64,000 nt of DNA from Arcanobacterium sp. S3PF19. GTDB lineage: Bacteria > Actinomycetota > Actinomycetes > Actinomycetales > Actinomycetaceae. The stretch spans positions 248,001 to 312,000 of the forward strand of contig NZ_JRMX01000014.1 of the NCBI RefSeq assembly GCF_000758825.1. Reading direction: 5' to 3'. The notes under the pieces are model-generated. The model was given only the letters and a program-made list of their open reading frames with translations. It was not told the DNA's origin and did no database searches. Positions 1 through 64,000 of the stretch are shown here, piece by piece (position 1 is the stretch's first letter; each line of letters starts with the position of its first letter). The translations under genes were made by a program, and so were the position numbers.

Positions 1-9
1 GCTGCGGTA

Positions 10-867
10 ATGCTTTGTCTTCGGATGCTGTGCAGAAACAGAATCAGAAAACTGATTGTTGCCCTCGCGGCAGCGATTCTTTTTCTGTGCAGCGGATTTC
101 AGTTTTCCGTGCTGCTGAAACGCGGTATGTCCGCAGTGGAAAAAATTTCTTCCTCCGCTTCGTCCCATTCTTTGGGGCAGATAGTGTTTTTGACATACAA
201 CACAAAGGGCGGAGCCACACCGCCGGCCCGGCTGGCGGAAATAATTGCGGAAAACGGGGTAAATGTTGCGGTATTGCCGGAAACCTCCGCTGCCGACGGA
301 CGGCGTCTGCTGAAGCTGCTGGCAGAGCGAAATCTGCGTTTTCAGTATTTTGACACGCATACCGACAGATGGACGCCCGCTTTTGCATCCACCGTTTTGC
401 TTATTTCCCCGCAGCTGGGGCGGTATGTGCCCTATCGGAGTGTGTTTTCGGGGGCAAAAGAAGCGCGGGTATCTCTTGTGGGCGCCCGTCCTCTTTCCGC
501 CGCGGGCCCGAAAATAGTGGGCGTGCATCCCGTTTCGCCCATCGTAGGCCGAACCGACGTGTGGAAAAAAGGGATAAGCGGAGTTTACGCAATGTGCGGA
601 AAAGACAGCAATCTGATTATCGGCGGAGATTTTAATTCAACTTTCGACCATCAGCGGATTGTCGGCGCCCGGTGCGCGGACGCCGCCCGGGAAGCCGGAA
701 TCGGGGGTCTGGGAAGCTGGCCGAGCAGCGTTCCGAATCTGCTTGCTTCCCCGATCGACAGAATAATCCACACTCAGACCAAATACCGCGGATATGAGGG
801 TAAATTTGTGCGCAGGGGAGATTCCGACCATTACGGAATGATAATTTCGCTCAGAATTAAAAAATAG
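10..867 (+). CDS. Endonuclease/exonuclease/phosphatase family membrane-anchored protein
   Basis: This is an EEP-superfamily metal-dependent phosphohydrolase or nuclease. The visible family motifs are TYNTKG (Asn64), LPETS (Glu91), a histidine in GVHPVSP, GGDFNST, IDRI, and a C-terminal SDHYG. Residues about 14-37 form one hydrophobic segment, so the catalytic domain probably faces outside the membrane. Related actinobacterial proteins often carry two or three N-terminal membrane helices, and this frame is open to the left edge of the window (GCT GCG GTA precede the ATG). The true start may therefore lie outside, and the first helices may be missing here. The substrate cannot be told from sequence. 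The family call is firm; the start is uncertain. Confidence 0.8.
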   Translation: MLCLRMLCRNRIRKLIVALAAAILFLCSGFQFSVLLKRGMSAVEKISSSASSHSLGQIVFLTYNTKGGATPPARLAEIIAENGVNVAVLPETSAADGRRLLKLLAERNLRFQYFDTHTDRWTPAFASTVLLISPQLGRYVPYRSVFSGAKEARVSLVGARPLSAAGPKIVGVHPVSPIVGRTDVWKKGISGVYAMCGKDSNLIIGGDFNSTFDHQRIVGARCADAAREAGIGGLGSWPSSVPNLLASPIDRIIHTQTKYRGYEGKFVRRGDSDHYGMIISLRIKK

Positions 868-904
868 ACAAAACCTGATATTGTAGAAATGTCAAAGGAG
901 AAAA

Positions 905-1216
905 ATGAGTCTGTTTTCCAAAATTGCCGTCGGTATGGCTGCCTATACGCTGGGAGCCCGTGCGGGCAGAAAACGCTATATGCAAATCAAAAATACCGCC
1001 GCGAAAGTATGGGAATCTTCTCCCGTTAAATTCGGGCGCGACGCCGTTAAGGGTGCCGCCTGCGGCACATTCGGATCCGTTTGCGAAACGGCATTCGAAA
1101 AAGTAAAGACCACCGCGGACCGGGTGCAGGAACAGCTCCGGGAAAAACGGGAAGTGGAAGTGCCGGACACGGTCTGCACCGCAGACGAGGCCGCCTGGGA
1201 CTGCGAACCCGCATAA
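905..1216 (+). CDS. Small conserved actinobacterial protein (YtxH-like, GARAGRKRY motif)
   Basis: This is a 103-residue protein whose N-terminus (SKIAVGMAAYTLGARAGRKRY) is a short hydrophobic glycine/alanine stretch followed by a basic GARAGRKRY motif. I recognise that pattern from many small actinobacterial proteins of unknown function, often described as YtxH-like. The remainder is predicted helical and charged, with two cysteines near residues 57 and 61 and two more near the acidic C-terminus. A strong ribosome-binding site (AAAGGAG) sits 5 bases before the ATG. It starts 37 bp after the EEP gene and may be cotranscribed with it. No enzymatic function can be assigned. Confidence 0.7.
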   Translation: MSLFSKIAVGMAAYTLGARAGRKRYMQIKNTAAKVWESSPVKFGRDAVKGAACGTFGSVCETAFEKVKTTADRVQEQLREKREVEVPDTVCTADEAAWDCEPA

Positions 1217-1235
1217 AATGCCTGCCGCGGCAGAT

Positions 1236-2354
1236 CTACGCGAAAATTTCGCGCGCCGCGCCAAGCAGTTTCTCCCTGATTGCGTAACCGTCTTTTCCGC
1301 GTACGACAAGCGTTCCCTGACGTTCTATATCGGAGTCGTTTCGGCTTGGCTCGGTCGCTTCCGGCGTTCCGTGTGAAAGTACCTGCTCCACCATGCCCAG
1401 CTCGCGGAGCATAATTATTTTCACGCGCGAAGGATGCTCGCGCGCCAATTCGTCGTAAATCAGCGGGTCATGCTGCCCGTCGTCCCCAACCAAAATCCAT
1501 TTCAGCCGGGGAAACATAATCAGCAGATTACGCAGCTGCGTTTTTTTGTGCTCGGAACCCGAACGGAACAGTCCCGTGGGAGTCGGACCCCAGTCGGTGA
1601 GGAGAAGCGGTCCCACAGGATAGCGGTATGCGGAAATAAATTCCAGCAGCGTCGAATAGGTGTTCCATGCGCCCGTGGAAAGATAAAAAATCGGCACGTC
1701 GGGTTTTTTGGCCAGGATTTCCCGATACAGTTCGGCCATTCCCGATACCGCCTGACGCGTATTGGTATGTTTCACAAAAGAATTCCAGGCCGCCAGGGCC
1801 GGCCGCGGCAGCCAGGTAACCATAATTGTGTCGTCCACATCGGAAACGATTCCCGTTGTTTCGCTCTCGGGCACGATCATCACGGGCGCGGGCACACATT
1901 TTCCGTGCAGGGGAGTAATGTTTACTTCCTGCCATCCCGGCTGCAGCCCATGCCCTTCCACCAGCAAATCAAGGTATCCGTTGCGGTCGGTGCGCGTGTG
2001 GATGATTTTCTTTCCGATGCGTACCGTAACGGGCAGAAATCCAACCTGCGTGGTAAAAAACTGCCGCCATCCGCGCTGGGCCTGTGCGCCGCGCTGAATT
2101 ACCGGCCGGGCAAAATCGCGCACGGCGTCTATGTTCAGTCTGCTGCCCTGCCGGAGCAGAAAATTCAGGTTCAGCCGGGCGGGGGCGTTTTTTGGTTTCA
2201 CCATCAGGGCGCGGGCCATGATTTTTACGGCGGCGGCAGAGCCGTATCCCGCATAGGGGATAATTTCGGGTACCCAGCCGTCGGCGCGTTTTTTTACGAT
2301 TCCGCGGCGATTTATCCCGTCTTCCAAAGAGCGGGCAAAATCAGCAAGAGCCAT
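1236..2354 (-). CDS. App1-like phosphatidate phosphatase (DUF2183, HAD fold)
   Basis: This 372-residue protein matches the App1/DUF2183 family. The HAD-type nucleophile motif DVDDT lies in the phrase GIVSDVDDTIMVTWLPRP, and a later WILVGDDGQHDPLIY supplies the second acidic pair. Yeast App1 is a Mg-dependent phosphatidate phosphatase, while bacterial members are annotated by homology only. The N-terminal half contains a beta-rich region typical of the bacterial family. AAAGGA precedes the ATG by 5 bases. It lies 77 bp downstream of pgm on the same strand and is probably the last gene of that unit. It is convergent with the small gene at 905. Confidence 0.8.
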   Translation of the reverse strand: MALADFARSLEDGINRRGIVKKRADGWVPEIIPYAGYGSAAAVKIMARALMVKPKNAPARLNLNFLLRQGSRLNIDAVRDFARPVIQRGAQAQRGWRQFFTTQVGFLPVTVRIGKKIIHTRTDRNGYLDLLVEGHGLQPGWQEVNITPLHGKCVPAPVMIVPESETTGIVSDVDDTIMVTWLPRPALAAWNSFVKHTNTRQAVSGMAELYREILAKKPDVPIFYLSTGAWNTYSTLLEFISAYRYPVGPLLLTDWGPTPTGLFRSGSEHKKTQLRNLLIMFPRLKWILVGDDGQHDPLIYDELAREHPSRVKIIMLRELGMVEQVLSHGTPEATEPSRNDSDIERQGTLVVRGKDGYAIREKLLGAAREIFA

Positions 2355-2431
2355 ATCAGTCCTTTATCTGCGCACGGAACGCCCGTAATTTGGCGCACCG
2401 CTGCCGGCCGTGTGCCCCCTCCAAGGGGCGT

Positions 2432-4111
2432 TTACTCTTCCAGCGCGGCAGCTACCACGCTTTTTGCCTCTTCCTGCACGCGGTGCAGATGCTCTTCGCC
2501 AAGGAACGATTCGGCATAGATCTTGTATACGTCCTCGGTGCCCGAAGGGCGTGCGGCAAACCATGCGTTTTCGGTAACGACTTTCAAACCGCCGATCGGA
2601 GCCCCGTTGCCCGGGGCTTTTACCAGACGGGAGACGATAGGCTCTCCCGCCAGTTCCGTTGCCGTTACGGCAGAAGCGGACAGCGCGGCAAGCCTGGCTT
2701 TCTGCGCCTTTGTTGCGGGAGCGTCGATCCGCGCATAGGCAGATACGCCGTATCTGTCGGTTAATTCGCGGTGAATCTGCGAAGGTGTCTTTCCCGTTAC
2801 GGCAAGAATTTCGGAAGCAAGGAGATTCATCACCAAACCGTCTTTGTCGGTTGTCCAGACGGTTCCGTCTTTACGCAGGAAAGAACCTCCCGCCGACTCT
2901 TCTCCTCCGAATCCCGCGGTCCCCGTGAGAAGACCGGGAACGAACCATTTGAATCCGACCGGCACTTCCGTCAGTTTCTTTCCCATACCTGCAACAACGC
3001 GGTCAATCAGGGACGAAGACACAAGAGTCTTCCCCACATAATCCGTATGCCACTGCGGACGGTGGGTAAACAGATACTGAATCGCCGCTGCCAGATAATG
3101 GTTTGGATTCATCAGCCCGGCGTCCGGTGTCACAATTCCGTGACGGTCCGAATCGGCGTCGTTTCCCGTGGCAATATCGAAGGGGAAACGCCCTTCACCG
3201 TCCGGCTGCATTCTGTGCAGCAGGGAAGCCATCGCATAGGGGGAGGAGCAGTCCATTCTGATTTTTCCGTCCCAGTCCAGCGTCATAAAACGCCAGGTGG
3301 GATCGACAACGGTATTTACGACCGTCAGATCCAGGCCGTAACGTTCCCCGATGGCACTCCAGTAGAGAGCCGAGGCGCCGCCCATCGGATCTGCGCCGAT
3401 CCGCACTCCGGCATTGCGGATTGCGTCAAAATCGATCACGGAAGCCAAATCCTCCACATATGCCGAGAGATAGTCGTGGCCGCGCACAAGATCCGAAGAC
3501 TTGGCTTTCTCATACGGCACCCGGGGCACGGACTTCCATCCTTCGCGCAGAATCCGGTTTGCCCGCTCGGCGATCACCTGCGTGGCATCGGTATCCGCCG
3601 GGCCGCCGTGGGGAGGATTGTATTTGAAGCCTCCGTCGCGCGGAGGATTGTGGGAAGGCGTGACCACGATTCCGTCAGCCAGACCGGGACCTTTCGTGCG
3701 TACGCCCGCTGTGGTCCCGGCGCCGTTTGCGGTTAAAACAGCCAGAGACACGGCGGGAGTGGGCGTCCATGAATCGCGGGCATCTATGCGCACTTCCACC
3801 CCGTTTGCCACCAGTACTTCAACAGCTGTTCTCTGCGCCGGTTCGGACAGGGCGTGGGAATCTCTGCCGATGTAGAGCGGACCGTCCGTTCCCTGCGATT
3901 TTCTGTAGTCTGCAATCGCCTGCGTAATGGCGACGATGTGTGCCTCGTTGAACGCGGAATCGAAAGCACTGCCGCGGTGCCCGGAAGTACCGAACACAAC
4001 TTTCTGCGCCGGGTTTTCCGGATCCGGTTCGAGAGTGTAATATGCGTCGGTCAGCGCATCGGTATCAATCAAATCCTGAGGAAGGGCAAATTTGCCGGCA
4101 CGTTCGTTCAT
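2432..4111 (-). CDS. pgm: Phosphoglucomutase (alpha-D-glucose phosphate-specific)
   Basis: Interconverts glucose-1-phosphate and glucose-6-phosphate, linking glycolysis to glycogen and cell-wall sugar nucleotides. The 559-residue product has the family's FGTSGHRG near the N-terminus and the active-site serine loop TPSHNPPRDGG. It also has the metal-binding DSDRHG in TGNDADSDRHG and a C-terminal phosphate-binding RPSGTED. Length is normal for the bacterial Pgm of about 550 residues. I chose the ATG at 4111 (MNERAGKF) because GGAAG precedes it and family N-termini align there. The frame stays open upstream to an ATG at 4159, which would add 16 unlikely residues. It follows the flippase/kinase-like gene by 76 bp. 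Confidence 0.95.
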   Translation of the reverse strand: MNERAGKFALPQDLIDTDALTDAYYTLEPDPENPAQKVVFGTSGHRGSAFDSAFNEAHIVAITQAIADYRKSQGTDGPLYIGRDSHALSEPAQRTAVEVLVANGVEVRIDARDSWTPTPAVSLAVLTANGAGTTAGVRTKGPGLADGIVVTPSHNPPRDGGFKYNPPHGGPADTDATQVIAERANRILREGWKSVPRVPYEKAKSSDLVRGHDYLSAYVEDLASVIDFDAIRNAGVRIGADPMGGASALYWSAIGERYGLDLTVVNTVVDPTWRFMTLDWDGKIRMDCSSPYAMASLLHRMQPDGEGRFPFDIATGNDADSDRHGIVTPDAGLMNPNHYLAAAIQYLFTHRPQWHTDYVGKTLVSSSLIDRVVAGMGKKLTEVPVGFKWFVPGLLTGTAGFGGEESAGGSFLRKDGTVWTTDKDGLVMNLLASEILAVTGKTPSQIHRELTDRYGVSAYARIDAPATKAQKARLAALSASAVTATELAGEPIVSRLVKAPGNGAPIGGLKVVTENAWFAARPSGTEDVYKIYAESFLGEEHLHRVQEEAKSVVAAALEE

Positions 4112-4187
4112 ACTTCCATCTTGCCAAAAATAATGCCAAAAGTTAATTGATTCGGGCAAAAGTAATAAATCTGCCGGATTGGGCCGG

Positions 4188-6818
4188 TTAAATAATATTT
4201 TTTCTTCCGGCGATCCGCAGTGCTATCCATCCCAGCGGAACACGGCCCCAGAAAGTGAAAAAACGGTACAGAACGGCGGTGGAGAAAGCAACGGAATACG
4301 GAATTCCCGCCAGGGCCAGCCCCCCGGTCAGCGCCGCTTCCACGGGTCCGATTCCCCCCGGGGAGGGGACCGCGGAGCCGACGGAATTGGCCAGCAGATA
4401 CGTCAGCGCCAAAGTGATCAGCGGCAGAGTGTATCCGAATGCCTGCAGTGCGAAACCGAAACACGCCACAAACGAGGCGGTCATCAGAATTGAGCCGGCA
4501 AAACCGAGCAGAATCCGCCGCGGGTGCGTCCCCAGCCAGATCATCCGCGGCCAGATCTGCGACAGTGTGGGTTTTAGTTTTTCCCACAGCCAGACCCGCA
4601 GTTTCGGCACGGCCGCAGCGGTTATTGCCACCGCCGCGCTCACCGCGACCACGGCGATAACGGTACCCGCAGGCATATCCACCGACTGCAGCTGTCCGGA
4701 GCCGAGAGACAGAACGAGCAGAAGAATAACCGTCGTCACAAACTGTGCCACCTGAACCAGGGAAACAGTGGCCAGGGCGGGTGAAAGGGAAACTCCCCTC
4801 CGCTGCAGAAAACGCAGATTCAGCGCCGCCGGGCCGATTCCCGCCGGTGCAACCAAAGTAACCACGGAGGCGGCAATCTGCACGAGAATTGTCTCGCCGA
4901 GCCGTATATTTTCTTTTGTGTATGCTTTCAGCGTCAGACCCGCGCCCGGATAGGTGAGCAGGGCGGCCGCGAAAGACAGTGCCATCCAGAGCGGATTGGC
5001 GTGCATAACGGCATTTTTCACATCCGTAAAATTCATTGAGCCGAGAAGCAGACCGAGGGCGGCCACGCCCACAGTTACGGTCAGAATTGTCTTCAGCGAA
5101 AATCTGCGCAGCGCAACGGGCTCGGCGTTCTCCGTTTCGGGGACTTTTTCCGCAAGTTCCTCACGCAGCTGCCGGAATTTGTCTGTGCCGGCAAAATAGG
5201 CGCGCGTCTGTGCGGGCATGATTGTCTGCTGCAAAAACGGGGCGAGGCCCACAATCTGATCCAGAGGCATATTGCGCGTAACGGCGTCCACCGCCCGATC
5301 CGTGCCGATCACGCCGGCAAGCATTGCCGTCAGCTGTGCCAAATCTATCTGCCGTGCCGTTTCCGGGGAAATAGCCGATCCGTTGTCCCAGTGCTCCAGA
5401 TACGGCGCAGGATCGCGCAGAATAACATTTCCCGCTCTGATATCCCCGTGCGACAGGCCGTGCCGGTGGGCGTTTTCCAGCCCCTGCCACAGCGCGTCGA
5501 TCATCCCGTCCGAAATTCCCTCCGGGGAGGCGTCGGCCAAAGTTTTTTGCGCGGGTGCCTGTATTGCCAGCACAACGGAGGAATCCGAATCCGCCATTCC
5601 CGTGAAACGCCGGGGTGTGATTCCCAGATGCTCCGTTTGCAGATACATCAGGGCAATCTGCTGCGCAGTGGCGTTCAGAGAGGAAGGCGTTTGGCGAAAA
5701 ACCGCCCGAAAACTTATTTTTTGCCTAAGGGCCTCGAGTATGCCCATAATCCGGCGGTCTTCGTCAAGAACGAATAAGTGAAATTCCTTTCCCGTATGAT
5801 CCGTGACCAGATATATGCGCGAAACTTCCGGCGTCCGCGTAATTTTATATTTTTCCCGCGCCCCGCGGCAAAGAGATACGGCGTCGATATGCGGAGCGGA
5901 TGAGACGGTATCCGGTGCGCTTAGGGAATCGACTTCCGAAATCAGTTTTACGGCGGAAGAAGAAGCGTGGTTTAAAATTATCCGGCGCAGGCGCAAAATA
6001 CCGGATATGTCGCTGTAATGCAGGGGAGAATAGGTGACGATATTCCATGCGTGCAGATCTTCGCCCGGATCGGGATAGTCAAGACGGATAATCTGCGTTA
6101 CGTCTATTCCCGCTTTTCTCACCAAAGCGACAAGGTCGGCAAGTGTGGCCCGGTCCGGTTCGGTGCCGATTATCCAGCGCACGGTCAGAGCAACCGTCTG
6201 CCCGAGGAGAACGCCCGTAAAAGCGCCCGTCAGCGTCTGATTTCCCTGAATAACCGAAAATGTGACCGCTGCGGCCAGGATCCACCGGCTTATTTTTACC
6301 GCGCTGGTGTCTTTAAGGGCGCCGGCAACAACCAAAATTGCGCTGATTACGGTGATGTACGGCAGCAGGGTATGCAGCGACTGAATTTTTACCGCGGAGG
6401 CGAAATCATCGGCAAATTCCGAATCCGGCCACCACTTATTGGAGATCCAAAGGATCGTAAACGACGCACCCGCCGCCGCAATTCCGGCAACGGCCATGGT
6501 TGCCAGCGTACGCCAGCGCCGTCTGATAAGCATCAGCGAAACCAGCACACAGGGGACGGCGAAAAATACCATGCCTTCGACAAATTTAACCGGGATAAAC
6601 AGCAGCGTCTGAATTGTAACTTCCGCCGCGGAACGCATATCCATTGTGACGGCGAGAGTGGTGGTTGAGGCATAGGTGGTGAGCAGGGCGACGAAAATGA
6701 TTCCCAGCAGGGAAATGACCGCGCCCAGCAGGTCGCGCGGACGGCGCACCCAATGCTGCGGCGCATCTGCCAGAACTACAGTGCGCCGCGGACCGAGTGT
6801 TTGGGATTCAATGCTCAC
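4188..6818 (-). CDS. Large membrane protein: kinase-like domain plus LPG-synthase-type flippase region
   Basis: The 876-residue protein has three parts. Residues about 30-215 contain six or seven hydrophobic segments. Residues about 225-560 form a cytosolic region with a kinase-like catalytic loop, HGDIRAGN (His457, Asp459, Asn464), followed by IDLAQL in the place of the DFG-type aspartate. Residues about 590-876 are multi-helical and resemble the lysylphosphatidylglycerol synthase transmembrane (UPF0104/MprF flippase) domain, with AGIGPAALNLRFL and PSPGGIGPVEAAL loops. No MprF aminoacyl-transferase domain is present. A role in moving or modifying a lipid at the membrane is inferred. The GTG start lies 7 bases after a TAAAAT hexamer and lacks a Shine-Dalgarno sequence, so it may be leaderless. 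Confidence 0.75.
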   Translation of the reverse strand: MSIESQTLGPRRTVVLADAPQHWVRRPRDLLGAVISLLGIIFVALLTTYASTTTLAVTMDMRSAAEVTIQTLLFIPVKFVEGMVFFAVPCVLVSLMLIRRRWRTLATMAVAGIAAAGASFTILWISNKWWPDSEFADDFASAVKIQSLHTLLPYITVISAILVVAGALKDTSAVKISRWILAAAVTFSVIQGNQTLTGAFTGVLLGQTVALTVRWIIGTEPDRATLADLVALVRKAGIDVTQIIRLDYPDPGEDLHAWNIVTYSPLHYSDISGILRLRRIILNHASSSAVKLISEVDSLSAPDTVSSAPHIDAVSLCRGAREKYKITRTPEVSRIYLVTDHTGKEFHLFVLDEDRRIMGILEALRQKISFRAVFRQTPSSLNATAQQIALMYLQTEHLGITPRRFTGMADSDSSVVLAIQAPAQKTLADASPEGISDGMIDALWQGLENAHRHGLSHGDIRAGNVILRDPAPYLEHWDNGSAISPETARQIDLAQLTAMLAGVIGTDRAVDAVTRNMPLDQIVGLAPFLQQTIMPAQTRAYFAGTDKFRQLREELAEKVPETENAEPVALRRFSLKTILTVTVGVAALGLLLGSMNFTDVKNAVMHANPLWMALSFAAALLTYPGAGLTLKAYTKENIRLGETILVQIAASVVTLVAPAGIGPAALNLRFLQRRGVSLSPALATVSLVQVAQFVTTVILLLVLSLGSGQLQSVDMPAGTVIAVVAVSAAVAITAAAVPKLRVWLWEKLKPTLSQIWPRMIWLGTHPRRILLGFAGSILMTASFVACFGFALQAFGYTLPLITLALTYLLANSVGSAVPSPGGIGPVEAALTGGLALAGIPYSVAFSTAVLYRFFTFWGRVPLGWIALRIAGRKNII

Positions 6819-6825
6819 GAACTAG

Positions 6826-6831
6826 ATTTTA
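6826..6831 (-). promoter_or_regulatory. Candidate -10 box for a leaderless flippase/kinase-like transcript
   Basis: Read on the minus strand, TAAAAT is followed by 7 bases and then the GTG of the next gene. Its first three bases are the copA stop codon. No convincing -35 is seen. This spacing is what a leaderless mRNA starting at the GTG would need. Confidence 0.4.
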
Positions 6832-9264
6832 CGTGCTGTGGGTGTAAATGTCTGTATCCGCCGCCAAATGTTTCAGGCGCAGGGAATTGAGCACCACGAG
6901 CACGGAGGAAGCCGCCATTGCGGCAGCCGCGATCGAGGGGAAAATAAATCCGCAGCAGGCAAGGGGGATTGCAATCAGGTTGTAGCCGAAAGCCCAGGCG
7001 AAATTCTGCCGGATAATTCTCCGTGTGGCCCGGGAAATCCGCAGCGCGGAAATGAGCGAATGCAGATTTGAATTCATAATAATGAAATCTGCCGTGTTTT
7101 GCGCAACGTCGGTTCCCGATCCCATGGCCACGGAGAGATCGGCTGCCGCCAGAGCGGCGGCGTCGTTCACGCCGTCGCCGATCATTGCCACGCGCTTTCC
7201 CGATTTCTGCAGCTTTCGCACCAGATCGATTTTCCCTTTCGGCGTTATTCTGCCCAGGCCGGGAATATCCAGCTGTGCGGCGGCCATTTCGGTGGCCCGC
7301 TGTGTGTCGCCGCTGGCCAGGATCGGTTCTATCTGCTGTTCCTTCAAAGCGGCAATAAATTCGCAGGCTTCCGGGCGGAGTTTGTCGTTAAGAAGAATCA
7401 GCCCCGCTCCCACGGCACTCTGCGCCGCTGCGGTTTCGGGGCCGGGCGTTACGGAGGCGATAAAAACACTGCTCTGCCCGCGCTGGGTAGAACGCATACA
7501 GGCATCCGGAAACACGTCGTTAAACATTTCCTCCGGGATGTATTCTTTAATCCACTCCGCAGTTCCCGCCAAATACAGTGTGTCCTGCTGCTGTGCGCGA
7601 ACTGAACGGGCGCTGATTCCCGATCCGTGCACGGCACGGAACGAAGTCATTGCCGCGGGAGTGATATTTTGCTGCCGTGCCCCGCGCAGAATGGCTTTTC
7701 CGATCGGATGCTCGGAGCCGGTCTCTATTCCCGCCGCCAGTGCGAGCAGTGATTCTTCCGTGAATCCCGCCTGCGTATTGGGGATTACGGAACTTATCTC
7801 CATTACCCCGCCGGTGAGCGTGCCGGTTTTGTCGAGTACGATTGTGTTTATCCGATGCGCTGTTTCCAGCGCCTCGGGCCCGCTGATCAAAATTCCCCTG
7901 CGCGCCGCAAGGCCGGAGGAAACAAGAAGCGCGGTGGGCACGGCAAGTCCCAGAGCGCAGGGGCAGGCAATCACCAAAACAGTAACGGCGCAGTTCAGAG
8001 CGTAGTCGGGGGCGTTGTGAAACACAAAGATACGCACTATGCAGGTCAGACAGGAAAGGATAATCACAGCGGGAACAAAAACGGCCGAAATTTTATCCGC
8101 CATCCGCTGGATATGCGTTTTCCCTGTTTGGGCGGCCGCCAGAAGTTTGCCGATCTGTGCCAGAGCCGTCTGTTCCCCGACACGCAGGGCGCGTACCCGC
8201 AGCATTCCGAAAGTGTTTAGCGTTGCGCCCGTGACGCGCCCGCCCACACCTGTTTCCACGGGAATGGATTCGCCCGTGATCAGCGAACAGTCAATTGCGG
8301 ATTTTCCTTCAATAACTTCCCCGTCGGTGGCTACTTTTTCTCCCGGCCGGACACGAAAAATATCGTTTACGCAGATTTCCCCTACCGGCACCTCGCGGTT
8401 TACCGGTCTGCCGTCCGCCCGCGATTCCAAAAATACGGTTTTCGCTCCCAGCCGGAACAGCGACTGCAGGGAATCGCCCACTGTGTGCCGTGCCCGCGAT
8501 TCCAGCCATCTTCCCAGAAGCAGGAACGTGATGATGAGGGCGGCGGATTCAAAATATACGGGCGGAAGCGCATGTGCATGGTAGCGCAGCTGCCCGGCAG
8601 TGAAAAATCCCGGCATCCGCATTGTGTATCCTATTTTTCCCGCTCCGCCCCAAAGCAGTGCCCACAGCGAAAGGCCCATGGAAGACAGAACGCCGAGGGC
8701 AATCAGTGTGTCCATGGTGAAGCTGCCGTGCCGCAGGGCGCGGGCGGCGTTGCGCAGGAAAGAATAACCGCACCACAGCACGACGGGCAGACTCAGTGCC
8801 GCGCTTACCCACTGCCAACCGGCGAACTGAAGCGCGAAAATCATGGACAGTGCCGTGATCGGCACGGAGAAAAGAAGGGAAATGAAGAAATGTTTTTTGT
8901 ACTTCCGTGTCAGATTCAGATTTGTTTCTTCGGCGGAGGCCATATTTTCCGGAGTCTGCGTCTGCAGGCATGTTTCTCTTGTTCCGTCGGGCAGAATCCG
9001 CACCCGGTTCAGGACCCGTGCGCCGTAACCGGCTTTTTCCACAACTTCCAGGATTTCCCTGTCGCTTAGCTTTGCCGCCTGCCCTTTCAGTGTGAGCTGC
9101 GCTTTTTCCGTGGCAAGATTAACCGAGGCGCTGATTCCCGGAATTTTATTCAGTTTTTTCTCCACACGCGCCACGCATGAGGCGCACGTCATTCCGGAAA
9201 CGGAAAGTTCCATTTCCCCGCCGGATTCTTTTGCGCAGCCCTGCCCGGAATCGGTTTTTCGCAT
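6829..9264 (-). CDS. copA: Copper-exporting P1B-type ATPase
   Basis: ATP-driven Cu(I) efflux pump of the cytoplasmic membrane. One N-terminal heavy-metal domain with GMTCASC (Cys27, Cys30) is followed by the P1B membrane core with the ion-binding CPC motif (ACPCALGLAVP). Then come the phosphorylation site DKTGT, the P1B-specific SEHPIGKAI motif and the hinge GDGVNDAAAL. At 811 residues it is a typical single-HMA CopA. It starts 15 bp after copZ, so the two are cotranscribed. An internal ATG at codon 18 (9213), preceded by GGGGAA, gives a more usual N-terminus (MELSVSGMTC) and may be the real start. Confidence 0.95.
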   Translation of the reverse strand: MRKTDSGQGCAKESGGEMELSVSGMTCASCVARVEKKLNKIPGISASVNLATEKAQLTLKGQAAKLSDREILEVVEKAGYGARVLNRVRILPDGTRETCLQTQTPENMASAEETNLNLTRKYKKHFFISLLFSVPITALSMIFALQFAGWQWVSAALSLPVVLWCGYSFLRNAARALRHGSFTMDTLIALGVLSSMGLSLWALLWGGAGKIGYTMRMPGFFTAGQLRYHAHALPPVYFESAALIITFLLLGRWLESRARHTVGDSLQSLFRLGAKTVFLESRADGRPVNREVPVGEICVNDIFRVRPGEKVATDGEVIEGKSAIDCSLITGESIPVETGVGGRVTGATLNTFGMLRVRALRVGEQTALAQIGKLLAAAQTGKTHIQRMADKISAVFVPAVIILSCLTCIVRIFVFHNAPDYALNCAVTVLVIACPCALGLAVPTALLVSSGLAARRGILISGPEALETAHRINTIVLDKTGTLTGGVMEISSVIPNTQAGFTEESLLALAAGIETGSEHPIGKAILRGARQQNITPAAMTSFRAVHGSGISARSVRAQQQDTLYLAGTAEWIKEYIPEEMFNDVFPDACMRSTQRGQSSVFIASVTPGPETAAAQSAVGAGLILLNDKLRPEACEFIAALKEQQIEPILASGDTQRATEMAAAQLDIPGLGRITPKGKIDLVRKLQKSGKRVAMIGDGVNDAAALAAADLSVAMGSGTDVAQNTADFIIMNSNLHSLISALRISRATRRIIRQNFAWAFGYNLIAIPLACCGFIFPSIAAAAMAASSVLVVLNSLRLKHLAADTDIYTHST

Positions 9265-9279
9265 AATGCGTCCGATCCT

Positions 9280-9513
9280 CTAGCGGATAATATCCGTAAC
9301 GGTGTAGCTGCCGGCTTCCGCCACCGCTTCGCGAAGTTCCTGATCGCCGGGCTGCCGTGAGGAAATGACGCTGACCGAAGAAGTGCCTTCGGGCCGAAGA
9401 TCCACCGTCACCTTTTCCGTTCCCGCAAGCGCGCTCAGTTCTTCGGTGACGTGCGCGGCACAGTGTGCGCACGTCATTCCGGTAACCTTTAACACGGTTT
9501 CGTAATTCTTCAT
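9280..9513 (-). CDS. copZ: Copper chaperone, heavy-metal-associated domain protein
   Basis: A 77-residue single HMA domain with the Cu(I)-binding motif GMTCAHC near the N-terminus. It would shuttle copper in the cytosol to CopA, which is encoded 15 bp downstream. An AAGGA ribosome-binding site lies upstream. A TATAAA element at about 9545-9550 on the minus strand could be the -10 of the copZ-copA promoter. No CsoR or CopY repressor gene is adjacent, and I recognise no classic copper operator. Confidence 0.92.
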   Translation of the reverse strand: MKNYETVLKVTGMTCAHCAAHVTEELSALAGTEKVTVDLRPEGTSSVSVISSRQPGDQELREAVAEAGSYTVTDIIR

Positions 9514-9558
9514 TGTAAAGTCCTTCGGTTGTTGTTCTGTTTTATTTATACATGCATT

Positions 9559-9592
9559 GCACCGGAGGCGAAAACTCCGCTCCGGCCGGTGC
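9559..9592 (-). other. Inverted repeat between dedA and copZ
   Basis: GCACCGG and CCGGTGC flank a 20-base interior that can itself form a small GGAG/CTCC hairpin. It lies after dedA and just before the candidate copZ -10. There is no U-run, so it could be a weak terminator of dedA or an operator for the copper genes. It is otherwise unexplained. Confidence 0.35.
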
Positions 9593-9642
9593 AGTGTCTG
9601 CGGCAGTTTTGCCCATGCCCGGTGCTGCGCATTTTATTCGTC

Positions 9643-10329
9643 TTATTCGCTTTGTCCGCCGCGGGAGCGGTTGCGCAAAAGACGCAGAGATACCCATCCG
9701 ACTGCAAAAATTATAATCACAGCCACCGTAATTTTGCTGAAGATACCCACATACTCCCCGACGGCAGACCATTTTTCCCCCAGCAGATATCCGGCGGAAA
9801 TCAAAACTGTGTTCCAAATTGCCGAGCCGACGGCGGTAAATACCACAAACTGCACCGGATTCATTTTGATTACGCCGGCGGGAAGGGAAATGAGCGAACG
9901 GAAAACAGGGATAATACGTCCGAAAAATACGGTGGATCGGTCGTGTTTTTCAAAAAAGTCCTCTGTTTTGTCTATATCCGATTCTTTGAACAGCGGCATT
10001 TTCCCCATGACTGCCCGGGTGCGCCCGCGCCCGAAAATCCGCGCGGCGGCGTAAAGGACGAGTGCCCCGATCAGCGATCCGGCCGTGGCCCAGACAATCG
10101 CCGCCGCAAGCGTGAATTCCGTGCCCCGGGAAGCGGTGAATCCCGCAAGCGGAAGGATGATTTCCGAGGGGAGCGGCGGAAACAGATTTTCCAGCGCAAT
10201 GAGCAGTGCGATTCCGATTCCGCCCAAAGATTCCATAATGCTTACCGCCCATGCGGCGATTCCGTCCGCCTGCGAAGAGTGCGCGCCGGCTGCCGTAAGC
10301 ACGGCAATGCCCGTTAAAACAGGATTCAT
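9643..10329 (-). CDS. DedA family membrane protein
   Basis: A 228-residue polytopic membrane protein of the DedA/SNARE-associated family, whose members are now linked to phospholipid translocation and envelope homeostasis. Visible signatures are an N-terminal ENLFPPLPSEIILPLAG, the FGRIIPVFRSLISLPAG motif with conserved arginines, and GSAIWNTVLISAGYLLG. It begins 20 bp after purB on the same strand, which suggests cotranscription. The exact transported lipid is not known from sequence. Confidence 0.9.
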   Translation of the reverse strand: MNPVLTGIAVLTAAGAHSSQADGIAAWAVSIMESLGGIGIALLIALENLFPPLPSEIILPLAGFTASRGTEFTLAAAIVWATAGSLIGALVLYAAARIFGRGRTRAVMGKMPLFKESDIDKTEDFFEKHDRSTVFFGRIIPVFRSLISLPAGVIKMNPVQFVVFTAVGSAIWNTVLISAGYLLGEKWSAVGEYVGIFSKITVAVIIIFAVGWVSLRLLRNRSRGGQSE

Positions 10330-10349
10330 ATTGTGTTCTCTTTACCTCT

Positions 10350-11867
10350 TTATTTTTCCGTTTTTCCCCCGGCCGCCGGCATATCCGCCGTCGGCGGGTT
10401 ACTTCGGCCGTGCCCGCGCCCGCCCGCTTCCGTCTCCGGCGCGTCCGTGTTGTTGGGACCCAATGCGAAGCGGGTCAGTTCGCCGGCGAGACCCGTGTAT
10501 GTTTCGGGAGTGAGGTTTTCAAGCCGTTTTGCGATTTTTTCGGGAAGATTCAGTTTCCCGATAAAATCGCGGATCTGTTTTTGCGTTACGCTGTGCCCGC
10601 GCGTGAGTTCTTTCAGTTTTTCGTAGGAGTTTTTCAAATCGTCTCTGCCTCCGATCGCGGCCACGCGCATTACCTGCTGTATCGGCTCCGCAAGCACCTC
10701 CCAGGACTGTGCCAGATCCCTGCCGGTTTTTTCGCGGCTGACGGCAACCCCTTCCAGGCCCTGCGTCAGATTCCGCAGGGCAAGAAGGGAATATCCCAGT
10801 CCGATTCCGATGTTGCGCAGTGTGGACGAATCCGTGAGATCGCGCTGCATGCGGGAGGTGACGAGCGTGACGGAAAGCGTGTCGAGCAGTGCGTTTGAAA
10901 TTTCGAGGTTTGCTTCGGCGTTTTCAAATCGGATCGGATTTATTTTGTGGGGCATGGTGGACGAGCCGGTTGTACCCTGGGCGGAGGGAAGCTGGCGAAA
11001 ATATCCGAACGAAATATACATCCAAAAATCCGTGGCAAGATTGTGCGCAATTCGGTTGAAATGTGCCACTGAGGAAAAAATTTCCGCCATCCAGTCGTGG
11101 GGTTCTATCTGTGTGGTCAGCGGATTCCAGGTCAGCCCGAGCGAGGAGACGAAATCGCGCGATACCCCAATCCAGTCAACTTCGGGCAAGGAGACGGCGT
11201 GCGCGCCGAACGTTCCCGTTGCTCCGTTGAATTTTCCCAGGTATTCGGCGCGTTCGAGGTTGCGCAGCTGCCGGCAGAGACGGTAGATGAATACGGATAT
11301 TTCTTTACCGACGGTTGTCGGAGTGGCGTTTTGCCCGTGGGTGCGTGCGGGCATGGGGCAGTCCGCCGTTGCCTGTGCCAGCCGCCGCAGACGTGCGATC
11401 AGATCCTGTGCGGCGGGGAGCCAGATTTTCAGCATGGCGGATTTAACCGAAAGAGCGTATGCCAAATTGTTTATGTCTTCGGAAGTGCAGAAAAGGTGTA
11501 TGATTTCCCGCATTTGCGCCAACGGCCCTTCGCCGGCAGCATCCAGACGGCGTTTAAGAAAGTATTCTACGGCTTTGACGTCGTGTTTTGTTTCCCGCTC
11601 CAGTTCTTTCAGCTCCCGCATCTCTTCTTTTCCGAATGACTGCGTGATCCCGTGCAGGTATTCCTTCTCTGCCCCGCCGAGGGCGGGCGTGTGCGGAAGG
11701 ATATGCCGGTCAGTGAGGTAAATCAGCCAGCGGATTTCTATGTCTATGCGGGCCCTGTTGAGTGCCGGTTCGGAAAGATAGTTCGTAAGACCGGCTATTT
11801 TACTGCGGTAACGCCCATCCAGCGGACTGAGCGTAATCGGCGGTGTAATATCGGCAAAATTCTGCAT
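10350..11867 (-). CDS. purB: Adenylosuccinate lyase
   Basis: Catalyses two fumarate-releasing steps of purine synthesis: SAICAR to AICAR, and adenylosuccinate to AMP. The fumarase/ASL superfamily signature SSTMPHKINPIRFENAEANL is present, and RTHGQNATPTT carries the catalytic histidine region. The length (505 residues) and the start SPLDGRYRSKI resemble the E. coli-type PurB. The C-terminus has a proline/glycine-rich extension of about 30 residues beyond the usual end. The gene heads the minus-strand series that runs down to App1. Confidence 0.95.
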   Translation of the reverse strand: MQNFADITPPITLSPLDGRYRSKIAGLTNYLSEPALNRARIDIEIRWLIYLTDRHILPHTPALGGAEKEYLHGITQSFGKEEMRELKELERETKHDVKAVEYFLKRRLDAAGEGPLAQMREIIHLFCTSEDINNLAYALSVKSAMLKIWLPAAQDLIARLRRLAQATADCPMPARTHGQNATPTTVGKEISVFIYRLCRQLRNLERAEYLGKFNGATGTFGAHAVSLPEVDWIGVSRDFVSSLGLTWNPLTTQIEPHDWMAEIFSSVAHFNRIAHNLATDFWMYISFGYFRQLPSAQGTTGSSTMPHKINPIRFENAEANLEISNALLDTLSVTLVTSRMQRDLTDSSTLRNIGIGLGYSLLALRNLTQGLEGVAVSREKTGRDLAQSWEVLAEPIQQVMRVAAIGGRDDLKNSYEKLKELTRGHSVTQKQIRDFIGKLNLPEKIAKRLENLTPETYTGLAGELTRFALGPNNTDAPETEAGGRGHGRSNPPTADMPAAGGKTEK

Positions 11868-12004
11868 AAACCTATTCTTCCACGGACAGGCCCGAAAGGG
11901 TAGCTGTGAAAAGCCGATGCCTCTGATCAGTCCCGCATTGCGGCACCCATAAATCGGCGTGCGGACCTGCGCGGCCCGCGCGCGGCTTTTCTGCCGGCTG
12001 TGTG

Positions 12005-12033
12005 TTTAATGGTTTAAAGTTATGCGTTAAAAT
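12005..12033 (+). promoter_or_regulatory. Candidate aroD promoter
   Basis: TTTAAT (-35), a 17-base spacer and TAAAAT (-10) lie about 40 bp upstream of the aroD start in an AT-rich patch. The -10 is good and the -35 is weak. Confidence 0.45.
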
Positions 12034-12071
12034 GGTCTGAGTTGCATATTTTTAAGATTGCGGGAGGGCAG

Positions 12072-12764
12072 ATGATTTTTGATACAGCGCAAAAACCTGC
12101 CTTGGTTGTGCCCATTGCGGGCACTACGCCGCAGCTGCTGGTATCCGAAGCCGAAGAGGCCGCGGCCGCCGGTGCGGATGTGATTGAATGGCGGATGGAT
12201 TTTCTGGTAGGTGCGCACGGTACGCTCTCGTGCGCGGCTTTGGCCAACGATGTGGTGGCGCCGATTTTGAAAAAAGTGCCCGTTCCCCTGCTGCTTACAA
12301 TGCGGACCGTCGGGCAGGGCGGCCGTGCGCGGCTGGCTCCCGGGCGGTATCGCCTGTTTTTCGCCGAAATGCTCGATACGCTGCTGCATTTGGAGGCCGA
12401 TCCGCAGCGGATCGGAATTGATCTGGAATACGCTTTTCCCCAGACTCCCCAGCTCGCGCGCCAGGCTCTGCGGCTTGGTTTTACGGTGGTTGTTTCGCAC
12501 TGCGACTGGGATGAGGAAATGCCGGATGCGGATATGCTTCGTCTGATACTGGCGGAAATGCTGGAACTTCCCGATGTGGCGGTGAAACTTGCCGTCAACG
12601 CCTCCGCGCCGGAGGATATCCGCAGGCTTTTGGCTGTGGCCCGGGAAATGGGGGCGGAGTATAACCGGATGATTATTGCGCTTCCCCTCGGAGCGGACGC
12701 CGCCGGAGTGCGAAAATGCTGTGCGGTATCGGACATGCCGGCGGTATGGGGCAGTTTTGCCTGA
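12072..12764 (+). CDS. aroD: 3-dehydroquinate dehydratase, type I
   Basis: Third step of the shikimate pathway, by a Schiff-base mechanism. Family motifs are EWRMDF near the N-terminus, TMRTVGQGG, the catalytic histidine region VVSHCDWDEEMPD, and the Schiff-base lysine in VKLAVNAS. The 230-residue length fits type I enzymes. I chose the ATG at 12072 because GGAGGG lies 4 bases upstream. An alternative TTG at 12042 would add 10 residues ahead of that site. It is a single gene, not in an aro operon here. The C-terminus is short, lacking the usual SAPGQ loop sequence, so that loop may be divergent. Confidence 0.88.
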   Translation: MIFDTAQKPALVVPIAGTTPQLLVSEAEEAAAAGADVIEWRMDFLVGAHGTLSCAALANDVVAPILKKVPVPLLLTMRTVGQGGRARLAPGRYRLFFAEMLDTLLHLEADPQRIGIDLEYAFPQTPQLARQALRLGFTVVVSHCDWDEEMPDADMLRLILAEMLELPDVAVKLAVNASAPEDIRRLLAVAREMGAEYNRMIIALPLGADAAGVRKCCAVSDMPAVWGSFA

Positions 12765-12843
12765 TCGCAGACGCGCCCGTTTTTCCCGCGTTTCGGAGCC
12801 GTCCACATTGTATTACCTTAAATTTCACATTCCGGGAGTTGGT

Positions 12844-12872
12844 TTGATGTTTTTTGCGCGAATTAAAATAAT
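12844..12872 (+). promoter_or_regulatory. Candidate promoter of the SAM-cleavage/ECF operon
   Basis: TTGATG, 17 bases, AATAAT. The predicted start of transcription is about 15 bases before the AAGGAGG ribosome-binding site, leaving a very short leader. There is no room for a SAM riboswitch between this promoter and the gene. Confidence 0.5.
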
Positions 12873-12897
12873 TGGGTTATGAAGGAGGCACAATTTT

Positions 12898-13737
12898 ATG
12901 AATGCGCTTGTTTTACAGTCTGATTTTGGTTTGGATGACGGAGCCGTAAGCGCGATGCGGGGCGTGGCACTCGGCGTGCGCAGCGATCTGCAGATTCACG
13001 ACGTCACGCACAATATTCCTCCCTACCAAATTTGGGAAGGGAGCTACCGGCTCGCGCAGGTAGTGGATTTTTGGCCGAAAGGCACGGTATTCGTTTCGGT
13101 GGTTGATCCGGGAGTGGGATCCGACCGTCTGAGCGTGGTTGCGAAACTGAAGACAGGCCATTACGTGGTTACGCCAAACAACGGTACGCTTACGCATCTT
13201 CACCTTTTCCACGGAGTTGAGGAACTGCGTCAGATAGACGAAGAAAAAAACAGGCGGGAGGGTTCGGCTCACTCCTACACATTCCACGGACGCGATATCT
13301 ACGCATACACCGGCGCCCGGCTTGCCGCAGGCGTCATTACATGGGAAGAAGTAGGGCCGAAAATTCCGCAGGAAAAAATGGTTCTTCTTGAAGTAGACAA
13401 ACCGCAGATTGCCGACGGCACGGTGAAAGGCAACATCGATACGCACGATGTCCGTTACGGTTCTCTGTGGACGTCCATTCCCCGCACACTGTTTGCCGAA
13501 CTGAATATCAAATACGGCGACTATGTGCGGATGACGATCCGTTACCAGGGGCAGGTTGCCCATTCTGCCCGAATGGTATACGAACCGAGTTTCGCTCACG
13601 TGGAAATCGGTGAATCTTTGGTCTATGTGAATTCCCTCGACAGGATTGCGGTGGCGATCAACCGCGGTTCGTACGCAAAGGCTTTTTCCCTGGGAGCAGG
13701 GAAAGCCTGGCACGTGGAATTCAGAAAAGACAGCTGA
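12898..13737 (+). CDS. SAM hydroxide adenosyltransferase (DUF62 / SAM hydrolase family)
   Basis: Cleaves S-adenosylmethionine with water to adenosine and L-methionine; a few relatives use halide. DUF62 signatures are all present: SDFGLDDG at the N-terminus, VVDPGVGSDR, TPNNGTLT, and TFHGRDIYAYTGARLA, carrying the Asp/Arg/His residues used to activate water. The 279-residue length is typical. The ATG follows a strong GAAGGAGG. It is the first gene of an apparent operon with an ECF transporter (S component 76 bp downstream, then ATPase and EcfT). This suggests the enzyme works on an imported adenosyl compound or releases methionine or adenosine; that link is inference. Confidence 0.88.
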   Translation: MNALVLQSDFGLDDGAVSAMRGVALGVRSDLQIHDVTHNIPPYQIWEGSYRLAQVVDFWPKGTVFVSVVDPGVGSDRLSVVAKLKTGHYVVTPNNGTLTHLHLFHGVEELRQIDEEKNRREGSAHSYTFHGRDIYAYTGARLAAGVITWEEVGPKIPQEKMVLLEVDKPQIADGTVKGNIDTHDVRYGSLWTSIPRTLFAELNIKYGDYVRMTIRYQGQVAHSARMVYEPSFAHVEIGESLVYVNSLDRIAVAINRGSYAKAFSLGAGKAWHVEFRKDS

Positions 13738-13813
13738 GACCGGCAGAAGTCCGGTTTGTTAAATTCTCGGAGCACTGATCGGCTTTACGCCGAATATACG
13801 GAAAGAAGGCACT

Positions 13814-14380
13814 ATGTCCGCTTTGAAAAATTCCGGCCATTCCCCTGTTGTGCAGGTGGTGGCCACCGGTATCGGGGCAGCACTGTTTTTTGTGCTGGCA
13901 CGTTTTGTGATTATTCCCAGTCCGATTCCCAACACGTCGATTAATCTGCAGTATGCGCTGCTGGCCGTGCTGGCTGTGGTCTATGCGCCCGCAACGGCTG
14001 CCGTAGGCGGGTTCGTGGGGCACATTATTGCCGACGCCACCTCCTACGGCGTGTGGATTTCATGGGAAATCCCGACCGCCGTTTTCGGCCTGATTGTCGG
14101 ATACGCCCTTTACCGCAACAAAATTGCGGAAGGTGAATTCGGCACAAAAGAACTGGTCCGTTTTAACCTGGCGGCAGTTGTGGCCCACGCCGTGTGCTGG
14201 ATCGTTGTTGCGCCTCTGCTGGATATCACAATTATGAGCGAACCGGCGAACAAAGTGTTTGTGCAAGGCGCGTTTGCATTCGTATCCAACGCGGTTGTGA
14301 CGTGCATAGTCGGTTCGGTAATTCTCCTCGCATACGTAAAGACACGCGTACGCACCGGGGAATTGGAAGCGGAAAAGTAA
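13814..14380 (+). CDS. ECF transporter S component (UPF0397 / PF07155 type)
   Basis: Substrate-binding membrane subunit of an energy-coupling-factor importer. The 188-residue protein has five or six hydrophobic segments. It matches the UPF0397 pattern closely: ATGIGAALFFVLARF, IPSPIPNTSINLQYALLAVLA, GGFVGHIIADATSYG and a FGLIVGYALY helix. The family is usually labelled a riboflavin-type S component, but related duplicated-ATPase systems in Firmicutes were predicted to be methionine-regulated (Mts). The substrate is therefore uncertain. The SAM-cleaving neighbour favours methionine, SAM or an adenosyl compound. AAGAAGG precedes the ATG, and the ATPase gene follows after 27 bp. Confidence 0.85.
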   Translation: MSALKNSGHSPVVQVVATGIGAALFFVLARFVIIPSPIPNTSINLQYALLAVLAVVYAPATAAVGGFVGHIIADATSYGVWISWEIPTAVFGLIVGYALYRNKIAEGEFGTKELVRFNLAAVVAHAVCWIVVAPLLDITIMSEPANKVFVQGAFAFVSNAVVTCIVGSVILLAYVKTRVRTGELEAEK

Positions 14381-14407
14381 ATACATCCCTTCGGCCAGGA
14401 AATAATT

Positions 14408-16216
14408 TTGAGCAGTAAACCGGCAGGTGTGCATCCCGGCGAGATCGTTTTTGAAAACGTCGGGGTGCACTACCGCACACAGAAACATCCGAGCCTGGAA
14501 AACATCACTTTCACCGTTTCCCCCGGGGAGAAAGCAGTGATTGTCGGGGCCAGCGGTTCGGGTAAATCCACATTAATCCATGCGGTCAATTCTTTGGCGC
14601 GTCATCGCTACGAGGCGCGGATTACCGGCTCTCTGCGTGTGGGGCAGACGAATCCGGCAACTGCGGAACTGACCGAAGTTTCGCGGGCGGTCGGAACCGT
14701 GCTGCAAAATTCGGATTCCCAGTTTGTGGCGCCCACCGTGGCCGAAGACATCGCTTTTGCCCTGGAAAACAGGGAAGTGCCGACAGATGAGATGGAAGAA
14801 AAAATTCACCGTGCCGCCCGCCGCGTGCATGTGGAGGAACTTCTGGACGCAAGTCCGCACGGGCTTTCCGGCGGGCAGAAACAGCGCGTGGCAATTGCCG
14901 GTGTGCTGGCGGACGACGTTCCCACGCTGATTTTTGACGAGCCGCTGGCGAATCTCGATCCGGCTTCCGGTCTGGGCACCGTGGAACTGATCGACGAATT
15001 AAACCGCGACTGCGGCACAACGGTTCTGATTGTCGAACACCGTCTGGAAGAAGTGCTGCACCGCGGTGTGGATCGGATTATCGTGATGGACGCGGGAAAA
15101 ATCGTGGCAAACGGAACCCCCGCCCGGATTCTCTCTTCCCGTGTGCCGGACGAAGTGGGAATCCGCCGCCCTCTGTATCTGACTGCGCTGCAGGCTGCCG
15201 GGATAAGCGTGGGGGAGGAAAGACACCCGGAAGATCTGTCCCGGATTGATTTGACCGACGAAGAGAAACAGACAATGCGAAATTGGGTGCACGCCTCGGA
15301 GCAGCAGAAAGCGCGCGGCGAGACCCTCAAAATTTCCGAAATGCCCGAAACGTCCCCGTCTTCCCCCACCGAGCCCGACGCGGTCAGTGTTTCCGGTGCA
15401 GTGGTGGAATACCGCGATTACGGTTCGGAGCGTACGGTGCGCGCGCTCGACGGCGTGGACCTTCGCGTGCGCCGCGGCGAACTGCTGGCCGTTTTGGGCA
15501 CGAACGGAGCGGGAAAATCCACGCTTGCCGGCGCTGTCTGCGGTTTTGAAAAGACCGTCTCGGGAACGATAAAAATTCAGGGTGCGGATATCTCCGGAAT
15601 GACTTTGGCGCAGATCGGCAAACGGGTGGCATTCGTGCTGCAAAACCCGATGAACATGATTTCGCAGCCGCGTGTGGAAGACGAAGTCGCACTGGGCCTG
15701 CGCGCCCGCGCGGTTCCCGGGGACGAAGTGCGCTCCCGGGTGCGCAAAGCGCTGCAGACGTGCGGTATTGCGCCGTTTGCGAAATGGCCGGTGAGCGCCC
15801 TGAGCCACGGGCAGAAAAAGCGCGTGACGATCGCCTCGGCACTTGTTTTGGGGGCCGATATTCTGATTTTGGACGAGCCCACGGCGGGCCAGGATCTGCG
15901 TCATTACACCGAATTTATGGAATTTATCCGTGAACTGAATCAGTCGGGCACAACAGTTTTGCTTATCACCCATGATATGCACCTGGCTTTGGAATATGCG
16001 CCCCGGGCCGTCGTCCTCTCCCGGGGAAAGGTGATTGCAGACGCTTCTCCGGCACAGATTCTCACCGATCCGCAGATCTGCGCCCGCGGATCGCTGGTTC
16101 CCACGAGTCTCCACGATCTGGCGCGGATGTGCGGAATATCCCCTGCCGCAAAGCTGGTTGACGCGGTGATTGAAAATCAGCGGCGGGCGCGCGCCGAACA
16201 CGGGGAGGTGGCATAG
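14408..16216 (+). CDS. ECF transporter duplicated ATPase (two fused EcfA domains)
   Basis: A 602-residue protein with two complete ABC domains in tandem, replacing the usual separate EcfA1 and EcfA2. Domain 1 (about 8-250) has Walker A GASGSGKST, signature LSGGQKQR and Walker B TLIFDEP. Domain 2 (about 325-590) has GTNGAGKST, a degenerate signature LSHGQKKR and ILILDEP. The linker at about 285-325 is charged and low in complexity. The start is a TTG with AGGAAA upstream. The stop codon is immediately followed by the ATG of EcfT. It hydrolyses ATP in the cytosol to drive the S component at 13814. Confidence 0.92.
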   Translation: MSSKPAGVHPGEIVFENVGVHYRTQKHPSLENITFTVSPGEKAVIVGASGSGKSTLIHAVNSLARHRYEARITGSLRVGQTNPATAELTEVSRAVGTVLQNSDSQFVAPTVAEDIAFALENREVPTDEMEEKIHRAARRVHVEELLDASPHGLSGGQKQRVAIAGVLADDVPTLIFDEPLANLDPASGLGTVELIDELNRDCGTTVLIVEHRLEEVLHRGVDRIIVMDAGKIVANGTPARILSSRVPDEVGIRRPLYLTALQAAGISVGEERHPEDLSRIDLTDEEKQTMRNWVHASEQQKARGETLKISEMPETSPSSPTEPDAVSVSGAVVEYRDYGSERTVRALDGVDLRVRRGELLAVLGTNGAGKSTLAGAVCGFEKTVSGTIKIQGADISGMTLAQIGKRVAFVLQNPMNMISQPRVEDEVALGLRARAVPGDEVRSRVRKALQTCGIAPFAKWPVSALSHGQKKRVTIASALVLGADILILDEPTAGQDLRHYTEFMEFIRELNQSGTTVLLITHDMHLALEYAPRAVVLSRGKVIADASPAQILTDPQICARGSLVPTSLHDLARMCGISPAAKLVDAVIENQRRARAEHGEVA

Positions 16217-17050
16217 ATGGAAAACAAACCGCTTCTCGGATACATCAGCCGTCCGGGTGTTTTGCACCGGCTCTCCGGCACTTCAAAGCTGATTTTGATG
16301 CTTGCGTGCATTATCGGGGCCTCGGTGGGCGCGGACGTACGTTACCTGCTGGCGCTGTCCGCGGTGAATATCGTGCTGTGGTTTCTCAGCAACATGAAAT
16401 TTAAGGATTTTACGTTTGTGCTCGTCACAATCGCAATCATGATGGTGCTGAACAATATCTTTATTTTTCTTTTTGCCCCTGCGCACGGCACCGAGCTCTT
16501 TGGCACAAAAAGCGTGCTTTGGGAGGGCGTGGGACGCTGGCAGGTGACATGGGAACAGCTTTACTATCAGTCCACGGTGACGCTGAAGTATTTTGCCGTT
16601 ATGCCGACCGTGCTTCTGTTTATGGCCACTACCCGCCCGCCGGAATTCGCAGCCGCACTCAACCGGATCGGTATTCCCTACCGCAGTGCCTATGCCGTGA
16701 ACATCGCCATGCGTTACATTCCCGATATTCAGCGTGAATACCATATTATTTCAAAAGCGCAGCAGGCGCGCGGATTGGACACGAGCCGCAGGACGGGTGT
16801 GAAAACCCGGGTGAAGAACACGGTAAACACGATATTTCCGCTGCTTCTGGGAACGTTTGAGCGTATCGAAGAAGTGAATGCGGCAATGGAACTGCGCGGA
16901 TTCGGATGCGGGAAAAAACGCACGTGGTACGGTTCGCGTCCGTTTGCCAAAGGCGACTATGTGCTTCTCGTGCTGAGTGTTTTTATTCTTGCCGTACCGA
17001 TTGCGCTGCGGATAACCGACGGGGGACCGTTTTGGAATCCTTTTTCCTAA
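16217..17050 (+). CDS. ecfT: ECF transporter transmembrane component EcfT
   Basis: Transmembrane coupling subunit of the ECF importer. The 277-residue protein has about six hydrophobic segments and the two cytoplasmic coupling motifs that contact the ATPases, here QARGLDTS and MELRGFGCGKKRT. It is in tight operon order, with the start codon directly after the ATPase stop. This completes a self-contained group-I-like ECF system (S, A-A, T) headed by a SAM-cleaving enzyme. Confidence 0.92.
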   Translation: MENKPLLGYISRPGVLHRLSGTSKLILMLACIIGASVGADVRYLLALSAVNIVLWFLSNMKFKDFTFVLVTIAIMMVLNNIFIFLFAPAHGTELFGTKSVLWEGVGRWQVTWEQLYYQSTVTLKYFAVMPTVLLFMATTRPPEFAAALNRIGIPYRSAYAVNIAMRYIPDIQREYHIISKAQQARGLDTSRRTGVKTRVKNTVNTIFPLLLGTFERIEEVNAAMELRGFGCGKKRTWYGSRPFAKGDYVLLVLSVFILAVPIALRITDGGPFWNPFS

Positions 17051-17156
17051 GGGAAGGGGTTTGCCGGCCTTGGCATTTTCTCCGCTGCGCCGGCCTGCGC
17101 AGTGGCGTGTTTGGGCCAAAGATTGCAGTTTTGTAACGGAAATTCCGCCTGTTTCT

Positions 17157-17199
17157 TTTTCTGCGCGAAATACTGCGCTTTTGCGTTTCGCGCAGAAAA
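17157..17199. terminator. Stem-loop after ecfT
   Basis: A 14-base perfect inverted repeat (TTTTCTGCGCGAAA and its complement) encloses 15 bases, 107 bp after ecfT. The A/T runs are inside the arms rather than after the stem. It probably ends the ECF operon. Confidence 0.6.
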
Positions 17200-17252
17200 C
17201 AAGTGTGAGCTACTAGAAAATTTCAGAATATGTAATTGAAAAAATATCTGTC

Positions 17253-17258
17253 TATGCT
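17253..17258 (+). promoter_or_regulatory. Candidate -10 box for a leaderless acyltransferase transcript
   Basis: TATGCT lies 6 bases before the GTG start at 17265, which has no Shine-Dalgarno sequence. This is the spacing expected for a leaderless mRNA. The -35 region is not recognisable. Confidence 0.45.
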
Positions 17259-17264
17259 TATCGG

Positions 17265-18455
17265 GTGAGTGAAAATACGGCGCCGGATAAGGATTCCGCA
17301 GGCCTTTCCGCCTCCCGGGGATTTTATCTGGGAGGATTGGACGGGCTGCGCGCGCTCGCCTGCTGCGCGGTGCTTTTTTACCACACTCTGCCCGATTTTG
17401 TGCCCGGGGGTTTTCTGGGTGTGGATGTGTTTTTCGTGCTTTCCGGATTTCTGATCACCGCTATTTTGCTGCGGGAAAGAGAGCTGAAAGGCAGGATTGA
17501 CATTCCGGGATTTTGGCTCCGCCGCTGGCGGCGGCTGTTTCCCGCGGTGTTCACGGTGGTGTTTGTTACGGTTCCCGTTGCCGCGGCCGTGAATCTTGAT
17601 CTGCTGGCGAAGCTGCGCACGCAGGTCTTTGGCGCTTTTACTTTTTCCTACAATTGGTTTGCCATTTATACCGGCGATTCGTATTTCACGCAGGCTCTTC
17701 CGAGATTTTTTACGAATATGTGGACACTCTCGGTTGAACAGCAGTTTTATCTGATTTGGCCGCTGCTTACCGTTCTGATTTGGCGTCTGCCGCCCCGGCT
17801 GCGCATTTTTGTGCCGGCGGCCCTGGCTCTGCTCTCGATGGTGCTGATGGCGGTATATGCCGACGGCGCACAGGATTTTACACGGGCCTATATGGGCACG
17901 GACTGCCATGCGTTCGGTCTGATGATCGGCGCTGCGGCCGCCGTTTTCTCCCGGAAAGCACTTGATCCGCTGCCTTCGGCGGGAAGATGTGTCTGCCCGA
18001 AACCGGCGGGGGTAACTGCTTTTGCGGGACTTTTTCTGCTTTTTGCCGCGTTCGCGAAAGCGGACGGAAATTCGTGGGTGGTCTATCCGTGGGTGACTGT
18101 GGCTGTCTGTGTGTTTACGGCCGTGATATGCATGGTAATGACGGCCCCCTATCAGCGCTTCTCTGTGTCGCGGGCAATCCGCACGGTTTTGGATATCCGG
18201 GTTCTGCGCTGGGTGGGAATCCGTTCTTACGGAATTTACCTGTGGCACTGGCCGCTGCTGGTGATCTGGTGGGAGATCGCTCCGCGTGCGGCGGCATGGA
18301 CCGCTTTGCCGGCGGTGGGGGGACTTTCTTTTGTCTGTGCGGCGCTGAGCTATCGTTTTGTGGAGAATCCGATGCGCCGCCGGGGTATTTTCCCCGTGCT
18401 TTGGATTTGGTGTGAAAACCTGGCACAGATTTGCAAAGGTGTGGAAAAAGAATGA
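17265..18455 (+). CDS. Membrane acyltransferase, OafA/acyltransferase-3 family
   Basis: Integral membrane O-acyltransferase, probably decorating a cell-wall or surface glycan. The 396-residue protein has about ten hydrophobic segments. It also has the family's N-terminal GLDGLRALACCAVLFYH with the catalytic-type histidine, FVLSGFLITAILL, RRWRRLFPA, and SVEQQFYLIWPLL. OafA-type proteins often carry a C-terminal SGNH domain. Here that domain is encoded by the next gene, whose ATG overlaps this stop codon. The GTG start lacks a ribosome-binding site and may be leaderless. Confidence 0.9.
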   Translation: MSENTAPDKDSAGLSASRGFYLGGLDGLRALACCAVLFYHTLPDFVPGGFLGVDVFFVLSGFLITAILLRERELKGRIDIPGFWLRRWRRLFPAVFTVVFVTVPVAAAVNLDLLAKLRTQVFGAFTFSYNWFAIYTGDSYFTQALPRFFTNMWTLSVEQQFYLIWPLLTVLIWRLPPRLRIFVPAALALLSMVLMAVYADGAQDFTRAYMGTDCHAFGLMIGAAAAVFSRKALDPLPSAGRCVCPKPAGVTAFAGLFLLFAAFAKADGNSWVVYPWVTVAVCVFTAVICMVMTAPYQRFSVSRAIRTVLDIRVLRWVGIRSYGIYLWHWPLLVIWWEIAPRAAAWTALPAVGGLSFVCAALSYRFVENPMRRRGIFPVLWIWCENLAQICKGVEKE

Positions 18456-19249
18456 TCAGGCAGAAAATGAAAGTAGTTTTTGCCGTACTCGCCACAGTGG
18501 CCGTTTTTCTGTGGGCGGCGGTTTTCGTGGCCGCTCTGTGGCTGGCTCCCGACAATACCTCGCTGGAAGACGGGTTTGCCCGTGAAGAACACCGCTCCGC
18601 GCAGCATCCGGGGGCAAAGGCGAAACCCGGCGGGCAAAAACAGAGAGCCAAAGCGCCAAAGGCCAATCCCGGCAGACACAAAACGGAAAAAGGGGAATCG
18701 GCCTCCGCTTCCGCTGCGCGCCCGCAGGCGGAAGTAAAAGGCGAAAATATCACCGTCATCGGGGATTCGGTGATTGCGATGGTGGATTCGGCCATAAAGG
18801 CAAAATGGCCGGGTGTCGTGGTGGACGGGGAAAAGAACCGTTCCTGTTTCGTGATCGACGCTCTGCTGCAAAAACATATCGCGGCCGGCACTCTGCGCCA
18901 TTATGTGGTGCTGGGTGTGGCAAACAACGGCCCGATTACGCCGGAAAAAATTGACGGCTGGGTAAATGCCCTCGGTCCGCAGCGTGTGCTGATTCTCGTT
19001 ACCGGGCACGGTACGGCACGTACCACATGGATTCCGAAAGCAAATGCGGCTATTGCCGATGCCGTAAAGCGTTACCCAAACCGGGTGCTGGCTGCGGACT
19101 GGTTTTCTGTGGCCGAAGCGCATCCGGAGGGTCTGTACAGAGACCGGACCCATCCGAATCCGGCCGGAACCGCACTGTTTGTAAACGAAGTGGAACGCGT
19201 TTTGACGCAGGCGGCCGATTTCGCCGCTTCCGCGCAGAAGGCGCACTGA
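18452..19249 (+). CDS. Membrane-anchored SGNH hydrolase-like domain protein
   Basis: Partner of the preceding acyltransferase, with an ATGA overlap. After one N-terminal membrane helix (about residues 5-25) comes a basic, lysine- and proline-rich linker (about 35-90). The SGNH-type domain follows, with block I VIGDSV, LGVANNGPI as the block III counterpart, and a C-terminal DRTHPNPAG holding the Asp-x-x-His pair. The pair acyltransferase plus SGNH is the split form of the two-domain OafA architecture, so this protein likely completes acyl transfer on the outer face. The length from the ATG at 18452 is 265 residues. The acceptor glycan is unknown. Confidence 0.82.
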   Translation: MIRQKMKVVFAVLATVAVFLWAAVFVAALWLAPDNTSLEDGFAREEHRSAQHPGAKAKPGGQKQRAKAPKANPGRHKTEKGESASASAARPQAEVKGENITVIGDSVIAMVDSAIKAKWPGVVVDGEKNRSCFVIDALLQKHIAAGTLRHYVVLGVANNGPITPEKIDGWVNALGPQRVLILVTGHGTARTTWIPKANAAIADAVKRYPNRVLAADWFSVAEAHPEGLYRDRTHPNPAGTALFVNEVERVLTQAADFAASAQKAH

Positions 19250-19285
19250 AAACGCAGAGCAAAAAGCGCGCCGATTCTTCGCGGA

Positions 19286-20068
19286 TTATTTTTCCGCGTG
19301 TGTGCGGTGCGTCGTGACGAGTTTTTCCAAAGGGGTATAGTGCAGGGTTATTGCCCGCCGATATTCTTCCGGATTCCCCTCTTCCGCGGCTTGGAGAATC
19401 ATTTTGTGCGCCTTTGCGGCGGCTTTCATTGATTCCGCGGTTTCTTCCTGCCCCAGCCGGGGGATAAGTGTGCGGTGAATCAGCCACATTGCCGAGAGGA
19501 GCTGCCGGATCAGATTGTTGTCCAGGTGGGCGTACAGGGCTTTGTGGAAGGCGAGGTCTTCGGTGAAGAAACTTTCTGCCCGTTCGGCTTTCTCCCGCAT
19601 TTTGGCTACGAGAAAATGCATTTCGCCGTCGTAGGTGCCTTTCATGCGGGAAGTCAGTTCGTCTCCCAGGCCGAGGTCGATAATTTTACGGACGGCAATC
19701 ACGTCCCGCAGCGAGCCGATGCCGCGGCCGGCGTCAAGTGAAGTGCGGAGGATGAGGGTGTCGACAAGAGGGCGGAGAGACATATTGCCCACGAAAGAGC
19801 CGCTTCCCTGCCGGGCGGACACAATATCCAGTGCTTCGAGTCTGCGCAGTGCCTCACGCACGGAAGAGCGCGAGACTCCGATATGCCCGCAGAGTTTCGC
19901 TTCGGTGGGCAGGGGATCGCCGGGTTTCAGACCGTTTGAAATGATATAGGATTTGATGGCGTCCATTGTTGTCTGTGAACGTGTTATGTGCGCGCGCCCG
20001 CATTGCTTCGCATTTTCTGTCTGTTCGGACGGCCTGTTGGGTAAATTCTGTGTGTGGATCGCGCTCAT
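19286..20068 (-). CDS. GntR-family regulator, FadR subfamily with FCD domain
   Basis: A DNA-binding repressor with an N-terminal winged helix (LKPGDPLPTEAKLCGHIGVS then RSSVREALRRLEALDI) and an all-helical FCD ligand domain from about residue 110 to the end. Such regulators usually respond to carboxylic acids or sugar acids. No matching catabolic operon lies beside it, so the ligand is unknown. I prefer the ATG at 20068 (MSAIHTQN), which is preceded by GGGGAG, over one at 20107 without a ribosome site. It is divergent from the muramidase gene across a 305-bp gap. Confidence 0.85.
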   Translation of the reverse strand: MSAIHTQNLPNRPSEQTENAKQCGRAHITRSQTTMDAIKSYIISNGLKPGDPLPTEAKLCGHIGVSRSSVREALRRLEALDIVSARQGSGSFVGNMSLRPLVDTLILRTSLDAGRGIGSLRDVIAVRKIIDLGLGDELTSRMKGTYDGEMHFLVAKMREKAERAESFFTEDLAFHKALYAHLDNNLIRQLLSAMWLIHRTLIPRLGQEETAESMKAAAKAHKMILQAAEEGNPEEYRRAITLHYTPLEKLVTTHRTHAEK

Positions 20069-20373
20069 CGTCTCCCCGTATGCAATGAAAAACGGCATTT
20101 TTTTCATTCTACATATCGGGAGGGAAAATAAATATATGTAACCAAATTTCGGGCAAAATTTTTGCCGGGGGCCGCGGTGTCCTCTTCCGGTGTTTTCGTG
20201 TCTGTTTCTGCCGCGCGGCCGGCGCGGAAAGAGTCCGCACCGTAAAACAAAACGTCCGCCTTACGGAACAGATGCGCTATCCGCTCGTTTCCGGACAGGG
20301 AAAAAGAGCGTGAAATATGGCATTTGTGTTACTATTGTGGCGCCGTGAGACGTAAACACAGACTAGGAGCAGT
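20069..20373. other. Intergenic region between gntR-like and muramidase genes
   Basis: This 305-bp gap holds the divergent promoters. TAGAAT on the minus strand near 20110 is a -10 candidate for the GntR gene. TACTAT at 20330-20335 is a -10 candidate for the muramidase. I find no coding potential, repeat or clear GntR operator. Confidence 0.5.
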
Positions 20374-21930
20374 ATGTATTCTTTCCCGCGCGCCGGCCGG
20401 ATCCGCTTTGTTTCGGTTCTGGTGTTTTGTTTTGGACTGATTTTCGGCGCTGCGGGCAGCGCCGCGCCGGCTTCCGCATTGCCCGCCGCCCGGGAAGCAG
20501 AGGCGGCACAAATGGTTTCCGGCTGGCAGTATATCGACGGCAGCTGGTATTACGGCGTGAACGGCAGCCCTGTCACCGGTTGGCTGAACCGTGGGGGAAC
20601 CTGGTATTATCTGGATCCCCAAAAGGGCGGGAAGATGGCTGTGGGTCTTTTTTCCGTAGGCGGCAGGTATTATGCGGCTTCGGATTCCGGTGCGATGCTT
20701 TCTTCGTCCTGGGTGTCTGTGGGTGAGGATTGGTATTTTGCCGGGGATTCGGGTGCTTTTGTCACCGGTTGGCTGAACCGTGGGGGAACCTGGTTTTATC
20801 TCGATCCCCAAAAGGGCGGGAAGATGGCCGCCGGGATGCAGAATATAAACGGCAGTTATTACTATTTCGCCGGCTCCGGTGCGATGCTGACAGGCTGGTT
20901 CTCTTCCGCAGACAAATATTATTATGCCCTGGGCTCGGGTGCCGTGGTTATCGCCGAAAAATATACGGACGGCGTCAAATACTTCTATACTCCCGACGGG
21001 AAACCGTCCTCGGGCTGGGTCAGCGTGGAAGGACAGTGGTATTGGACGAAGCCCGACGGCTCTTTGCCCACGCAATGGGTGCGCTCCGGTGACGATTGGT
21101 ATTACGTGGAATCGGGCGTGCCGGCGAAAAACACCTGGAAACTCGTCGGGAGATGGTGGTATTACCTGAAGAGTGACGGCGTAATGGTCACCGGTTGGCT
21201 GAACCGTGGAGGGACCTGGTATTATCTGGATCCCCAAAACGGGGGTGCGATGGCTGTGGGCCGGCTGAAAATAGAGGGGAAAGTCAACCGTTTCAATGCT
21301 TCCGGGGCCTGGGAGGGAACCGAAGACACACTTTCAAAACCGGTTATTGATATTTCCCATCACCAAAACCCCGCCGATATTGATTACGATCTGCTCGCCT
21401 CCCAAATCAGCGGTGCAATTATCCGCATAGGATATACGGGAACCGGCTCTCTCAAACCTTACATGGACGAAACGTTTGACCGGCACTATTGGGAGCTGAC
21501 CCGGCGCGGGGTGCATGTAGGTGCATATTGGTACAGTGCGGCGCACGAAGGCGACGACGGCGTGCGCGAAGCCCGAGCCGCCCTGAAATATCTGAACGGG
21601 AGACATCTTGATCTTCCGCTGTACATCGACGTCGAAGACCCGACGCATCAGGAGGGGCTGAGCCGCAAAGATCTTACCGATCAGGCGATACAGTTTATCA
21701 GAACGGTTCGGGGCGGGGGATATTCCCCGGGTATCTATTCCGGTGCCCTGTGGTTTAAGAACAAACTTGACCGCGGCAGGCTTGACGGGGTCACCCCCTC
21801 ATACTGGGTGGCACACTGGACCGGGAAAAGCAGGCCTTCGTTCAGCGGCAAATATGATTTATGGCAGTATACCTCGAAGGGAAGACTGGACGGCTATGCG
21901 AAAAACCTGGATTTGAGCCGGCGCGGATAA
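20374..21930 (+). CDS. Secreted GH25 muramidase with N-terminal cell-wall-binding repeats
   Basis: A lysozyme-type peptidoglycan hydrolase of 518 residues. A signal peptide (about 1-35) is followed by roughly a dozen choline/glucan-binding-type repeats rich in GWLNRGGTWYYLDP and similar aromatic units (about 45-305). The C-terminal GH25 domain starts at about 322 and contains VIDISHHQ (Asp326) and LYIDVEDP (Asp419, Glu421), the catalytic acidic residues. Binding repeats precede the enzyme, as in some streptococcal autolysins. AGGAG lies 4 bases before the ATG. Three repeat copies are almost identical in DNA, hinting at recent duplication or gene conversion. Likely roles are cell separation or autolysis. 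Confidence 0.92.
   Translation: MYSFPRAGRIRFVSVLVFCFGLIFGAAGSAAPASALPAAREAEAAQMVSGWQYIDGSWYYGVNGSPVTGWLNRGGTWYYLDPQKGGKMAVGLFSVGGRYYAASDSGAMLSSSWVSVGEDWYFAGDSGAFVTGWLNRGGTWFYLDPQKGGKMAAGMQNINGSYYYFAGSGAMLTGWFSSADKYYYALGSGAVVIAEKYTDGVKYFYTPDGKPSSGWVSVEGQWYWTKPDGSLPTQWVRSGDDWYYVESGVPAKNTWKLVGRWWYYLKSDGVMVTGWLNRGGTWYYLDPQNGGAMAVGRLKIEGKVNRFNASGAWEGTEDTLSKPVIDISHHQNPADIDYDLLASQISGAIIRIGYTGTGSLKPYMDETFDRHYWELTRRGVHVGAYWYSAAHEGDDGVREARAALKYLNGRHLDLPLYIDVEDPTHQEGLSRKDLTDQAIQFIRTVRGGGYSPGIYSGALWFKNKLDRGRLDGVTPSYWVAHWTGKSRPSFSGKYDLWQYTSKGRLDGYAKNLDLSRRG
20572..21253 (+). repeat. Near-identical cell-wall-binding repeat units
   Basis: Copies begin at 20572, 20761 and 21187, each about 67 bases, coding for VTGWLNRGGTWYYLDPQ. 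The first two differ at only about two bases over that length and are offset by 189 bases (63 codons). The third carries several more changes. Confidence 0.8.
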
Positions 21931-21989
21931 CTGCCGGCGGCGGAATTTTTCCGGGTAATTGGTGCCGGATGTGCCGGGGAGAAAAGAGA

Positions 21990-21995
21990 TAGAAT
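21990..21995 (+). promoter_or_regulatory. Candidate gpmA -10 box
   Basis: TAGAAT, about 59 bases before the gpmA start. The -35 region is not recognisable. Confidence 0.35.
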
Positions 21996-22053
21996 AAAGG
22001 GTGTGCGCCGAAAGCGCATTCCCAGGTTAATTCGAGGCAGAGGGAAAATAAAT

Positions 22054-22794
22054 ATGACTTACAAATTGGTGCTGATGCGCCACGGTGAAAGCGAATGGAA
22101 CGCAAAGAATCTGTTTACCGGATGGGTGGACGTTGCCCTTTCGGAAAAGGGACGGAGTGAGGGCGTACGCGCCGGCAAACTGCTGAAAGATGCGCAGGTG
22201 CTGCCCGATATTCTGCATACCTCTCTGCTGCGCAGGGCGATTACGACCGCTAATCTTGCCCTGGACGGCGCAGACCGGCACTGGATTCCGGTAAAACGCT
22301 CATGGCGGCTGAACGAACGCCATTACGGCGCGCTGCAGGGCAAAAACAAAAAAGAAATCCGTGACGAATACGGCGAAGAAAAGTTTATGCAGTGGCGCCG
22401 TTCCTACGACTGCCCGCCGCCGGCAATCGAACCGGGATCTGAATTCTCCCAGGACCGCGATCCGCGTTATGCCGGCGAGCCGATTCCCGCCACCGAGTGC
22501 CTGAAGGACGTTCTGGCACGTCTGCTGCCCTATTGGGAAGAAGCGGTTGTGCCGGATCTGCGCACCGGAAAGACGGTGATGATCGCGGCGCACGGCAATT
22601 CCCTGCGTGCAATCGTGAAGCACCTGGACCATATTTCCGACGCCGAAATTTCGGGAGTGAATATCCCCACCGGGATTCCGCTGTATTACGAATTGGACGA
22701 AGCCACTTTGCAACCCGTGGTTAAAGGCGGCAGATATCTTGATCCCGAAGCGGCCAAGGCTGCAATTCAGGCAGTGGCAAATCAGGGGAAGTAA
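22054..22794 (+). CDS. gpmA: 2,3-bisphosphoglycerate-dependent phosphoglycerate mutase
   Basis: Glycolytic interconversion of 3- and 2-phosphoglycerate. The 246-residue protein carries the phosphohistidine motif [10 protein letters not shown] (His10), [10 protein letters not shown], and the second catalytic histidine in AAHGNSLRA. Length and order match dPGM. The ATG at 22054 follows AGAGGG by 9 bases. The frame extends 17 codons upstream, but that stretch lacks family similarity. A strong terminator follows at 22837. Confidence 0.96.
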
Positions 22795-22836
22795 TCCGCA
22801 TATTGCGAATCTGCGCGGTTTAATCCGTTGTATATT

Positions 22837-22878
22837 CCCGTGTGCCGTACGGAAGAATACGGCACACGGGAGTTTTTT
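22837..22878 (+). terminator. Rho-independent terminator after gpmA
   Basis: A perfect 13-bp stem (CCCGTGTGCCGTA with its complement) around an 8-base loop, followed within two bases by TTTTTT. It isolates gpmA from carD. Confidence 0.92.
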
Positions 22879-22985
22879 ATCCGCTGCGCCGCCGCGCGGA
22901 TTAGCAGGTTGGGGGCCGGTTACAGACCTAATGTTTATTTTTTGTTAAAATAGAGCTGATAAAGACACGAGAGAGCTGAGCTGTT

Positions 22986-23558
22986 ATGGAGTTCAAAGTT
23001 GGGGAAACAGTGGTGTACCCGCATCACGGAGCAGCGCTGATCGAAGATATTTCGGAGCGCATTATCCGCGGGGAGAAACGGCTGTATCTTACGCTGCGGA
23101 TTGTGCAGGGCGATCTGACGATTCAGGTTCCCGCAGATTCCCTCGAAGAAGTGGGAATCCGCAATGTTTCCGACGAAGACCGGCTTACGGAAGTTTTTGC
23201 CGTGCTGCGCGAAAAAGAAATCGAGGAGCCGGCCAACTGGTCGCGCCGCTATAAGGCCAACGGCGAAAAACTCACTTCCGGCGACGTAAAACGTGTTGCG
23301 GAAGTAGTGCGGGATCTTTCGCGCAGAGAATCGGTGCGGGGTCTGTCTGCGGGGGAAAAAAGAATGCTTTCTCAGGCGATGACGGTTTTGGCGGCGGAGG
23401 TTGCTCTCGCCCGGGAAATTTCCGCCGGGGAAGCCACCGTTTTGGTGGAGCGGATTTTAGACGGGTATGTGCCGCGCCTGCACGGCGAAGATTCCGAATC
23501 CGGCTGCGTAGGCGGGGAGAAAGAAAAAGATGCGCGTCCCGCTGCGGCCGAAGAATAG
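22986..23558 (+). CDS. carD: CarD-family RNA polymerase-binding regulator
   Basis: Binds the RNA polymerase beta subunit and stabilises open complexes at many promoters, including rRNA. The 190-residue protein starts with the conserved MEFKVGETVVYPHHGAA (Tudor-like RID) and has the WSRRYKANGEKL segment that leads into the helical DNA-binding domain. It heads the carD-ispD-ispF unit, an order well known in Actinobacteria. A TAAAAT box at 22946-22951 is a candidate -10. The end is an acidic/lysine-rich tail longer than usual, and it overlaps the possible ispD start. Confidence 0.95.
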   Translation: MEFKVGETVVYPHHGAALIEDISERIIRGEKRLYLTLRIVQGDLTIQVPADSLEEVGIRNVSDEDRLTEVFAVLREKEIEEPANWSRRYKANGEKLTSGDVKRVAEVVRDLSRRESVRGLSAGEKRMLSQAMTVLAAEVALAREISAGEATVLVERILDGYVPRLHGEDSESGCVGGEKEKDARPAAAEE

Positions 23559-24387
23559 TACGGTAGAAGGAAAAGTGAAGTTTGCGGCGATTGTGGCGGG
23601 CGCAGGCAGCGGTACCCGTTTGGGTTTCGACCGGCCGAAAGCGCTTGTGGAGCTGGGCGGGCAGGCGCTTATTGTGCATGCGGTGCGTACGCTCTGCGCA
23701 GCCGGGATAGAATCGGTGACGGTAACGGTTCCGGCCGGTGAAGAGAAAAATTTTCGTGCGGTGCTGGATGCGGCACATCTGTCCGCGCAGCTGACGGAAG
23801 GCGGAAATACAAGGCAGGAATCGGTCTGCCGGGGACTTGCAAAGACGGATTCGCAGTTCGTGCTGGTGCATGATGCGGCGCGGGCACTTACGCCGCCTGC
23901 CGTGGTGCGCCGCGTGATGGCCACTTTGGAGAAGGGCTACGATGCCGTGATCCCCGTGATTCCCGTGACGGACACAATCAAGGTTGCGGGCCGGAAAATA
24001 GCCGTGAGCCGCGGTGTTTCCGGTTTGCGGGAAAACGACGCATACGATCCCGGGGAAGCGGAAGAAGTGGATCAGACACTCACCCGTTCCGCGCTGCGTG
24101 CGGTTCAGACACCGCAGGGATTTCGCACGCAGGTGCTGCGCCTTGCGCACAGTTCCGCTGCGCAGCTTTCGGGCGGAAACACTCCCGCTTCGGATGACGC
24201 TTTTTTGGTGGAGCGGATCGGCAGACAGGTTGTGATGGTTCCGGGAGACGCGGAAGCTTTGAAAATAACCGTTCCCACGGATTTTATTCTTGCCCGCGAA
24301 ATTCTGCGCGGACGGGAAAATTTTCCCGCGGCGCAGTCTCTGCCGGGATTGGAAGGCAAAACCGGCAGAGAGAAGGGACGCGGATGA
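23530..24387 (+). CDS. ispD: 2-C-methyl-D-erythritol 4-phosphate cytidylyltransferase
   Basis: Third step of the MEP isoprenoid pathway, joining MEP with CTP. The nucleotidyltransferase signature AGAGSGTRLGFDRPKA is near the N-terminus, and VLVHDAARALTPP and DAVIPVIPVTDTIK are also typical. Two starts are possible: the ATG at 23530, overlapping carD, with GGGGAG nine bases upstream, or a GTG at 23575 with AGAAGG four bases upstream. The latter gives a more usual N-terminus (VKFAAIVAGAG). The stop overlaps the ispF start (ATGA), so the two are translationally coupled. Confidence 0.94.
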   Translation: MRVPLRPKNSTVEGKVKFAAIVAGAGSGTRLGFDRPKALVELGGQALIVHAVRTLCAAGIESVTVTVPAGEEKNFRAVLDAAHLSAQLTEGGNTRQESVCRGLAKTDSQFVLVHDAARALTPPAVVRRVMATLEKGYDAVIPVIPVTDTIKVAGRKIAVSRGVSGLRENDAYDPGEAEEVDQTLTRSALRAVQTPQGFRTQVLRLAHSSAAQLSGGNTPASDDAFLVERIGRQVVMVPGDAEALKITVPTDFILAREILRGRENFPAAQSLPGLEGKTGREKGRG

Positions 24388-24881
24388 ATTTTTCCGATTT
24401 CAGGACGGCAACAGCCGTGGACGTGCACGCTTTCGGCGACGACCCCTCCCGCCCTCTGATGCTGGCCTGTTTAAGGTGGCCCGGGGAGCGTGGTCTGGCG
24501 GGTCATTCTGATGCGGACGCCGCCGCCCACGCCCTGGCAGATGCGCTGCTGATAGGTTCGGGTGTGGGAGAGCTGGGGACTGTGTTCGGCACGGACCGTC
24601 CGCAGTGGGCAAATGCTTCCGGTTCGGCTCTGCTTTCCGAGGCGCTGCGCCTGATACGTTCTGCCGGCTGGCAGCCGGTGAATGCGACTTTGCAGATTAT
24701 CTGCCAGCGGCCGAAGTTTGCGCCGCGGAAAAAAGAGGCGGAAAAAATCATGACGGATATTGTGGGCGCACCGGTTTCCGTGGCTGCCACAAGCACGGAT
24801 CATCTTGGCTTTATCGGCGAGAAAAAAGGAATCGCCGCTCTCGCCTCGGTTCTCCTTTTTCGCGGCGGGGACGCGCGGTAA
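24384..24881 (+). CDS. ispF: 2-C-methyl-D-erythritol 2,4-cyclodiphosphate synthase
   Basis: Fifth enzyme of the MEP pathway. The metal ligands DVH are at Asp13 and His15, and the conserved block GHSDADAAAHALADALL supplies the third histidine. The C-terminal STDHLGFIGEKKGIAA replaces the usual TTEKLGF motif with an Asp in place of Glu. The 165-residue length is normal. It is convergent with the MFS gene at 24908, 26 bp away. Confidence 0.95.
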   Translation: MNFSDFRTATAVDVHAFGDDPSRPLMLACLRWPGERGLAGHSDADAAAHALADALLIGSGVGELGTVFGTDRPQWANASGSALLSEALRLIRSAGWQPVNATLQIICQRPKFAPRKKEAEKIMTDIVGAPVSVAATSTDHLGFIGEKKGIAALASVLLFRGGDAR

Positions 24882-24907
24882 GCCCGCGCCGTCTCTGCCC
24901 GCCGGCT

Positions 24908-26311
24908 TTATTTGGATTTGGCGTGCGAAGCCTGCGTTTTCACGGGCAGGAAAGCCAGCAGGCCCAAAACGAGAACTGCCGCAATTCCCAAAATTCCCGT
25001 GTAGGCCACTTTGTCCTGTGGAAGTGCGGTGACGTTCGCCGCAATCCCGATTGCCGCCGCGTACATGAACGGGGCGAGGAAAGATACGGCCCGTCCGGTT
25101 GTGGCATACAGCCCGAAAAGTTCCGCTTCTTCGCCTTTGGGCGCGATCCGTGCCAGATACGTGCGCGAAGCGGACTGTGTCGGGCCGACGAAAATGCACA
25201 GACCCAGACCGAAAATCCAGTAAACGTGTTTTGCCGTCATTCCCATTATTCCGTCATGGCCGAAAAACACGATCAGGCTGAAAAGAATCATGGCGGTTAC
25301 GGAAATGACGATCACCGCCCGCGAGCCCAGTCTGTCGTCGAGGTATCCGAAGCTGATCGTGGCGATGCCTGCCACCACGTTTGCCACGATCCCGAAAATA
25401 ATTACTTCCCCCGGGGCAAAACCGAAGGCGGCAGAGGCCAAAATCGCACCGAAGGTAAACACCCCGGCGAGTCCGTCGCGGTAGATGGCCGATGAAATCA
25501 AAAACCAGACCACAGAGCGGTCGTTTTGCCACAAATGGCGAATAGAGGCGAAAAGACGGCGGTAGGAACCGACAATGCCCAATTTTTCCAGATCGTTGCG
25601 CCGGGGTTTGTTTTTGGCGCTTATCAGCAGCGGGGAAGCCAGGACGAGCGTCCACAGCGCGGCGACAAGCATTGCGGCGCGCACGTTCAGCCCGTTTTCC
25701 GCCGTAACGCCGAACCAGCCCACTTCGGGCTGAATAAAGCCGACAAACAGGATCAGAAGCAGAATAATGCCGCCGATGTATCCCAGTCCCCAGCCGAAAC
25801 CGGAAATCCTTCCCACGTTTGAGGGCGTGGAGATATCGGAAATCATCGCGTTGTAGATCACCGACCCGGTTTCAAACAGGACATTCCCCACAGCCAGCAG
25901 AAACAGACCGAGCCAAAGCCGGTTTTCCTGCGGGGAAACAAAAAACAGACCGGTAATTACCGCCACGGTCAGCAATGTGGTAATGCGCAGCACAAGTGCC
26001 GATTTTCCCGAACGGTCGACGCTCTGCCCGAGCGCGGGGGCGATGACCGCCACCAAAATTCCCGCAACGGACAGCGCGTATCCCAGCTGCGAATTGGCGT
26101 CGGGGCCGAACAGTTTCGCGTTGGTCAGATATACGGAAAACACAAAAGTGGTGACGATGGCGTTAAACGCCGCGCCCGACATATCCCACAGGCCCCATGC
26201 GACTACGGCTTTGGTGAATGTGTGTGTACGTTCGGGCTGAAGGTCTGAGGTAACCGGAATATGATCGCCGGGAACCGGAATTACCGGCTGCTGTGAGATA
26301 TTTTCACCCAT
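24908..26311 (-). CDS. UMF1-type major facilitator (Atg22-like)
   Basis: A twelve-helix transporter of the UMF1/Atg22 branch of the MFS; the yeast Atg22 proteins export amino acids from the vacuole. Typical features are KAVVAWGLWDMSGAAFNAIV at the first helix, NAMISDISTPSNVGRISGFGWGLGYIGG, and SRTYLARIAPKGEEAELFGLY. I prefer the ATG at 26311 (MGENIS), because TATGTT lies 7 bases upstream and a GAGACA sits 17 bases further. This is a good leaderless arrangement. The ATG at 26323 has no ribosome-binding site. The substrate in bacteria is unknown. Divergent from cysS. Confidence 0.85.
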   Translation of the reverse strand: MGENISQQPVIPVPGDHIPVTSDLQPERTHTFTKAVVAWGLWDMSGAAFNAIVTTFVFSVYLTNAKLFGPDANSQLGYALSVAGILVAVIAPALGQSVDRSGKSALVLRITTLLTVAVITGLFFVSPQENRLWLGLFLLAVGNVLFETGSVIYNAMISDISTPSNVGRISGFGWGLGYIGGIILLLILFVGFIQPEVGWFGVTAENGLNVRAAMLVAALWTLVLASPLLISAKNKPRRNDLEKLGIVGSYRRLFASIRHLWQNDRSVVWFLISSAIYRDGLAGVFTFGAILASAAFGFAPGEVIIFGIVANVVAGIATISFGYLDDRLGSRAVIVISVTAMILFSLIVFFGHDGIMGMTAKHVYWIFGLGLCIFVGPTQSASRTYLARIAPKGEEAELFGLYATTGRAVSFLAPFMYAAAIGIAANVTALPQDKVAYTGILGIAAVLVLGLLAFLPVKTQASHAKSK

Positions 26312-26317
26312 GGATAC

Positions 26318-26341
26318 AAACATACTTCAACTTTTTGCAAT
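26318..26341 (-). promoter_or_regulatory. Candidate leaderless promoter of the UMF1 gene
   Basis: On the minus strand GAGACA, about 17 bases, TATGTT, 7 bases, ATG at 26311. The -10 hexamer overlaps the alternative upstream ATG, which argues that this ATG is not used. Confidence 0.35.
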
Positions 26342-26445
26342 TGTCTCTGTTTTTGGCGGTTTTGCACGGCCGCCGGCTGCGGGCAAATCCGTATCCGTTC
26401 GCCCAATCCGGGAGTTTTGGCTGGCATTGCGGTGTTTATACGGGG

Positions 26446-26451
26446 TAGGCT
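26446..26451 (+). promoter_or_regulatory. Candidate -10 box for a leaderless cysS transcript
   Basis: TAGGCT ends 6 bases before the GTG start of cysS, and no Shine-Dalgarno sequence precedes the GTG. Confidence 0.45.
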
Positions 26452-26457
26452 AGAGGC

Positions 26458-27903
26458 GTGACATTACATTTATATGATTCTGCGGCGCGCGGACTGCGCG
26501 AGTTTGTTCCTCTTGTTCCGGGTAAAGTCGGAATTTATCTGTGCGGGGCCACGGTGCAGGGCTCCCCGCATATCGGGCATATCCGTTCTGCCCTTGCTTT
26601 TGACGTTCTGGTGCGGTGGCTGCGCCGGTGCGGCTACGATGTTACAATGGTCCGCAACGTTACCGATATCGACGATAAAATCCTCGCCAAATCGGCGCAG
26701 GCGAACCGTCCGTGGTGGGCGTGGGCATACAGGTTTGAAAACGAATTTTCCCGGGCATACGATGCCCTGGGTGTTCTCCGTCCCACATACGAACCGCGCG
26801 CAACGGGCCATGTTCCGGAAATGATCGAACTGATTGAAAAGATTATCGCTGCGGGACATGCCTATACCGGAGATCCCGGCAATGTTTATTTCGACGTTTC
26901 CTCGCTTCCCGATTACGGTTCCCTGACGCGTCAGACGCCGGAGAATATGAGTGCCAACGAAACCGAAGGAGAACCGGACAAGCGCTCCGTCCATGATTTT
27001 GCGCTGTGGAAAGCCTCCAAGCCGGGCGAACCGCGTACGGCTTCATGGGATACCCCCTGGGGACGGGGACGCCCCGGGTGGCATCTGGAGTGTTCCACAA
27101 TGAGCGGCAAATATCTGGGGGAAACGTTCGATATTCACGGCGGGGGAATCGATCTGCGTTTCCCGCACCACGAAAACGAGCAGGCGCAGTCCCATGCGGC
27201 AGGTTTCGGTTTTGCGCGCTACTGGATGCACAACGCCTGGGTTACCATCGACGGCGAAAAAATGAGCAAGTCGCTGGGCAATTCGCTGACCGTGGAGAAT
27301 ATACTGCGGGACAATCCCGCCGTGCTGGTCCGTTTTGCGCTCGGCACGGTTCATTACCGCTCGACCGTGGCATATTCGCAGACCACGCTGGCCGAGGCGG
27401 GCGCAGTGTGGGAGCGTCTGCAGGGATTTGTGGCGCGCGCCGCACAGGCCGCGGGAGAAGTGCCCGCGCAGGAAGTGGCGCAGCTGCCGGCAGACGAACT
27501 GCCTGCGCAGTTTACGGAGGCGATGAACGAGGATCTGAACGTGTCTGCCGCGCTCGCGGTGATTCACGCACACGTGAAGGCGGGCAATGCCGCGCTGAAT
27601 GCCACGCGGCAGGATACTGCCGCCGTGCGCAGGGAGCAGCTCCTTGTGCGCGCAATGCTCGACGTGCTTGGTCTGGATCCGCTGGCGCGTCCGTGGCGTG
27701 ACGCCGGCAGCGGCACAGGCAGCACCGACAGCCGGACGATGGCTGCCCTTGATTCGCTCGTGCAGGGAATTTTGGCGCAGCGTGCCCGGGCGCGCGGCGA
27801 AAAAGACTGGGCACAGGCCGACCGGCTGCGCGATACTTTGGCGGAAGCGGGAATCGAAGTTGCCGATTCTCCCGAAGGTGCGGTGTGGAAGCTGCGAAAA
27901 TAA
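26458..27903 (+). CDS. cysS: Cysteinyl-tRNA synthetase
   Basis: Class Ia synthetase charging tRNA-Cys. The 481-residue protein has the HIGH motif in [17 protein letters not shown], the zinc ligand Cys in YLCGATVQ with later CST and HHENE residues, KMSKSLGN for ATP binding, and the C-terminal DALR-like helical domain. The start is a GTG at the position where the family begins (LHLYDSAAR). The order ispF, cysS, rlmB is a recurrent actinobacterial arrangement, here interrupted by the UMF1 gene on the other strand. Confidence 0.96.
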
Positions 27904-28016
27904 TGTTTTGCCGGGCGCCCGCCGGGCAAGGCTGATTTTCGCGCATTTACCGCGGCAGACAGACTGATTTTTGCGTGCGTTTGCCGCACGCGGAAAAGAG
28001 CGGGAAAGAGGAGACA

Positions 28017-28973
28017 GTGGCAGGTCATTTCGGACGTCCGGGCGCGGTACGCAAAGGCAGAAAAGGAGCCAAAGTCGGTTCCGGCGGTCAGCGCCGCGCG
28101 GCTTTGGAAGGGAAAGGCCCGACGCCGAAGGCCGAGGACCGCACCTATCATCCCGCCTATCGGCGGAAGAAGGAAGCACAGGCCCGGGCGCGCGCGGCGG
28201 AGCCGAAACTGCGCGGGGTTTTACGCATAGCCCCGGGGCATGAGCTCATTGTAGGCAGGAATCCGGTTTCGGAGGCGGTTGCCTGCGGCATTCCGTATCT
28301 GCGTGTATTTGCGGCTGCCGCGTTGGCGAACGACGAACGGGTGTCTGCCGTGCTGCGTGCCGCCATGGAAAAAGGTGTGCCGTGCGTGGAGGTGACCCGT
28401 ACGGAATTGGATCTGATGAGCGGCAATGCGGCGCATCAGGGAGTGGCGCTCGAAGTTCCCCCATACGGGTATGCCGATATCGGGGATTTGATCGATGCGG
28501 CGCACGGCGGATCCCGTCCGGGACTGATCGTGGCTCTCGACGGGGTAACCGATCCGCACAATCTGGGCGCGGTTGCCCGCAGCGCGGCGGCGTTCGGTGC
28601 GGACGGAATTCTTCTTCCCGTGCGGCGTTCGGCTTCGGTGTCCGCCGCGGCATGGAAGGTTTCGGCCGGTGCGCTGGCGCGTATCCCGGTGGCCAGGGAG
28701 ACGAATTTGGTGCGGGCTTTGCAGACCCTGCAGAAAGAGGGATATTTTGCGGTTGGTCTGGCGGGAGAGGCAGATACTGCGCTTGCGGATCTGCAGTTGG
28801 CCGGAATGCCGCTGGTATTGGTGATCGGTTCGGAAGGCAGCGGGCTGTCCCGTCTGGTGCGCGAAACCTGTGACGTGCTGGTTTCGATTCCGATTTCTTC
28901 GCGTACGGAGTCGCTGAATGCCGCCGTTGCCGCAGGGATCGCGCTGTATCAGACCGACCTGATGAGGAAGTAG
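28017..28973 (+). CDS. rlmB: 23S rRNA 2'-O-ribose methyltransferase (RlmB/TrmH, SpoU family)
   Basis: Methylates a guanosine ribose in 23S rRNA using SAM. The basic N-terminal extension (about 1-65, rich in Lys, Arg and Gly) is typical of actinobacterial members. The substrate-binding domain begins at ELIVGRNPVSEAV. The knotted SPOUT domain carries ALDGVTDPHNLGAVARSAAAF, LVIGSEGSGLSRLV and the closing IPISSRTESLNAAVAAGIALY. I chose the GTG at 28017 (MAGHFGRPGA), preceded by GAGGAG, because family N-termini begin MAG. An ATG-like start at 27975 would add 14 atypical residues. Confidence 0.93.
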   Translation: MAGHFGRPGAVRKGRKGAKVGSGGQRRAALEGKGPTPKAEDRTYHPAYRRKKEAQARARAAEPKLRGVLRIAPGHELIVGRNPVSEAVACGIPYLRVFAAAALANDERVSAVLRAAMEKGVPCVEVTRTELDLMSGNAAHQGVALEVPPYGYADIGDLIDAAHGGSRPGLIVALDGVTDPHNLGAVARSAAAFGADGILLPVRRSASVSAAAWKVSAGALARIPVARETNLVRALQTLQKEGYFAVGLAGEADTALADLQLAGMPLVLVIGSEGSGLSRLVRETCDVLVSIPISSRTESLNAAVAAGIALYQTDLMRK

Positions 28974-29007
28974 GCGTTTTGCGTTTGGCGGGAAGGAAAG
29001 GCAGGGT

Positions 29008-29547
29008 ATGTCCGAAAACTGTGCGCAGGAGGCGGCTGTTCCGCCAAGTGCGGAAAATCTGAATGCTTTTTGGCGCAACGCGGTGCTTGCCGCGCGTTTC
29101 AATCCCGCGGAAGCGTATATGGGGCAAAGTGACCTGGTTTCGCTGCGTCCGCCGGCTTTTTCTTTCGGGGACTGTGCGCGCGAGGCGGACCGTCTCTGCT
29201 CTCTGGTGCTGCGGGGTGCGAAAACGGCGGTGTCGGGGTATGAACCGGTTTACCGGGCGGAAAATGTCGGTCTGCCGCGTCCGGGGCAGCTCTCGATTCT
29301 CTGCGACGGCGGAGGCCTGCCGCGCGCTCTGCTGCAGACCCGGGAAGTGCGCACGGTTTCGTTTGCGCAAGTTACCCCGGAAATTGCCGCCGCCGAGGGG
29401 GAGCCTGATTTAAGACAGTGGATCTTAGATCATGAGATACTGTTTCGGAAAGAATGTGAGGGGCTAGGCATTGATTTTTCCCCGTCCGCCGCGGCGGTAA
29501 TAGAATATTTTGCCGTACTTTATACGGCAAAAGGGAATAAAAATTAA
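29008..29547 (+). CDS. ASCH domain protein
   Basis: A 179-residue protein with the ASCH (PUA-like) fold, proposed to bind RNA or modified nucleosides; some relatives are amidohydrolases of N4-acetylcytidine. Family pattern: FWRNAVLAARFNPAEAY, then PPAFSFGDCAREADRLCSLVLRGAKTA, and a C-terminal FRKECEGLGIDF. The ribosome-binding site is GGAAAGG. It follows rlmB by 34 bp and may share its transcript, which fits an RNA-related role. No precise function can be given. Confidence 0.82.
   Translation: MSENCAQEAAVPPSAENLNAFWRNAVLAARFNPAEAYMGQSDLVSLRPPAFSFGDCAREADRLCSLVLRGAKTAVSGYEPVYRAENVGLPRPGQLSILCDGGGLPRALLQTREVRTVSFAQVTPEIAAAEGEPDLRQWILDHEILFRKECEGLGIDFSPSAAAVIEYFAVLYTAKGNKN
29508..29532 (+). other. 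Perfect inverted repeat at the end of the ASCH gene
   Basis: TTTTGCCGTA, a 5-base loop and TACGGCAAAA lie inside the last codons. It may act as a terminator whose A/T ends are part of the stem, in either direction. The 250 bp that follow are AT-rich and hold no gene. Confidence 0.45.
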
Positions 29548-29797
29548 CCGGAACCCAGCTCAGAAAGAAAAAATAAAATATGTCCTCGGATCCGGACCCG
29601 GATTTTCCGTGCGCTGCCGTGCGCATTTTTCTCCCGCGGGAAAACGTTTTCCCCGAAAAAGAAAACCGGATAAAACAATACTTTGATTTTCCCGAAAAAT
29701 CATGTTTTTTTGCGGTGAATACAATAACATCCCCAAATCCGGAAATTTTCCTTTCCCGCACATTACGATTACTGGGAATTAACAACCAGGAGGAGAT

Positions 29798-31159
29798 ATG
29801 GCACAGATAGGATGGAAACTTCACGGAGACGGAACCCATATCGGGGCCAATGAGGTGGTGTCTCCCAACGAGCGGATGAAATGGCCGATTACGGTTGGGA
29901 TCGGAGCCCAACACGTGGTGGCAATGTTTGGGGCCACGTTTTTGGTTCCGCTGCTCACAGGTTTCGAACCGGCAACAACACTGTTTTTCACCGGATTCGG
30001 AACCATTCTTTTTATTCTGGTTACGGCAGGACGGCTTCCAAGTTACTTGGGGTCGTCTTTTGCTTTACTGGCGCCCATCGGTGCGGTCACCGGTTATACG
30101 GCCGGCGGAGGCGCGCCTCTGGACCAGCACAAAGCCGCTCTTGCGCAGGGCGGAATCATCGCCGTGGGTCTTACGCTCGCGCTGGTCGGCGTAGTTGTGC
30201 ATTTTGCCGGAGCGCGTTGGATAGACAAACTGATGCCCCCGGTCGTAACGGGTGCCATCGTGTCGCTGATCGGCTTTAATCTTGCGCCCGCGGCATGGAA
30301 CAACGTCAAACAGGCTCCCGTGACCGCAGTTGGCACAATTCTGGCGATTTTACTGGTAACGGTACTGTTTAAGGGAATTGTGGGGCGTCTTTCGATCCTC
30401 ATCGGAGTTATTGTCGGCTACGTGGTGGCGGTTGTGCGCGGCGAAGTCGATTTTGGCGCGATTTCCGCCGCAGGCTGGGTAGGTGTGCCCCATTTCCGCG
30501 CCCCGGCATTTGATTTGTCGCTGCTGGGTCTGTTTGTCCCCGTAGTGCTGGTGCTGATTGCCGAAAACGTGGGCCACGTAAAGTCGGTTTCGGCGATGAC
30601 GGGCAGGGATTTGGACGATATCACCGGCCGGGCACTCTTTGCGGACGGTATCTCCACCGTATTTGCAGGCAGCGGCGGCGGCTCCGGAACCACCACCTAT
30701 GCCGAAAATATCGGCGTGATGGCCGCGACGCGCGTTTACTCCACGGCGGCATACATCGTTGCCGCGGCAATCGCCCTGGTGCTGTCGATGTTTCCGAAAT
30801 TCGGGCAGCTGATCGCGACTATCCCTCCGGGGGTGCTCGGCGGCGCGGCAACAGTGCTGTACGGCATGATCGGAATGCTCGGAGTGCGGATCTGGGTGCA
30901 GAACAGGGTTGATTTCTCCGATCCGGTTAATCTGAATACGGCAGCGGTGGCAATGATCGTGGCAATCGCGAATTACACGCTCACGGTGGGCGGGGTCAGC
31001 TTTGAGGGGATCGCGCTCGGATCATTCAGCGCGATTGTCGTCTACCACGTTATGCGCTCTTTGGCGCGGTGGAGAGGAACATCGGTGGAATCGGCTTCCC
31101 CGGCCTCCGCTCCCGCCGGCGCGGAACTCGAACCCGGAATGCTGAAGCGGGAACACTGA
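29798..31159 (+). CDS. uraA: Uracil/xanthine permease (NAT/NCS2 family)
   Basis: Proton-coupled nucleobase importer of the nucleobase-ascorbate transporter family. The 453-residue protein has about 14 hydrophobic segments. It also has IGAQHVVAMFGATFLVPLLTG near the N-terminus, LPSYLGSSFALLAPI, and the substrate-site motif GSGGGSGTTTYAENIGVMAATRV. Uracil is the likeliest substrate given the resemblance to UraA, but xanthine is possible. AGGAGGAG precedes the ATG. No PyrR-type attenuator is evident in the upstream 250 bp. Convergent with oxyR. Confidence 0.92.
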   Translation: MAQIGWKLHGDGTHIGANEVVSPNERMKWPITVGIGAQHVVAMFGATFLVPLLTGFEPATTLFFTGFGTILFILVTAGRLPSYLGSSFALLAPIGAVTGYTAGGGAPLDQHKAALAQGGIIAVGLTLALVGVVVHFAGARWIDKLMPPVVTGAIVSLIGFNLAPAAWNNVKQAPVTAVGTILAILLVTVLFKGIVGRLSILIGVIVGYVVAVVRGEVDFGAISAAGWVGVPHFRAPAFDLSLLGLFVPVVLVLIAENVGHVKSVSAMTGRDLDDITGRALFADGISTVFAGSGGGSGTTTYAENIGVMAATRVYSTAAYIVAAAIALVLSMFPKFGQLIATIPPGVLGGAATVLYGMIGMLGVRIWVQNRVDFSDPVNLNTAAVAMIVAIANYTLTVGGVSFEGIALGSFSAIVVYHVMRSLARWRGTSVESASPASAPAGAELEPGMLKREH

Positions 31160-31189
31160 GCCTAAGGTGCCGCCGTCTGTGCCGACGAG

Positions 31190-32089
31190 TTACCTGTGTA
31201 AATCGGCGCAGGCGGTGGCAATCAGCTGTCCCAGACCGGTCATCACCGTATCAATCGGGGAGGCGGCCCGCCAGTTCAGAAAGAGAGACCGGTAGGGTTT
31301 GGGCGGGGTGAATTCGCGCAGCACCAAACCTGCCGGCTGGGCAATGGGCGGAAGTGTGGACAGGCGCGGCAGGAGCGTGGTGTCCGGGGAGCCCACAACC
31401 ATATAGCGCAGAGTTTCCAAAGAAGTGGCGTGGAACTGCGCCGGCACGGCACGGAATCTGCGGCACACTTCGAGCATATTCCTGCGCATGCAGTGCCCGT
31501 CTTCGAGAAGAAGCACGCGTTTGGAGAGCAGATCCGAAGGATCCACCGCAGCCTCGCTTTGCGCAAAAGAGGAGTCCGCGCTCGCTGCCAGAAGAAAATC
31601 TTCGTCAAAAAGATGTTTTGTTTTTATTGCCGGCGACGGCAGAGGTGAACTGAGAATCGCGGCGTCCACCTGTCCGCTGTCGAGCAGTTCCTCCAACCGG
31701 GCGGATTTTTCCTCCGTGAAACGCACGGTGAGATTGGGGCGGTAACGCCGGATAACCGGCATTATTCTGGGAAGCAGGTACGGGCACAGCGTGGGAAACA
31801 CGCCCAGAATAAGCGTGGACGACCACGGATCCGCGCAGCGTTTTCCGACCTGTCTGATCCGTGCCGCATCAGACTGAATCCGTTTTGCGTAATAAACCGT
31901 TTCCCGCCCCGCGGGAGTTAAAATCTGTTTTCCGCAGGAGCGTTCTATAAGCTCGGTGCCCAGTGTCTCTTCCAGCTTCCTGATCTGCGTGGAAAGCGTG
32001 GGCTGGGAAACGTTCATTTTGGCTGCGGCTTTGGTAAAACTTCCCTCGTGCGCAAAAGCGATCAGATATTCCAAATCCCTGATATTCAT
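31190..32089 (-). CDS. oxyR: OxyR-type LysR peroxide sensor
   Basis: A 299-residue LysR regulator with an N-terminal helix-turn-helix (FTKAAAKMNVSQPTLSTQIR) and an effector domain. The redox pair of OxyR is preserved: LLLEDGHC (Cys200) and MLEVC (Cys209), at the same nine-residue spacing as E. coli Cys199 and Cys208, followed by FHATSLETLRYMV. This supports true hydrogen peroxide sensing by disulfide formation. The gene is last in ahpC-ahpF-oxyR, starting 39 bp after ahpF with a GGAGAAGAG ribosome site, so it would be autoregulated through the ahpC promoter. Confidence 0.93.
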   Translation of the reverse strand: MNIRDLEYLIAFAHEGSFTKAAAKMNVSQPTLSTQIRKLEETLGTELIERSCGKQILTPAGRETVYYAKRIQSDAARIRQVGKRCADPWSSTLILGVFPTLCPYLLPRIMPVIRRYRPNLTVRFTEEKSARLEELLDSGQVDAAILSSPLPSPAIKTKHLFDEDFLLAASADSSFAQSEAAVDPSDLLSKRVLLLEDGHCMRRNMLEVCRRFRAVPAQFHATSLETLRYMVVGSPDTTLLPRLSTLPPIAQPAGLVLREFTPPKPYRSLFLNWRAASPIDTVMTGLGQLIATACADLHR

Positions 32090-32128
32090 ACTCTTCTCCG
32101 TGCGGTTCCCCTGCGGGCGCCCCTGAGC

Positions 32129-33763
32129 TTATGCATGGTTTGGGTCGCGGATCAGATAGTCGAAAGCGCTCAGTGCGGCATTTGCCCCGGAGCCGTAGGC
32201 GGTTACGATTTGCTTGTACGGTTCGTCGCTGCAGTCGCCGGCGGCAAAAATTCCCGCAACGGAAGTATGCCCGCTTCTGTCGGTTACGATTTCCCCTGCT
32301 CCGTTCAGCCGCAGTGTGTCTTTGAGCCACTGCGTGTTTGGCAGCAGACCGATCTGAATGAATACGCCGTCGGTATCCAGGGTGTGTTCCCGCGCGGGCG
32401 CATCAGTGTCGGCCCGGTCCAGATAATGCACCGAAGTAACCTTTTTTCCGTTTCCCTCTATCCTGTTCACCTGTGCATTTGTGATAACTGAGGTGTTTGG
32501 CAGACTGTGCAGCGTATTAAGAAGAATTCGGTCGGCTTTCAGCGAGTCGGCAAATTCGACCACGGTCACCCGGCGTGCGATACCCGCAAGATCGATGGCG
32601 GCTTCGACCCCGGAGTTTCCGCCTCCGACAACGGTCACGTCTTTGTCTTTAAACAGCGGCCCGTCGCAGTGCGGGCAGAACGATACGCCTTTATTGCGGT
32701 ATTCGTTTTCTCCCGGAACTTTCAGCGTGCGCCAGGTCGCGCCGCAGGCGACAATTACGCAGCGTGCCCGCAGCGTGCCCCCGCCTTCCGTGCGGACGGT
32801 GTGCAGACCGTAGGGAGAATCTGCCGGCTGCAGACTCTGCGCGGTTTCGGGAGCGAAAATGTCGATGTCGTACTGTGCCAGATGCGCGCCGAGATCGGCG
32901 GCAAGCTGCGGACCGGTGGTTCGGATTTGGGAGATGTGATTTTCGATGCTTTCGGTTTCCGTTATCTGCCCGCCGCGCCGCTGCATTACCATCGCGGTGC
33001 GCAGGCCTTTGCGCGCAGTGTAAATCGCGGCTGCCGAGGCGGCCGGTCCCCCGCCGATCAGGAGGACGTCGTAGGGCGGCTGCGCATTCATCTTTTCGGC
33101 GTTTATTCCGGTTTTCGGCGCGGCCGTCCCGCCGTTTTCCCCGGCGGCAAGAATCCGGATTATTTCGTCGGTTTCCGCGCGTCCCGACATAAGGAGCGTT
33201 CCGTTTTCGAATACCGCCGGCACGCTCATCACGCCGAGTTTTTCCGTCTCTTCACGAAATGCGCTGCCTTCCACGGCAGTGTGCCTGACTTTCGGGTTTA
33301 AAATCGCAACGGTGTTCAGTGCCTGTACCACTTCGGGGCAGTTCAGGCAGGAAACGGACATATATGTGGTGATCTCGTGCTCTCCGAGTGCCTCAATCGC
33401 CTTCCGTGTTTCGGCGGTGATTTTGGGTGCGTGCCCGCTTACCTGCAAAATTGCCAGAACCAGGGAACTGAACTCGTGCCCCAGAGGCAGACCGGCAAAT
33501 ACCGCTTCCCCCACGCCGCGCTCCGCGCCGGCTTCGGCATCGGTTTGCGCGCGTCTTATTGTGAAGCGCGGCACCCGTCCGCCGTCCGCGCCGGCTTCGG
33601 TAACGGTTATTTTGCCGCTTTGTGCCGCTATCTCCGTCAGCAGTTCACGTACCTGCCCCGATGTCCGCGAAGAGTCGGTGTGTGCGGTAATCTGCACGGG
33701 AAACACCATCTTTTTCAGCAGTTCGGCGAGCTGCGCGGTAAGGGAATCGTTTAACAGGGACAT
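32129..33763 (-). CDS. ahpF: Alkyl hydroperoxide reductase subunit F
   Basis: NADH-dependent flavoprotein disulfide reductase that recharges AhpC. The 544-residue protein has an N-terminal double thioredoxin-like domain with the active CxxC at Cys139/Cys142 (SCLNCP). The FAD-binding GGGPAASAAAIYTARKG starts at about residue 237, and the second CxxC is at Cys363/Cys366 (FCPHCDG). FAAGDCSDEPYKQIV near the end closes the FAD site. It lies 59 bp after ahpC and 39 bp before oxyR, forming one operon. Confidence 0.96.
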   Translation of the reverse strand: MSLLNDSLTAQLAELLKKMVFPVQITAHTDSSRTSGQVRELLTEIAAQSGKITVTEAGADGGRVPRFTIRRAQTDAEAGAERGVGEAVFAGLPLGHEFSSLVLAILQVSGHAPKITAETRKAIEALGEHEITTYMSVSCLNCPEVVQALNTVAILNPKVRHTAVEGSAFREETEKLGVMSVPAVFENGTLLMSGRAETDEIIRILAAGENGGTAAPKTGINAEKMNAQPPYDVLLIGGGPAASAAAIYTARKGLRTAMVMQRRGGQITETESIENHISQIRTTGPQLAADLGAHLAQYDIDIFAPETAQSLQPADSPYGLHTVRTEGGGTLRARCVIVACGATWRTLKVPGENEYRNKGVSFCPHCDGPLFKDKDVTVVGGGNSGVEAAIDLAGIARRVTVVEFADSLKADRILLNTLHSLPNTSVITNAQVNRIEGNGKKVTSVHYLDRADTDAPAREHTLDTDGVFIQIGLLPNTQWLKDTLRLNGAGEIVTDRSGHTSVAGIFAAGDCSDEPYKQIVTAYGSGANAALSAFDYLIRDPNHA

Positions 33764-33822
33764 AATTTCACACTTTCGGATATTGACTGACTGACGGAGA
33801 CGGCGGCTGCGGCGGCACTGTT

Positions 33823-34386
33823 TTAGATCTTGCCTACGAGGTCAATCGACGGAGCCATGGTGGCTTCGCCTTCTTCCCACTTCGCGGGGCAGACTTCGCC
33901 CGGGTGCGCGGCAATGTACTGCGCGGCCTTTACTTTGCGCAGCAGTTCGTCGGCGTTGCGCCCGATTCCGTCTGCCGTTGTTTCGTGGAACTGAATCACT
34001 CCCTGCGGATCGATCAGGAAAGTGGCGCGGTTTGCGAGACCGCTCTGTTCGTCGAGAGCCTCAAAGTTGCGCGACAGTTCGCCCGAGGGATCCCCGATCA
34101 TGGTGTACTTAACCTTGCCGATGGCTTCGGACTCGTCGTGCCATGCCTTGTGCACGAAGTGCGTGTCGGTTGAGACCGAGTACACTTCCACGCCCAGCTT
34201 CTGCAGTTCCTCATAGTGGTTTGCCAGGTCTTCCAGTTCGGTCGGGCAGACGAACGAGAAGTCTGCGGGGTAGAAGAAGAAGATTGTCCATTTGCCCAGC
34301 ACGTCGGTATCGCCCACCCGGGTGAATTTGCCGTCTTTGTATGCGTTGGCGCCAAACGGAAGAATGTGTGTGTTAATCAGACCCAT
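33823..34386 (-). CDS. ahpC: Alkyl hydroperoxide reductase subunit C (2-Cys peroxiredoxin)
   Basis: Reduces hydrogen peroxide and organic peroxides in the cytosol. The 187-residue product has the peroxidatic Cys47 in DFSFVCPTE and the resolving Cys166 in GEVCPAKW, matching E. coli Cys46 and Cys165. The start is the ATG at 34386 ([11 protein letters not shown]), with GGAG 7 bases upstream. A longer open frame to 34533 runs through the promoter and operator region and is not translated on this reading. First gene of ahpC-ahpF-oxyR. Confidence 0.97.
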
Positions 34387-34463
34387 CGGGTAACTCCTAT
34401 TCTGTTCCGGTATTTGCCGCGCACCCGTCCGGGCGCGCCGGCTACGTTCTTTCTTACGTTCAT

Positions 34464-34492
34464 ATAATAGGAAATATCTATCAAAAATGCAA
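34464..34492 (-). promoter_or_regulatory. ahpC promoter
   Basis: On the minus strand TTGCAT (34492-34487), exactly 17 bases, then TATTAT (34469-34464). Transcription would start near 34457, giving a leader of about 70 bases to ahpC. Confidence 0.75.
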
Positions 34493-34512
34493 TGGGTATA
34501 GTTTATATCTAT
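34467..34512. promoter_or_regulatory. Two-site OxyR operator on the ahpC promoter
   Basis: Two ATAG-N7-CTAT elements: ATAGGAAATATCTAT at 34467-34481 and ATAGTTTATATCTAT at 34498-34512. The second fits the E. coli OxyR consensus ATAGnTnnnAnCTAT exactly; the first has one mismatch. Their centres are 31 bp apart, about three helical turns, against 22 bp in the classical tandem site. The proximal site lies in the promoter spacer and over the -10, and the distal site lies just upstream of the -35. Confidence 0.82.
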
Positions 34513-34687
34513 GACCGACATACGGTATGCCAATAATTATTTCCTCCGTGCGCAGGCGGTGTCCGCCCGGCGCCGCCGGTGCCGGGCGAAATGTTTCCCC
34601 GTCTGAGATGGGCCGGATTTCGCGGCAAAAAAGAATTTTCCGGTTTTCCGCCGCCTCCTGCGCCGCGGGCGGTGTGAGAAAAACCTA

Positions 34688-34716
34688 TTGAGTGCGCGAA
34701 GACGATAGGGGATAAT
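34688..34716 (+). promoter_or_regulatory. ldh promoter
   Basis: TTGAGT, exactly 17 bases, GATAAT. The start of transcription would be about 24 bases before the ATG, leaving room only for the AAAGGA ribosome site. The region 34387-34746 otherwise holds the ahpC promoter, the OxyR sites, an 11-bp palindrome at 34519-34529 and no gene. Confidence 0.65.
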
Positions 34717-34746
34717 GGGAACGGAACTTCAGGGAAAGGAATAATT

Positions 34747-35733
34747 ATGCGTGAAACTGCAACCGGAATGTATCCAATGTCCACCGGACGTCCGTCAAAA
34801 ATTGCCGTGATCGGCGCCGGCGCCGTGGGTACGGCGGTCGCCTATGCCTGTGCGATTAAGGGAGACGCGCGCTCTATTGTGCTCCACGATATCAACAAAC
34901 CGAAAGTGGAAGCCGAAGCGCTCGATATTGCGCATGGAATTCAGTTCACGCCCACCTCCAGTGTGGAAGGTTCCGACGATGTTGAAATCGTGCGCGGAGC
35001 GGATATGGTAATCGTCACCGCAGGGGCAAAGCAGAAACCGGGGCAGACGCGTCTCGACCTCGCCGGCTCAACGGTTGATCTGATGAAAAAAATTCTGCCC
35101 AATCTGCAGGAAGTGGCCCCCGACGCAATTTTCATGTTTATTACCAACCCCGTGGACGTAGTCACATATGTTGCCCTGAAGCTGATGGGTTTGCCGCGTG
35201 AGCGCGTATTCGGTTCCGGCACGGTGCTCGACACCTCCCGCCTGCGCTATCTTGTTTCCCGCGAAACGGGCGTAGCCACGCAGAATATCCATGCCTATGT
35301 GGCAGGCGAACACGGCGATTCCGAAGTTGCCCTGTGGTCCAGCGCGGAAATCGGCAATGTGCCGCTGCGTCACTGGGGTCCCACGCTTGGCGGCAGACTG
35401 TTCGACGCCGAAATGCGCGAAAATATCGCGCACGACGTGGTGCAGTCCGCCTACCGGATTATCGAGGGCAAGGGAGCTACGAATTACGCAATCGGTTTAA
35501 CGGCTTCCCGGATTGTGGGAGCGGTGCTGCGCGACGAAAACCGGGTGCTTACCGTCTCCACGCTGCTGGAAGAATGGGAAGGAATTTCCGATGTGTGCAT
35601 GGCTGCTCCGACGATCGTCGGACGCGAAGGTGCCGGACGGGTGCTCACCCCGCCCCTGACGCTTGCCGAACGCGACGGACTCACCGCCTCGGCAGTCCGT
35701 CTGCGGCAGGTTGCCCGCGATCTGGGCTTCTGA
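34747..35733 (+). CDS. ldh: L-lactate dehydrogenase
   Basis: NAD-dependent reduction of pyruvate to L-lactate, regenerating NAD in fermentation. The 328-residue protein has the Rossmann motif VIGAGAVGTAVAY, TAGAKQKPGQTRLDL with the substrate-loop Gln and Arg, FITNPVDVVTYV, and the active-site AGEHGDSEVALWSS with the catalytic histidine. The Gln in the substrate loop marks lactate rather than malate specificity. AAAGGA lies before the ATG. It stands alone, divergent from ahpC. Confidence 0.95.
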   Translation: MRETATGMYPMSTGRPSKIAVIGAGAVGTAVAYACAIKGDARSIVLHDINKPKVEAEALDIAHGIQFTPTSSVEGSDDVEIVRGADMVIVTAGAKQKPGQTRLDLAGSTVDLMKKILPNLQEVAPDAIFMFITNPVDVVTYVALKLMGLPRERVFGSGTVLDTSRLRYLVSRETGVATQNIHAYVAGEHGDSEVALWSSAEIGNVPLRHWGPTLGGRLFDAEMRENIAHDVVQSAYRIIEGKGATNYAIGLTASRIVGAVLRDENRVLTVSTLLEEWEGISDVCMAAPTIVGREGAGRVLTPPLTLAERDGLTASAVRLRQVARDLGF

Positions 35734-35813
35734 AAAGCCGGTTTCCATCCCGGTTTTACTGCCGGCATTTTCCGTGGAAATATTATAGTGACGTTCTATG
35801 ATATGAAGGGTAA

Positions 35814-36830
35814 ATGATGGGTGGATCTCTCTCTTTGCTGAAAAAATCGATGGCTGTTTTTGCCGCGGGAGCACTGGCGGTGCTCGGTTTGGCCGCCTGC
35901 TCCGATTCGACGGCGCAAAGCACGAAAAAGGCATCCGCAGACAGGCCGGCGGCGCAGGAACAGACCGTGAATGTGGGCACACTGGCCACAGAGGATTTTC
36001 TTCCGATGTGGAAAGCCGAAAAGGAAAAGCTGTTTGCAAAGCAGGGCGTGAAAGTCAAAATTTCGGTGTTTTCCTCCGCGCAGGAGCTTTCCGCCGCGCT
36101 CGCGGCAAAGGCAATTGACGGGGCAATGACGGACATTCCCGTTGCCGCCTCCTTAACCAAAGGCGGCACACCGATGACTCTTTCCTGGGTGACACTCGGG
36201 CAGACGGCAAAAGAGGGCAGATTCGGAATCATGGTCGGGCCGAAATCGAAAGTACGGGATCTGAAAGACCTGGCAGGAACGCCAATCGGTGTGGGTTCGG
36301 GCACGATGCTTGAATATGTGATGGACCGGCTCATGCTCAATGCGGGCGTGGAAAAGTCGCAGATCATGAAAGAGGAGCTGAAAAAACTGCCCGTGCGCTT
36401 CCAGCTGGTAATGCAGGGAGAGGCGGAAGCCGGCGTATTTCCCGCTTCGCTGCTGGCATTGGGCGAACTGCAGGGGGCAAAGGTGATTGCCGAGGATACA
36501 GCCGGTGAAAATCTTTCGCAGTCGGTGATGGCATTCAGAAGTGATTTCGTAAAAGACCGCGCCGGGCAAAAAGCGGTTAAGGCTTTGCGCGCTGCCTGGG
36601 ACGCGGCGGTGAAGCAGATCAACGCCAATCCCGAAATGCAGCGTGAACTGATGGTGGCCAATACAAAACTGGCCGATCCGCTGAAGGCAACCTATCCGGT
36701 TCCCCATTATCCGGCGGCGGCGCGGCCGCAGGCCGAATCTGTGAAGTCCGTGCTGGAATGGATGAAGGAGAAAGGCTATGCCGACTCTCTTTCCTACGAT
36801 CCGAAGAGCGGAGCGCTGAAAAAGGCATAA
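35814..36830 (+). CDS. NitT/TauT-type ABC substrate-binding lipoprotein
   Basis: Extracytoplasmic solute-binding protein of the NMT1/THI5-like family. The signal peptide ends in a lipobox LAAC with Cys29 as the lipid anchor. Residues about 45-260 show the class pattern (VGTLATEDFLPMWKAEKEKLF, DLAGTPIGVGSGTMLEYVM). A second ATG at 35817 has the better ribosome-site spacing (AAGGG). It is first of three genes with ATPase and permease. The family imports nitrate, alkanesulfonates, taurine, or pyrimidine and thiamine precursors; the ligand here cannot be told. Confidence 0.88.
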   Translation: MMGGSLSLLKKSMAVFAAGALAVLGLAACSDSTAQSTKKASADRPAAQEQTVNVGTLATEDFLPMWKAEKEKLFAKQGVKVKISVFSSAQELSAALAAKAIDGAMTDIPVAASLTKGGTPMTLSWVTLGQTAKEGRFGIMVGPKSKVRDLKDLAGTPIGVGSGTMLEYVMDRLMLNAGVEKSQIMKEELKKLPVRFQLVMQGEAEAGVFPASLLALGELQGAKVIAEDTAGENLSQSVMAFRSDFVKDRAGQKAVKALRAAWDAAVKQINANPEMQRELMVANTKLADPLKATYPVPHYPAAARPQAESVKSVLEWMKEKGYADSLSYDPKSGALKKA

Positions 36831-36869
36831 CGGAAATACGCGAACGGATTAAGGCAGAGTTCTTTTACG

Positions 36870-37640
36870 ATGCGTGTTTTGTCTCTTGAAAAAGTAACAC
36901 ACCGCTACCGGACCCGCAGCGGCGAAGTAACGGCGCTGCGTGAGGTGGATTTGCGGATTGAAGCCCGTGAAAGTGTGGCTGTTTTGGGCCCTTCGGGCTG
37001 CGGAAAATCAACCCTGCTGCGGATTATCGACGGCCTTTTGCCGCCGACTTCGGGTACTGTGCGCGTGGACGGCAGAAAACTGACCGCTCCCAGAGAGCGC
37101 ACGGCTCTGATTCTTCAGGATCTGGGTCTGCTGCCGTGGAAAACCGTACTGGAAAATGCCTGCGTCGGGCAGGAGATAAGAGGAGTGCCGAAAGCCCGGG
37201 CCCGCGCCGCCGCGATGGAATTTCTGCATAAGGTGGAGCTGGAGCGCAGCGCGGACTTGTATCCGCAGGAGCTCTCCGGAGGCATGAGACAGCGTCTGGC
37301 AATTGCGCGGGCGATGATTTTGGGCTGTGACCTGCTTTTAATGGACGAGCCGCTGTCTGCCCTGGATGCGCTGCTGCGCGAAAGAATGCAGAGGCTTTTG
37401 CTCGATATGCAAAAGACATACGGATATGCGCAGGTGGTGGTGACGCATTCGATTGAGGAGGCTGCTCTGCTGGGCAAAAAAATTGTGGTGATGGCCGCCA
37501 ATCCCGGGCGGATCGTCTCGGTTGTGGACAATCCGGGGCAGGGCGGGCAGGACTACCGCAACTCCGGGGAACTGTTTGAGATGACGAAGCTGTTGCGCGC
37601 CCTGCTGCGCCGGGCCCGGGAGGAGAAGCCCGGTGCATAG
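36870..37640 (+). CDS. ABC transporter ATP-binding protein (NitT/TauT family)
   Basis: Cytosolic ATPase of the importer. Walker A GPSGCGKST, Q-loop LILQDLGLLPWK, signature LSGGMRQRLAIARAM, Walker B LLLMDEPLSALD and H-loop VTHSIEEA are all present in 256 residues. It overlaps the permease start by 8 bases. It probably energises the permease at 37633 with the lipoprotein at 35814. Confidence 0.93.
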   Translation: MRVLSLEKVTHRYRTRSGEVTALREVDLRIEARESVAVLGPSGCGKSTLLRIIDGLLPPTSGTVRVDGRKLTAPRERTALILQDLGLLPWKTVLENACVGQEIRGVPKARARAAAMEFLHKVELERSADLYPQELSGGMRQRLAIARAMILGCDLLLMDEPLSALDALLRERMQRLLLDMQKTYGYAQVVVTHSIEEAALLGKKIVVMAANPGRIVSVVDNPGQGGQDYRNSGELFEMTKLLRALLRRAREEKPGA

Positions 37641-38406
37641 AACACGGAAAAGAAAAATACGGAAAATATATTCCCTGTGGGGCTACTGCGCCGCTCTGCT
37701 CCTGATTCTTTTGGGCTGGGAGGCAACGGCACTCGTTCTGCGTTCCCCGGCCGTGCCCGGTCCCTATACCACTTTCACTGTGTTCTTCCTCCAATTTCCC
37801 GCACTTCTGCCGCAGTTTGCGGTTTCCTTTTACCGCGTGCTCTGTGCCCTGTGCCTGGGGACTGCCGCTGCTTTCCCCGTGGCGGTGACGCTTGCGCGCA
37901 GTGAAAAAGCGGATAGGGTGTTTGCCCCGTTTCTGTTTCTTACCTACCCGGTTCCGAAAGTCGTTCTGCTGCCCGTATTTCTGGTTCTGCTCGGCCTCGG
38001 TGACGCCGCAAAAATCGCGCTGATCGGCGTGACGGTGTTTTTCCAGGTAATGATGGCGATGAGGGACGCGGTGCGGCGCGTTCCGCACTCATATATTGAT
38101 TCCGTGCGTTCCATGGGTGCCCGGAGGGCGGATATATACCGGCATGTTATTGTGCCGGCGGTATTGCCCGATTTATATGCGGCGCTGCGGATTGCCGGCG
38201 GAACGGGTGTGGCACTGCTGTTTATTGCCGAGTCGGTGGCGGGTACTTCCGGTCTGGGATATATGATCATGAACGCCTGGAGCCTTGTGGATTATCCGAA
38301 TATGTTTGCCGCAATCACGGCAATGGCGGTTTTGGGACTTGCCGTATATGAAATTATTTCTCTTTTGGAATATAAGACCTGCTCCTGGACGCGTGCGGGA
38401 AAATAG
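37633..38406 (+). CDS. ABC transporter permease (NitT/TauT family)
   Basis: Membrane subunit of 257 residues with about six hydrophobic segments and the EAA-type coupling loop (DSVRSMGARRADIYRHVIVP). It starts with a GTG that overlaps the end of the ATPase gene. Only one permease is present in this unit, so a homodimer is expected, unlike the two-permease system at 57143-60489. Confidence 0.9.
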   Translation: MHRTRKRKIRKIYSLWGYCAALLLILLGWEATALVLRSPAVPGPYTTFTVFFLQFPALLPQFAVSFYRVLCALCLGTAAAFPVAVTLARSEKADRVFAPFLFLTYPVPKVVLLPVFLVLLGLGDAAKIALIGVTVFFQVMMAMRDAVRRVPHSYIDSVRSMGARRADIYRHVIVPAVLPDLYAALRIAGGTGVALLFIAESVAGTSGLGYMIMNAWSLVDYPNMFAAITAMAVLGLAVYEIISLLEYKTCSWTRAGK

Positions 38407-38479
38407 TGCCGGACCCGGCGCACCCGGAAAACATAAAAGCCTGCTGTGGAAAGAATTTCTGCCGCGGATAATTTTTCGG

Positions 38480-38485
38480 GATAAT
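38480..38485 (+). promoter_or_regulatory. Candidate -10 box for a leaderless DUF1524 gene
   Basis: GATAAT, then 7 bases, then the ATG at 38493; no ribosome-binding site. The upstream in-frame ATG at 38484 lies inside the hexamer. Confidence 0.4.
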
Positions 38486-38492
38486 GTGTTCC

Positions 38493-39224
38493 ATGGGAAA
38501 AACACGGAGAAAAAGGATTATTTTGCTGTGCGCGGCCGTTCTTTTCCTCTGGCTGTCCGTTCCTGGGCTCGGTCCGGATATAGCCGGGTTGGAGGCCGAA
38601 TACGGGTGGAAAGTCGGGGGAAATCTGCGCGCTCTTCTATCCGGTGCGCCGCCGGCGGAATTGCCCGACACCCCCTCTGCCCGCCGGCTGGAACGGCTGG
38701 CTGTCCGCACAGATACCGGCTATCGGCATTACCGGCGGGAAGAATTCGGGCCGGCATGGGCAGACACCGACCGCAACGGGTGCGATACGCGAAACGATAT
38801 TCTTGGGCGCGATCTGAAAAATCCCGTATTTAAGGCAAAAACACATCACTGCGTGGTACTCTCCGGCACGCTGAACGATCCTTATACGGGAGAAACGATT
38901 GAATTTCGGCGGGGGAAAAATACATCGCAGAAAGTTCAGATAGATCATGTGGTTGCGCTCGCCGATGCATGGCGCTCGGGTGCCTATCGGTGGACTGCCC
39001 GGGAGCGCGCCGAGTTTGCCAACGATACCGAAAATCTTCTTGCCGTAGACGGTCCGCAAAACGTTGCCAAAGGCGCGTCCGATATCAGTGAGTGGGTTCC
39101 CCCGAACAGCTCTTTTCGGTGCGCGTACGCAAAACAGCAGATTCTGGTGAAGAGCAAATGGAAGCTCAGTGTATCGGCCGCGGAAAAACGGGCATTTGGG
39201 CAGATACTGCGCCGCTGCCCGTAA
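38493..39224 (+). CDS. Secreted HNH-type (DUF1524) nuclease-like protein
   Basis: A 243-residue exported protein. An N-terminal hydrophobic segment (about 7-24) follows a basic MGKTRRKR, consistent with a signal peptide or anchor. The DUF1524/GmrSD C-terminal-like domain contains DRNGCDTRNDIL, a His-Cys pair in KTHHCVVLSG, the catalytic VQIDHVVALADAW, and NLLAVDGPQNVAKGA. Such secreted actinobacterial proteins are presumed DNases, for nutrient uptake or competition. The four cysteines could form two disulfides. I chose the ATG at 38493 because of the leaderless promoter pattern; 38484 is the alternative. Confidence 0.82.
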   Translation: MGKTRRKRIILLCAAVLFLWLSVPGLGPDIAGLEAEYGWKVGGNLRALLSGAPPAELPDTPSARRLERLAVRTDTGYRHYRREEFGPAWADTDRNGCDTRNDILGRDLKNPVFKAKTHHCVVLSGTLNDPYTGETIEFRRGKNTSQKVQIDHVVALADAWRSGAYRWTARERAEFANDTENLLAVDGPQNVAKGASDISEWVPPNSSFRCAYAKQQILVKSKWKLSVSAAEKRAFGQILRRCP

Positions 39225-39229
39225 CGAAC

Positions 39230-40438
39230 CTATCCGCGAACCATCTGCGCCAGTTCGGAACCCAGTTTCTTTCGGTGCGCGGTAATTCTTGCCCTGCGCA
39301 GCGCATCGGAATCCGCCGCGTAGTCAAGTGCGTTGCCCGTATTCCGATACCTTTCTTCGGCCCGGAAATGAGCCAGATTCTCCCCATCCAGCAGCTTTTC
39401 GACGGATGCGCGGTCGGCTGTGATCCAGTTAAACGGCCTGCGTTTGATTTCGGGCAGATCCGCGCCCGCAAAATCGCGCACCGCCTGTTCAATGAAATTC
39501 ACGCCGTTGAGGTTTGCGTAGTGGAAACTGCGCCCGAGACGCGTATTTAACTCCAGCATATACGGGCGGTCCGTGTGCGCGTCCACTTTGAAATCAAAAT
39601 TGAAAAATCCGTAGTAGCCCAGTTTTTCCAGGGCGCGGGTGCACATTCCAAACAGATCGGAACGGTCGGTGTCGGTCAGAAGCAGATGATTGCCCACCCA
39701 CATCGGGCGTTTGTCGGTAAGCACGCTGCGCGCCTGCACAAAAGTGCACTGTTGCGTGCGTCTGCTGCGATATCCGTTTACCGAATACTCCTGTTCGTTT
39801 GTGCCCGCAATATAGGTTTGGACCAGCATTTCCCCGGTGAACCCGCTGCGGAACACACTTCCGAGATATGCGCGTGCCTCATTTGGGTCCGCGGCAAAAA
39901 ATCCCTTGTGTTTGCCCGGAAAGTCAAAACGGTTAAATTCCCCGTAATTGGCCGCTTTCAGGAACAGGGCACCTTCTTCGGGGACGGCCCGGCAGTAGTT
40001 CTCTGCCGTGGCAACACCCGTCTTGGGCACGGCCACGCCGCACTCTTCCATCCGGGAATAGAAATAGTTTTTGTCTGCGAGAGCCGGCCCGAGTTTGGGA
40101 TCAGGGTAGGGAAGCAGGGGCGTAAAATCCAAATTTTCGAGACAGGAGTAAAGAAGTTCCAGGTATTCTTCGGTGGGGCCGAAAATCATCACTTCGTCAA
40201 TTTCATCGCGGTATTTTGCGTAGACCGAGTTGAGCAGTGCGCAAAATACATCCGGATCCGAGGAAAACCGGGGATCGGTGTGCAGGTGGGCGATTGAAGT
40301 GCGGTAAAACGGGAGCAGCACGCCCGCCCCGCAAACCACGCACTTTTTTCCGAATGCCGCATGGTAGCTGCGTGCAATCGTATAGGAATTCTCGTCCGTG
40401 CCCAAAATAACCGGAAGAATTTTTTCCGCATCCGTCAT
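39230..40438 (-). CDS. ATP-grasp ligase resembling D-aspartate ligase (Asl) of peptidoglycan bridges
   Basis: A 402-residue ATP-grasp enzyme. The start PVILGTDENSYTIARSYHAAFG resembles, from memory, Enterococcus faecium Asl (PIILGTDMNVYGMARSFHEA). FFNFDFKVDAHTDRPYMLELNTRLG, carrying the metal ligands, also aligns, as does LNGVNFIEQAVRD. Asl ligates D-aspartate to the side chain of the stem-peptide lysine in a cytosolic precursor. It sits 19 bp after a Fem-type transferase and downstream of murJ, so a D-acidic residue (Asp or Glu) in the interpeptide bridge is inferred. I prefer the ATG at 40438, with AAGGTGGG upstream, over a GTG at 40447. Confidence 0.8.
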   Translation of the reverse strand: MTDAEKILPVILGTDENSYTIARSYHAAFGKKCVVCGAGVLLPFYRTSIAHLHTDPRFSSDPDVFCALLNSVYAKYRDEIDEVMIFGPTEEYLELLYSCLENLDFTPLLPYPDPKLGPALADKNYFYSRMEECGVAVPKTGVATAENYCRAVPEEGALFLKAANYGEFNRFDFPGKHKGFFAADPNEARAYLGSVFRSGFTGEMLVQTYIAGTNEQEYSVNGYRSRRTQQCTFVQARSVLTDKRPMWVGNHLLLTDTDRSDLFGMCTRALEKLGYYGFFNFDFKVDAHTDRPYMLELNTRLGRSFHYANLNGVNFIEQAVRDFAGADLPEIKRRPFNWITADRASVEKLLDGENLAHFRAEERYRNTGNALDYAADSDALRRARITAHRKKLGSELAQMVRG

Positions 40439-40457
40439 TTTTCCCACCTTTGCGTCT

Positions 40458-41471
40458 CTAGTGTGCCCGGGCTTTTGAGCGTCTGATAAACAGAGCGTAT
40501 TTCTCTTCGTCCAACGGAATGTCCAGATTTCCGATCCAGTTCACAACGCCGTCGCCCGTAAATTTACGCTTGAAACGGTACAGACCGTCGTTTTCTTCGT
40601 CCGTGGAAAAAATACCGCCCATGTCGTAATAACGGTATCCGTGCTCAAAAGTGTATTTCAGTTCCTCAAAATTGATCTGGTAGCTTTGCCCGAGATTATA
40701 TTCGTGGGTATCCGCGCCATACATCGAAAATGCCCGGTTGCCGTGCGTCACAAGCATGGATGTGGCGACTGCCTCGCCTTCGTACATCGAAAAACTGAGC
40801 CGCACATTTCCCGGGAAGGCGTCGTAAAGACGCTCAAAATAGTCGTAGGGACGGTAAGTGATGCCGTGATACTTATTCATTATTTCCAAAATGCGGTAAA
40901 ACTCCGGCAGATCGCCGCGCCCGCCCACACGGTTGCTGATTCCCAGGCGGTAGGAGCGCCGGACCGTTTTTCGCGTATTGGTCGACAGCGAAGCCAGGAT
41001 CTCCTCGGCATTTGCGAAACCGGACTCTGAAAAGTCCATAACCAGGCTTTGCAGCGGCTGGGAAGTGGATCCGTGGTCTTTGCGGAACGTGTATCCGCAG
41101 CTGCGGTAAAGCTCTTCAATTTCGGGGTTCTCGGGAATTTCCGGATCCATGCGGAATAAAAATCCGTTCCGTGACCGGGCAAAATCACTGATTTCCCCCA
41201 GAAGTGCGCACACCGAAGCGGTATCGGAAAGATCGCATACCGGTCCGCGCGGAGCGTAGAAAAAACGTCCGCCGATATCTTTGTCCGCAATGGAAAGCAC
41301 GGAAACCGCGGCAGTGACGCGGCCGTTTTCCTCGGTGTAAAAACAGTGGTGCTGCCAGCCCTTTTTCACCTGTGCCCAGCCAAATGTCTGCATAAGTGAA
41401 CCGTAGGGGGAAGAGTCGGTAAATTCGCGCAGTTCCCGGACTTTTTCTTTATCGTCAAAATTTAAAAGCAC
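40458..41471 (-). CDS. Fem-type peptidoglycan bridge aminoacyltransferase
   Basis: A FemABX-family, GNAT-fold enzyme that adds an amino acid from aminoacyl-tRNA to the lipid II stem peptide. The 337-residue protein has the family's early GSLMQTFGWAQVKKGW, FYAPRGPVCD, a central LSTNTRKTVRRSYRLG, and DMGGIFSTDEENDGLYRFKRKFTG near the end. I chose a GTG at 41471 since TATAAT lies 7 bases upstream and family N-termini begin there; a longer open frame to 41540 crosses this promoter. It is followed at once by the Asl-like ligase. The amino acid added is not evident. Confidence 0.85.
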   Translation of the reverse strand: MLLNFDDKEKVRELREFTDSSPYGSLMQTFGWAQVKKGWQHHCFYTEENGRVTAAVSVLSIADKDIGGRFFYAPRGPVCDLSDTASVCALLGEISDFARSRNGFLFRMDPEIPENPEIEELYRSCGYTFRKDHGSTSQPLQSLVMDFSESGFANAEEILASLSTNTRKTVRRSYRLGISNRVGGRGDLPEFYRILEIMNKYHGITYRPYDYFERLYDAFPGNVRLSFSMYEGEAVATSMLVTHGNRAFSMYGADTHEYNLGQSYQINFEELKYTFEHGYRYYDMGGIFSTDEENDGLYRFKRKFTGDGVVNWIGNLDIPLDEEKYALFIRRSKARAH

Positions 41472-41478
41472 GATGTTG

Positions 41479-41484
41479 ATTATA
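41479..41484 (-). promoter_or_regulatory. Consensus -10 box for a leaderless fem-asl transcript
   Basis: A perfect TATAAT on the minus strand, 7 bases before the GTG at 41471, within the 114-bp gap after murJ. The -35 region is weak. Confidence 0.5.
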
Positions 41485-41585
41485 TCAGGGAGGAGGGGAA
41501 ACGGAATCTTTTCCTGTTTTCCGGTAAGCCGTGCGCGCACGGCCGGCGGCGTGTTTTGCCTCTTTGGCCCGCGCGAAAGAAGGCT

Positions 41586-43322
41586 TTATCTGATTTTCGC
41601 GGCTATTTTCTTCAGTCCCAGTTTGGAGGCGATCAGAGCCAGAGCCCGGATAATGGCGTCCAGCTCACGTATTGCGAAAAGTTTCAGAAGCGCCAGGAAT
41701 GCCGTTCCCATCAGCGGTGTAACCACCAAAATCACAATCACGGATCTGAAAAATCCGCCCTGCGTTATGTGTGCGGCAAACACGTTTACCGCCGCGAAAA
41801 ACGGAACGGTAATCAGCAGCGTGACGGCGAGCAGCTTCAGGTGTGTGCGCAGAATTTCTCGCCCGTGAATTCTCTGCAGGAGTTTTCGGCAGCGGAGGAA
41901 CAGAAGCGTTCCGCTGGTTGCCGTGGCAACGCTCATCACCGCGGCGATTGCGCTTACCGTATATACGGGAGGCAGCAGGGAGCACAGCAGATACCCTCCC
42001 GCCAGAATAAACTGCGCCGGCAGAGCCATAAAAAAAGCACCGCGCATATCGTTGAACGAATAGCATACGCGGTTAAATACGATCGTCGCCCCGGCTCCGA
42101 GAAGAGTAAAGCTCATCGGGACCACCACAAACGCCAGAGAAACAATTTCATTTTGCGAACCGGCGGGCACGAAAATCCGGGAAACGGGCATGGCGAGCAC
42201 GGCAATTAGGGAAATTGCGAGGAAATTAAAGGCGGAGACGGTGTTTATCGTGGATGCCGCCTGCCGGCGCATCTGCACATAGTCGTGTTTCTGCGCGGCT
42301 TTGGCAAGCCGGGTGAACATGGCGGTGGCGATCGAAACGGTAATGAGCGATGTGGGAAGCTGGCAGATGGAAAAAGAAACCGTATAGGCGGCATTTCCCG
42401 CAACCAAAGCGGTGTCTGTTCCCGCATCCAGCGCTTTCTGCGTGGCGCCCGAGGCAACATTTGTTTCCAAAGCCGTGGGGATAATGGAAATGAACGTGAG
42501 GAAAAGAACCCAGAGGGATGCCCTGCCCGCCGTGCCCAGACCGGAATTGCGCCATGCAAAATCGGGGCGGAAGCGGATTCCCACCAGATGCAGAAACCTG
42601 AAGAGAATCAGTGCCTGCGAAGCAACGCCCGCGGTGGAGAAAACTGCCAGAATCAGCCCGCGCGCGCCCTGCCATGCCTGCGGATTTCCGACGGTCTGCG
42701 CAGTGGCACGTCCGAAAAGCAGCAGCAGCAGCAAAAGGCCGGCGATTGCCACGACGTTGTTCAGCACGGGAGCCCACATGCCCGGGCCGAATTTTTCCCT
42801 TGCGTTCAGGATTTCCCCGAGTATTGCGTACAGGCCGTAAAAAAACAGCTGCGGCAGACACCAGTAAGTGAAAAATACCGTCATGGAGTACCACTGCGCG
42901 TCCATCGTGGAAGCAAAAGTTTTTACCACCAAAGGTGTGGCCAGTGTGAGCACGGCGGTGAGAACGCCCAAAACGGTAACGGAGAGCGTAAGAAGCTTGT
43001 TGATAAAGGCGCTGCCTCCGTCCGCACAGTTTTCGGATGCCTTCACGATGGAGGGAACCAGAACCGCGTTTATCAGTCCCCCTGCGATGGTTGCAAAAAT
43101 AATATTGGGGAGTTTGTTTGCAATATCGAAGGAATTTGCAATCGGAGAGTTCAGGCCGAGCACCAGAGTCAGCAAAACCGGGGAGCGGATCATGCCCAGG
43201 ATTCGTGAGGTGAATGTGCCGAGAAACATTACCAGCGATGAACTTACCACGGAAGAATGGGATGTTTTTTCCGTCTGTGCCTCCGCCGCGCGTGCGGAGT
43301 GTGCCGTTGAGTGCATCTTCAT
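41586..43322 (-). CDS. murJ: MurJ-like lipid II flippase (MviN family)
   Basis: Moves lipid II across the membrane for peptidoglycan assembly. The 578-residue protein has about 14 hydrophobic segments and the MurJ start VSSSLVMFLGTFTSRILGMIRSPV, then ANKLPNIIFATIAGGLINAVLVPSIVKA with charged residues inside the membrane domain. The C-terminal helices are typical; there is no extra kinase-like domain as in the mycobacterial MurJ. Location just upstream of the fem and asl genes suggests that bridge-modified lipid II is its cargo, although most genomes have another MurJ elsewhere. TAGACT lies 6 bases before the ATG. Confidence 0.88.
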   Translation of the reverse strand: MKMHSTAHSARAAEAQTEKTSHSSVVSSSLVMFLGTFTSRILGMIRSPVLLTLVLGLNSPIANSFDIANKLPNIIFATIAGGLINAVLVPSIVKASENCADGGSAFINKLLTLSVTVLGVLTAVLTLATPLVVKTFASTMDAQWYSMTVFFTYWCLPQLFFYGLYAILGEILNAREKFGPGMWAPVLNNVVAIAGLLLLLLLFGRATAQTVGNPQAWQGARGLILAVFSTAGVASQALILFRFLHLVGIRFRPDFAWRNSGLGTAGRASLWVLFLTFISIIPTALETNVASGATQKALDAGTDTALVAGNAAYTVSFSICQLPTSLITVSIATAMFTRLAKAAQKHDYVQMRRQAASTINTVSAFNFLAISLIAVLAMPVSRIFVPAGSQNEIVSLAFVVVPMSFTLLGAGATIVFNRVCYSFNDMRGAFFMALPAQFILAGGYLLCSLLPPVYTVSAIAAVMSVATATSGTLLFLRCRKLLQRIHGREILRTHLKLLAVTLLITVPFFAAVNVFAAHITQGGFFRSVIVILVVTPLMGTAFLALLKLFAIRELDAIIRALALIASKLGLKKIAAKIR

Positions 43323-43328
43323 AGCAGT

Positions 43329-43334
43329 AGTCTA
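43329..43334 (-). promoter_or_regulatory. Candidate -10 box for a leaderless murJ transcript
   Basis: TAGACT on the minus strand, 6 bases before the murJ ATG; no ribosome-binding site is seen. Confidence 0.35.
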
Positions 43335-43408
43335 AGCCATCGGCATGCTTTGCGTTAATATCTGCGGGCAGGTGTGAATGTGTCAATCGAAAGAAAAGAG
43401 CGTTGATG

Positions 43409-43440
43409 CGTGCCCGCCTTCCCCGCGGAAGGCGGGCACG
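43409..43440 (-). terminator. Stem-loop after the FMN reductase gene
   Basis: A perfect 14-bp stem (CGTGCCCGCCTTCC and its complement) with a 4-base loop, 17 bp past the stop codon at 43457. There is no U-run, as is common for actinobacterial terminators. Confidence 0.7.
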
Positions 43441-43456
43441 CAGAAGAGATGCGGGG

Positions 43457-44014
43457 TTACTTTTCGATCAGAGAGACGAAATTTTCAATATACCGGCGCA
43501 GGAACGCAACCGTGTCGGGTGCGCAGATTTTTCCGTTTTCGTCCAGCAGTTTGGGTGAGTGCCCAAGGAAAACTTCCGGCTGGCCGGGCAGGGGCATATC
43601 GAAATACGACAGTGCCAGACGCAGATTCTTCTGCGCGCTGTATCCGCCCATGCTGCCTACGGAATGGCTGACGATTCCGGCCGGCTTGTTTTTCCATGCC
43701 ACATCGCTGTTTGGCTTCGAACCGATGTCAACGGCATTTTTCAGGCAGGCGGGAATGGTCCGGTTGTTTTCTGGGGTCACAAACAGAACTCCGCAGCAGG
43801 CTTTGATCGTTTCCCTAAATTCGCGGTATTCCTCCGGCAGGGGCATATCGGTTACTTCCGGATCGTCGTAATCAAAGCTGTAAAGCGGCAGACCGCCGAT
43901 TTCCACTATTTTTGCCTCGTAGCCCGCAGGGAAATATTCTGCCAGGTTTTCCGCTATTTTACGCGCATAAGATCCGCGTCGCAGGCTTCCTACAAGTATC
44001 GAAATTTTTTTCAT
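43457..44014 (-). CDS. NAD(P)H-dependent FMN reductase
   Basis: A 185-residue flavodoxin-like oxidoreductase of the NADPH-dependent FMN reductase family. The FMN phosphate loop SLRRGSYARKIAENL is at residues about 8-22. VTPENNRTIPACLKNAVDI and HSVGSMGGYSAQKNLRLAL are typical. It may reduce quinones, azo compounds or free flavin. The ATG at 44014 (MKKISILVGSLR) begins where the family does; the frame extends a further 23 codons upstream without similarity. Monocistronic, with its own terminator. Confidence 0.9.
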   Translation of the reverse strand: MKKISILVGSLRRGSYARKIAENLAEYFPAGYEAKIVEIGGLPLYSFDYDDPEVTDMPLPEEYREFRETIKACCGVLFVTPENNRTIPACLKNAVDIGSKPNSDVAWKNKPAGIVSHSVGSMGGYSAQKNLRLALSYFDMPLPGQPEVFLGHSPKLLDENGKICAPDTVAFLRRYIENFVSLIEK

Positions 44015-44307
44015 GTTCTGTAACTCTTCGTTCTCTCGCTTTTGTGCCGTTTTGCGGCGGCACGGTCTGTGTTCCGTCCGCATCTGCGGCCGGTGTGCGT
44101 ATCGGCAAAGGAGACGCTCCTTTTGCGTCTTTTATTGTAACAGCTCAATTTTTCTTTTTCTTCCCGCGGGCGTTTCCGTTCCCGCGGGGCGCAGGTCTGT
44201 TTCCTAAATTGCCCTGACGTGCGGGTTTGGGGGTGTTCTCGCAGGTAAAATTATGTTAGGATACCCTTTGTCCGTATTTTTGTATTTGCAGCCTGTGGGG
44301 GTTATCT

Positions 44308-47300
44308 ATGCTTTTTTCACCCGACTGTGTTTTCTTTACGCGCAGAAAAACAATGGTTTTCTTTTTCGCTTTTCTCTTTGCGCTCAGTTCCTGCTGCGCA
44401 GGCATGGGCAGGGCGTTTGCCTTTGGCGCGGGCACGGCTGCGGATATGCCGGACAATGGGAAATCCGGGGTAAAAATTTCTTCGGATGTACGTGTGGGGC
44501 CGGACGGATTTGCCGACGTGCTCGTTACTTTTGCCGACAGTGCCCCGGACAGACGGATTTCGCAGGCCCGTGCGGAACTTACGCCGAATGCGCCCATGGC
44601 GGCGATCGCTCTGCGTGCCGCCTCACTGAGGGCAGACGCGGCGCAAAAGCAGGCTCTGCAGATTCTTGCGGGCAATCCGGGAGTGAAAAGTTTTGAGCAG
44701 CTGAAAATTGCCAATACGATTAATCTGAAGGCCCGCCCCGACGTGCTTAACGCGTTGGCCCGGCTGGAGCAGGTGCGTTCTGTCAGCCCCAATCGCAGTG
44801 TACATCCGGTTAAGCCCGCAAAAACACGCCGTGCCGCCGTGGGTTCCCCGCGCAGCGCAGAGTTTGACGAATCTGCGGAGGTGGAAGAAAACATAAAGGC
44901 GATCCGCGCAGACAAAGTGTGGGATATGCGAAAAATCGACGGAAAAGGCGTGACCATCGGTCTTATTGACCAGGGTGTGGATTTTTCCCATCCTGCCTTA
45001 AAAACACATTTTCGCGGATATGACCCGAAAACGGGCAATATCGAATTAAAGGGCAATTATCTGGACCTTGTCGGCAGCGGAAATACAGATACGCACGGCA
45101 CTCATGTGGCGGGAATTATGGTCGGTTCCGAGCCGAGAATGCGTGGCAATACCGAAGTGCGGGTAAATCGGATCGGAGTTGCCCCGGGTGCAAAATTTAT
45201 TGCCGTGCGTGCATTCCGCGACGGGGTCGGAGGAAGCAACGCCAATATTATCAAAGCCTGCCGGTGGATGCTCGCTCCGGGAGGCGATCCGGGCAAAGCT
45301 CCCAAAATCATTAATCAAAGCTGGTCCGACGGCACGGACAAACCCGATCCGTGGCTGGAAGAAGTGTCCAAGACTATCCGTGAAGCGGGAATTTTAAATG
45401 TTTTCAGTGCCGGAAACAGCGGTGCGGTAAAAGCCGTGCCCGGTTCGGTGGACAATCCCGGTTCAATGCCCGGTGTGTTAAGCGTAGGTGCCGTAGACAA
45501 CGACGGGCGTCTGGCTGATTTTTCCCGCAGGGGACCGGGCAAATGGCCGGGTGCCGAACTTAAACCGGATTTGACGGCTCCCGGCGTGCATATCCGCTCC
45601 TCACTGCCGGGCGGACGTTACGCTTCCTGGGACGGCACCAGCGGCGCCGCTCCGCACGTGTCCGGCGTGGCTGCTCTGGCGCTGCAGGCCAATCCGAATC
45701 TTTCCGTGGCGCAGCTTGAAGACCTGCTGAAAAAGAATACGCGCGGCGGAACGGATGAAAATTATCCGTCCAAGCCGAATTTTGGCTATGGGTATGGCGT
45801 GACGGATGCTTTGGACACGGTAAATGCGGCATTGCGCGCGGCAGGGAAACTGCCGGAGGCAAAAACGGGAACTTTAAGCGGAAAAGTTTCGGTAAAGGCA
45901 GCTGCGCCCGCCGAAATCAAAGCCGACGTTGATATCCCGGCGCGCGCCTATGTGCGCCGCTCTCTGCCTGTATCCGTTGAGTTGGGCGATTCTGCGGATA
46001 TTAAAACACTTACCCTTGTTTTGCTGCAGGGCGGCACTAAGGCAGCCGAACAGAAAGTTTCGGTAGGAAAAAACGGAAGCGCTTTCTATAAGATCGCAAT
46101 TCCGGGAGATAAAATTACCCGCGCGGGAAATTATCGGCTTTCGGTGCAGGCGCAAACCACCTCCGGCGATACATACACAACGGAAGAAGTGCCCGTAACG
46201 GTAAAAGAATCCGTAAAACCCGGAGAATATTTCACCGATTTTGAGCAGCGGGAGGCCGGAATCGACACAGAAGGCGATTTTGGAATCGGTACGGTAAATC
46301 TTCAGGCCGACCCGAAACCTGCCTCCGGCAGTGAAATTTTGGGTCTGAATCTGAACCGGCTCGGAATGGGAAATGCTCCGCAGTCCACATTCGAGCTGCC
46401 CGCCATAGATCTGACCGGCATAAAAGCCTCGGATAAAGCGGAGCTCGTCTTTGACGAAAATGCTTCCTGGAGCGGAGGCGTGATCGGATTCCAGGCGCTG
46501 GGCGTGCCCAAAGCGCCGGAAGAAAAAGCCCTGGAAGTATTTAATTATCCTACGAAACTGCAGCAAAACGGATGGGTGCAGAGGCGGATCGATCTTTCGC
46601 GGTTTGCCGGAAAAACCATTGATCTGTTTGGGTTCAGCATAGTCGGCGGAGGCGTATCCGGCGAGGGATGGTCTGTGGATAACCTGCGGTTGGAGTTAAA
46701 CGGAAAGACGCTGAAAGCAAACACCGAGCCGGCGCCGCGCAGGATCGGAAAAATGACGGCCGTTTCCGCTCTTTCTTCGGGTCTGAAGCCGGTTTTGGCC
46801 GGAATTTCGATTCCGTCCCTGGGGCTGAAAGCGAAAACGGACGGGAAAACGGGTGTATTTGCTTTTTCGTCTCTCCCCGTGGGAAAGTATGACGTTTATC
46901 TCGGTGCGCAGGGCTTCGTGACGCAGAAACACACGATAGAGGTGAATGCCGATACGGAAGAAAAACTTGACGTTGTGCTGGAGAAAGACGCATCTCTTCC
47001 GGCTCCGCCGCCGTCTTCCGGTTCCGAAGACGGCGCGGGCAGTGTGCCTTCGGAGGGTGAATCGGGAATGCGTGAGATAGGCTACGACAACAATAACCCG
47101 TTGGCGGGCGGAATTATTCACGCAAAAACTGGCAATGCCGTTGCGGTGGACGTAACGGGCGGTGCGGATTGCGAGCTGGGAGCGGTGCGGATTTTCGGCG
47201 CGGGAAACAATCCGTATCTTCGTTCCGGGAAGATGGAATTGCGGATAAAAGCGGTAAATTCTCTCGGACGTATCATAGATGTGGCAAAGCCGCGGATGAT

Positions 47301-49536
47301 CACGGTGAAAACCGGTGTTTGGAATCAGATTGACCTTTCGGGGGAGAAGATTCGCGGCAACCGGAAGCTCTATGTGACGGTGAAGCAGATTTTGCCCGGC
47401 GGACGCACCCCTGCCGTGGCTTTGGATGGCTCTGTGCGCCCCTCAACTTCCGCAGTATCCCATGCGTATCTGTTTAACGGCGAATTTGTGCCGTTGAAAT
47501 CCACGGGGTATTTCGGAATGCCCATGATCAGGGCCGTGTTTAAGACGAATAATCCGCAGGATAAGGCACTTTTCCCCGCTGCGCCGAAATTTGCTCCGCA
47601 GATTGGCACCGCTCCCGTGCCCGACCCCCTGATTTCCGACGAGCAGCAGCCGAAAGACCTGACCGATGTGGGCGAATGGCAGATCAGCCCCTCGCGGGGA
47701 GTGATCACCAAATGGTATAAACTCGGTGAGTTTTTGGCCAAACCCGCCAATGAGCAGATCTTGGAGGTGCCCGGGGAAATCGGAGGCGTGAAGATAACGG
47801 GTATCGGCGCCGGGGTGTTTAAGAATCCGGCGCGCGGGGTAAAGAATGTGGCCGAAGTCCGGATCCCGGAGGGCGTCACTGAGATTAATGCCGAAGCGTT
47901 TTTCAATCTCGGCGTAGGAAAAATAAGCTTCCCGCAGAGTCTGGAAAGAATCTATGCCGGCGCTTTCCAAAACGCAAAAGTGAAAGAACTTGTTCTTCCC
48001 GGAAATCTGCGCTACATAGGCGAGGATGCATTTGCCTACAGCAGAAAAATCGAAAAGCTCGACATTCCCGACAGTGTGGAATTTATCGGCCGTTCGGCTT
48101 TCGACGAAGCCGAGGCGCTGACTTTCCTGAAACTTCCCCGGAATCCGAAATTCACGGAAATCAGCGCGCTGACTTTCCACAGCGCGGGAAAACTTACGGA
48201 AGTGGAGATTCCCGCTTCCGTGCGGATGATCAAAGCCGGTGCTTTTGATAAAGGATTTTCCTTCGACGAAAGCGGAATTACCCGTTTGGTCCTGCACGAG
48301 GGACTGGGTTCCATTCAGGACAATGCGTTCAAGGGGAATAAGATCAGCGTGCTGCGGATTCCGGATTCGGTGGAGGAAATTGCGGATTCGGCTTTTGAAA
48401 ACAATAAAATCAATTCTTTGGTGCTCGGCACGTCTTTGCGCACGATCGGAAGCAGTGCCTTTGAAACAAACGAATTGAAAGAAGTTGTGCTGCCGGATCG
48501 GACCGAATCGGTGGGCAGAAGGGCTTTTGCCGACAATCCGCTGAACCTGGTGCGTTTTGGGCGCAGTCTCATGCCCTACGACAAATCGAAGAAAAAGGGA
48601 ATCAGAGAGTATGCCCTTCCCGATACTTTGGGCAAATTGGAGATATACCGCGCGGAGCAGGTGAATGATAAATTCAAAGAATCTTTGGCCTCCGACAGCG
48701 GGCTGAAGACGCAAATTACAGTTCTGGACGGCAAAGTGAAAACTTTCACCGATGCCGAAACGGGAATTAAAGCGGAAATCGGATCTTCGAATATTGCAGA
48801 AGGCGTAAAGCCGAAAATCTCTGTGCTGGCGCAAGACGGTGAGCAGGTAAAGTCGCTCATCGCAGGGCTCGCCCCGGACGGCCGGCGTATTTCCGTTCTT
48901 CGCGCGGTATCGGTGCAAATGGTTGACGCAAATGGGAAAAAGGCGGACTGGCAGGGAACGCTGCGGGTATTCTTACCCGTTTCGCAGGCGGGTGCCCGGA
49001 TTTATACCCGGCCTTTGGGGAGCGGTGACCGGTGGACGCTGCGTTCTTCCGCGGAGCAAAATGCGGATGCTGTTTCGGACCGTTCCGCAGCAGATCCTTC
49101 TGCGCCGGCCGGCGGCGTGAGTGTGGAACTCTCCGCGGCTTCCGAGATTGCTGCCGTGCACGAAGATGCATCCGCGCCGGATTTGCCGGGTGAGATTGAT
49201 TATGGATACAGGCTGCCGTTTATACCCCCGTTTAGTGTGCCGTTGCCGCCGGATGTGAACCCCGGCGGGGAGAGCGGGCATTCCTCCGATTCGGTTACGC
49301 CCGGAGCGGGATCAGTTTCCCCTGCGGGCACTCCCGGCGAAAGCTTCGCGCATACGCCAAAGGGCGGATCGGATAAAGTTTTGCTTTCCGCCGGGAATCG
49401 TGCGCGCCGTCTTTCCCGAACGGGAGCCGCACTGCCGCTGACGTGTCTGTATGCGTTTTCTGTTCTTCTCGGTGCCTCTGTCTGCGTGCGCAGAAGGGAG
49501 AAAATGCGGCGGCGGCGTATAGTCGGTAGCATATAG
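44308..49536 (+). CDS. Giant cell-surface subtilisin-like protease with BspA-type leucine-rich repeats
   Basis: A 1742-residue exported protein. Signal peptide about 1-40; prodomain about 50-185; S8 catalytic domain about 195-512 with Asp221 (GLIDQG), His263 (THGTHVAG), Asn370 (SAGNSG) and Ser445 (DGTSGAAP). A beta-sandwich and an FDFEQ-type adhesion domain follow (about 520-810). Next come a CarboxypepD_reg-like domain (about 815-895), a Ser/Pro linker, another beta domain, and about ten BspA/LRR_5 repeats (about 1120-1425). The C-terminus has LSRTG (1702-1706), a hydrophobic helix and a basic tail: a sorting signal with Ser where LPxTG has Pro or LAxTG has Ala. Likely a wall-anchored adhesin-protease acting on host proteins. 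Confidence 0.92.
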   Translation: MLFSPDCVFFTRRKTMVFFFAFLFALSSCCAGMGRAFAFGAGTAADMPDNGKSGVKISSDVRVGPDGFADVLVTFADSAPDRRISQARAELTPNAPMAAIALRAASLRADAAQKQALQILAGNPGVKSFEQLKIANTINLKARPDVLNALARLEQVRSVSPNRSVHPVKPAKTRRAAVGSPRSAEFDESAEVEENIKAIRADKVWDMRKIDGKGVTIGLIDQGVDFSHPALKTHFRGYDPKTGNIELKGNYLDLVGSGNTDTHGTHVAGIMVGSEPRMRGNTEVRVNRIGVAPGAKFIAVRAFRDGVGGSNANIIKACRWMLAPGGDPGKAPKIINQSWSDGTDKPDPWLEEVSKTIREAGILNVFSAGNSGAVKAVPGSVDNPGSMPGVLSVGAVDNDGRLADFSRRGPGKWPGAELKPDLTAPGVHIRSSLPGGRYASWDGTSGAAPHVSGVAALALQANPNLSVAQLEDLLKKNTRGGTDENYPSKPNFGYGYGVTDALDTVNAALRAAGKLPEAKTGTLSGKVSVKAAAPAEIKADVDIPARAYVRRSLPVSVELGDSADIKTLTLVLLQGGTKAAEQKVSVGKNGSAFYKIAIPGDKITRAGNYRLSVQAQTTSGDTYTTEEVPVTVKESVKPGEYFTDFEQREAGIDTEGDFGIGTVNLQADPKPASGSEILGLNLNRLGMGNAPQSTFELPAIDLTGIKASDKAELVFDENASWSGGVIGFQALGVPKAPEEKALEVFNYPTKLQQNGWVQRRIDLSRFAGKTIDLFGFSIVGGGVSGEGWSVDNLRLELNGKTLKANTEPAPRRIGKMTAVSALSSGLKPVLAGISIPSLGLKAKTDGKTGVFAFSSLPVGKYDVYLGAQGFVTQKHTIEVNADTEEKLDVVLEKDASLPAPPPSSGSEDGAGSVPSEGESGMREIGYDNNNPLAGGIIHAKTGNAVAVDVTGGADCELGAVRIFGAGNNPYLRSGKMELRIKAVNSLGRIIDVAKPRMITVKTGVWNQIDLSGEKIRGNRKLYVTVKQILPGGRTPAVALDGSVRPSTSAVSHAYLFNGEFVPLKSTGYFGMPMIRAVFKTNNPQDKALFPAAPKFAPQIGTAPVPDPLISDEQQPKDLTDVGEWQISPSRGVITKWYKLGEFLAKPANEQILEVPGEIGGVKITGIGAGVFKNPARGVKNVAEVRIPEGVTEINAEAFFNLGVGKISFPQSLERIYAGAFQNAKVKELVLPGNLRYIGEDAFAYSRKIEKLDIPDSVEFIGRSAFDEAEALTFLKLPRNPKFTEISALTFHSAGKLTEVEIPASVRMIKAGAFDKGFSFDESGITRLVLHEGLGSIQDNAFKGNKISVLRIPDSVEEIADSAFENNKINSLVLGTSLRTIGSSAFETNELKEVVLPDRTESVGRRAFADNPLNLVRFGRSLMPYDKSKKKGIREYALPDTLGKLEIYRAEQVNDKFKESLASDSGLKTQITVLDGKVKTFTDAETGIKAEIGSSNIAEGVKPKISVLAQDGEQVKSLIAGLAPDGRRISVLRAVSVQMVDANGKKADWQGTLRVFLPVSQAGARIYTRPLGSGDRWTLRSSAEQNADAVSDRSAADPSAPAGGVSVELSAASEIAAVHEDASAPDLPGEIDYGYRLPFIPPFSVPLPPDVNPGGESGHSSDSVTPGAGSVSPAGTPGESFAHTPKGGSDKVLLSAGNRARRLSRTGAALPLTCLYAFSVLLGASVCVRRREKMRRRRIVGSI

Positions 49537-49652
49537 ATGGGTGCGCGGCGGCGCTGCCGTTTTCGCACGCCGCCGCGCAGCGCGAAGCGTACGGATTTTC
49601 CCGTGCGCTGCCGCGCCGTATATGCCGGCGGGACGAATCCGAAGGGGAAATG

Positions 49653-50732
49653 ATGGCGGAGAAAACGAAAGCAGGCTGCCGGCAGGTAACGATGAAAGAC
49701 GTGGCCCGCGCAGCGGGGGTTTCCGTTTCCTCGGTGTCTTTGGCGCTGCGCAACGATTCGCGTATCTCTCCTTCCGTGCAGGAACGTGTACGCCGCGAAG
49801 CGAACCGTCTGGGGTACCGCTTTAATCTTTCGGGGGCGCTTCTTTCGCAGTCTCGCCCAAAGCTGCTCGGAGTAGTGGCGCATTTCGATCAGGAGCTGCA
49901 CACGGCCTATGTGCGTGAAATAGCGGATCTTGCTTCCGGAAGCGGGTACCGGATCATCGCGGAAAACGCCGCGCTGTACGACGATCCCGCAACGGCGTTG
50001 GAGAAGCTGGCGCAGCTGCGGGTGGCGAACGTGATTGCGATCAATCCGCCCGTATACAACACGGACGAGGATATTCTGCCGACTGTGGTGATTGCCCAGG
50101 ATACGGATTTGCCGCAGGCCGATCTGGTGCGCAGCGACAATATGCAGGGCGTGACCGAGCTTGCTTCCCATCTCAGGCAGCTGGGACACCGCTGTGTGTA
50201 TTATCTGGCCGGTCCGCAGGGCGTTTCCGGCGATGCGCGGCTGGAAATGCTGGCTTCCGTGCTGAAGCGGGAAGATATTGAAATGTATCCGTGGCAGGCA
50301 GGCAATACGCTTTCCGCCGGTTTTGCCGCTATGCAGGATCTGTTGGTGCGGCTGTGGCAGCGCGGGCGGAACGCGGAAGCCGAAAATTTTTTCCCCGCCC
50401 GTGTGGGGGCCCTGGGAAAAACAACGGCGATTGTCTGTTACAACGACCAGTGTGCAATGGGTGCGTATCTGGCGCTGCTGAAAGCGGGGATTGACGTGCC
50501 TGCGGATGTTTCTTTGGTCGGCTTCGACAATTCCGCGGCAGGTGCGAGCCCTGCGTTTTCTCTGACCACGATTGACCGCTGTCCGCGGAAAGTGGCGGAA
50601 GCTGCTTTCTCTTTGGCCTGCGCGCGGCGGGAAGGGCGGGAAACGGAGATCCGGCGGGTGACAGTGCCCACACATCTGGTTGTGCGCTCTTCGACCGCGC
50701 AGGCGAACTTTTTACGCCGCGTCGGAAAGTGA
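49653..50732 (+). CDS. LacI-family repressor of the inositol-phosphodiester operon
   Basis: A 359-residue LacI-type regulator. The helix-turn-helix and hinge VTMKDVARAAGVSVSSVSLALR lead into a periplasmic-binding-protein-like sensor domain with SLVGFDNSAAGASPAFSLTTI near the end. I chose the second of two adjacent ATGs because AAGGGG is spaced correctly for it. Two matching palindromes lie directly downstream, one overlapping the promoter of the next genes. It therefore very probably represses the MFS/PLC/IMPase operon; the inducer could be inositol or one of its phosphates (inference). Confidence 0.9.
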   Translation: MAEKTKAGCRQVTMKDVARAAGVSVSSVSLALRNDSRISPSVQERVRREANRLGYRFNLSGALLSQSRPKLLGVVAHFDQELHTAYVREIADLASGSGYRIIAENAALYDDPATALEKLAQLRVANVIAINPPVYNTDEDILPTVVIAQDTDLPQADLVRSDNMQGVTELASHLRQLGHRCVYYLAGPQGVSGDARLEMLASVLKREDIEMYPWQAGNTLSAGFAAMQDLLVRLWQRGRNAEAENFFPARVGALGKTTAIVCYNDQCAMGAYLALLKAGIDVPADVSLVGFDNSAAGASPAFSLTTIDRCPRKVAEAAFSLACARREGRETEIRRVTVPTHLVVRSSTAQANFLRRVGK

Positions 50733-50734
50733 CG

Positions 50735-50750
50735 ATTCAAACGTTTGAAT
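50735..50750. promoter_or_regulatory. Upstream LacI operator (O1)
   Basis: ATTCAAACGTTTGAAT is a perfect 16-bp palindrome with the central CG typical of LacI-family operators. It begins 2 bp after the repressor stop codon. Its centre is 121 bp from the promoter operator, compatible with looping. Confidence 0.8.
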
Positions 50751-50847
50751 AAAAAAGTGAATACCGTAAATTCGCGTAAAATAGCCATCAAAAAAACTAT
50801 TACAAAAATGTAAAAATTAAATTTTAAGATAAAAAAGGAAAAATCTA

Positions 50848-50876
50848 TTGACATCGTTCAAACGATTGAATAGATT
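50848..50876 (+). promoter_or_regulatory. Promoter with embedded LacI operator (O2)
   Basis: TTGACA (50848-50853), exactly 17 bases, TAGATT (50871-50876). The spacer contains TTCAAACGATTGAA (50857-50870), one base off a perfect copy of the upstream palindrome. Repressor binding would block RNA polymerase. The remaining 175 bp to the MFS start is an untranslated leader with no gene. Confidence 0.85.
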
Positions 50877-51051
50877 TGAGGTAACGGAAGATATCCTGAC
50901 CGGCAGGGTATCGGTCCGCTTCGGCGAACCGGAAAACGTCCGGCGGCGTCACCGGCGCGCAAAGGAGTGCGCACACGCAGAATAAGAGGACGCCCGGGAT
51001 TCCGTTTTCTCCGGTGCGGATATGTAACGTGTATAGTAAGGGGGCTATGCG

Positions 51052-52422
51052 ATGCGAAACGCAGTTAAAAATCTTGGCTTTACGGCCACAAGCTTTATTT
51101 CCTTAATTTTGATTACCGTAAACGCTCAGCTGATCTACGCATTTTGGGATATCAGAAACACAATCCCGAAAGATTTTCCCGCCGCGATGGGCGTATCGGA
51201 CGGTCAGGCCGGCTCGCTTTATTCCATGCAGGGTCTGGTGATTATTCTGGGGACCATTGCTTTGGGCTGGATCGGCGACCGGTTCAGGATCAGAACCATC
51301 ATGCTGATCTCTTCCCTCGGCGCGGGCGGCATTTCCCTGTTTATCACTGTCGGATCGCCGCATCTTTCCTTCGCGACGCTGCTTATCTGCTTCTTCCTGA
51401 TGCTGCTGTTCACCGAAGTTCTCTTCAAGCCTGCCAACTTCAAGGCGGTCAGCCTGTCCACCGGTCCGGACCATCAGGGAACGGCATTCGGATTCTTTGA
51501 ATTCGGCAGGGGAATGCTTGCGTTTTTGGTCTCGCTGCTGTGGACGGGAATGCTGGCGGGCGGCGTTGCGCCGAAGACAATCATGTACACTTCCTCGATT
51601 ATCGTGCTGGTAGCCGGTATTTTGGTGTTTTTCACGGTGCCGAAGGAAGAAAAGGTAGGCGACGAAACCACCGCCTCCAGCACGCTGGAAGCCATCAGGG
51701 GTGTGGCGCACGTGGCCAAACTGCCGATTGTGTGGATTGCCGGAATCAACGTGTTCTGCATTTACGGCGCTTTCGTTGCGGCGGGAACGTATTTTGCCCG
51801 CTATCTTCAGGCCGGGTACGGCACCTCGGCCGTGGCTGCGGCAACTTTCGCAACGGCGGTGATCGGGCTGCGGATGCTGCCCCTGGTGTCCACGATTCTG
51901 GTGGAGAAGGTATTTAAGTCAACGGTGAAATTTATGCGTACGATGGAAGTTCTGCTGGCAGTGCTGCTGATCGCCATCGCCTGCATTTTCTTCACCAATC
52001 ACCCGGCGGTCAGCGAGTATCCCGCCGGTCAGGTTCCCGAGGATCTGATTTCCCAGGCCACGCTGTGGACGCTGGTAGTGCTGATGCTGTTGGCGTCGGC
52101 AACCACATTTATGATCCGCGGAGTTTACTATGCGCCGATCGGAGAATTCGGAATTGCGAAGAAACAGGCCTCCTCGGCAATGTCGTTCGCAATCACAATC
52201 GGTTATATTCCGGCGCTGCTGGCTCCGATCGTGCTCGGCAATCTGATCACGCCCTCCGTCAAGGATGCCAACGGGAATGTGGTCACCGAAATTCTTACCT
52301 CCACCGAGATTCTGGGCGCGGCTTTCATCGGCCTGGCTGTTCTCAGTCTGGTGGCGGCGGTTATGTCGCATGTGATGGTCGGAATGAAACGGCGTCACAG
52401 CGAAGCGAAAGCCGATTTTTAG
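51052..52422 (+). CDS. MFS transporter, proposed carrier of a phosphorylated polyol
   Basis: A 456-residue, twelve-helix major facilitator. The loop 2-3 signature is GWIGDRFRIRTIML, and charged or aromatic residues line the helices (FWDIRNTIPKDFPAAMG, YAPIGEFGIAKKQ). The conserved YAPIGE segment and overall layout remind me of organophosphate:phosphate antiporters and of the wider sugar-phosphate branch, but this is an impression only. AAGGGGG precedes the ATG. It leads the LacI-controlled operon and is followed 9 bp later by a cytosolic PI-PLC-like gene. Import of glycerophosphoinositol, like yeast Git1 (also MFS), is proposed by context. Confidence 0.85.
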   Translation: MRNAVKNLGFTATSFISLILITVNAQLIYAFWDIRNTIPKDFPAAMGVSDGQAGSLYSMQGLVIILGTIALGWIGDRFRIRTIMLISSLGAGGISLFITVGSPHLSFATLLICFFLMLLFTEVLFKPANFKAVSLSTGPDHQGTAFGFFEFGRGMLAFLVSLLWTGMLAGGVAPKTIMYTSSIIVLVAGILVFFTVPKEEKVGDETTASSTLEAIRGVAHVAKLPIVWIAGINVFCIYGAFVAAGTYFARYLQAGYGTSAVAAATFATAVIGLRMLPLVSTILVEKVFKSTVKFMRTMEVLLAVLLIAIACIFFTNHPAVSEYPAGQVPEDLISQATLWTLVVLMLLASATTFMIRGVYYAPIGEFGIAKKQASSAMSFAITIGYIPALLAPIVLGNLITPSVKDANGNVVTEILTSTEILGAAFIGLAVLSLVAAVMSHVMVGMKRRHSEAKADF

Positions 52423-52431
52423 GAGAGAGTT

Positions 52432-53247
52432 ATGAGTGTCGGTTGGATAAAAAACATTTCGGACGAAACACTGCTCAGGGATCTGCTGATCCCCGGCACG
52501 CACGACACAATGACCGGTCCGTGCCAAAAACGCTATTACAAGACGCAGACGCTGTCTTTGTCGGAGCAGCTTGAAGCCGGTGTGCGGTATCTGGATATCC
52601 GGCTTACCCGGGATCTGTATGCCGCCCACCGCGAATGGAAAAGCGATATCGGCGGCGAAACGATACTGGAAACGCTGAAAGATTTTCTGAACCGCAATCC
52701 GGAAGAATTTGTGTTGGTGCGTTTTCAAAACGCGAACGAGAAAAAGGACGATTTCGACAGATACTGCCCCGCGCTGAAGGGACTGGTAGGCAGGTATTCC
52801 GATCTGTTTTTCGAGTTTTCTTCCGCGCAGAAGGAGAAGATCTCGGAGCTCACGGTGGGTCGGCTGCGCGGGAAAGTGCTCGCTTTTGAGTGCTCGCCGC
52901 ACGAATATGAGGCCACCCGGGCCGGCGCCCTGCACTGGGCATATCCGTGGCACGACTGCCCCGGACTGGCGATTCAGGATCTGTGGGACGGACCGGCCGT
53001 GGAAGAAAAAATTGCCGCGGTGACCAACGCCCTCGACTGCCCCGCATGGAAAGACAGACTGGTGCTGAACCACATCAGTGCGACAAACGGAGAGCCCGGA
53101 TACCCGGATGCGTACGCCGCTGTTTTGAACGAAACAGTATTACGGGGCGTGCGGGATTTGGCCGCGGGAAGTGGTAGATTAGCCGGTGTGCTGATCTTCG
53201 ATTTCGTTACCGAAGAAATAGCAGAGAAAATTATTAAGAAGGGTTAG
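52432..53247 (+). CDS. Cytosolic PI-specific phospholipase C-type phosphodiesterase
   Basis: A 271-residue PI-PLC X-domain protein. Catalytic residues of bacterial PI-PLC are all visible: His24-Asp25 in IPGTHDTM, Asp55 and Arg57 in GVRYLDIRL, His66 in AAHREW, and Asp257 in VLIFDFV. Unlike classical secreted PI-PLC, the N-terminus (MSVGWIKNISDETLL) is not a signal peptide and no membrane helix is seen, so the enzyme should act in the cytosol. With the transporter before it and an inositol monophosphatase 10 bp after it, the likely substrate is imported glycerophosphoinositol, giving cyclic inositol phosphate or inositol-1-phosphate plus glycerol. That step is inference. Confidence 0.88.
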   Translation: MSVGWIKNISDETLLRDLLIPGTHDTMTGPCQKRYYKTQTLSLSEQLEAGVRYLDIRLTRDLYAAHREWKSDIGGETILETLKDFLNRNPEEFVLVRFQNANEKKDDFDRYCPALKGLVGRYSDLFFEFSSAQKEKISELTVGRLRGKVLAFECSPHEYEATRAGALHWAYPWHDCPGLAIQDLWDGPAVEEKIAAVTNALDCPAWKDRLVLNHISATNGEPGYPDAYAAVLNETVLRGVRDLAAGSGRLAGVLIFDFVTEEIAEKIIKKG

Positions 53248-53257
53248 TGTTGCTGTA

Positions 53258-54040
53258 ATGAATGTTTCCCAATTGAGTTTGGCGCAGCTGCGGGATTTGG
53301 CGCTGCCGTTTTTGGAGCGCGCCCGGGAGATTGCCTTGGGCACCGGAAAGTTGGAAGTCAGCGTAAAATCTGACCGCAATGATTTGGTGACGCAGGTAGA
53401 TCGGGAGATTGAAAATTTTCTTGCCGGGAAACTGGAGCAGGCGACCGGTTATCCGATGCTGGGCGAGGAAGGGCATACGCGTGATTCCTTTGCCGGCCGG
53501 GTATGGATACTGGATCCGATCGACGGAACCATGAACTATGTGGCAACCCACCGGGATTATGCCATTTCGCTGGCATTGGCCGAAGACGGTGTTCCCGTGC
53601 TGGGTATCGTGGTTGATGTTGTGCGCGGAATCGTGTATTCCGCCATTCGGGGGCAGGGCGCGTTCTGCGACGGAAAGCCTCTGGGGCGCGTACCTGAGGA
53701 CGTGGGATACCGGAATGCGGTTTTGATCACGGATCTGAAAGAAATCTGTGCGCTTCCCCGTCTGCGTCAGGCGCTTACGGAATCCAGGGGCCACCGCCGT
53801 TACGGGTCGGCCGCGCTCGAACTGACGGAGGTTGCCTGCTCCAGGGCCGGAGCATTTGTCCATCTGTCTGTTTCGCCGTGGGATATTGCGGCAGCTTCGC
53901 TGATCTGCGGCGAAGTCGGTGTGCGTGTGACGCGTATGGACGGCACACATCTGAATGTGTGCGAAAAGGGGTCAATTTTGGCAGGCTGGCCGCAGGTGCA
54001 CGAAGAGCTGTTGGAAAAGCTGATCCGTGCCCCGCGCTGA
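53258..54040 (+). CDS. Inositol monophosphatase family protein
   Basis: A Mg-dependent phosphatase of 260 residues. Metal-binding motifs are present: GEEG in LGEEGHTRD, WILDPIDGTMNYV, and the C-terminal SPWDIAAASLI. In the operon context it would release free inositol from inositol-1-phosphate made by the preceding PI-PLC-like enzyme. IMPase-family members also act on histidinol phosphate, PAP or fructose bisphosphate, so the substrate is inferred. It is last in the operon, closed by strong stem-loops. Confidence 0.92.
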   Translation: MNVSQLSLAQLRDLALPFLERAREIALGTGKLEVSVKSDRNDLVTQVDREIENFLAGKLEQATGYPMLGEEGHTRDSFAGRVWILDPIDGTMNYVATHRDYAISLALAEDGVPVLGIVVDVVRGIVYSAIRGQGAFCDGKPLGRVPEDVGYRNAVLITDLKEICALPRLRQALTESRGHRRYGSAALELTEVACSRAGAFVHLSVSPWDIAAASLICGEVGVRVTRMDGTHLNVCEKGSILAGWPQVHEELLEKLIRAPR

Positions 54041-54057
54041 CCGGAGAAAATCTTTCC

Positions 54058-54080
54058 GGCCGTGACTTTCCGTCACGGCC
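54058..54080 (+). terminator. First stem-loop after the IMPase gene
   Basis: GGCCGTGAC, TTTCC loop, GTCACGGCC: a perfect 9-bp stem 17 bp past the stop codon. Confidence 0.65.
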
Positions 54081-54097
54081 GTGCGGCGGGTTACAAA

Positions 54098-54133
54098 GGA
54101 GGTGCCCGTTCCCAATTGGGAACGGGCACCTCC
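54098..54133. terminator. 36-bp perfect palindrome, bidirectional terminator
   Basis: Arms of 18 bp meet at CCCAATTGGG with no spacer, between convergent genes. A T-rich tail follows on the plus strand (GTTTTCATTTTG). Confidence 0.82.
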
Positions 54134-54173
54134 CGTCTGTTTTCATTTTGTCAGTGTTTTGCCCTGCGCTTTC

Positions 54174-54923
54174 TCAGGCACAAACAGCGTGAATTGCCTC
54201 CAGTACCGCCCGCGCCGAAGCGAGATGGCGGCGGCGGTAATCTTCGTCATTTGCCCAGAAGTTGTTTTTGCGCGTGACGTGTACCACAAGGCTGTTGGCA
54301 ACGGGAATGCGGTAGAGCGATCCCAGGATAAACAGGATGGCTGTTTCCATCTCGCAGTTTAGGATGCCCCGGTCCCGGTAATATCCCATTCCGCCGCCGC
54401 GCGTAAAGAGTTTCCCGGTTTCGGTCTGCGGATCGCGGAACTGCCCGGCGTAATATCCTTCGGACGTGAGCCCGATTCCGATATGCGTGACCATGTCGTG
54501 CTGTTTCATCTGCGTATTGATTTCGCCCAGAAGAATCGGATCCGCTACGGCCGGGAAGGAATCTTCGACGTAGCTCGACATCAGTCCGGCAGAGCGGGCC
54601 ATGGCGGAATTCAGGATAATGTCTCCGACGTTTATTCCGTCCTGCCACGCGCCGCAGCCGCCGCAGCGCACAATCCGTTTTGCACCGTTTTCGATCAGTT
54701 CGGTGACGGCGATTTCGGTGGAACCGGATCCGATTCCCGTGGAGCAGACAGATACGGGGATACCCCTATAGCTGCCGCCGATAACCTGAAATTCACGCGA
54801 ATCGGTGATTTGGTGCACATTTTCCAGCAGTGTGCCGATTAAGGCCACGCGGCCCGGATCACCGACGATCAGTGTTGCTTCCCCGAGCATTCCGGGAAGC
54901 AGATTTTTCAGGTGAATACTCAT
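54174..54923 (-). CDS. Nucleoside phosphorylase (uridine/purine nucleoside phosphorylase family)
   Basis: A 249-residue PNP/UDP-type phosphorylase splitting nucleosides with phosphate into a base and ribose-1-phosphate. Motifs: LIVGDPGRVALIG with the phosphate arginine, VCSTGIGSGSTEIAVTELI, RCGGCGAWQDGINVGDIIL, and NCEMETAILFILG for ribose binding. It resembles uridine phosphorylase more than hexameric PNP, but base preference is uncertain. Its ATG overlaps the stop of the MFS gene (ATGA), so uptake and cleavage of a nucleoside are coupled. Confidence 0.88.
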   Translation of the reverse strand: MSIHLKNLLPGMLGEATLIVGDPGRVALIGTLLENVHQITDSREFQVIGGSYRGIPVSVCSTGIGSGSTEIAVTELIENGAKRIVRCGGCGAWQDGINVGDIILNSAMARSAGLMSSYVEDSFPAVADPILLGEINTQMKQHDMVTHIGIGLTSEGYYAGQFRDPQTETGKLFTRGGGMGYYRDRGILNCEMETAILFILGSLYRIPVANSLVVHVTRKNNFWANDEDYRRRHLASARAVLEAIHAVCA

Positions 54924-56155
54924 TTTTCCTCTGCTCCTTCGTTTGTGTGTTTCTTCACGTTCAGAGTGAGAACCGTGAGGAAAGAGATTACATACAGTAC
55001 CGAGAGGAAGCCCATTGCCACGGTGAGCGAATAGTTGTCGAGGAAGAATCCGATTGCCACGGCGGAGAAACCTCCCACGGCACGTCCGATATTGAAAATA
55101 ACGTTGTTTGCCGTTGCGCGGATATATGTCGGATAAAGATTTCCGACGATTGCCCCGTATCCGGCGTTCATTCCGTTGGCGAAGAATCCGACGATTGCCC
55201 CGCCGATCAGAATCGCGCCTGCAGAGGCGGAGAATGAGTAAAGGAATACGGCCACGGCCGAGGCAAGAAGGAATAAACCGTAGGCAAATTTCGGTCCGAT
55301 TTTATCCATGAGCTGCCCGAATACGAACATACCCAAAACCATGCCGATGATTGTGGCAATCATCCATGTCGAAGAGCCTTTCACGGAAACGTGCGCCTGC
55401 TCCTGGATAATCGAGGGAAGCCAGTTCATCAGTCCGAAATATCCCGCTACCTGCACGGTTGCCATCAGCGTCAGGCGCAGCGTGGTTGGCGTGCGTCCGG
55501 CGCGGAAGAGCTCGGCCACGGAAATTTTTTCGTTTTTGTTGCGCCCGGCTTCCGCGCGCGCTTTCTTCCAGTGCTCCGATTCGGGCAGGCAGAACCAGGC
55601 CCAGATGGCGAAGAATACGGGCAGTCCGCCGAAGATAAACAGTGCGCGCCATCCTGCCGCGGGTACGATGAGCGCGGCGGCGACGGCGGCAATAATTGCG
55701 CCGAACTGTCCGGCAATCGTAACCCACGATGTTACCCGTCCGCGCCGCCCGGCACTGAATGCGTCGGCCGTAAGGCTCATAACCACGCCGTACATACCCC
55801 CTCCGCCGACGCCGACGAGAAACCGCAGCACGTACACCGCACCGATAGTGTCCACGAAGCCGACAGCGGCCGTGGCGAGAGAGAAGATGGCCACGGTAAG
55901 GGCAAGATTCTTCGCCCTTCCGAATCGGTCGGCAAGCGTGCCGAACACGATCCCTCCCGCCAGCATTCCCAGATTGGTGACTGTGGAAATGAATCCGCCC
56001 GCCGTTTTGTTGATCCCAAAATCAACGAGCATCGAGGCAAGCACGAAAGACAGAAGCATTGTGCTTGTGCTCTGCAGTCCCAGGCCGCCCAATGCGGCTC
56101 CCAGTACTTTTTTCTGATAACCCGTAAACCCGCGTTCGGTCTGGGTAGTTTTCAT
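54920..56155 (-). CDS. MFS transporter, putative nucleoside carrier
   Basis: A 411-residue, twelve-helix major facilitator similar to the aromatic acid/sialic acid symporter group. The loop 2-3 motif is GTLADRFGRAKNLALT, with GVGGGGMYGVVMSLTADAF and LYPTYIRATANNVIFNIGRAVGG as further landmarks. It overlaps the downstream nucleoside phosphorylase by 4 bases, so a nucleoside is the likely cargo, although the transporter family itself does not prove this. It is divergent from the iclR-type gene across a 213-bp region with tandem repeats. Confidence 0.85.
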   Translation of the reverse strand: MKTTQTERGFTGYQKKVLGAALGGLGLQSTSTMLLSFVLASMLVDFGINKTAGGFISTVTNLGMLAGGIVFGTLADRFGRAKNLALTVAIFSLATAAVGFVDTIGAVYVLRFLVGVGGGGMYGVVMSLTADAFSAGRRGRVTSWVTIAGQFGAIIAAVAAALIVPAAGWRALFIFGGLPVFFAIWAWFCLPESEHWKKARAEAGRNKNEKISVAELFRAGRTPTTLRLTLMATVQVAGYFGLMNWLPSIIQEQAHVSVKGSSTWMIATIIGMVLGMFVFGQLMDKIGPKFAYGLFLLASAVAVFLYSFSASAGAILIGGAIVGFFANGMNAGYGAIVGNLYPTYIRATANNVIFNIGRAVGGFSAVAIGFFLDNYSLTVAMGFLSVLYVISFLTVLTLNVKKHTNEGAEEK

Positions 56156-56221
56156 TGTTCGCCTTTCCTGCCGTTTAATCCGGTCTCAGCTCCGAAACCG
56201 CTTTTAAATTATAATTTCCTG

Positions 56222-56273
56222 TTGACTATTTCTTTCCGCTGAGCGAAAATAGTTTCCGTACAACGAAGTATAG
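56222..56273. promoter_or_regulatory. Tandem candidate IclR operators over a divergent promoter
   Basis: Two back-to-back units with the pattern TTTCCG-N5-CGAA...ATAG lie at 56233-56252 and 56253-56273. The first sits within a promoter-like TTGACT (56222-56227), 17 bases, GAAAAT. The repeat period of about 20 bp puts both on one face of the helix. They lie between the MFS-phosphorylase pair and the IclR-ABC genes, so they are probable sites of that regulator. Confidence 0.6.
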
Positions 56274-56368
56274 CGAGCTTGGAGTGGTATGTCTAGAGGG
56301 AAATACGGGAGCGAAATTAGGTATTTTTATAGAGTGGCAATTCCGGCGCGCACAGAACGGAGCAGACA

Positions 56369-57109
56369 GTGGAACTCGTAAAACGCACACTCGCAATTCT
56401 TCGCACTATCGCCGAAGGGGAAAAATTCTTAACGCTTTCGGAAATTTCCCTGCGGACAAAAATTCCCGTGTCCAGCATCAGCCGCATTATTTCCACACTC
56501 ACGGAAGAACAGTTCGTGGTGCGGGGCAGCGACAGACGCTACGGAATCGGTCCGGAAGCCATCGGGCTGTGCCGCGGCGGGCGTTTTTTGGACGACGCTT
56601 CCCGCGATATCCTCTCCAACCTCTGCGAAGAATACGAAGAAACCGTATTTTTAAGCCGTTTCGTGGGAAACCAGGTGCGCTGTCTTGCGCTTTGGCACGG
56701 CACGCGTCCCGTAACACTGGCCGTGCGCACCGGTGATATGCTGCCGATTCATGCTTCGGCCGCGGCGCGCGTAATCCTCGCTGAATATCCCCTTTCCCGG
56801 GCGCAGGAAGTGATTGCCCGCAGCGAACGGATAAAATTCACCCCCAAAACACTGACATCCGAAAAAGACATTCTCCGGCACCTGAAAACGGTGCACGAAC
56901 GCGGATACGACATCTGCTACAACGAGCTGAACGCCGGTGTTCTGGTGGTTTCCGCGCCGATCATCGGGCCGCACAATACGGTCACAACCTCGGTTTCAAT
57001 GGCGGGGGCGGTAATGGGGGACGCAGAGGCAAAAGCCGGTGCCGAACACTGGCTGCCTCCCGTGCAGGAGGCGGCAAAACGGATATCCGGACTGTGGACG
57101 CACGAATAA
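56369..57109 (+). CDS. IclR-family transcriptional regulator
   Basis: A 246-residue IclR-type regulator. The N-terminal winged helix is KRTLAILRTIAEGEKFLTLS then EISLRTKIPVSSISRIISTL, and the effector domain ends in DICYNELNAGVLVVSAPI. The start is a GTG with ACGGAG 6 bases upstream. Placed between a nucleoside MFS/phosphorylase pair and a four-gene ABC importer, it probably controls one or both. Ligands of this family are usually small aromatic or carboxylic compounds or intermediates; none can be named here. Confidence 0.9.
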   Translation: MELVKRTLAILRTIAEGEKFLTLSEISLRTKIPVSSISRIISTLTEEQFVVRGSDRRYGIGPEAIGLCRGGRFLDDASRDILSNLCEEYEETVFLSRFVGNQVRCLALWHGTRPVTLAVRTGDMLPIHASAAARVILAEYPLSRAQEVIARSERIKFTPKTLTSEKDILRHLKTVHERGYDICYNELNAGVLVVSAPIIGPHNTVTTSVSMAGAVMGDAEAKAGAEHWLPPVQEAAKRISGLWTHE

Positions 57110-57142
57110 CAGGCATCCGAAAAAGCGTACGGAGGGAGAAAG

Positions 57143-57931
57143 TTGAACGATACATCCGAAAACATCACAGTAAAACTGCGGCACGTGAATAAGCGTTACC
57201 GTTCCCGACGCGGCGCAGCGGAAACAACCGCGCTTCTCGATGTAAACCTGGAAGTCAGGCGGGGCGAAATCATGTCGGTGATCGGCCCTTCCGGCTGCGG
57301 AAAATCGACAATGCTGCGGATCATCGCCGGTCTGGACACGGACTTTACGGGAGAAGTGCAGCGGTTTTGGAAAACGGAAAGAAAGAAAGGCCTGCCCGAT
57401 ACGGGATTTGTGTTTCAGTCCCCGACGCTGCTCCCGTGGCGTTCGGTGCGGAAAAATATCGCCCTGGGACTGGAGAAAGCCGGTCTTTCGCGCGCCGAGA
57501 CGGATGCCCGGATAGGGGAAATGCTGGAAATGACGGGTCTTGCGGATTTCGCCGATTCCTATCCGAATCAGCTCTCCGGCGGAATGCAGCAGCGGGTGCA
57601 GATCGCCCGGGCGCTCGCATACGATCCCCCGGTGCTCCTGATGGACGAGCCTTTCGGCGCGCTCGATTACATTACGCGCGAACAGCTGCAGGAAGATCTG
57701 CTGAAAATATGGCAAAGCACGGAAAAGACCATCATACTTGTGACACACGCTACCGATGAGGCGGCGTATCTCTCGAAGCGCGTATGCGTTCTCTCCTCGC
57801 GCCCGGGGACGGTAAAAGCGGTTCACACCGTGCCGATATCCTATCCGCGCACGATAGACGTAAAAGCCGGCGCGGACTTTGCGCAGTTTCAGAATCTTTT
57901 GCGGGAGGAGCTCAAAGATGAACCGAAATAA
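57143..57931 (+). CDS. ABC transporter ATPase (NitT/TauT family), system 2
   Basis: A 262-residue ATPase with Walker A GPSGCGKST, Q-loop FVFQSPTLLPWRS, signature LSGGMQQRVQIARAL, Walker B VLLMDEPFGALD and H-loop VTHATDEAA. It starts with a TTG after GGAGGGAG. It is first of four genes encoding an importer with two different permeases (57918, 59737) and one lipoprotein (58687), 33 bp downstream of the IclR gene. Confidence 0.93.
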   Translation: MNDTSENITVKLRHVNKRYRSRRGAAETTALLDVNLEVRRGEIMSVIGPSGCGKSTMLRIIAGLDTDFTGEVQRFWKTERKKGLPDTGFVFQSPTLLPWRSVRKNIALGLEKAGLSRAETDARIGEMLEMTGLADFADSYPNQLSGGMQQRVQIARALAYDPPVLLMDEPFGALDYITREQLQEDLLKIWQSTEKTIILVTHATDEAAYLSKRVCVLSSRPGTVKAVHTVPISYPRTIDVKAGADFAQFQNLLREELKDEPK

Positions 57932-58712
57932 GCCGTTTCGGTTTGGCATTTCCGCCCTGAAATGGTTTGCCTACGTGCTCTGCCTGCTTCTGCTGTGGCA
58001 GCTGTATGTGTCTGCGGCACGGATTCCGCGTTTTATCCTTCCCCCGCCGACGGAAGTGCTGAAAGAATTGGATGTGCTGCTGAAAACGGGCGAACTGTAT
58101 GCGCATTTCCTTTACACCGCGCGGAATATGGTCTGCGGTTTCGGTATCGGGCTGATTTTGGGTGCGCTGTTGGGAACGCTGTGCAGCAAAAGCGCCTTTG
58201 TGTCGGCAGCTCTTTCCCCTTTTCTTGTGTTTTTGCAGGCGATGCCGAAGATCGCTCTTGCGCCGCTGTTTGTGCTGTGGTTTGGGCTCGGTCTGAAAAG
58301 TCAGCTGATTCTGATTGTGTCGCTGGCGTTCTTTCCCGTTCTTTCCGGGACTGTGGCCGGTTTGCGCAGCCGTAATCCTGATTTCGACCATCTGCGCCGA
58401 ATTTTCGTGATGGGTAAATTGGAGTTCTTTTACAAAGTGGAGATTCCGGCGGCCGTTCCCCTCTTTTTCGCCGGCGTGCGCCTTGCCCTGCTGGATGCGC
58501 TTACGGGCGCGGTTTTGGCGGAATTTATCGCTTCCGAAAAGGGTTTGGGATATCTGCTTGTGCTCGGTAATTCGACTTACAAAACTTCGGTCCTGCTGGC
58601 GGCGGTGGCCGCGATCCTGTGTTTCGGGGTGCTGGTCTACCTGCTTATTCAGTGCGCCGAAAACTATTTTCTGCGCTGGAGGGATAATGGACGGAATGAA
58701 ACGGTATTTTAA
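57918..58712 (+). CDS. ABC transporter permease A, system 2
   Basis: A 264-residue membrane subunit with about six hydrophobic segments and AMPKIALAPLFVLWFGLG before the coupling loop (PDFDHLRRIFVMGKLEFFYKVEIP). The ATG at 57918 overlaps the ATPase gene by 14 bases and has GGAGGAG upstream. The close match of its central segment to permease B suggests duplication and a heterodimeric channel. Confidence 0.9.
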   Translation: MNRNKPFRFGISALKWFAYVLCLLLLWQLYVSAARIPRFILPPPTEVLKELDVLLKTGELYAHFLYTARNMVCGFGIGLILGALLGTLCSKSAFVSAALSPFLVFLQAMPKIALAPLFVLWFGLGLKSQLILIVSLAFFPVLSGTVAGLRSRNPDFDHLRRIFVMGKLEFFYKVEIPAAVPLFFAGVRLALLDALTGAVLAEFIASEKGLGYLLVLGNSTYKTSVLLAAVAAILCFGVLVYLLIQCAENYFLRWRDNGRNETVF

Positions 58713-59730
58713 GCGGGCTTTTGGGTGCTTTGCGCTGTTGGGCGTGCTGTTTTCCCTTTGCGGGTGCGCCTGCGGGGAGATAAGTCTGCGCCGCGCCCAC
58801 GGGCTGACGAAAGTTACCGTTCAGATTGACGGAGCCGCAGTCCCCTACTATGCGCCGCTGTACGTGGCGAAGGAAAAAGGGTATTTTGCCCGCGAGGGAC
58901 TGGACGTGAGCTTCATTTACGCAGATGCGTCCACCGTGCTGAAAAATGTGGCGGTCGGAAATGTGGAATTCGGTTTCCCCAACGGCGATTCAGTTGTTTC
59001 GGCAATCGCCAACGGCGTGCCGATCGGCGTGGTACACACAACCTATCAGCAGGGAATAGGGGCAATTTTGAGTCTGGAGGGCAACCCGGTGCGAAAACCG
59101 GCCGATCTGAAGGGAAAGACGGTGGCCGTAACCGGCCTGGGCAGCCCGAATTTTGTGCAGCTGCAGGCCCTGGCGGCAAAAAACGGGTTCAGCCTGCGCA
59201 ATGATCTGACACTGAAAACAGTGGGCACTTCGGCAATCACCCAGGCACTGCAGGGCGGGGAGGCAGACGCGATAATTTTTTCCCGCGTGCGGTATTTTGC
59301 CATGAAGAACAAAGGCGTTCCCGTGCATGAAATCCCGCTGGAGCGTTATTTCCCCTCCTACGGAAACGTGCTGGTGGCGAACCGGTATCTGATAGACAGA
59401 TATCCGCAGACCGTGCGGGGTTTTATCCGCGCGCTGGATGCTTCCCTCTCGGATCTTACGCACGGGAAACTTGCCGGGGGCGTCAAAATCGCAATGCGCT
59501 ATGCGCCCGGGTTCAAAGGTGAGGAAAAGCAGGTTCTGCAAACGATGAATGAGCTGTTTGTGGGCGATCTGTGGCAGTCCGACCTTACCCGGCGCCGCGG
59601 ATTCGGATTCTCCGATCCGAAAAAATGGCAGAGCATTGCCGATCTGCAGTACCGTTACGGGCTGATCGACACTCCCGTAAAAATGAAGGATTACGTATTT
59701 CAGCCGGATTATTTTCAGGCGAAGAAGTGA
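58687..59730 (+). CDS. ABC transporter substrate-binding lipoprotein (NMT1/THI5-like), system 2
   Basis: A 347-residue solute-binding protein. The short signal peptide ends in a Cys-rich lipobox-like stretch (FSLCGCACG). The NMT1 domain begins VTVQIDGAAVPYYAPLYVAK and includes FGFPNGDSVVSAIANGVPIG and GKTVAVTGLGSPNFVQLQAL. The ATG at 58687 overlaps permease A by 26 bases, with GGAGG upstream. Relatives bind pyrimidines (thiamine precursors), riboflavin, taurine or nitrate. The neighbouring nucleoside genes mildly favour a pyrimidine-type ligand. Confidence 0.88.
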   Translation: MDGMKRYFKRAFGCFALLGVLFSLCGCACGEISLRRAHGLTKVTVQIDGAAVPYYAPLYVAKEKGYFAREGLDVSFIYADASTVLKNVAVGNVEFGFPNGDSVVSAIANGVPIGVVHTTYQQGIGAILSLEGNPVRKPADLKGKTVAVTGLGSPNFVQLQALAAKNGFSLRNDLTLKTVGTSAITQALQGGEADAIIFSRVRYFAMKNKGVPVHEIPLERYFPSYGNVLVANRYLIDRYPQTVRGFIRALDASLSDLTHGKLAGGVKIAMRYAPGFKGEEKQVLQTMNELFVGDLWQSDLTRRRGFGFSDPKKWQSIADLQYRYGLIDTPVKMKDYVFQPDYFQAKK

Positions 59731-59736
59731 GGTGCC

Positions 59737-60489
59737 ATGTTTGGGAAGAATAATTTTCGGCGCCGTTGGGGCGGATTCTGCTCGGTAGCGCTGTTTTTGG
59801 TGCTGTGGCAGATTTTCTCGCCGCCTGCCGGGGGCCACGGTGCGCTTCCTTCCCCCCTTGCGCTGCTTGTGCGCGCCCGGGAACTGTTTTCCTCGGCGGG
59901 ACTGGGCTACGACGTGGCCGTCACCGTCTCGGAAATCGTGATCGGCGTGGCTGTGGGCACGTTTGCCGGCCTTTTCACGGCATTCGTCTTTTTCCGGGCG
60001 CGCAGGGTGGAGCGGCTGTCGTTTCCGCTGATTCTGATTGTGCAAATTACGCCGAAAATTGCCCTTGCGCCGCTGTTTGTGCTGTGGTTTGGGATCGGTT
60101 TGTTCTCCAAAGTGTGGCTGGTTGCGCTGGTGACGTTTTTCCCGGTGCTGGTTAATTCTCTGGCGGGACTGCGTTCCATCGATCCGCAGATGTTTGAGCT
60201 GAGTAAAATTTTGGAGCTTGGCGCCTGGCGTCGGCTGCGCGAAATTGAGCTGCCGGGGATCCGGGAAAATATTTTCGTGGGGCTGAAACTCGGAGTTTTG
60301 TCTGCCGTAACGGCCGCCGTGATCGGTGAGATGATCGGCGCGCGGCAGGGACTGGGGTATGTGGTCGTGCGGGGGCAGGAATCCGCCGACGTTGCCCAGA
60401 GCATGGTGGCAATAATTCTGCTCGGATTTACCGGTCTTCTTTTTTGGAAGGGGATCGAAAGGCAGACAGAGAAAAGCGGAGAAAAATAG
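59737..60489 (+). CDS. ABC transporter permease B, system 2
   Basis: A 250-residue second permease with about six hydrophobic segments. It shares IVQITPKIALAPLFVLWFGIG with permease A, followed by the coupling loop (FELSKILELGAWRRLREIELP). It starts 6 bp after the lipoprotein gene and ends the four-gene importer, directly at a 25-bp stem terminator. Confidence 0.9.
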   Translation: MFGKNNFRRRWGGFCSVALFLVLWQIFSPPAGGHGALPSPLALLVRARELFSSAGLGYDVAVTVSEIVIGVAVGTFAGLFTAFVFFRARRVERLSFPLILIVQITPKIALAPLFVLWFGIGLFSKVWLVALVTFFPVLVNSLAGLRSIDPQMFELSKILELGAWRRLREIELPGIRENIFVGLKLGVLSAVTAAVIGEMIGARQGLGYVVVRGQESADVAQSMVAIILLGFTGLLFWKGIERQTEKSGEK

Positions 60490-60542
60490 GGCCGAAACGA
60501 AACCCGGGCGGGACTGTGTCCCGCCCGGGTTTCGTTTCGGCC
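60490..60542. terminator. 25-bp perfect stem terminator between convergent genes
   Basis: The first arm, GGCCGAAACGAAACCCGGGC plus GGGAC, is perfectly repeated in inverse around a 3-base loop. It starts directly after the permease stop codon and lies 34 bp from the end of the convergent wall-protein gene, so it can serve both. Confidence 0.85.
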
Positions 60543-60576
60543 GGCGAATATCCGTTTTCGGTTATTTTCCGGCTGT

Positions 60577-62748
60577 TTAGCTATTTTCCCTGCGGCGGGC
60601 AAAAATCATTCCCGTACCGAGGGAAAAGAGAGCGAGAATCGGCAAAAGAGCCGCGCACGCACCCGTTTTTTCCAAACCGGCGGCAGTGATCCGGGCAGTT
60701 GGGGCCGAATCTGCGTGTGCGGCGCTGCCGGATCCCGGCTGCTGCGCTTCCTTAACCGTGAACGTCTTCGTAAACGTTCCCGATTTTTCCGCAGTTACTT
60801 TGAGTGTGTGCGTTCCCGGGGCAAAATCCGCAGGGACGTTCCACGTGGCAGACAGCTTTCCCGTCGCATCCGCTTTCATCTCGGGGAGCGTAACGATCTT
60901 TGAGTATATCGCGGCCGTTACTTTTTCATTCGGCTCAAGACCCGTGAGCGTGAAAGCCAGGCGTCCGCCGGGCACTGCCTCGGTGTCCGCAACCGTCAGC
61001 AGCGCGTTGCCTGCGTGCGGTGCCGGAGGTGTGGGAGGTGCCGGAGGTGTGGGAGGTGTCGGAGGTGTGGGAGGTGTCGGAGGTGTGGGAGGAGTCGGAG
61101 GCTTGGGGCCCGGCTCGGCCTGCGCGGTTCCCTTCACATACTTAATCTGAAGGGAAACAACTTTCTGCGCGCCGGCGGCAGATGCCTTAAATGCCAGCGT
61201 ATGACGTCCCTCGCGGTCACGCAGTACCTGTGCCAGAGGCTGTGATCCGTCTTCGGAATTCAGGGAAAAGACTTCCGGACGGTAGCCGGGGAACTTCTTT
61301 ATCAGTTCGTCCGTGAAAGGAATCCGCACTTCTTCGTCTTGGGCAAATTCGCGCGTCTGTTCCACAGGCTGCCCGTTTTCGGCCTTAAACGGTTCGGTGA
61401 TCAGTTCGGTCGGACCGTTTTCGGTGGGGTGGACGTAGGTGAATTTCACAGTAACTTTCTTTGCCGGATCCAATGCCGTTTCCTGCAAAGCGGCCTGCGC
61501 TCCCGTGATTTCGGCCGTCAGCGCGTCCACGTCCTGCTGTGTGTCGTAGGCAAATCCCTGCGGGATTTTGTTTTGCGCTTTGTGCACGGCGGCAATGAAG
61601 GCTTTACGGGTGGCGTCCGTCCATGTTTTGCCTTTCGCCGGTGTTTTGACAACGGCCGCGTCGAAAGCCTTCTTCAAAGCATCCGTATTGGGGGCGGTGT
61701 AATTCTCCGTCTGCAGTGCGTCGATTGCCGTTTTCAGCTGTGTTTCGGCGGCCGTGAAATCCCCGTGTGTGGTGATTTCGCTGCCCTCATGGGGAACCAG
61801 AATCCCCGTCAGATCTTTCTTTGCCACCAGATTGGCCGCCTGGGCCGCTGCCTGCGTCAGTGCCTCATAGCCTGCTTTGGTGAAACGTTTTCCGTTTTTC
61901 CCGTTTTCGGCAAGCAGCTTATCCGTTTTTTCGAGCAGCGTATTCAGCGCGCTGCGGTCAAAGGGAAGCGGGGTGATTGCGGAGAACTTTTCGTTCAGCG
62001 CGGTGCGCATTTGCGCCAGGTCGTCCTGCGTGATTCCCGAGGGGTCGGACTTTGCCTTTTCCAGCAGGTCTTTGGCTTTTTGCAGCTGTTCTTTGTAGGC
62101 TTTGTCGGATTTTTCTTCCAGCTTCAGCCCGCGGCTGACTGCACTGCCGTAATCCCGCTCATGCTCGGATATGGCTTCTTCCAGCTCGTGGGTGTCTAAT
62201 TTTTTCGGCAGACCGGAAATTTTTACGGTGAACGGGCCGCCTACTTTCAGCTGCAGTTGCACCGAATCTCCGCGTACCGGAATCGGGTTGCCGATTCTGA
62301 AAATGGTTTTGTCGTATTGCGAGGCGGTGTCTTCCGGTGCCCATTCCAGGCTGTCTCTGGCGTAGTCGTTGTATTTCAGCCAGTTGTCGGAATCGGGCAG
62401 GATAAATTTGGAATCAAATTTCTCCACGCCCACGTCCTGGGCGCTGTAGGGCATTCCCAGTTTGGCGTATATCATTACTTTCTTTGATTTGCTGAGTGAA
62501 TCCACTTCCAGCGTGGCGGCCCAGACGGTGAGCGTTCCGCCGGAGTCGAGGCTGAACGTCTGCGGAGTCGAATTTGCTTTCACGGTTTCGAAGCCGGGTG
62601 TGCTTTCCTCGGCGATGGCGGGGGCATGGGTGAAAAGCACTACGCTTAATGCCGCAAAAAATGCGGCTGCCCGTTTCAGCACGGATCCGGGCGCGGCTGC
62701 CTGCTTTGCCGTTTGCGTTTTGCGCGCAAACATTTGCGGATATTGCAT
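60577..62748 (-). CDS. Wall-anchored surface protein with FIVAR domains and proline-rich stalk
   Basis: A 723-residue exported protein. A signal peptide (about 24-46, ending APAIAEE) is followed by a beta-rich N-terminal domain (about 50-185). A coiled, charged region and about three FIVAR-type helical units come next (about 195-435), with the pattern TDALKKAFDAAVVKTPAKGK and similar. Then come a beta domain, a PPT repeat stalk (about 550-575), an Ig-like domain, LEKTG (692-696), a hydrophobic helix and a RRREN tail. It is probably sortase-anchored. An iron-box-like site sits upstream, so an iron-regulated adhesin or haem/iron-related role is possible; I could not confirm a NEAT domain. GAAAGGA precedes the ATG. 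Confidence 0.85.
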   Translation of the reverse strand: MQYPQMFARKTQTAKQAAAPGSVLKRAAAFFAALSVVLFTHAPAIAEESTPGFETVKANSTPQTFSLDSGGTLTVWAATLEVDSLSKSKKVMIYAKLGMPYSAQDVGVEKFDSKFILPDSDNWLKYNDYARDSLEWAPEDTASQYDKTIFRIGNPIPVRGDSVQLQLKVGGPFTVKISGLPKKLDTHELEEAISEHERDYGSAVSRGLKLEEKSDKAYKEQLQKAKDLLEKAKSDPSGITQDDLAQMRTALNEKFSAITPLPFDRSALNTLLEKTDKLLAENGKNGKRFTKAGYEALTQAAAQAANLVAKKDLTGILVPHEGSEITTHGDFTAAETQLKTAIDALQTENYTAPNTDALKKAFDAAVVKTPAKGKTWTDATRKAFIAAVHKAQNKIPQGFAYDTQQDVDALTAEITGAQAALQETALDPAKKVTVKFTYVHPTENGPTELITEPFKAENGQPVEQTREFAQDEEVRIPFTDELIKKFPGYRPEVFSLNSEDGSQPLAQVLRDREGRHTLAFKASAAGAQKVVSLQIKYVKGTAQAEPGPKPPTPPTPPTPPTPPTPPTPPAPPTPPAPHAGNALLTVADTEAVPGGRLAFTLTGLEPNEKVTAAIYSKIVTLPEMKADATGKLSATWNVPADFAPGTHTLKVTAEKSGTFTKTFTVKEAQQPGSGSAAHADSAPTARITAAGLEKTGACAALLPILALFSLGTGMIFARRRENS
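61024..61101. repeat. Proline-rich coding minisatellite
   Basis: GGAGGTGTGGGAGGTGTC-like 18-base units (read on the plus strand) repeat about four times, coding for PPTPPTPPT on the minus strand. The number of units is likely to vary between strains. Confidence 0.8.
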
Positions 62749-62772
62749 AAAAATCCTTTCGGTAATTTATTG

Positions 62773-62796
62773 TTGGGTAAGTGTAACCTTACCTAA
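62773..62796. promoter_or_regulatory. DtxR-like iron box upstream of the FIVAR protein
   Basis: Read on the minus strand, TTAGGTAAGGTTACACTTA matches 14 of 19 positions of the DtxR/IdeR consensus TTAGGTTAGSCTAACCTAA. The wider element is a TTAGGTAAG / CTTACCCAA inverted repeat, 25 bp before the start codon and overlapping the promoter region. Confidence 0.55.
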
Positions 62797-62980
62797 TAAT
62801 AACTGCCGGGGGCAATAGTGGAATATTCACATATTCGCAGGTAGAAAGGGAATATGTAACCCAAATCGGGGGTGGCGGACGCGGATGCGAAAAAAAGAAA
62901 ACGCAGACGGACCGCCCCTGCCGGCAGAAGAAACGGAGAAAAACAGAGAAAACGGAGAAAAAGCACCGAATAGGCGCATA

Positions 62981-63029
62981 AAAATAAGAATCGGCTCGAC
63001 AGGGCGTGGAAGTCAACCATCGAGCCGAT
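62981..63029 (-). terminator. Terminator of tRNA-Arg
   Basis: On the minus strand ATCGGCTCGA pairs with TCGAGCCGAT (10 bp) and is followed by TCTTATTTTT. It lies 5 bases after the tRNA 3' end. Confidence 0.8.
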
Positions 63030-63033
63030 AACG

Positions 63034-63106
63034 CGCGCCAGAAGGGACTCGAACCCCCAACCTCTTGATCCGTAGTCAAGTGCTCTATCCATTGAGCTAC
63101 TGGCGC
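63034..63106 (-). tRNA. tRNA-Arg (anticodon ACG)
   Basis: A 73-base cloverleaf on the minus strand. The acceptor arms GCGCCAG and CTGGCGC pair fully and the D-arm is GCTC...GAGC. The anticodon stem CTTGA/TCAAG holds the loop CTACGGA, hence anticodon ACG, which needs A-to-I editing at position 34. The T-loop is TTCGAGT. The CCA is not encoded. Confidence 0.95.
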
Positions 63107-63411
63107 AGGATATCTGTTCTTTTGGAACATCGTCCATTCTACAGCCTTATACCGCGCGAATACCAACCGTATTCCGTGGCACTGCACACAAAATAAAATA
63201 CTGCGCATGGGCGGGCGGAAAGCAAAGTATCCCTAAAACCACACCTCAGGGGAGCGTAAACGGGCATGTTTGGGTGTATCTGCGGCATATCGGTGTGTCG
63301 GGGCGCCGGCGGAGAAACGGATAAGGGCACGGGCAAAACCGCAGGCGAACGGATAAAATTCCCGGGCGAAACCCGCAAAACAGCAGGTAAAACGGCTTAA
63401 AATAAAGGAAA
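63107..63411. other. Intergenic region between the two tRNA genes
   Basis: About 300 bp. TAGAAT on the minus strand (63141-63136) is a candidate -10 for tRNA-Arg, with TTGGTA 19 bases upstream. I see no gene or repeat in the rest. Confidence 0.5.
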
Positions 63412-63430
63412 GCCCGCGCTGGGCGCGGGC
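63396..63430 (-). terminator. Terminator of tRNA-Ser
   Basis: On the minus strand GCCCGCGC, a 3-base loop and GCGCGGGC are followed by TTTCCTTTATTTT, 5 bases after the tRNA. Confidence 0.8.
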
Positions 63431-63435
63431 AGTCG

Positions 63436-63525
63436 CGGAGACGGAGGGATTTGAACCCTCGAGCCGCTTAATTCACGACTACTCCCTTAGCAGGGGAGCG
63501 CTTTCGACCACTCAGCCACGTCTCC
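63436..63525 (-). tRNA. tRNA-Ser (anticodon GCT)
   Basis: A 90-base class II tRNA on the minus strand. Acceptor arms are GGAGACG and CGTCTCC. The anticodon stem CTCCC/GGGAG has the loop CTGCTAA, hence anticodon GCT. A long variable arm of the serine type follows, then the T-arm GAGGGTTCAAATCCCTC. Confidence 0.96.
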
Positions 63526-63679
63526 GTACAAGTACAAATGATAGCGGATTATGCCGGGCGAACCAACTTTGGAGTCTGCCGCCGCCCGGCAGCGGGAAGG
63601 GGACACCCTTTTATGCTAAAAAACTCAGTGGAAGCGCTGCATTTTTATGATATTATCCACGTGTTATTCTCAAAATAAA

Positions 63680-63698
63680 TTAGGAGAGCCTAAATTGA
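63680..63698. promoter_or_regulatory. Possible iron box overlapping the ribosome site of the last gene
   Basis: TTAGGAGAGCCTAAATTGA matches 14 of 19 positions of the DtxR consensus and contains the short inverted repeat TTAGG/CCTAA. It also contains the AGGAG ribosome site and the TTG start, so part of the match may be chance. Confidence 0.35.
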
Positions 63699-64000
63699 AA
63701 TCCGCCAAAATTGCACTCGCGGCGTTCGTCAGTTTAAGTTTTTGCGCGGGCACGGTTTTTGCCAACGCCGATTCCCCCGCCGAAGAAACATCGCCGGGGA
63801 TCACAGCTCCGCTGAAAAAACGGCTTATCGTCGACGGAAACGGGGCCAAACAGTCCGTTATTATTGAGCTTGCCGCCGATACCAATGTGGAGCTGGCAAA
63901 ACGCAAAGCCTCAGCCGATCCTGCGCAGCAGAGAAAAGCCGTGATCGGCGCGCTGAAAGAAACGGCGGTAAAATCGCAGGCGCCGCTGCTTGAAACGCTT
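63695..64000 (+). CDS. Secreted protein, N-terminal part only (probable subtilisin-family prodomain)
   Basis: The gene runs off the right edge; 102 residues are visible. The TTG start has AGGAG 8 bases upstream. A signal peptide (about residues 4-25, ALAAFVSLSFCAGTVFANA) is followed by a charged stretch with VIIELAADTNVELAKRKA and RKAVIGALKETAVKSQAPLL. That last part recalls the prodomain of large S8 surface proteases, where a helix ahead of a Q-x-x-L-L segment is common, and it resembles the corresponding region of the 44308 protease. No catalytic residues are in view. Confidence 0.65.
   Translation, partial: MKSAKIALAAFVSLSFCAGTVFANADSPAEETSPGITAPLKKRLIVDGNGAKQSVIIELAADTNVELAKRKASADPAQQRKAVIGALKETAVKSQAPLLETL

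Follow-up and report, generated by a model that had tools for sequence, protein, structure and literature searches.

The window, i.e., the whole 64,000-nt stretch of contig NZ_JRMX01000014.1 analyzed here, harbors four consecutive + strand genes. The first (49650..50732) encodes a LacI-family regulator of 360 aa (Pfam LacI E 1.6e-12, Peripla_BP_3 E 1.8e-24) and is followed by genes for an MFS carrier of 456 aa (51052..52422, MFS_1 E 3.1e-19), a PI-PLC-like enzyme of 271 aa (52432..53247, hereafter PLC), and an inositol monophosphatase (IMPase) family phosphatase of 260 aa (53258..54040, Inositol_P E 2e-49). The LacI, MFS_1, and Inositol_P domains all scored above the Pfam cut-offs. The MFS and PLC genes are separated by 9 bp and the PLC and IMPase genes by 10 bp; the ORF coordinates reproduce the order and spacing described in the sequence-only reading. 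An intrinsic terminator on the + strand (54098..54133), with a 16-pair stem containing 12 GC pairs and a T-rich tail, lies 3' of the IMPase gene. Uridine phosphorylase-like and aromatic-acid-type MFS genes on the opposite strand, followed by an IclR regulator and ABC-transporter-like genes, occupy window positions 54174-58712 and were placed outside the operon because of their strand and the terminator. Directly 5' of the operon (window positions 44308-49536) is a gene for a 1742-aa surface protein, in which a subtilisin-like protease region, leucine-rich-repeat-like blocks, and a C-terminal membrane segment were recognized by eye.

LacI-type palindromic operators were found at the promoter of the operon. 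In the whole 1.49 Mb genome, the pattern TTCAAACGNTTGAA has only two mismatch-free occurrences, both of which fall in the intergenic region that separates lacI from the MFS gene: operator 1 (50736..50749) is the perfect palindrome TTCAAACGTTTGAA, and operator 2 (50857..50870) reads TTCAAACGATTGAA. Operator 2 is contained in the 17-nt spacer of a sigma-70-type promoter on the + strand (TTGACA-17 nt-TAGATT, 50848..50876, 10 of 12 consensus matches). The promoter search found 3 sites where 2.2 were expected, and the promoter is therefore supported mainly by its overlap with the operator. Among 19 related loci, 12 have the operator motif with 0-1 mismatch 5' of the operon, including loci in other genera, and shuffled upstream sequences seldom matched it equally well. 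Of the 19 other loci, 15 have a LacI gene (38-47% identical) close to the operon, and the loci lacking a good operator site include three without a nearby LacI gene (in genomes G063, G012, and G044). The LacI control proposed from the gene order alone is thus backed by a conserved predicted operator in the promoter spacer, from which LacI would block transcription until an inducer arrives.

The PLC protein scored below every Pfam and NCBIfam threshold; the Pfam PI-PLC-X search was silent in the controls too and is hence uninformative. Among PDB sequences, the protein matched the Listeria PI-PLC (E 8e-32), and a profile of its relatives matched the same enzyme with E 3e-54. The AlphaFold2 model (pLDDT 89.9) was aligned to the Listeria structure 1aod over 264 residues with a Z of 36.0 and an rmsd of 1.8 Å (31% identity in the structural alignment), which predicts a PI-PLC barrel fold closest to the Listeria and Bacillus enzymes. 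All six residues named in the sequence-only reading (His24, Asp25, Asp55, Arg57, His66, and Asp257) are present, and His24, Asp25, Arg57, His66, and Asp257 align with the Listeria catalytic residues. Asp55, Arg57, His66, and Asp257 are invariant over 19 relatives; His24 and Asp25 are nearly so, the sole exception being a 5'-truncated reading. One relative (G031, locus L041) has its PLC split into two pieces after approximately residue 170; the assembly is 82% complete, and either gene decay or a sequencing error would account for the split.

The secretion signal typical of described bacterial PI-PLCs is absent from the window PLC, as the sequence-only reading had noted. The PLC start codon lies 9 bp 3' of the MFS stop codon, so that this gene cannot accommodate a signal peptide, and a cytosolic location can be soundly predicted. 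The PLC N-termini of the relatives are at most 17 residues longer, and their best start usually lies at, near, or overlapping the upstream stop codon. As the secretion signal is missing, the enzyme is a variant rather than a classical secreted PI-PLC. Several positions of the inositol pocket also differ from those of the Bacillus enzyme (Tyr200 to Trp185 and Lys115 to Gln99, paired by sequence alignment), and the substrate could therefore differ.

Searches of PDB sequences with the MFS protein and with an MFS profile gave no match. The MFS model was structurally nearest to SPNS2 (Z 34-35), followed closely by G6PT (33.9) and DgoT (33.0), with GlpT also listed; as this fold is common to many MFS families and the ranking is flat, it says little about the substrate. 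For the phosphatase, the Inositol_P score was 169 bits against a cut-off of 27, and the metal-binding motifs of the IMPase family (GEE, DPIDGTMNY, and WD) were invariant in eight operon IMPases. The window protein fell below the NCBIfam equivalog cut-offs for IMPase and HisN. At E<=1e-15, its genome yielded no other match.

The distribution of the operon was determined across 213 genomes of the family, with the genes at related loci chosen by a homology- and GC3-weighted ORF choice. PLC was detected in 20 genomes from 6 of 36 genera, with 45-53% identity between the window protein and its relatives, and an MFS gene adjoins it in all 20, a conservation that excludes a chance arrangement. The adjoining MFS protein is 63-80% identical to that of the window in 17 other loci and 32% identical in two, where the order is PLC then MFS. 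Among 396 genomes sampled over the order, full-length PLC was found in only two, both already known as carriers, and a close MFS relative only there; genome G347 gave one further PLC match, which was weak and partial. A scan of genome contigs with PLC returned a single distant relative, from a Eubacteriales bin; the N-terminus of this protein is hydrophobic and signal-like. Plasmid searches returned only distant MFS (23-27%) and PI-PLC (26-33%) relatives, and the annotated regions that were inspected contained no comparable operon.

Co-occurrence across the family, proposed as a check in the sequence-only reading, held for the MFS-PLC pair, but IMPase is within the operon in only 9 of the 20 carriers. 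Eight others, all from genus g3, have in its place a kinase gene of the PfkB family between the MFS and PLC genes (L030, L031, L033, L034, L036, L037, L038, and L041), and seven of these kinase genomes searched for IMPase yielded none above 54% identity. The remaining three (G063, G050, and G015) carry an IMPase gene elsewhere in the genome, 60-67% identical. The best PDB match of the partner kinase was TM0415 of Thermotoga maritima (E down to 1e-35), which is reported to be a PPi-dependent kinase that phosphorylates myo-inositol and carries an RXGRGD motif (PMC5931981). All six aligned kinases contain RTGRGD, which matches this signature. In the one kinase compared residue by residue, the acceptor residues D11, N78, Q141, and R145 are kept; of the five donor signature residues of TM0415 (K171, F221, R229, R232, and M266; PMC5931981), four are kept and the phenylalanine is replaced by leucine. 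The study of TM0415 cautions that its true acceptor may be another compound of the inositol pathway (PMC5931981). The g3 kinase might run backwards, converting inositol phosphate and phosphate into inositol and pyrophosphate and thereby keeping the energy of the phosphodiester. We consider this rather unlikely, though such a reaction would account for the finding that none of the tested genomes yielded both the operon-type IMPase and the kinase.

A second tie to inositol is catabolic. In G063, the MFS-PLC pair lies inside an iol cluster, flanked by iolG-iolE and by an alcohol dehydrogenase gene, with iolC, an aldolase gene, iolB, iolD, and iolA on the other side. In the window genome, too, a relative of this alcohol dehydrogenase gene adjoins the iol cluster. 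That cluster, on another contig, encodes IolG (374 bits, NCBIfam cut-off 355), IolC (377, cut-off 300), IolB (269, cut-off 205), IolD (855, cut-off 715), and an aldolase similar to Cgl0159. Its IolE-like protein fell short of the IolE cut-off. IolD was found in 19 of 20 carriers (G012 has the operon and lacks IolD), as compared with 86 of 193 other genomes (Fisher p 7e-6). With labels shuffled within genera, the p value was ~0.06, and part of the excess is therefore attributable to shared ancestry. The link to inositol supposed in the sequence-only reading is thus supported by the kinase as alternative partner, the iol linkage in G063, and the co-occurrence with IolD.

The genes for phosphatidylinositol (PI) synthesis were also surveyed. 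PIP synthase scored above the cut-off in the window genome and in 16 of the 19 other carriers; the three others (G126, G143, and G174) retain a complete operon, including IMPase. Inositol-1-phosphate synthase (INO1) was searched with TIGR03450, since PF07994 missed the actinobacterial enzyme (the C. glutamicum control was silent). No actinobacterial INO1 match was obtained in the window genome, which has PIP synthase and could therefore also feed external inositol into PI. INO1 was found in 6 of 20 carriers and 77 of 193 other genomes (p 0.47). INO1 loss as the driver was rejected, as carriers are not poorer in INO1.

We propose, with a probability of about 60%, that this is an inducible operon for the use of a water-soluble inositol-1-phosphodiester, most likely glycerophosphoinositol. 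The MFS protein would import the phosphodiester, and the cytosolic PLC, judging from its fold and residues, would cut it by a His/His/Asp/Arg mechanism, releasing glycerol and yielding inositol 1,2-cyclic phosphate, inositol 1-phosphate, or both. We know of no IMPase that opens inositol cyclic phosphate, and PLC itself or another enzyme must then perform the second step. IMPase would free myo-inositol, which would enter the iol pathway encoded elsewhere in the same genome. The operon may also serve as an inositol source for PI, given that the window genome has PIP synthase and no detected inositol-1-phosphate synthase. Our best guess for the substrate is glycerophosphoinositol, the simplest soluble compound needing a carrier, a PLC-type cut, and an IMPase; it is released by mammalian cells, and a yeast transporter for it is known (PMC3725514). 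The substrate, its origin from host lipid, and the direction of transport are presumed. The locus is a real, conserved, and regulated module with a predicted cytosolic PI-PLC, probably for an inositol phosphodiester, and the route first proposed is plausible and strengthened. The sequence-only reading did not include the iol cluster as an outlet in the same genome, the IMPase/kinase swap, or the operator and terminator.

The imported molecule could instead be lysophosphatidylinositol, carried by a Spinster-type lysolipid MFS protein, with PLC releasing monoacylglycerol and IMPase handling the inositol phosphate. The SPNS2 structures at the top of the MFS model matches agree with such a carrier, but their Z values are nearly tied with those of many families. 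An alpha/beta-hydrolase-type gene lies just 5' of the operon in G174, G143, and G011, which represent two lineages (L027:5965-6891, L032:1547-2503, and L040:6966-7835; the Pfam basis is from G143), and if a lysolipid were imported, these genes could cleave its acyl groups. However, neither the window nor the ORF lists for the remaining genomes showed a hydrolase gene of this type immediately next to the operon, and PLC is without the 6-residue insertion found after THDTM in the Listeria enzyme. We regard lysolipid import as unlikely. An inositol-free phosphodiester, or a glycosylated inositol such as deacylated phosphatidylinositol mannoside, would fit the altered pocket. It would also fit the distant MFS relative found in a LacI-MFS-metallo-beta-lactamase-fold arrangement (see below), which suggests that PI-PLC is not an obligate partner across the wider carrier family. 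An IMPase or inositol-kinase partner in every lineage, together with the iol linkage, speaks against these substrates and makes them the least probable of the alternatives considered.

Two further explanations relate the operon to PI of the cell itself. PLC might turn over PI or its mannosides at the inner membrane face, with the MFS protein moving a product. PI should be available in most carriers, as shown by the distribution of PIP synthase, but the three carriers without PIP synthase above the cut-off make this turnover unlikely, and the dedicated LacI operator and the patchy presence (20/213) fit nutrient use better than housekeeping. A marginally better chance, still a slim one, is given to the same uptake and cleavage supplying inositol for PI synthesis in inositol auxotrophs rather than for carbon catabolism. 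The window genome has PIP synthase, and INO1 was not found in it or, overall, in 14 of 20 carriers; yet carriers do not lack INO1 more often than the other genomes do, the same three carriers have no PIP synthase above the cut-off, IolD is nearly universal among carriers, and one operon lies inside an iol cluster. Catabolism is the better common denominator than PI supply.

The known bacterial PI-PLCs are secreted enzymes that attack membranes and act as virulence factors. The window enzyme shares the full-length fold (Z 36 to 1aod) and the catalytic His/Asp/Arg set with the secreted metal-independent enzymes of Listeria, Bacillus, and S. aureus. It differs from them in its predicted cytosolic location, the presence of carrier and inositol-enzyme genes in its operon, the missing insertion after THDTM, the Trp in place of Tyr200, and its proposed substrate, which would be imported and soluble. 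In yeast, the MFS carrier Git1 takes up intact glycerophosphoinositol, which is then cleaved inside the cell. The proposed route resembles the Git1 route in this logic, and the cleaving enzyme would be a PI-PLC here and is a glycerophosphodiesterase there. With the bacterial iol pathway (IolG, E, C, B, D, and A), which is linked to the pair in G063 and present in the window genome, the route would have its end product in common. The iol systems described so far begin, to our knowledge, at free inositol, whereas the window operon would add a phosphodiester entry branch. The partner kinases of the eight genomes share RXGRGD with TM0415 where aligned, but take the place of IMPase in an operon with PLC and a carrier, while the T. 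maritima gene belongs to TM0411-TM0416 (PMC5931981).

Literature searches, whose open-access coverage was incomplete, returned no description of this route. A cytosolic PI-PLC for nutrient use would widen the role of the family, and the route would provide bacteria with access to a metabolite released by eukaryotic cells. It would further offer an unnamed subgroup of MFS proteins a concrete function that can be tested, and would place PPi-dependent inositol kinases, whose natural substrate was left open (PMC5931981), in a physiological context.

A distant relative of the MFS protein (E ~1e-56) was also observed in three genomes from another family of the order (L061, L062, and L063 in G275, G214, and G519). 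Its gene is followed by one for a metallo-beta-lactamase-fold hydrolase with weak RNase Z/PhnP similarity, and in L061 a LacI-type gene lies 5'. As the metallo-beta-lactamase-fold superfamily includes phosphodiesterases, this neighbor mildly favors phosphodiester substrates, and the arrangement is possibly a sister module for another phosphodiester.
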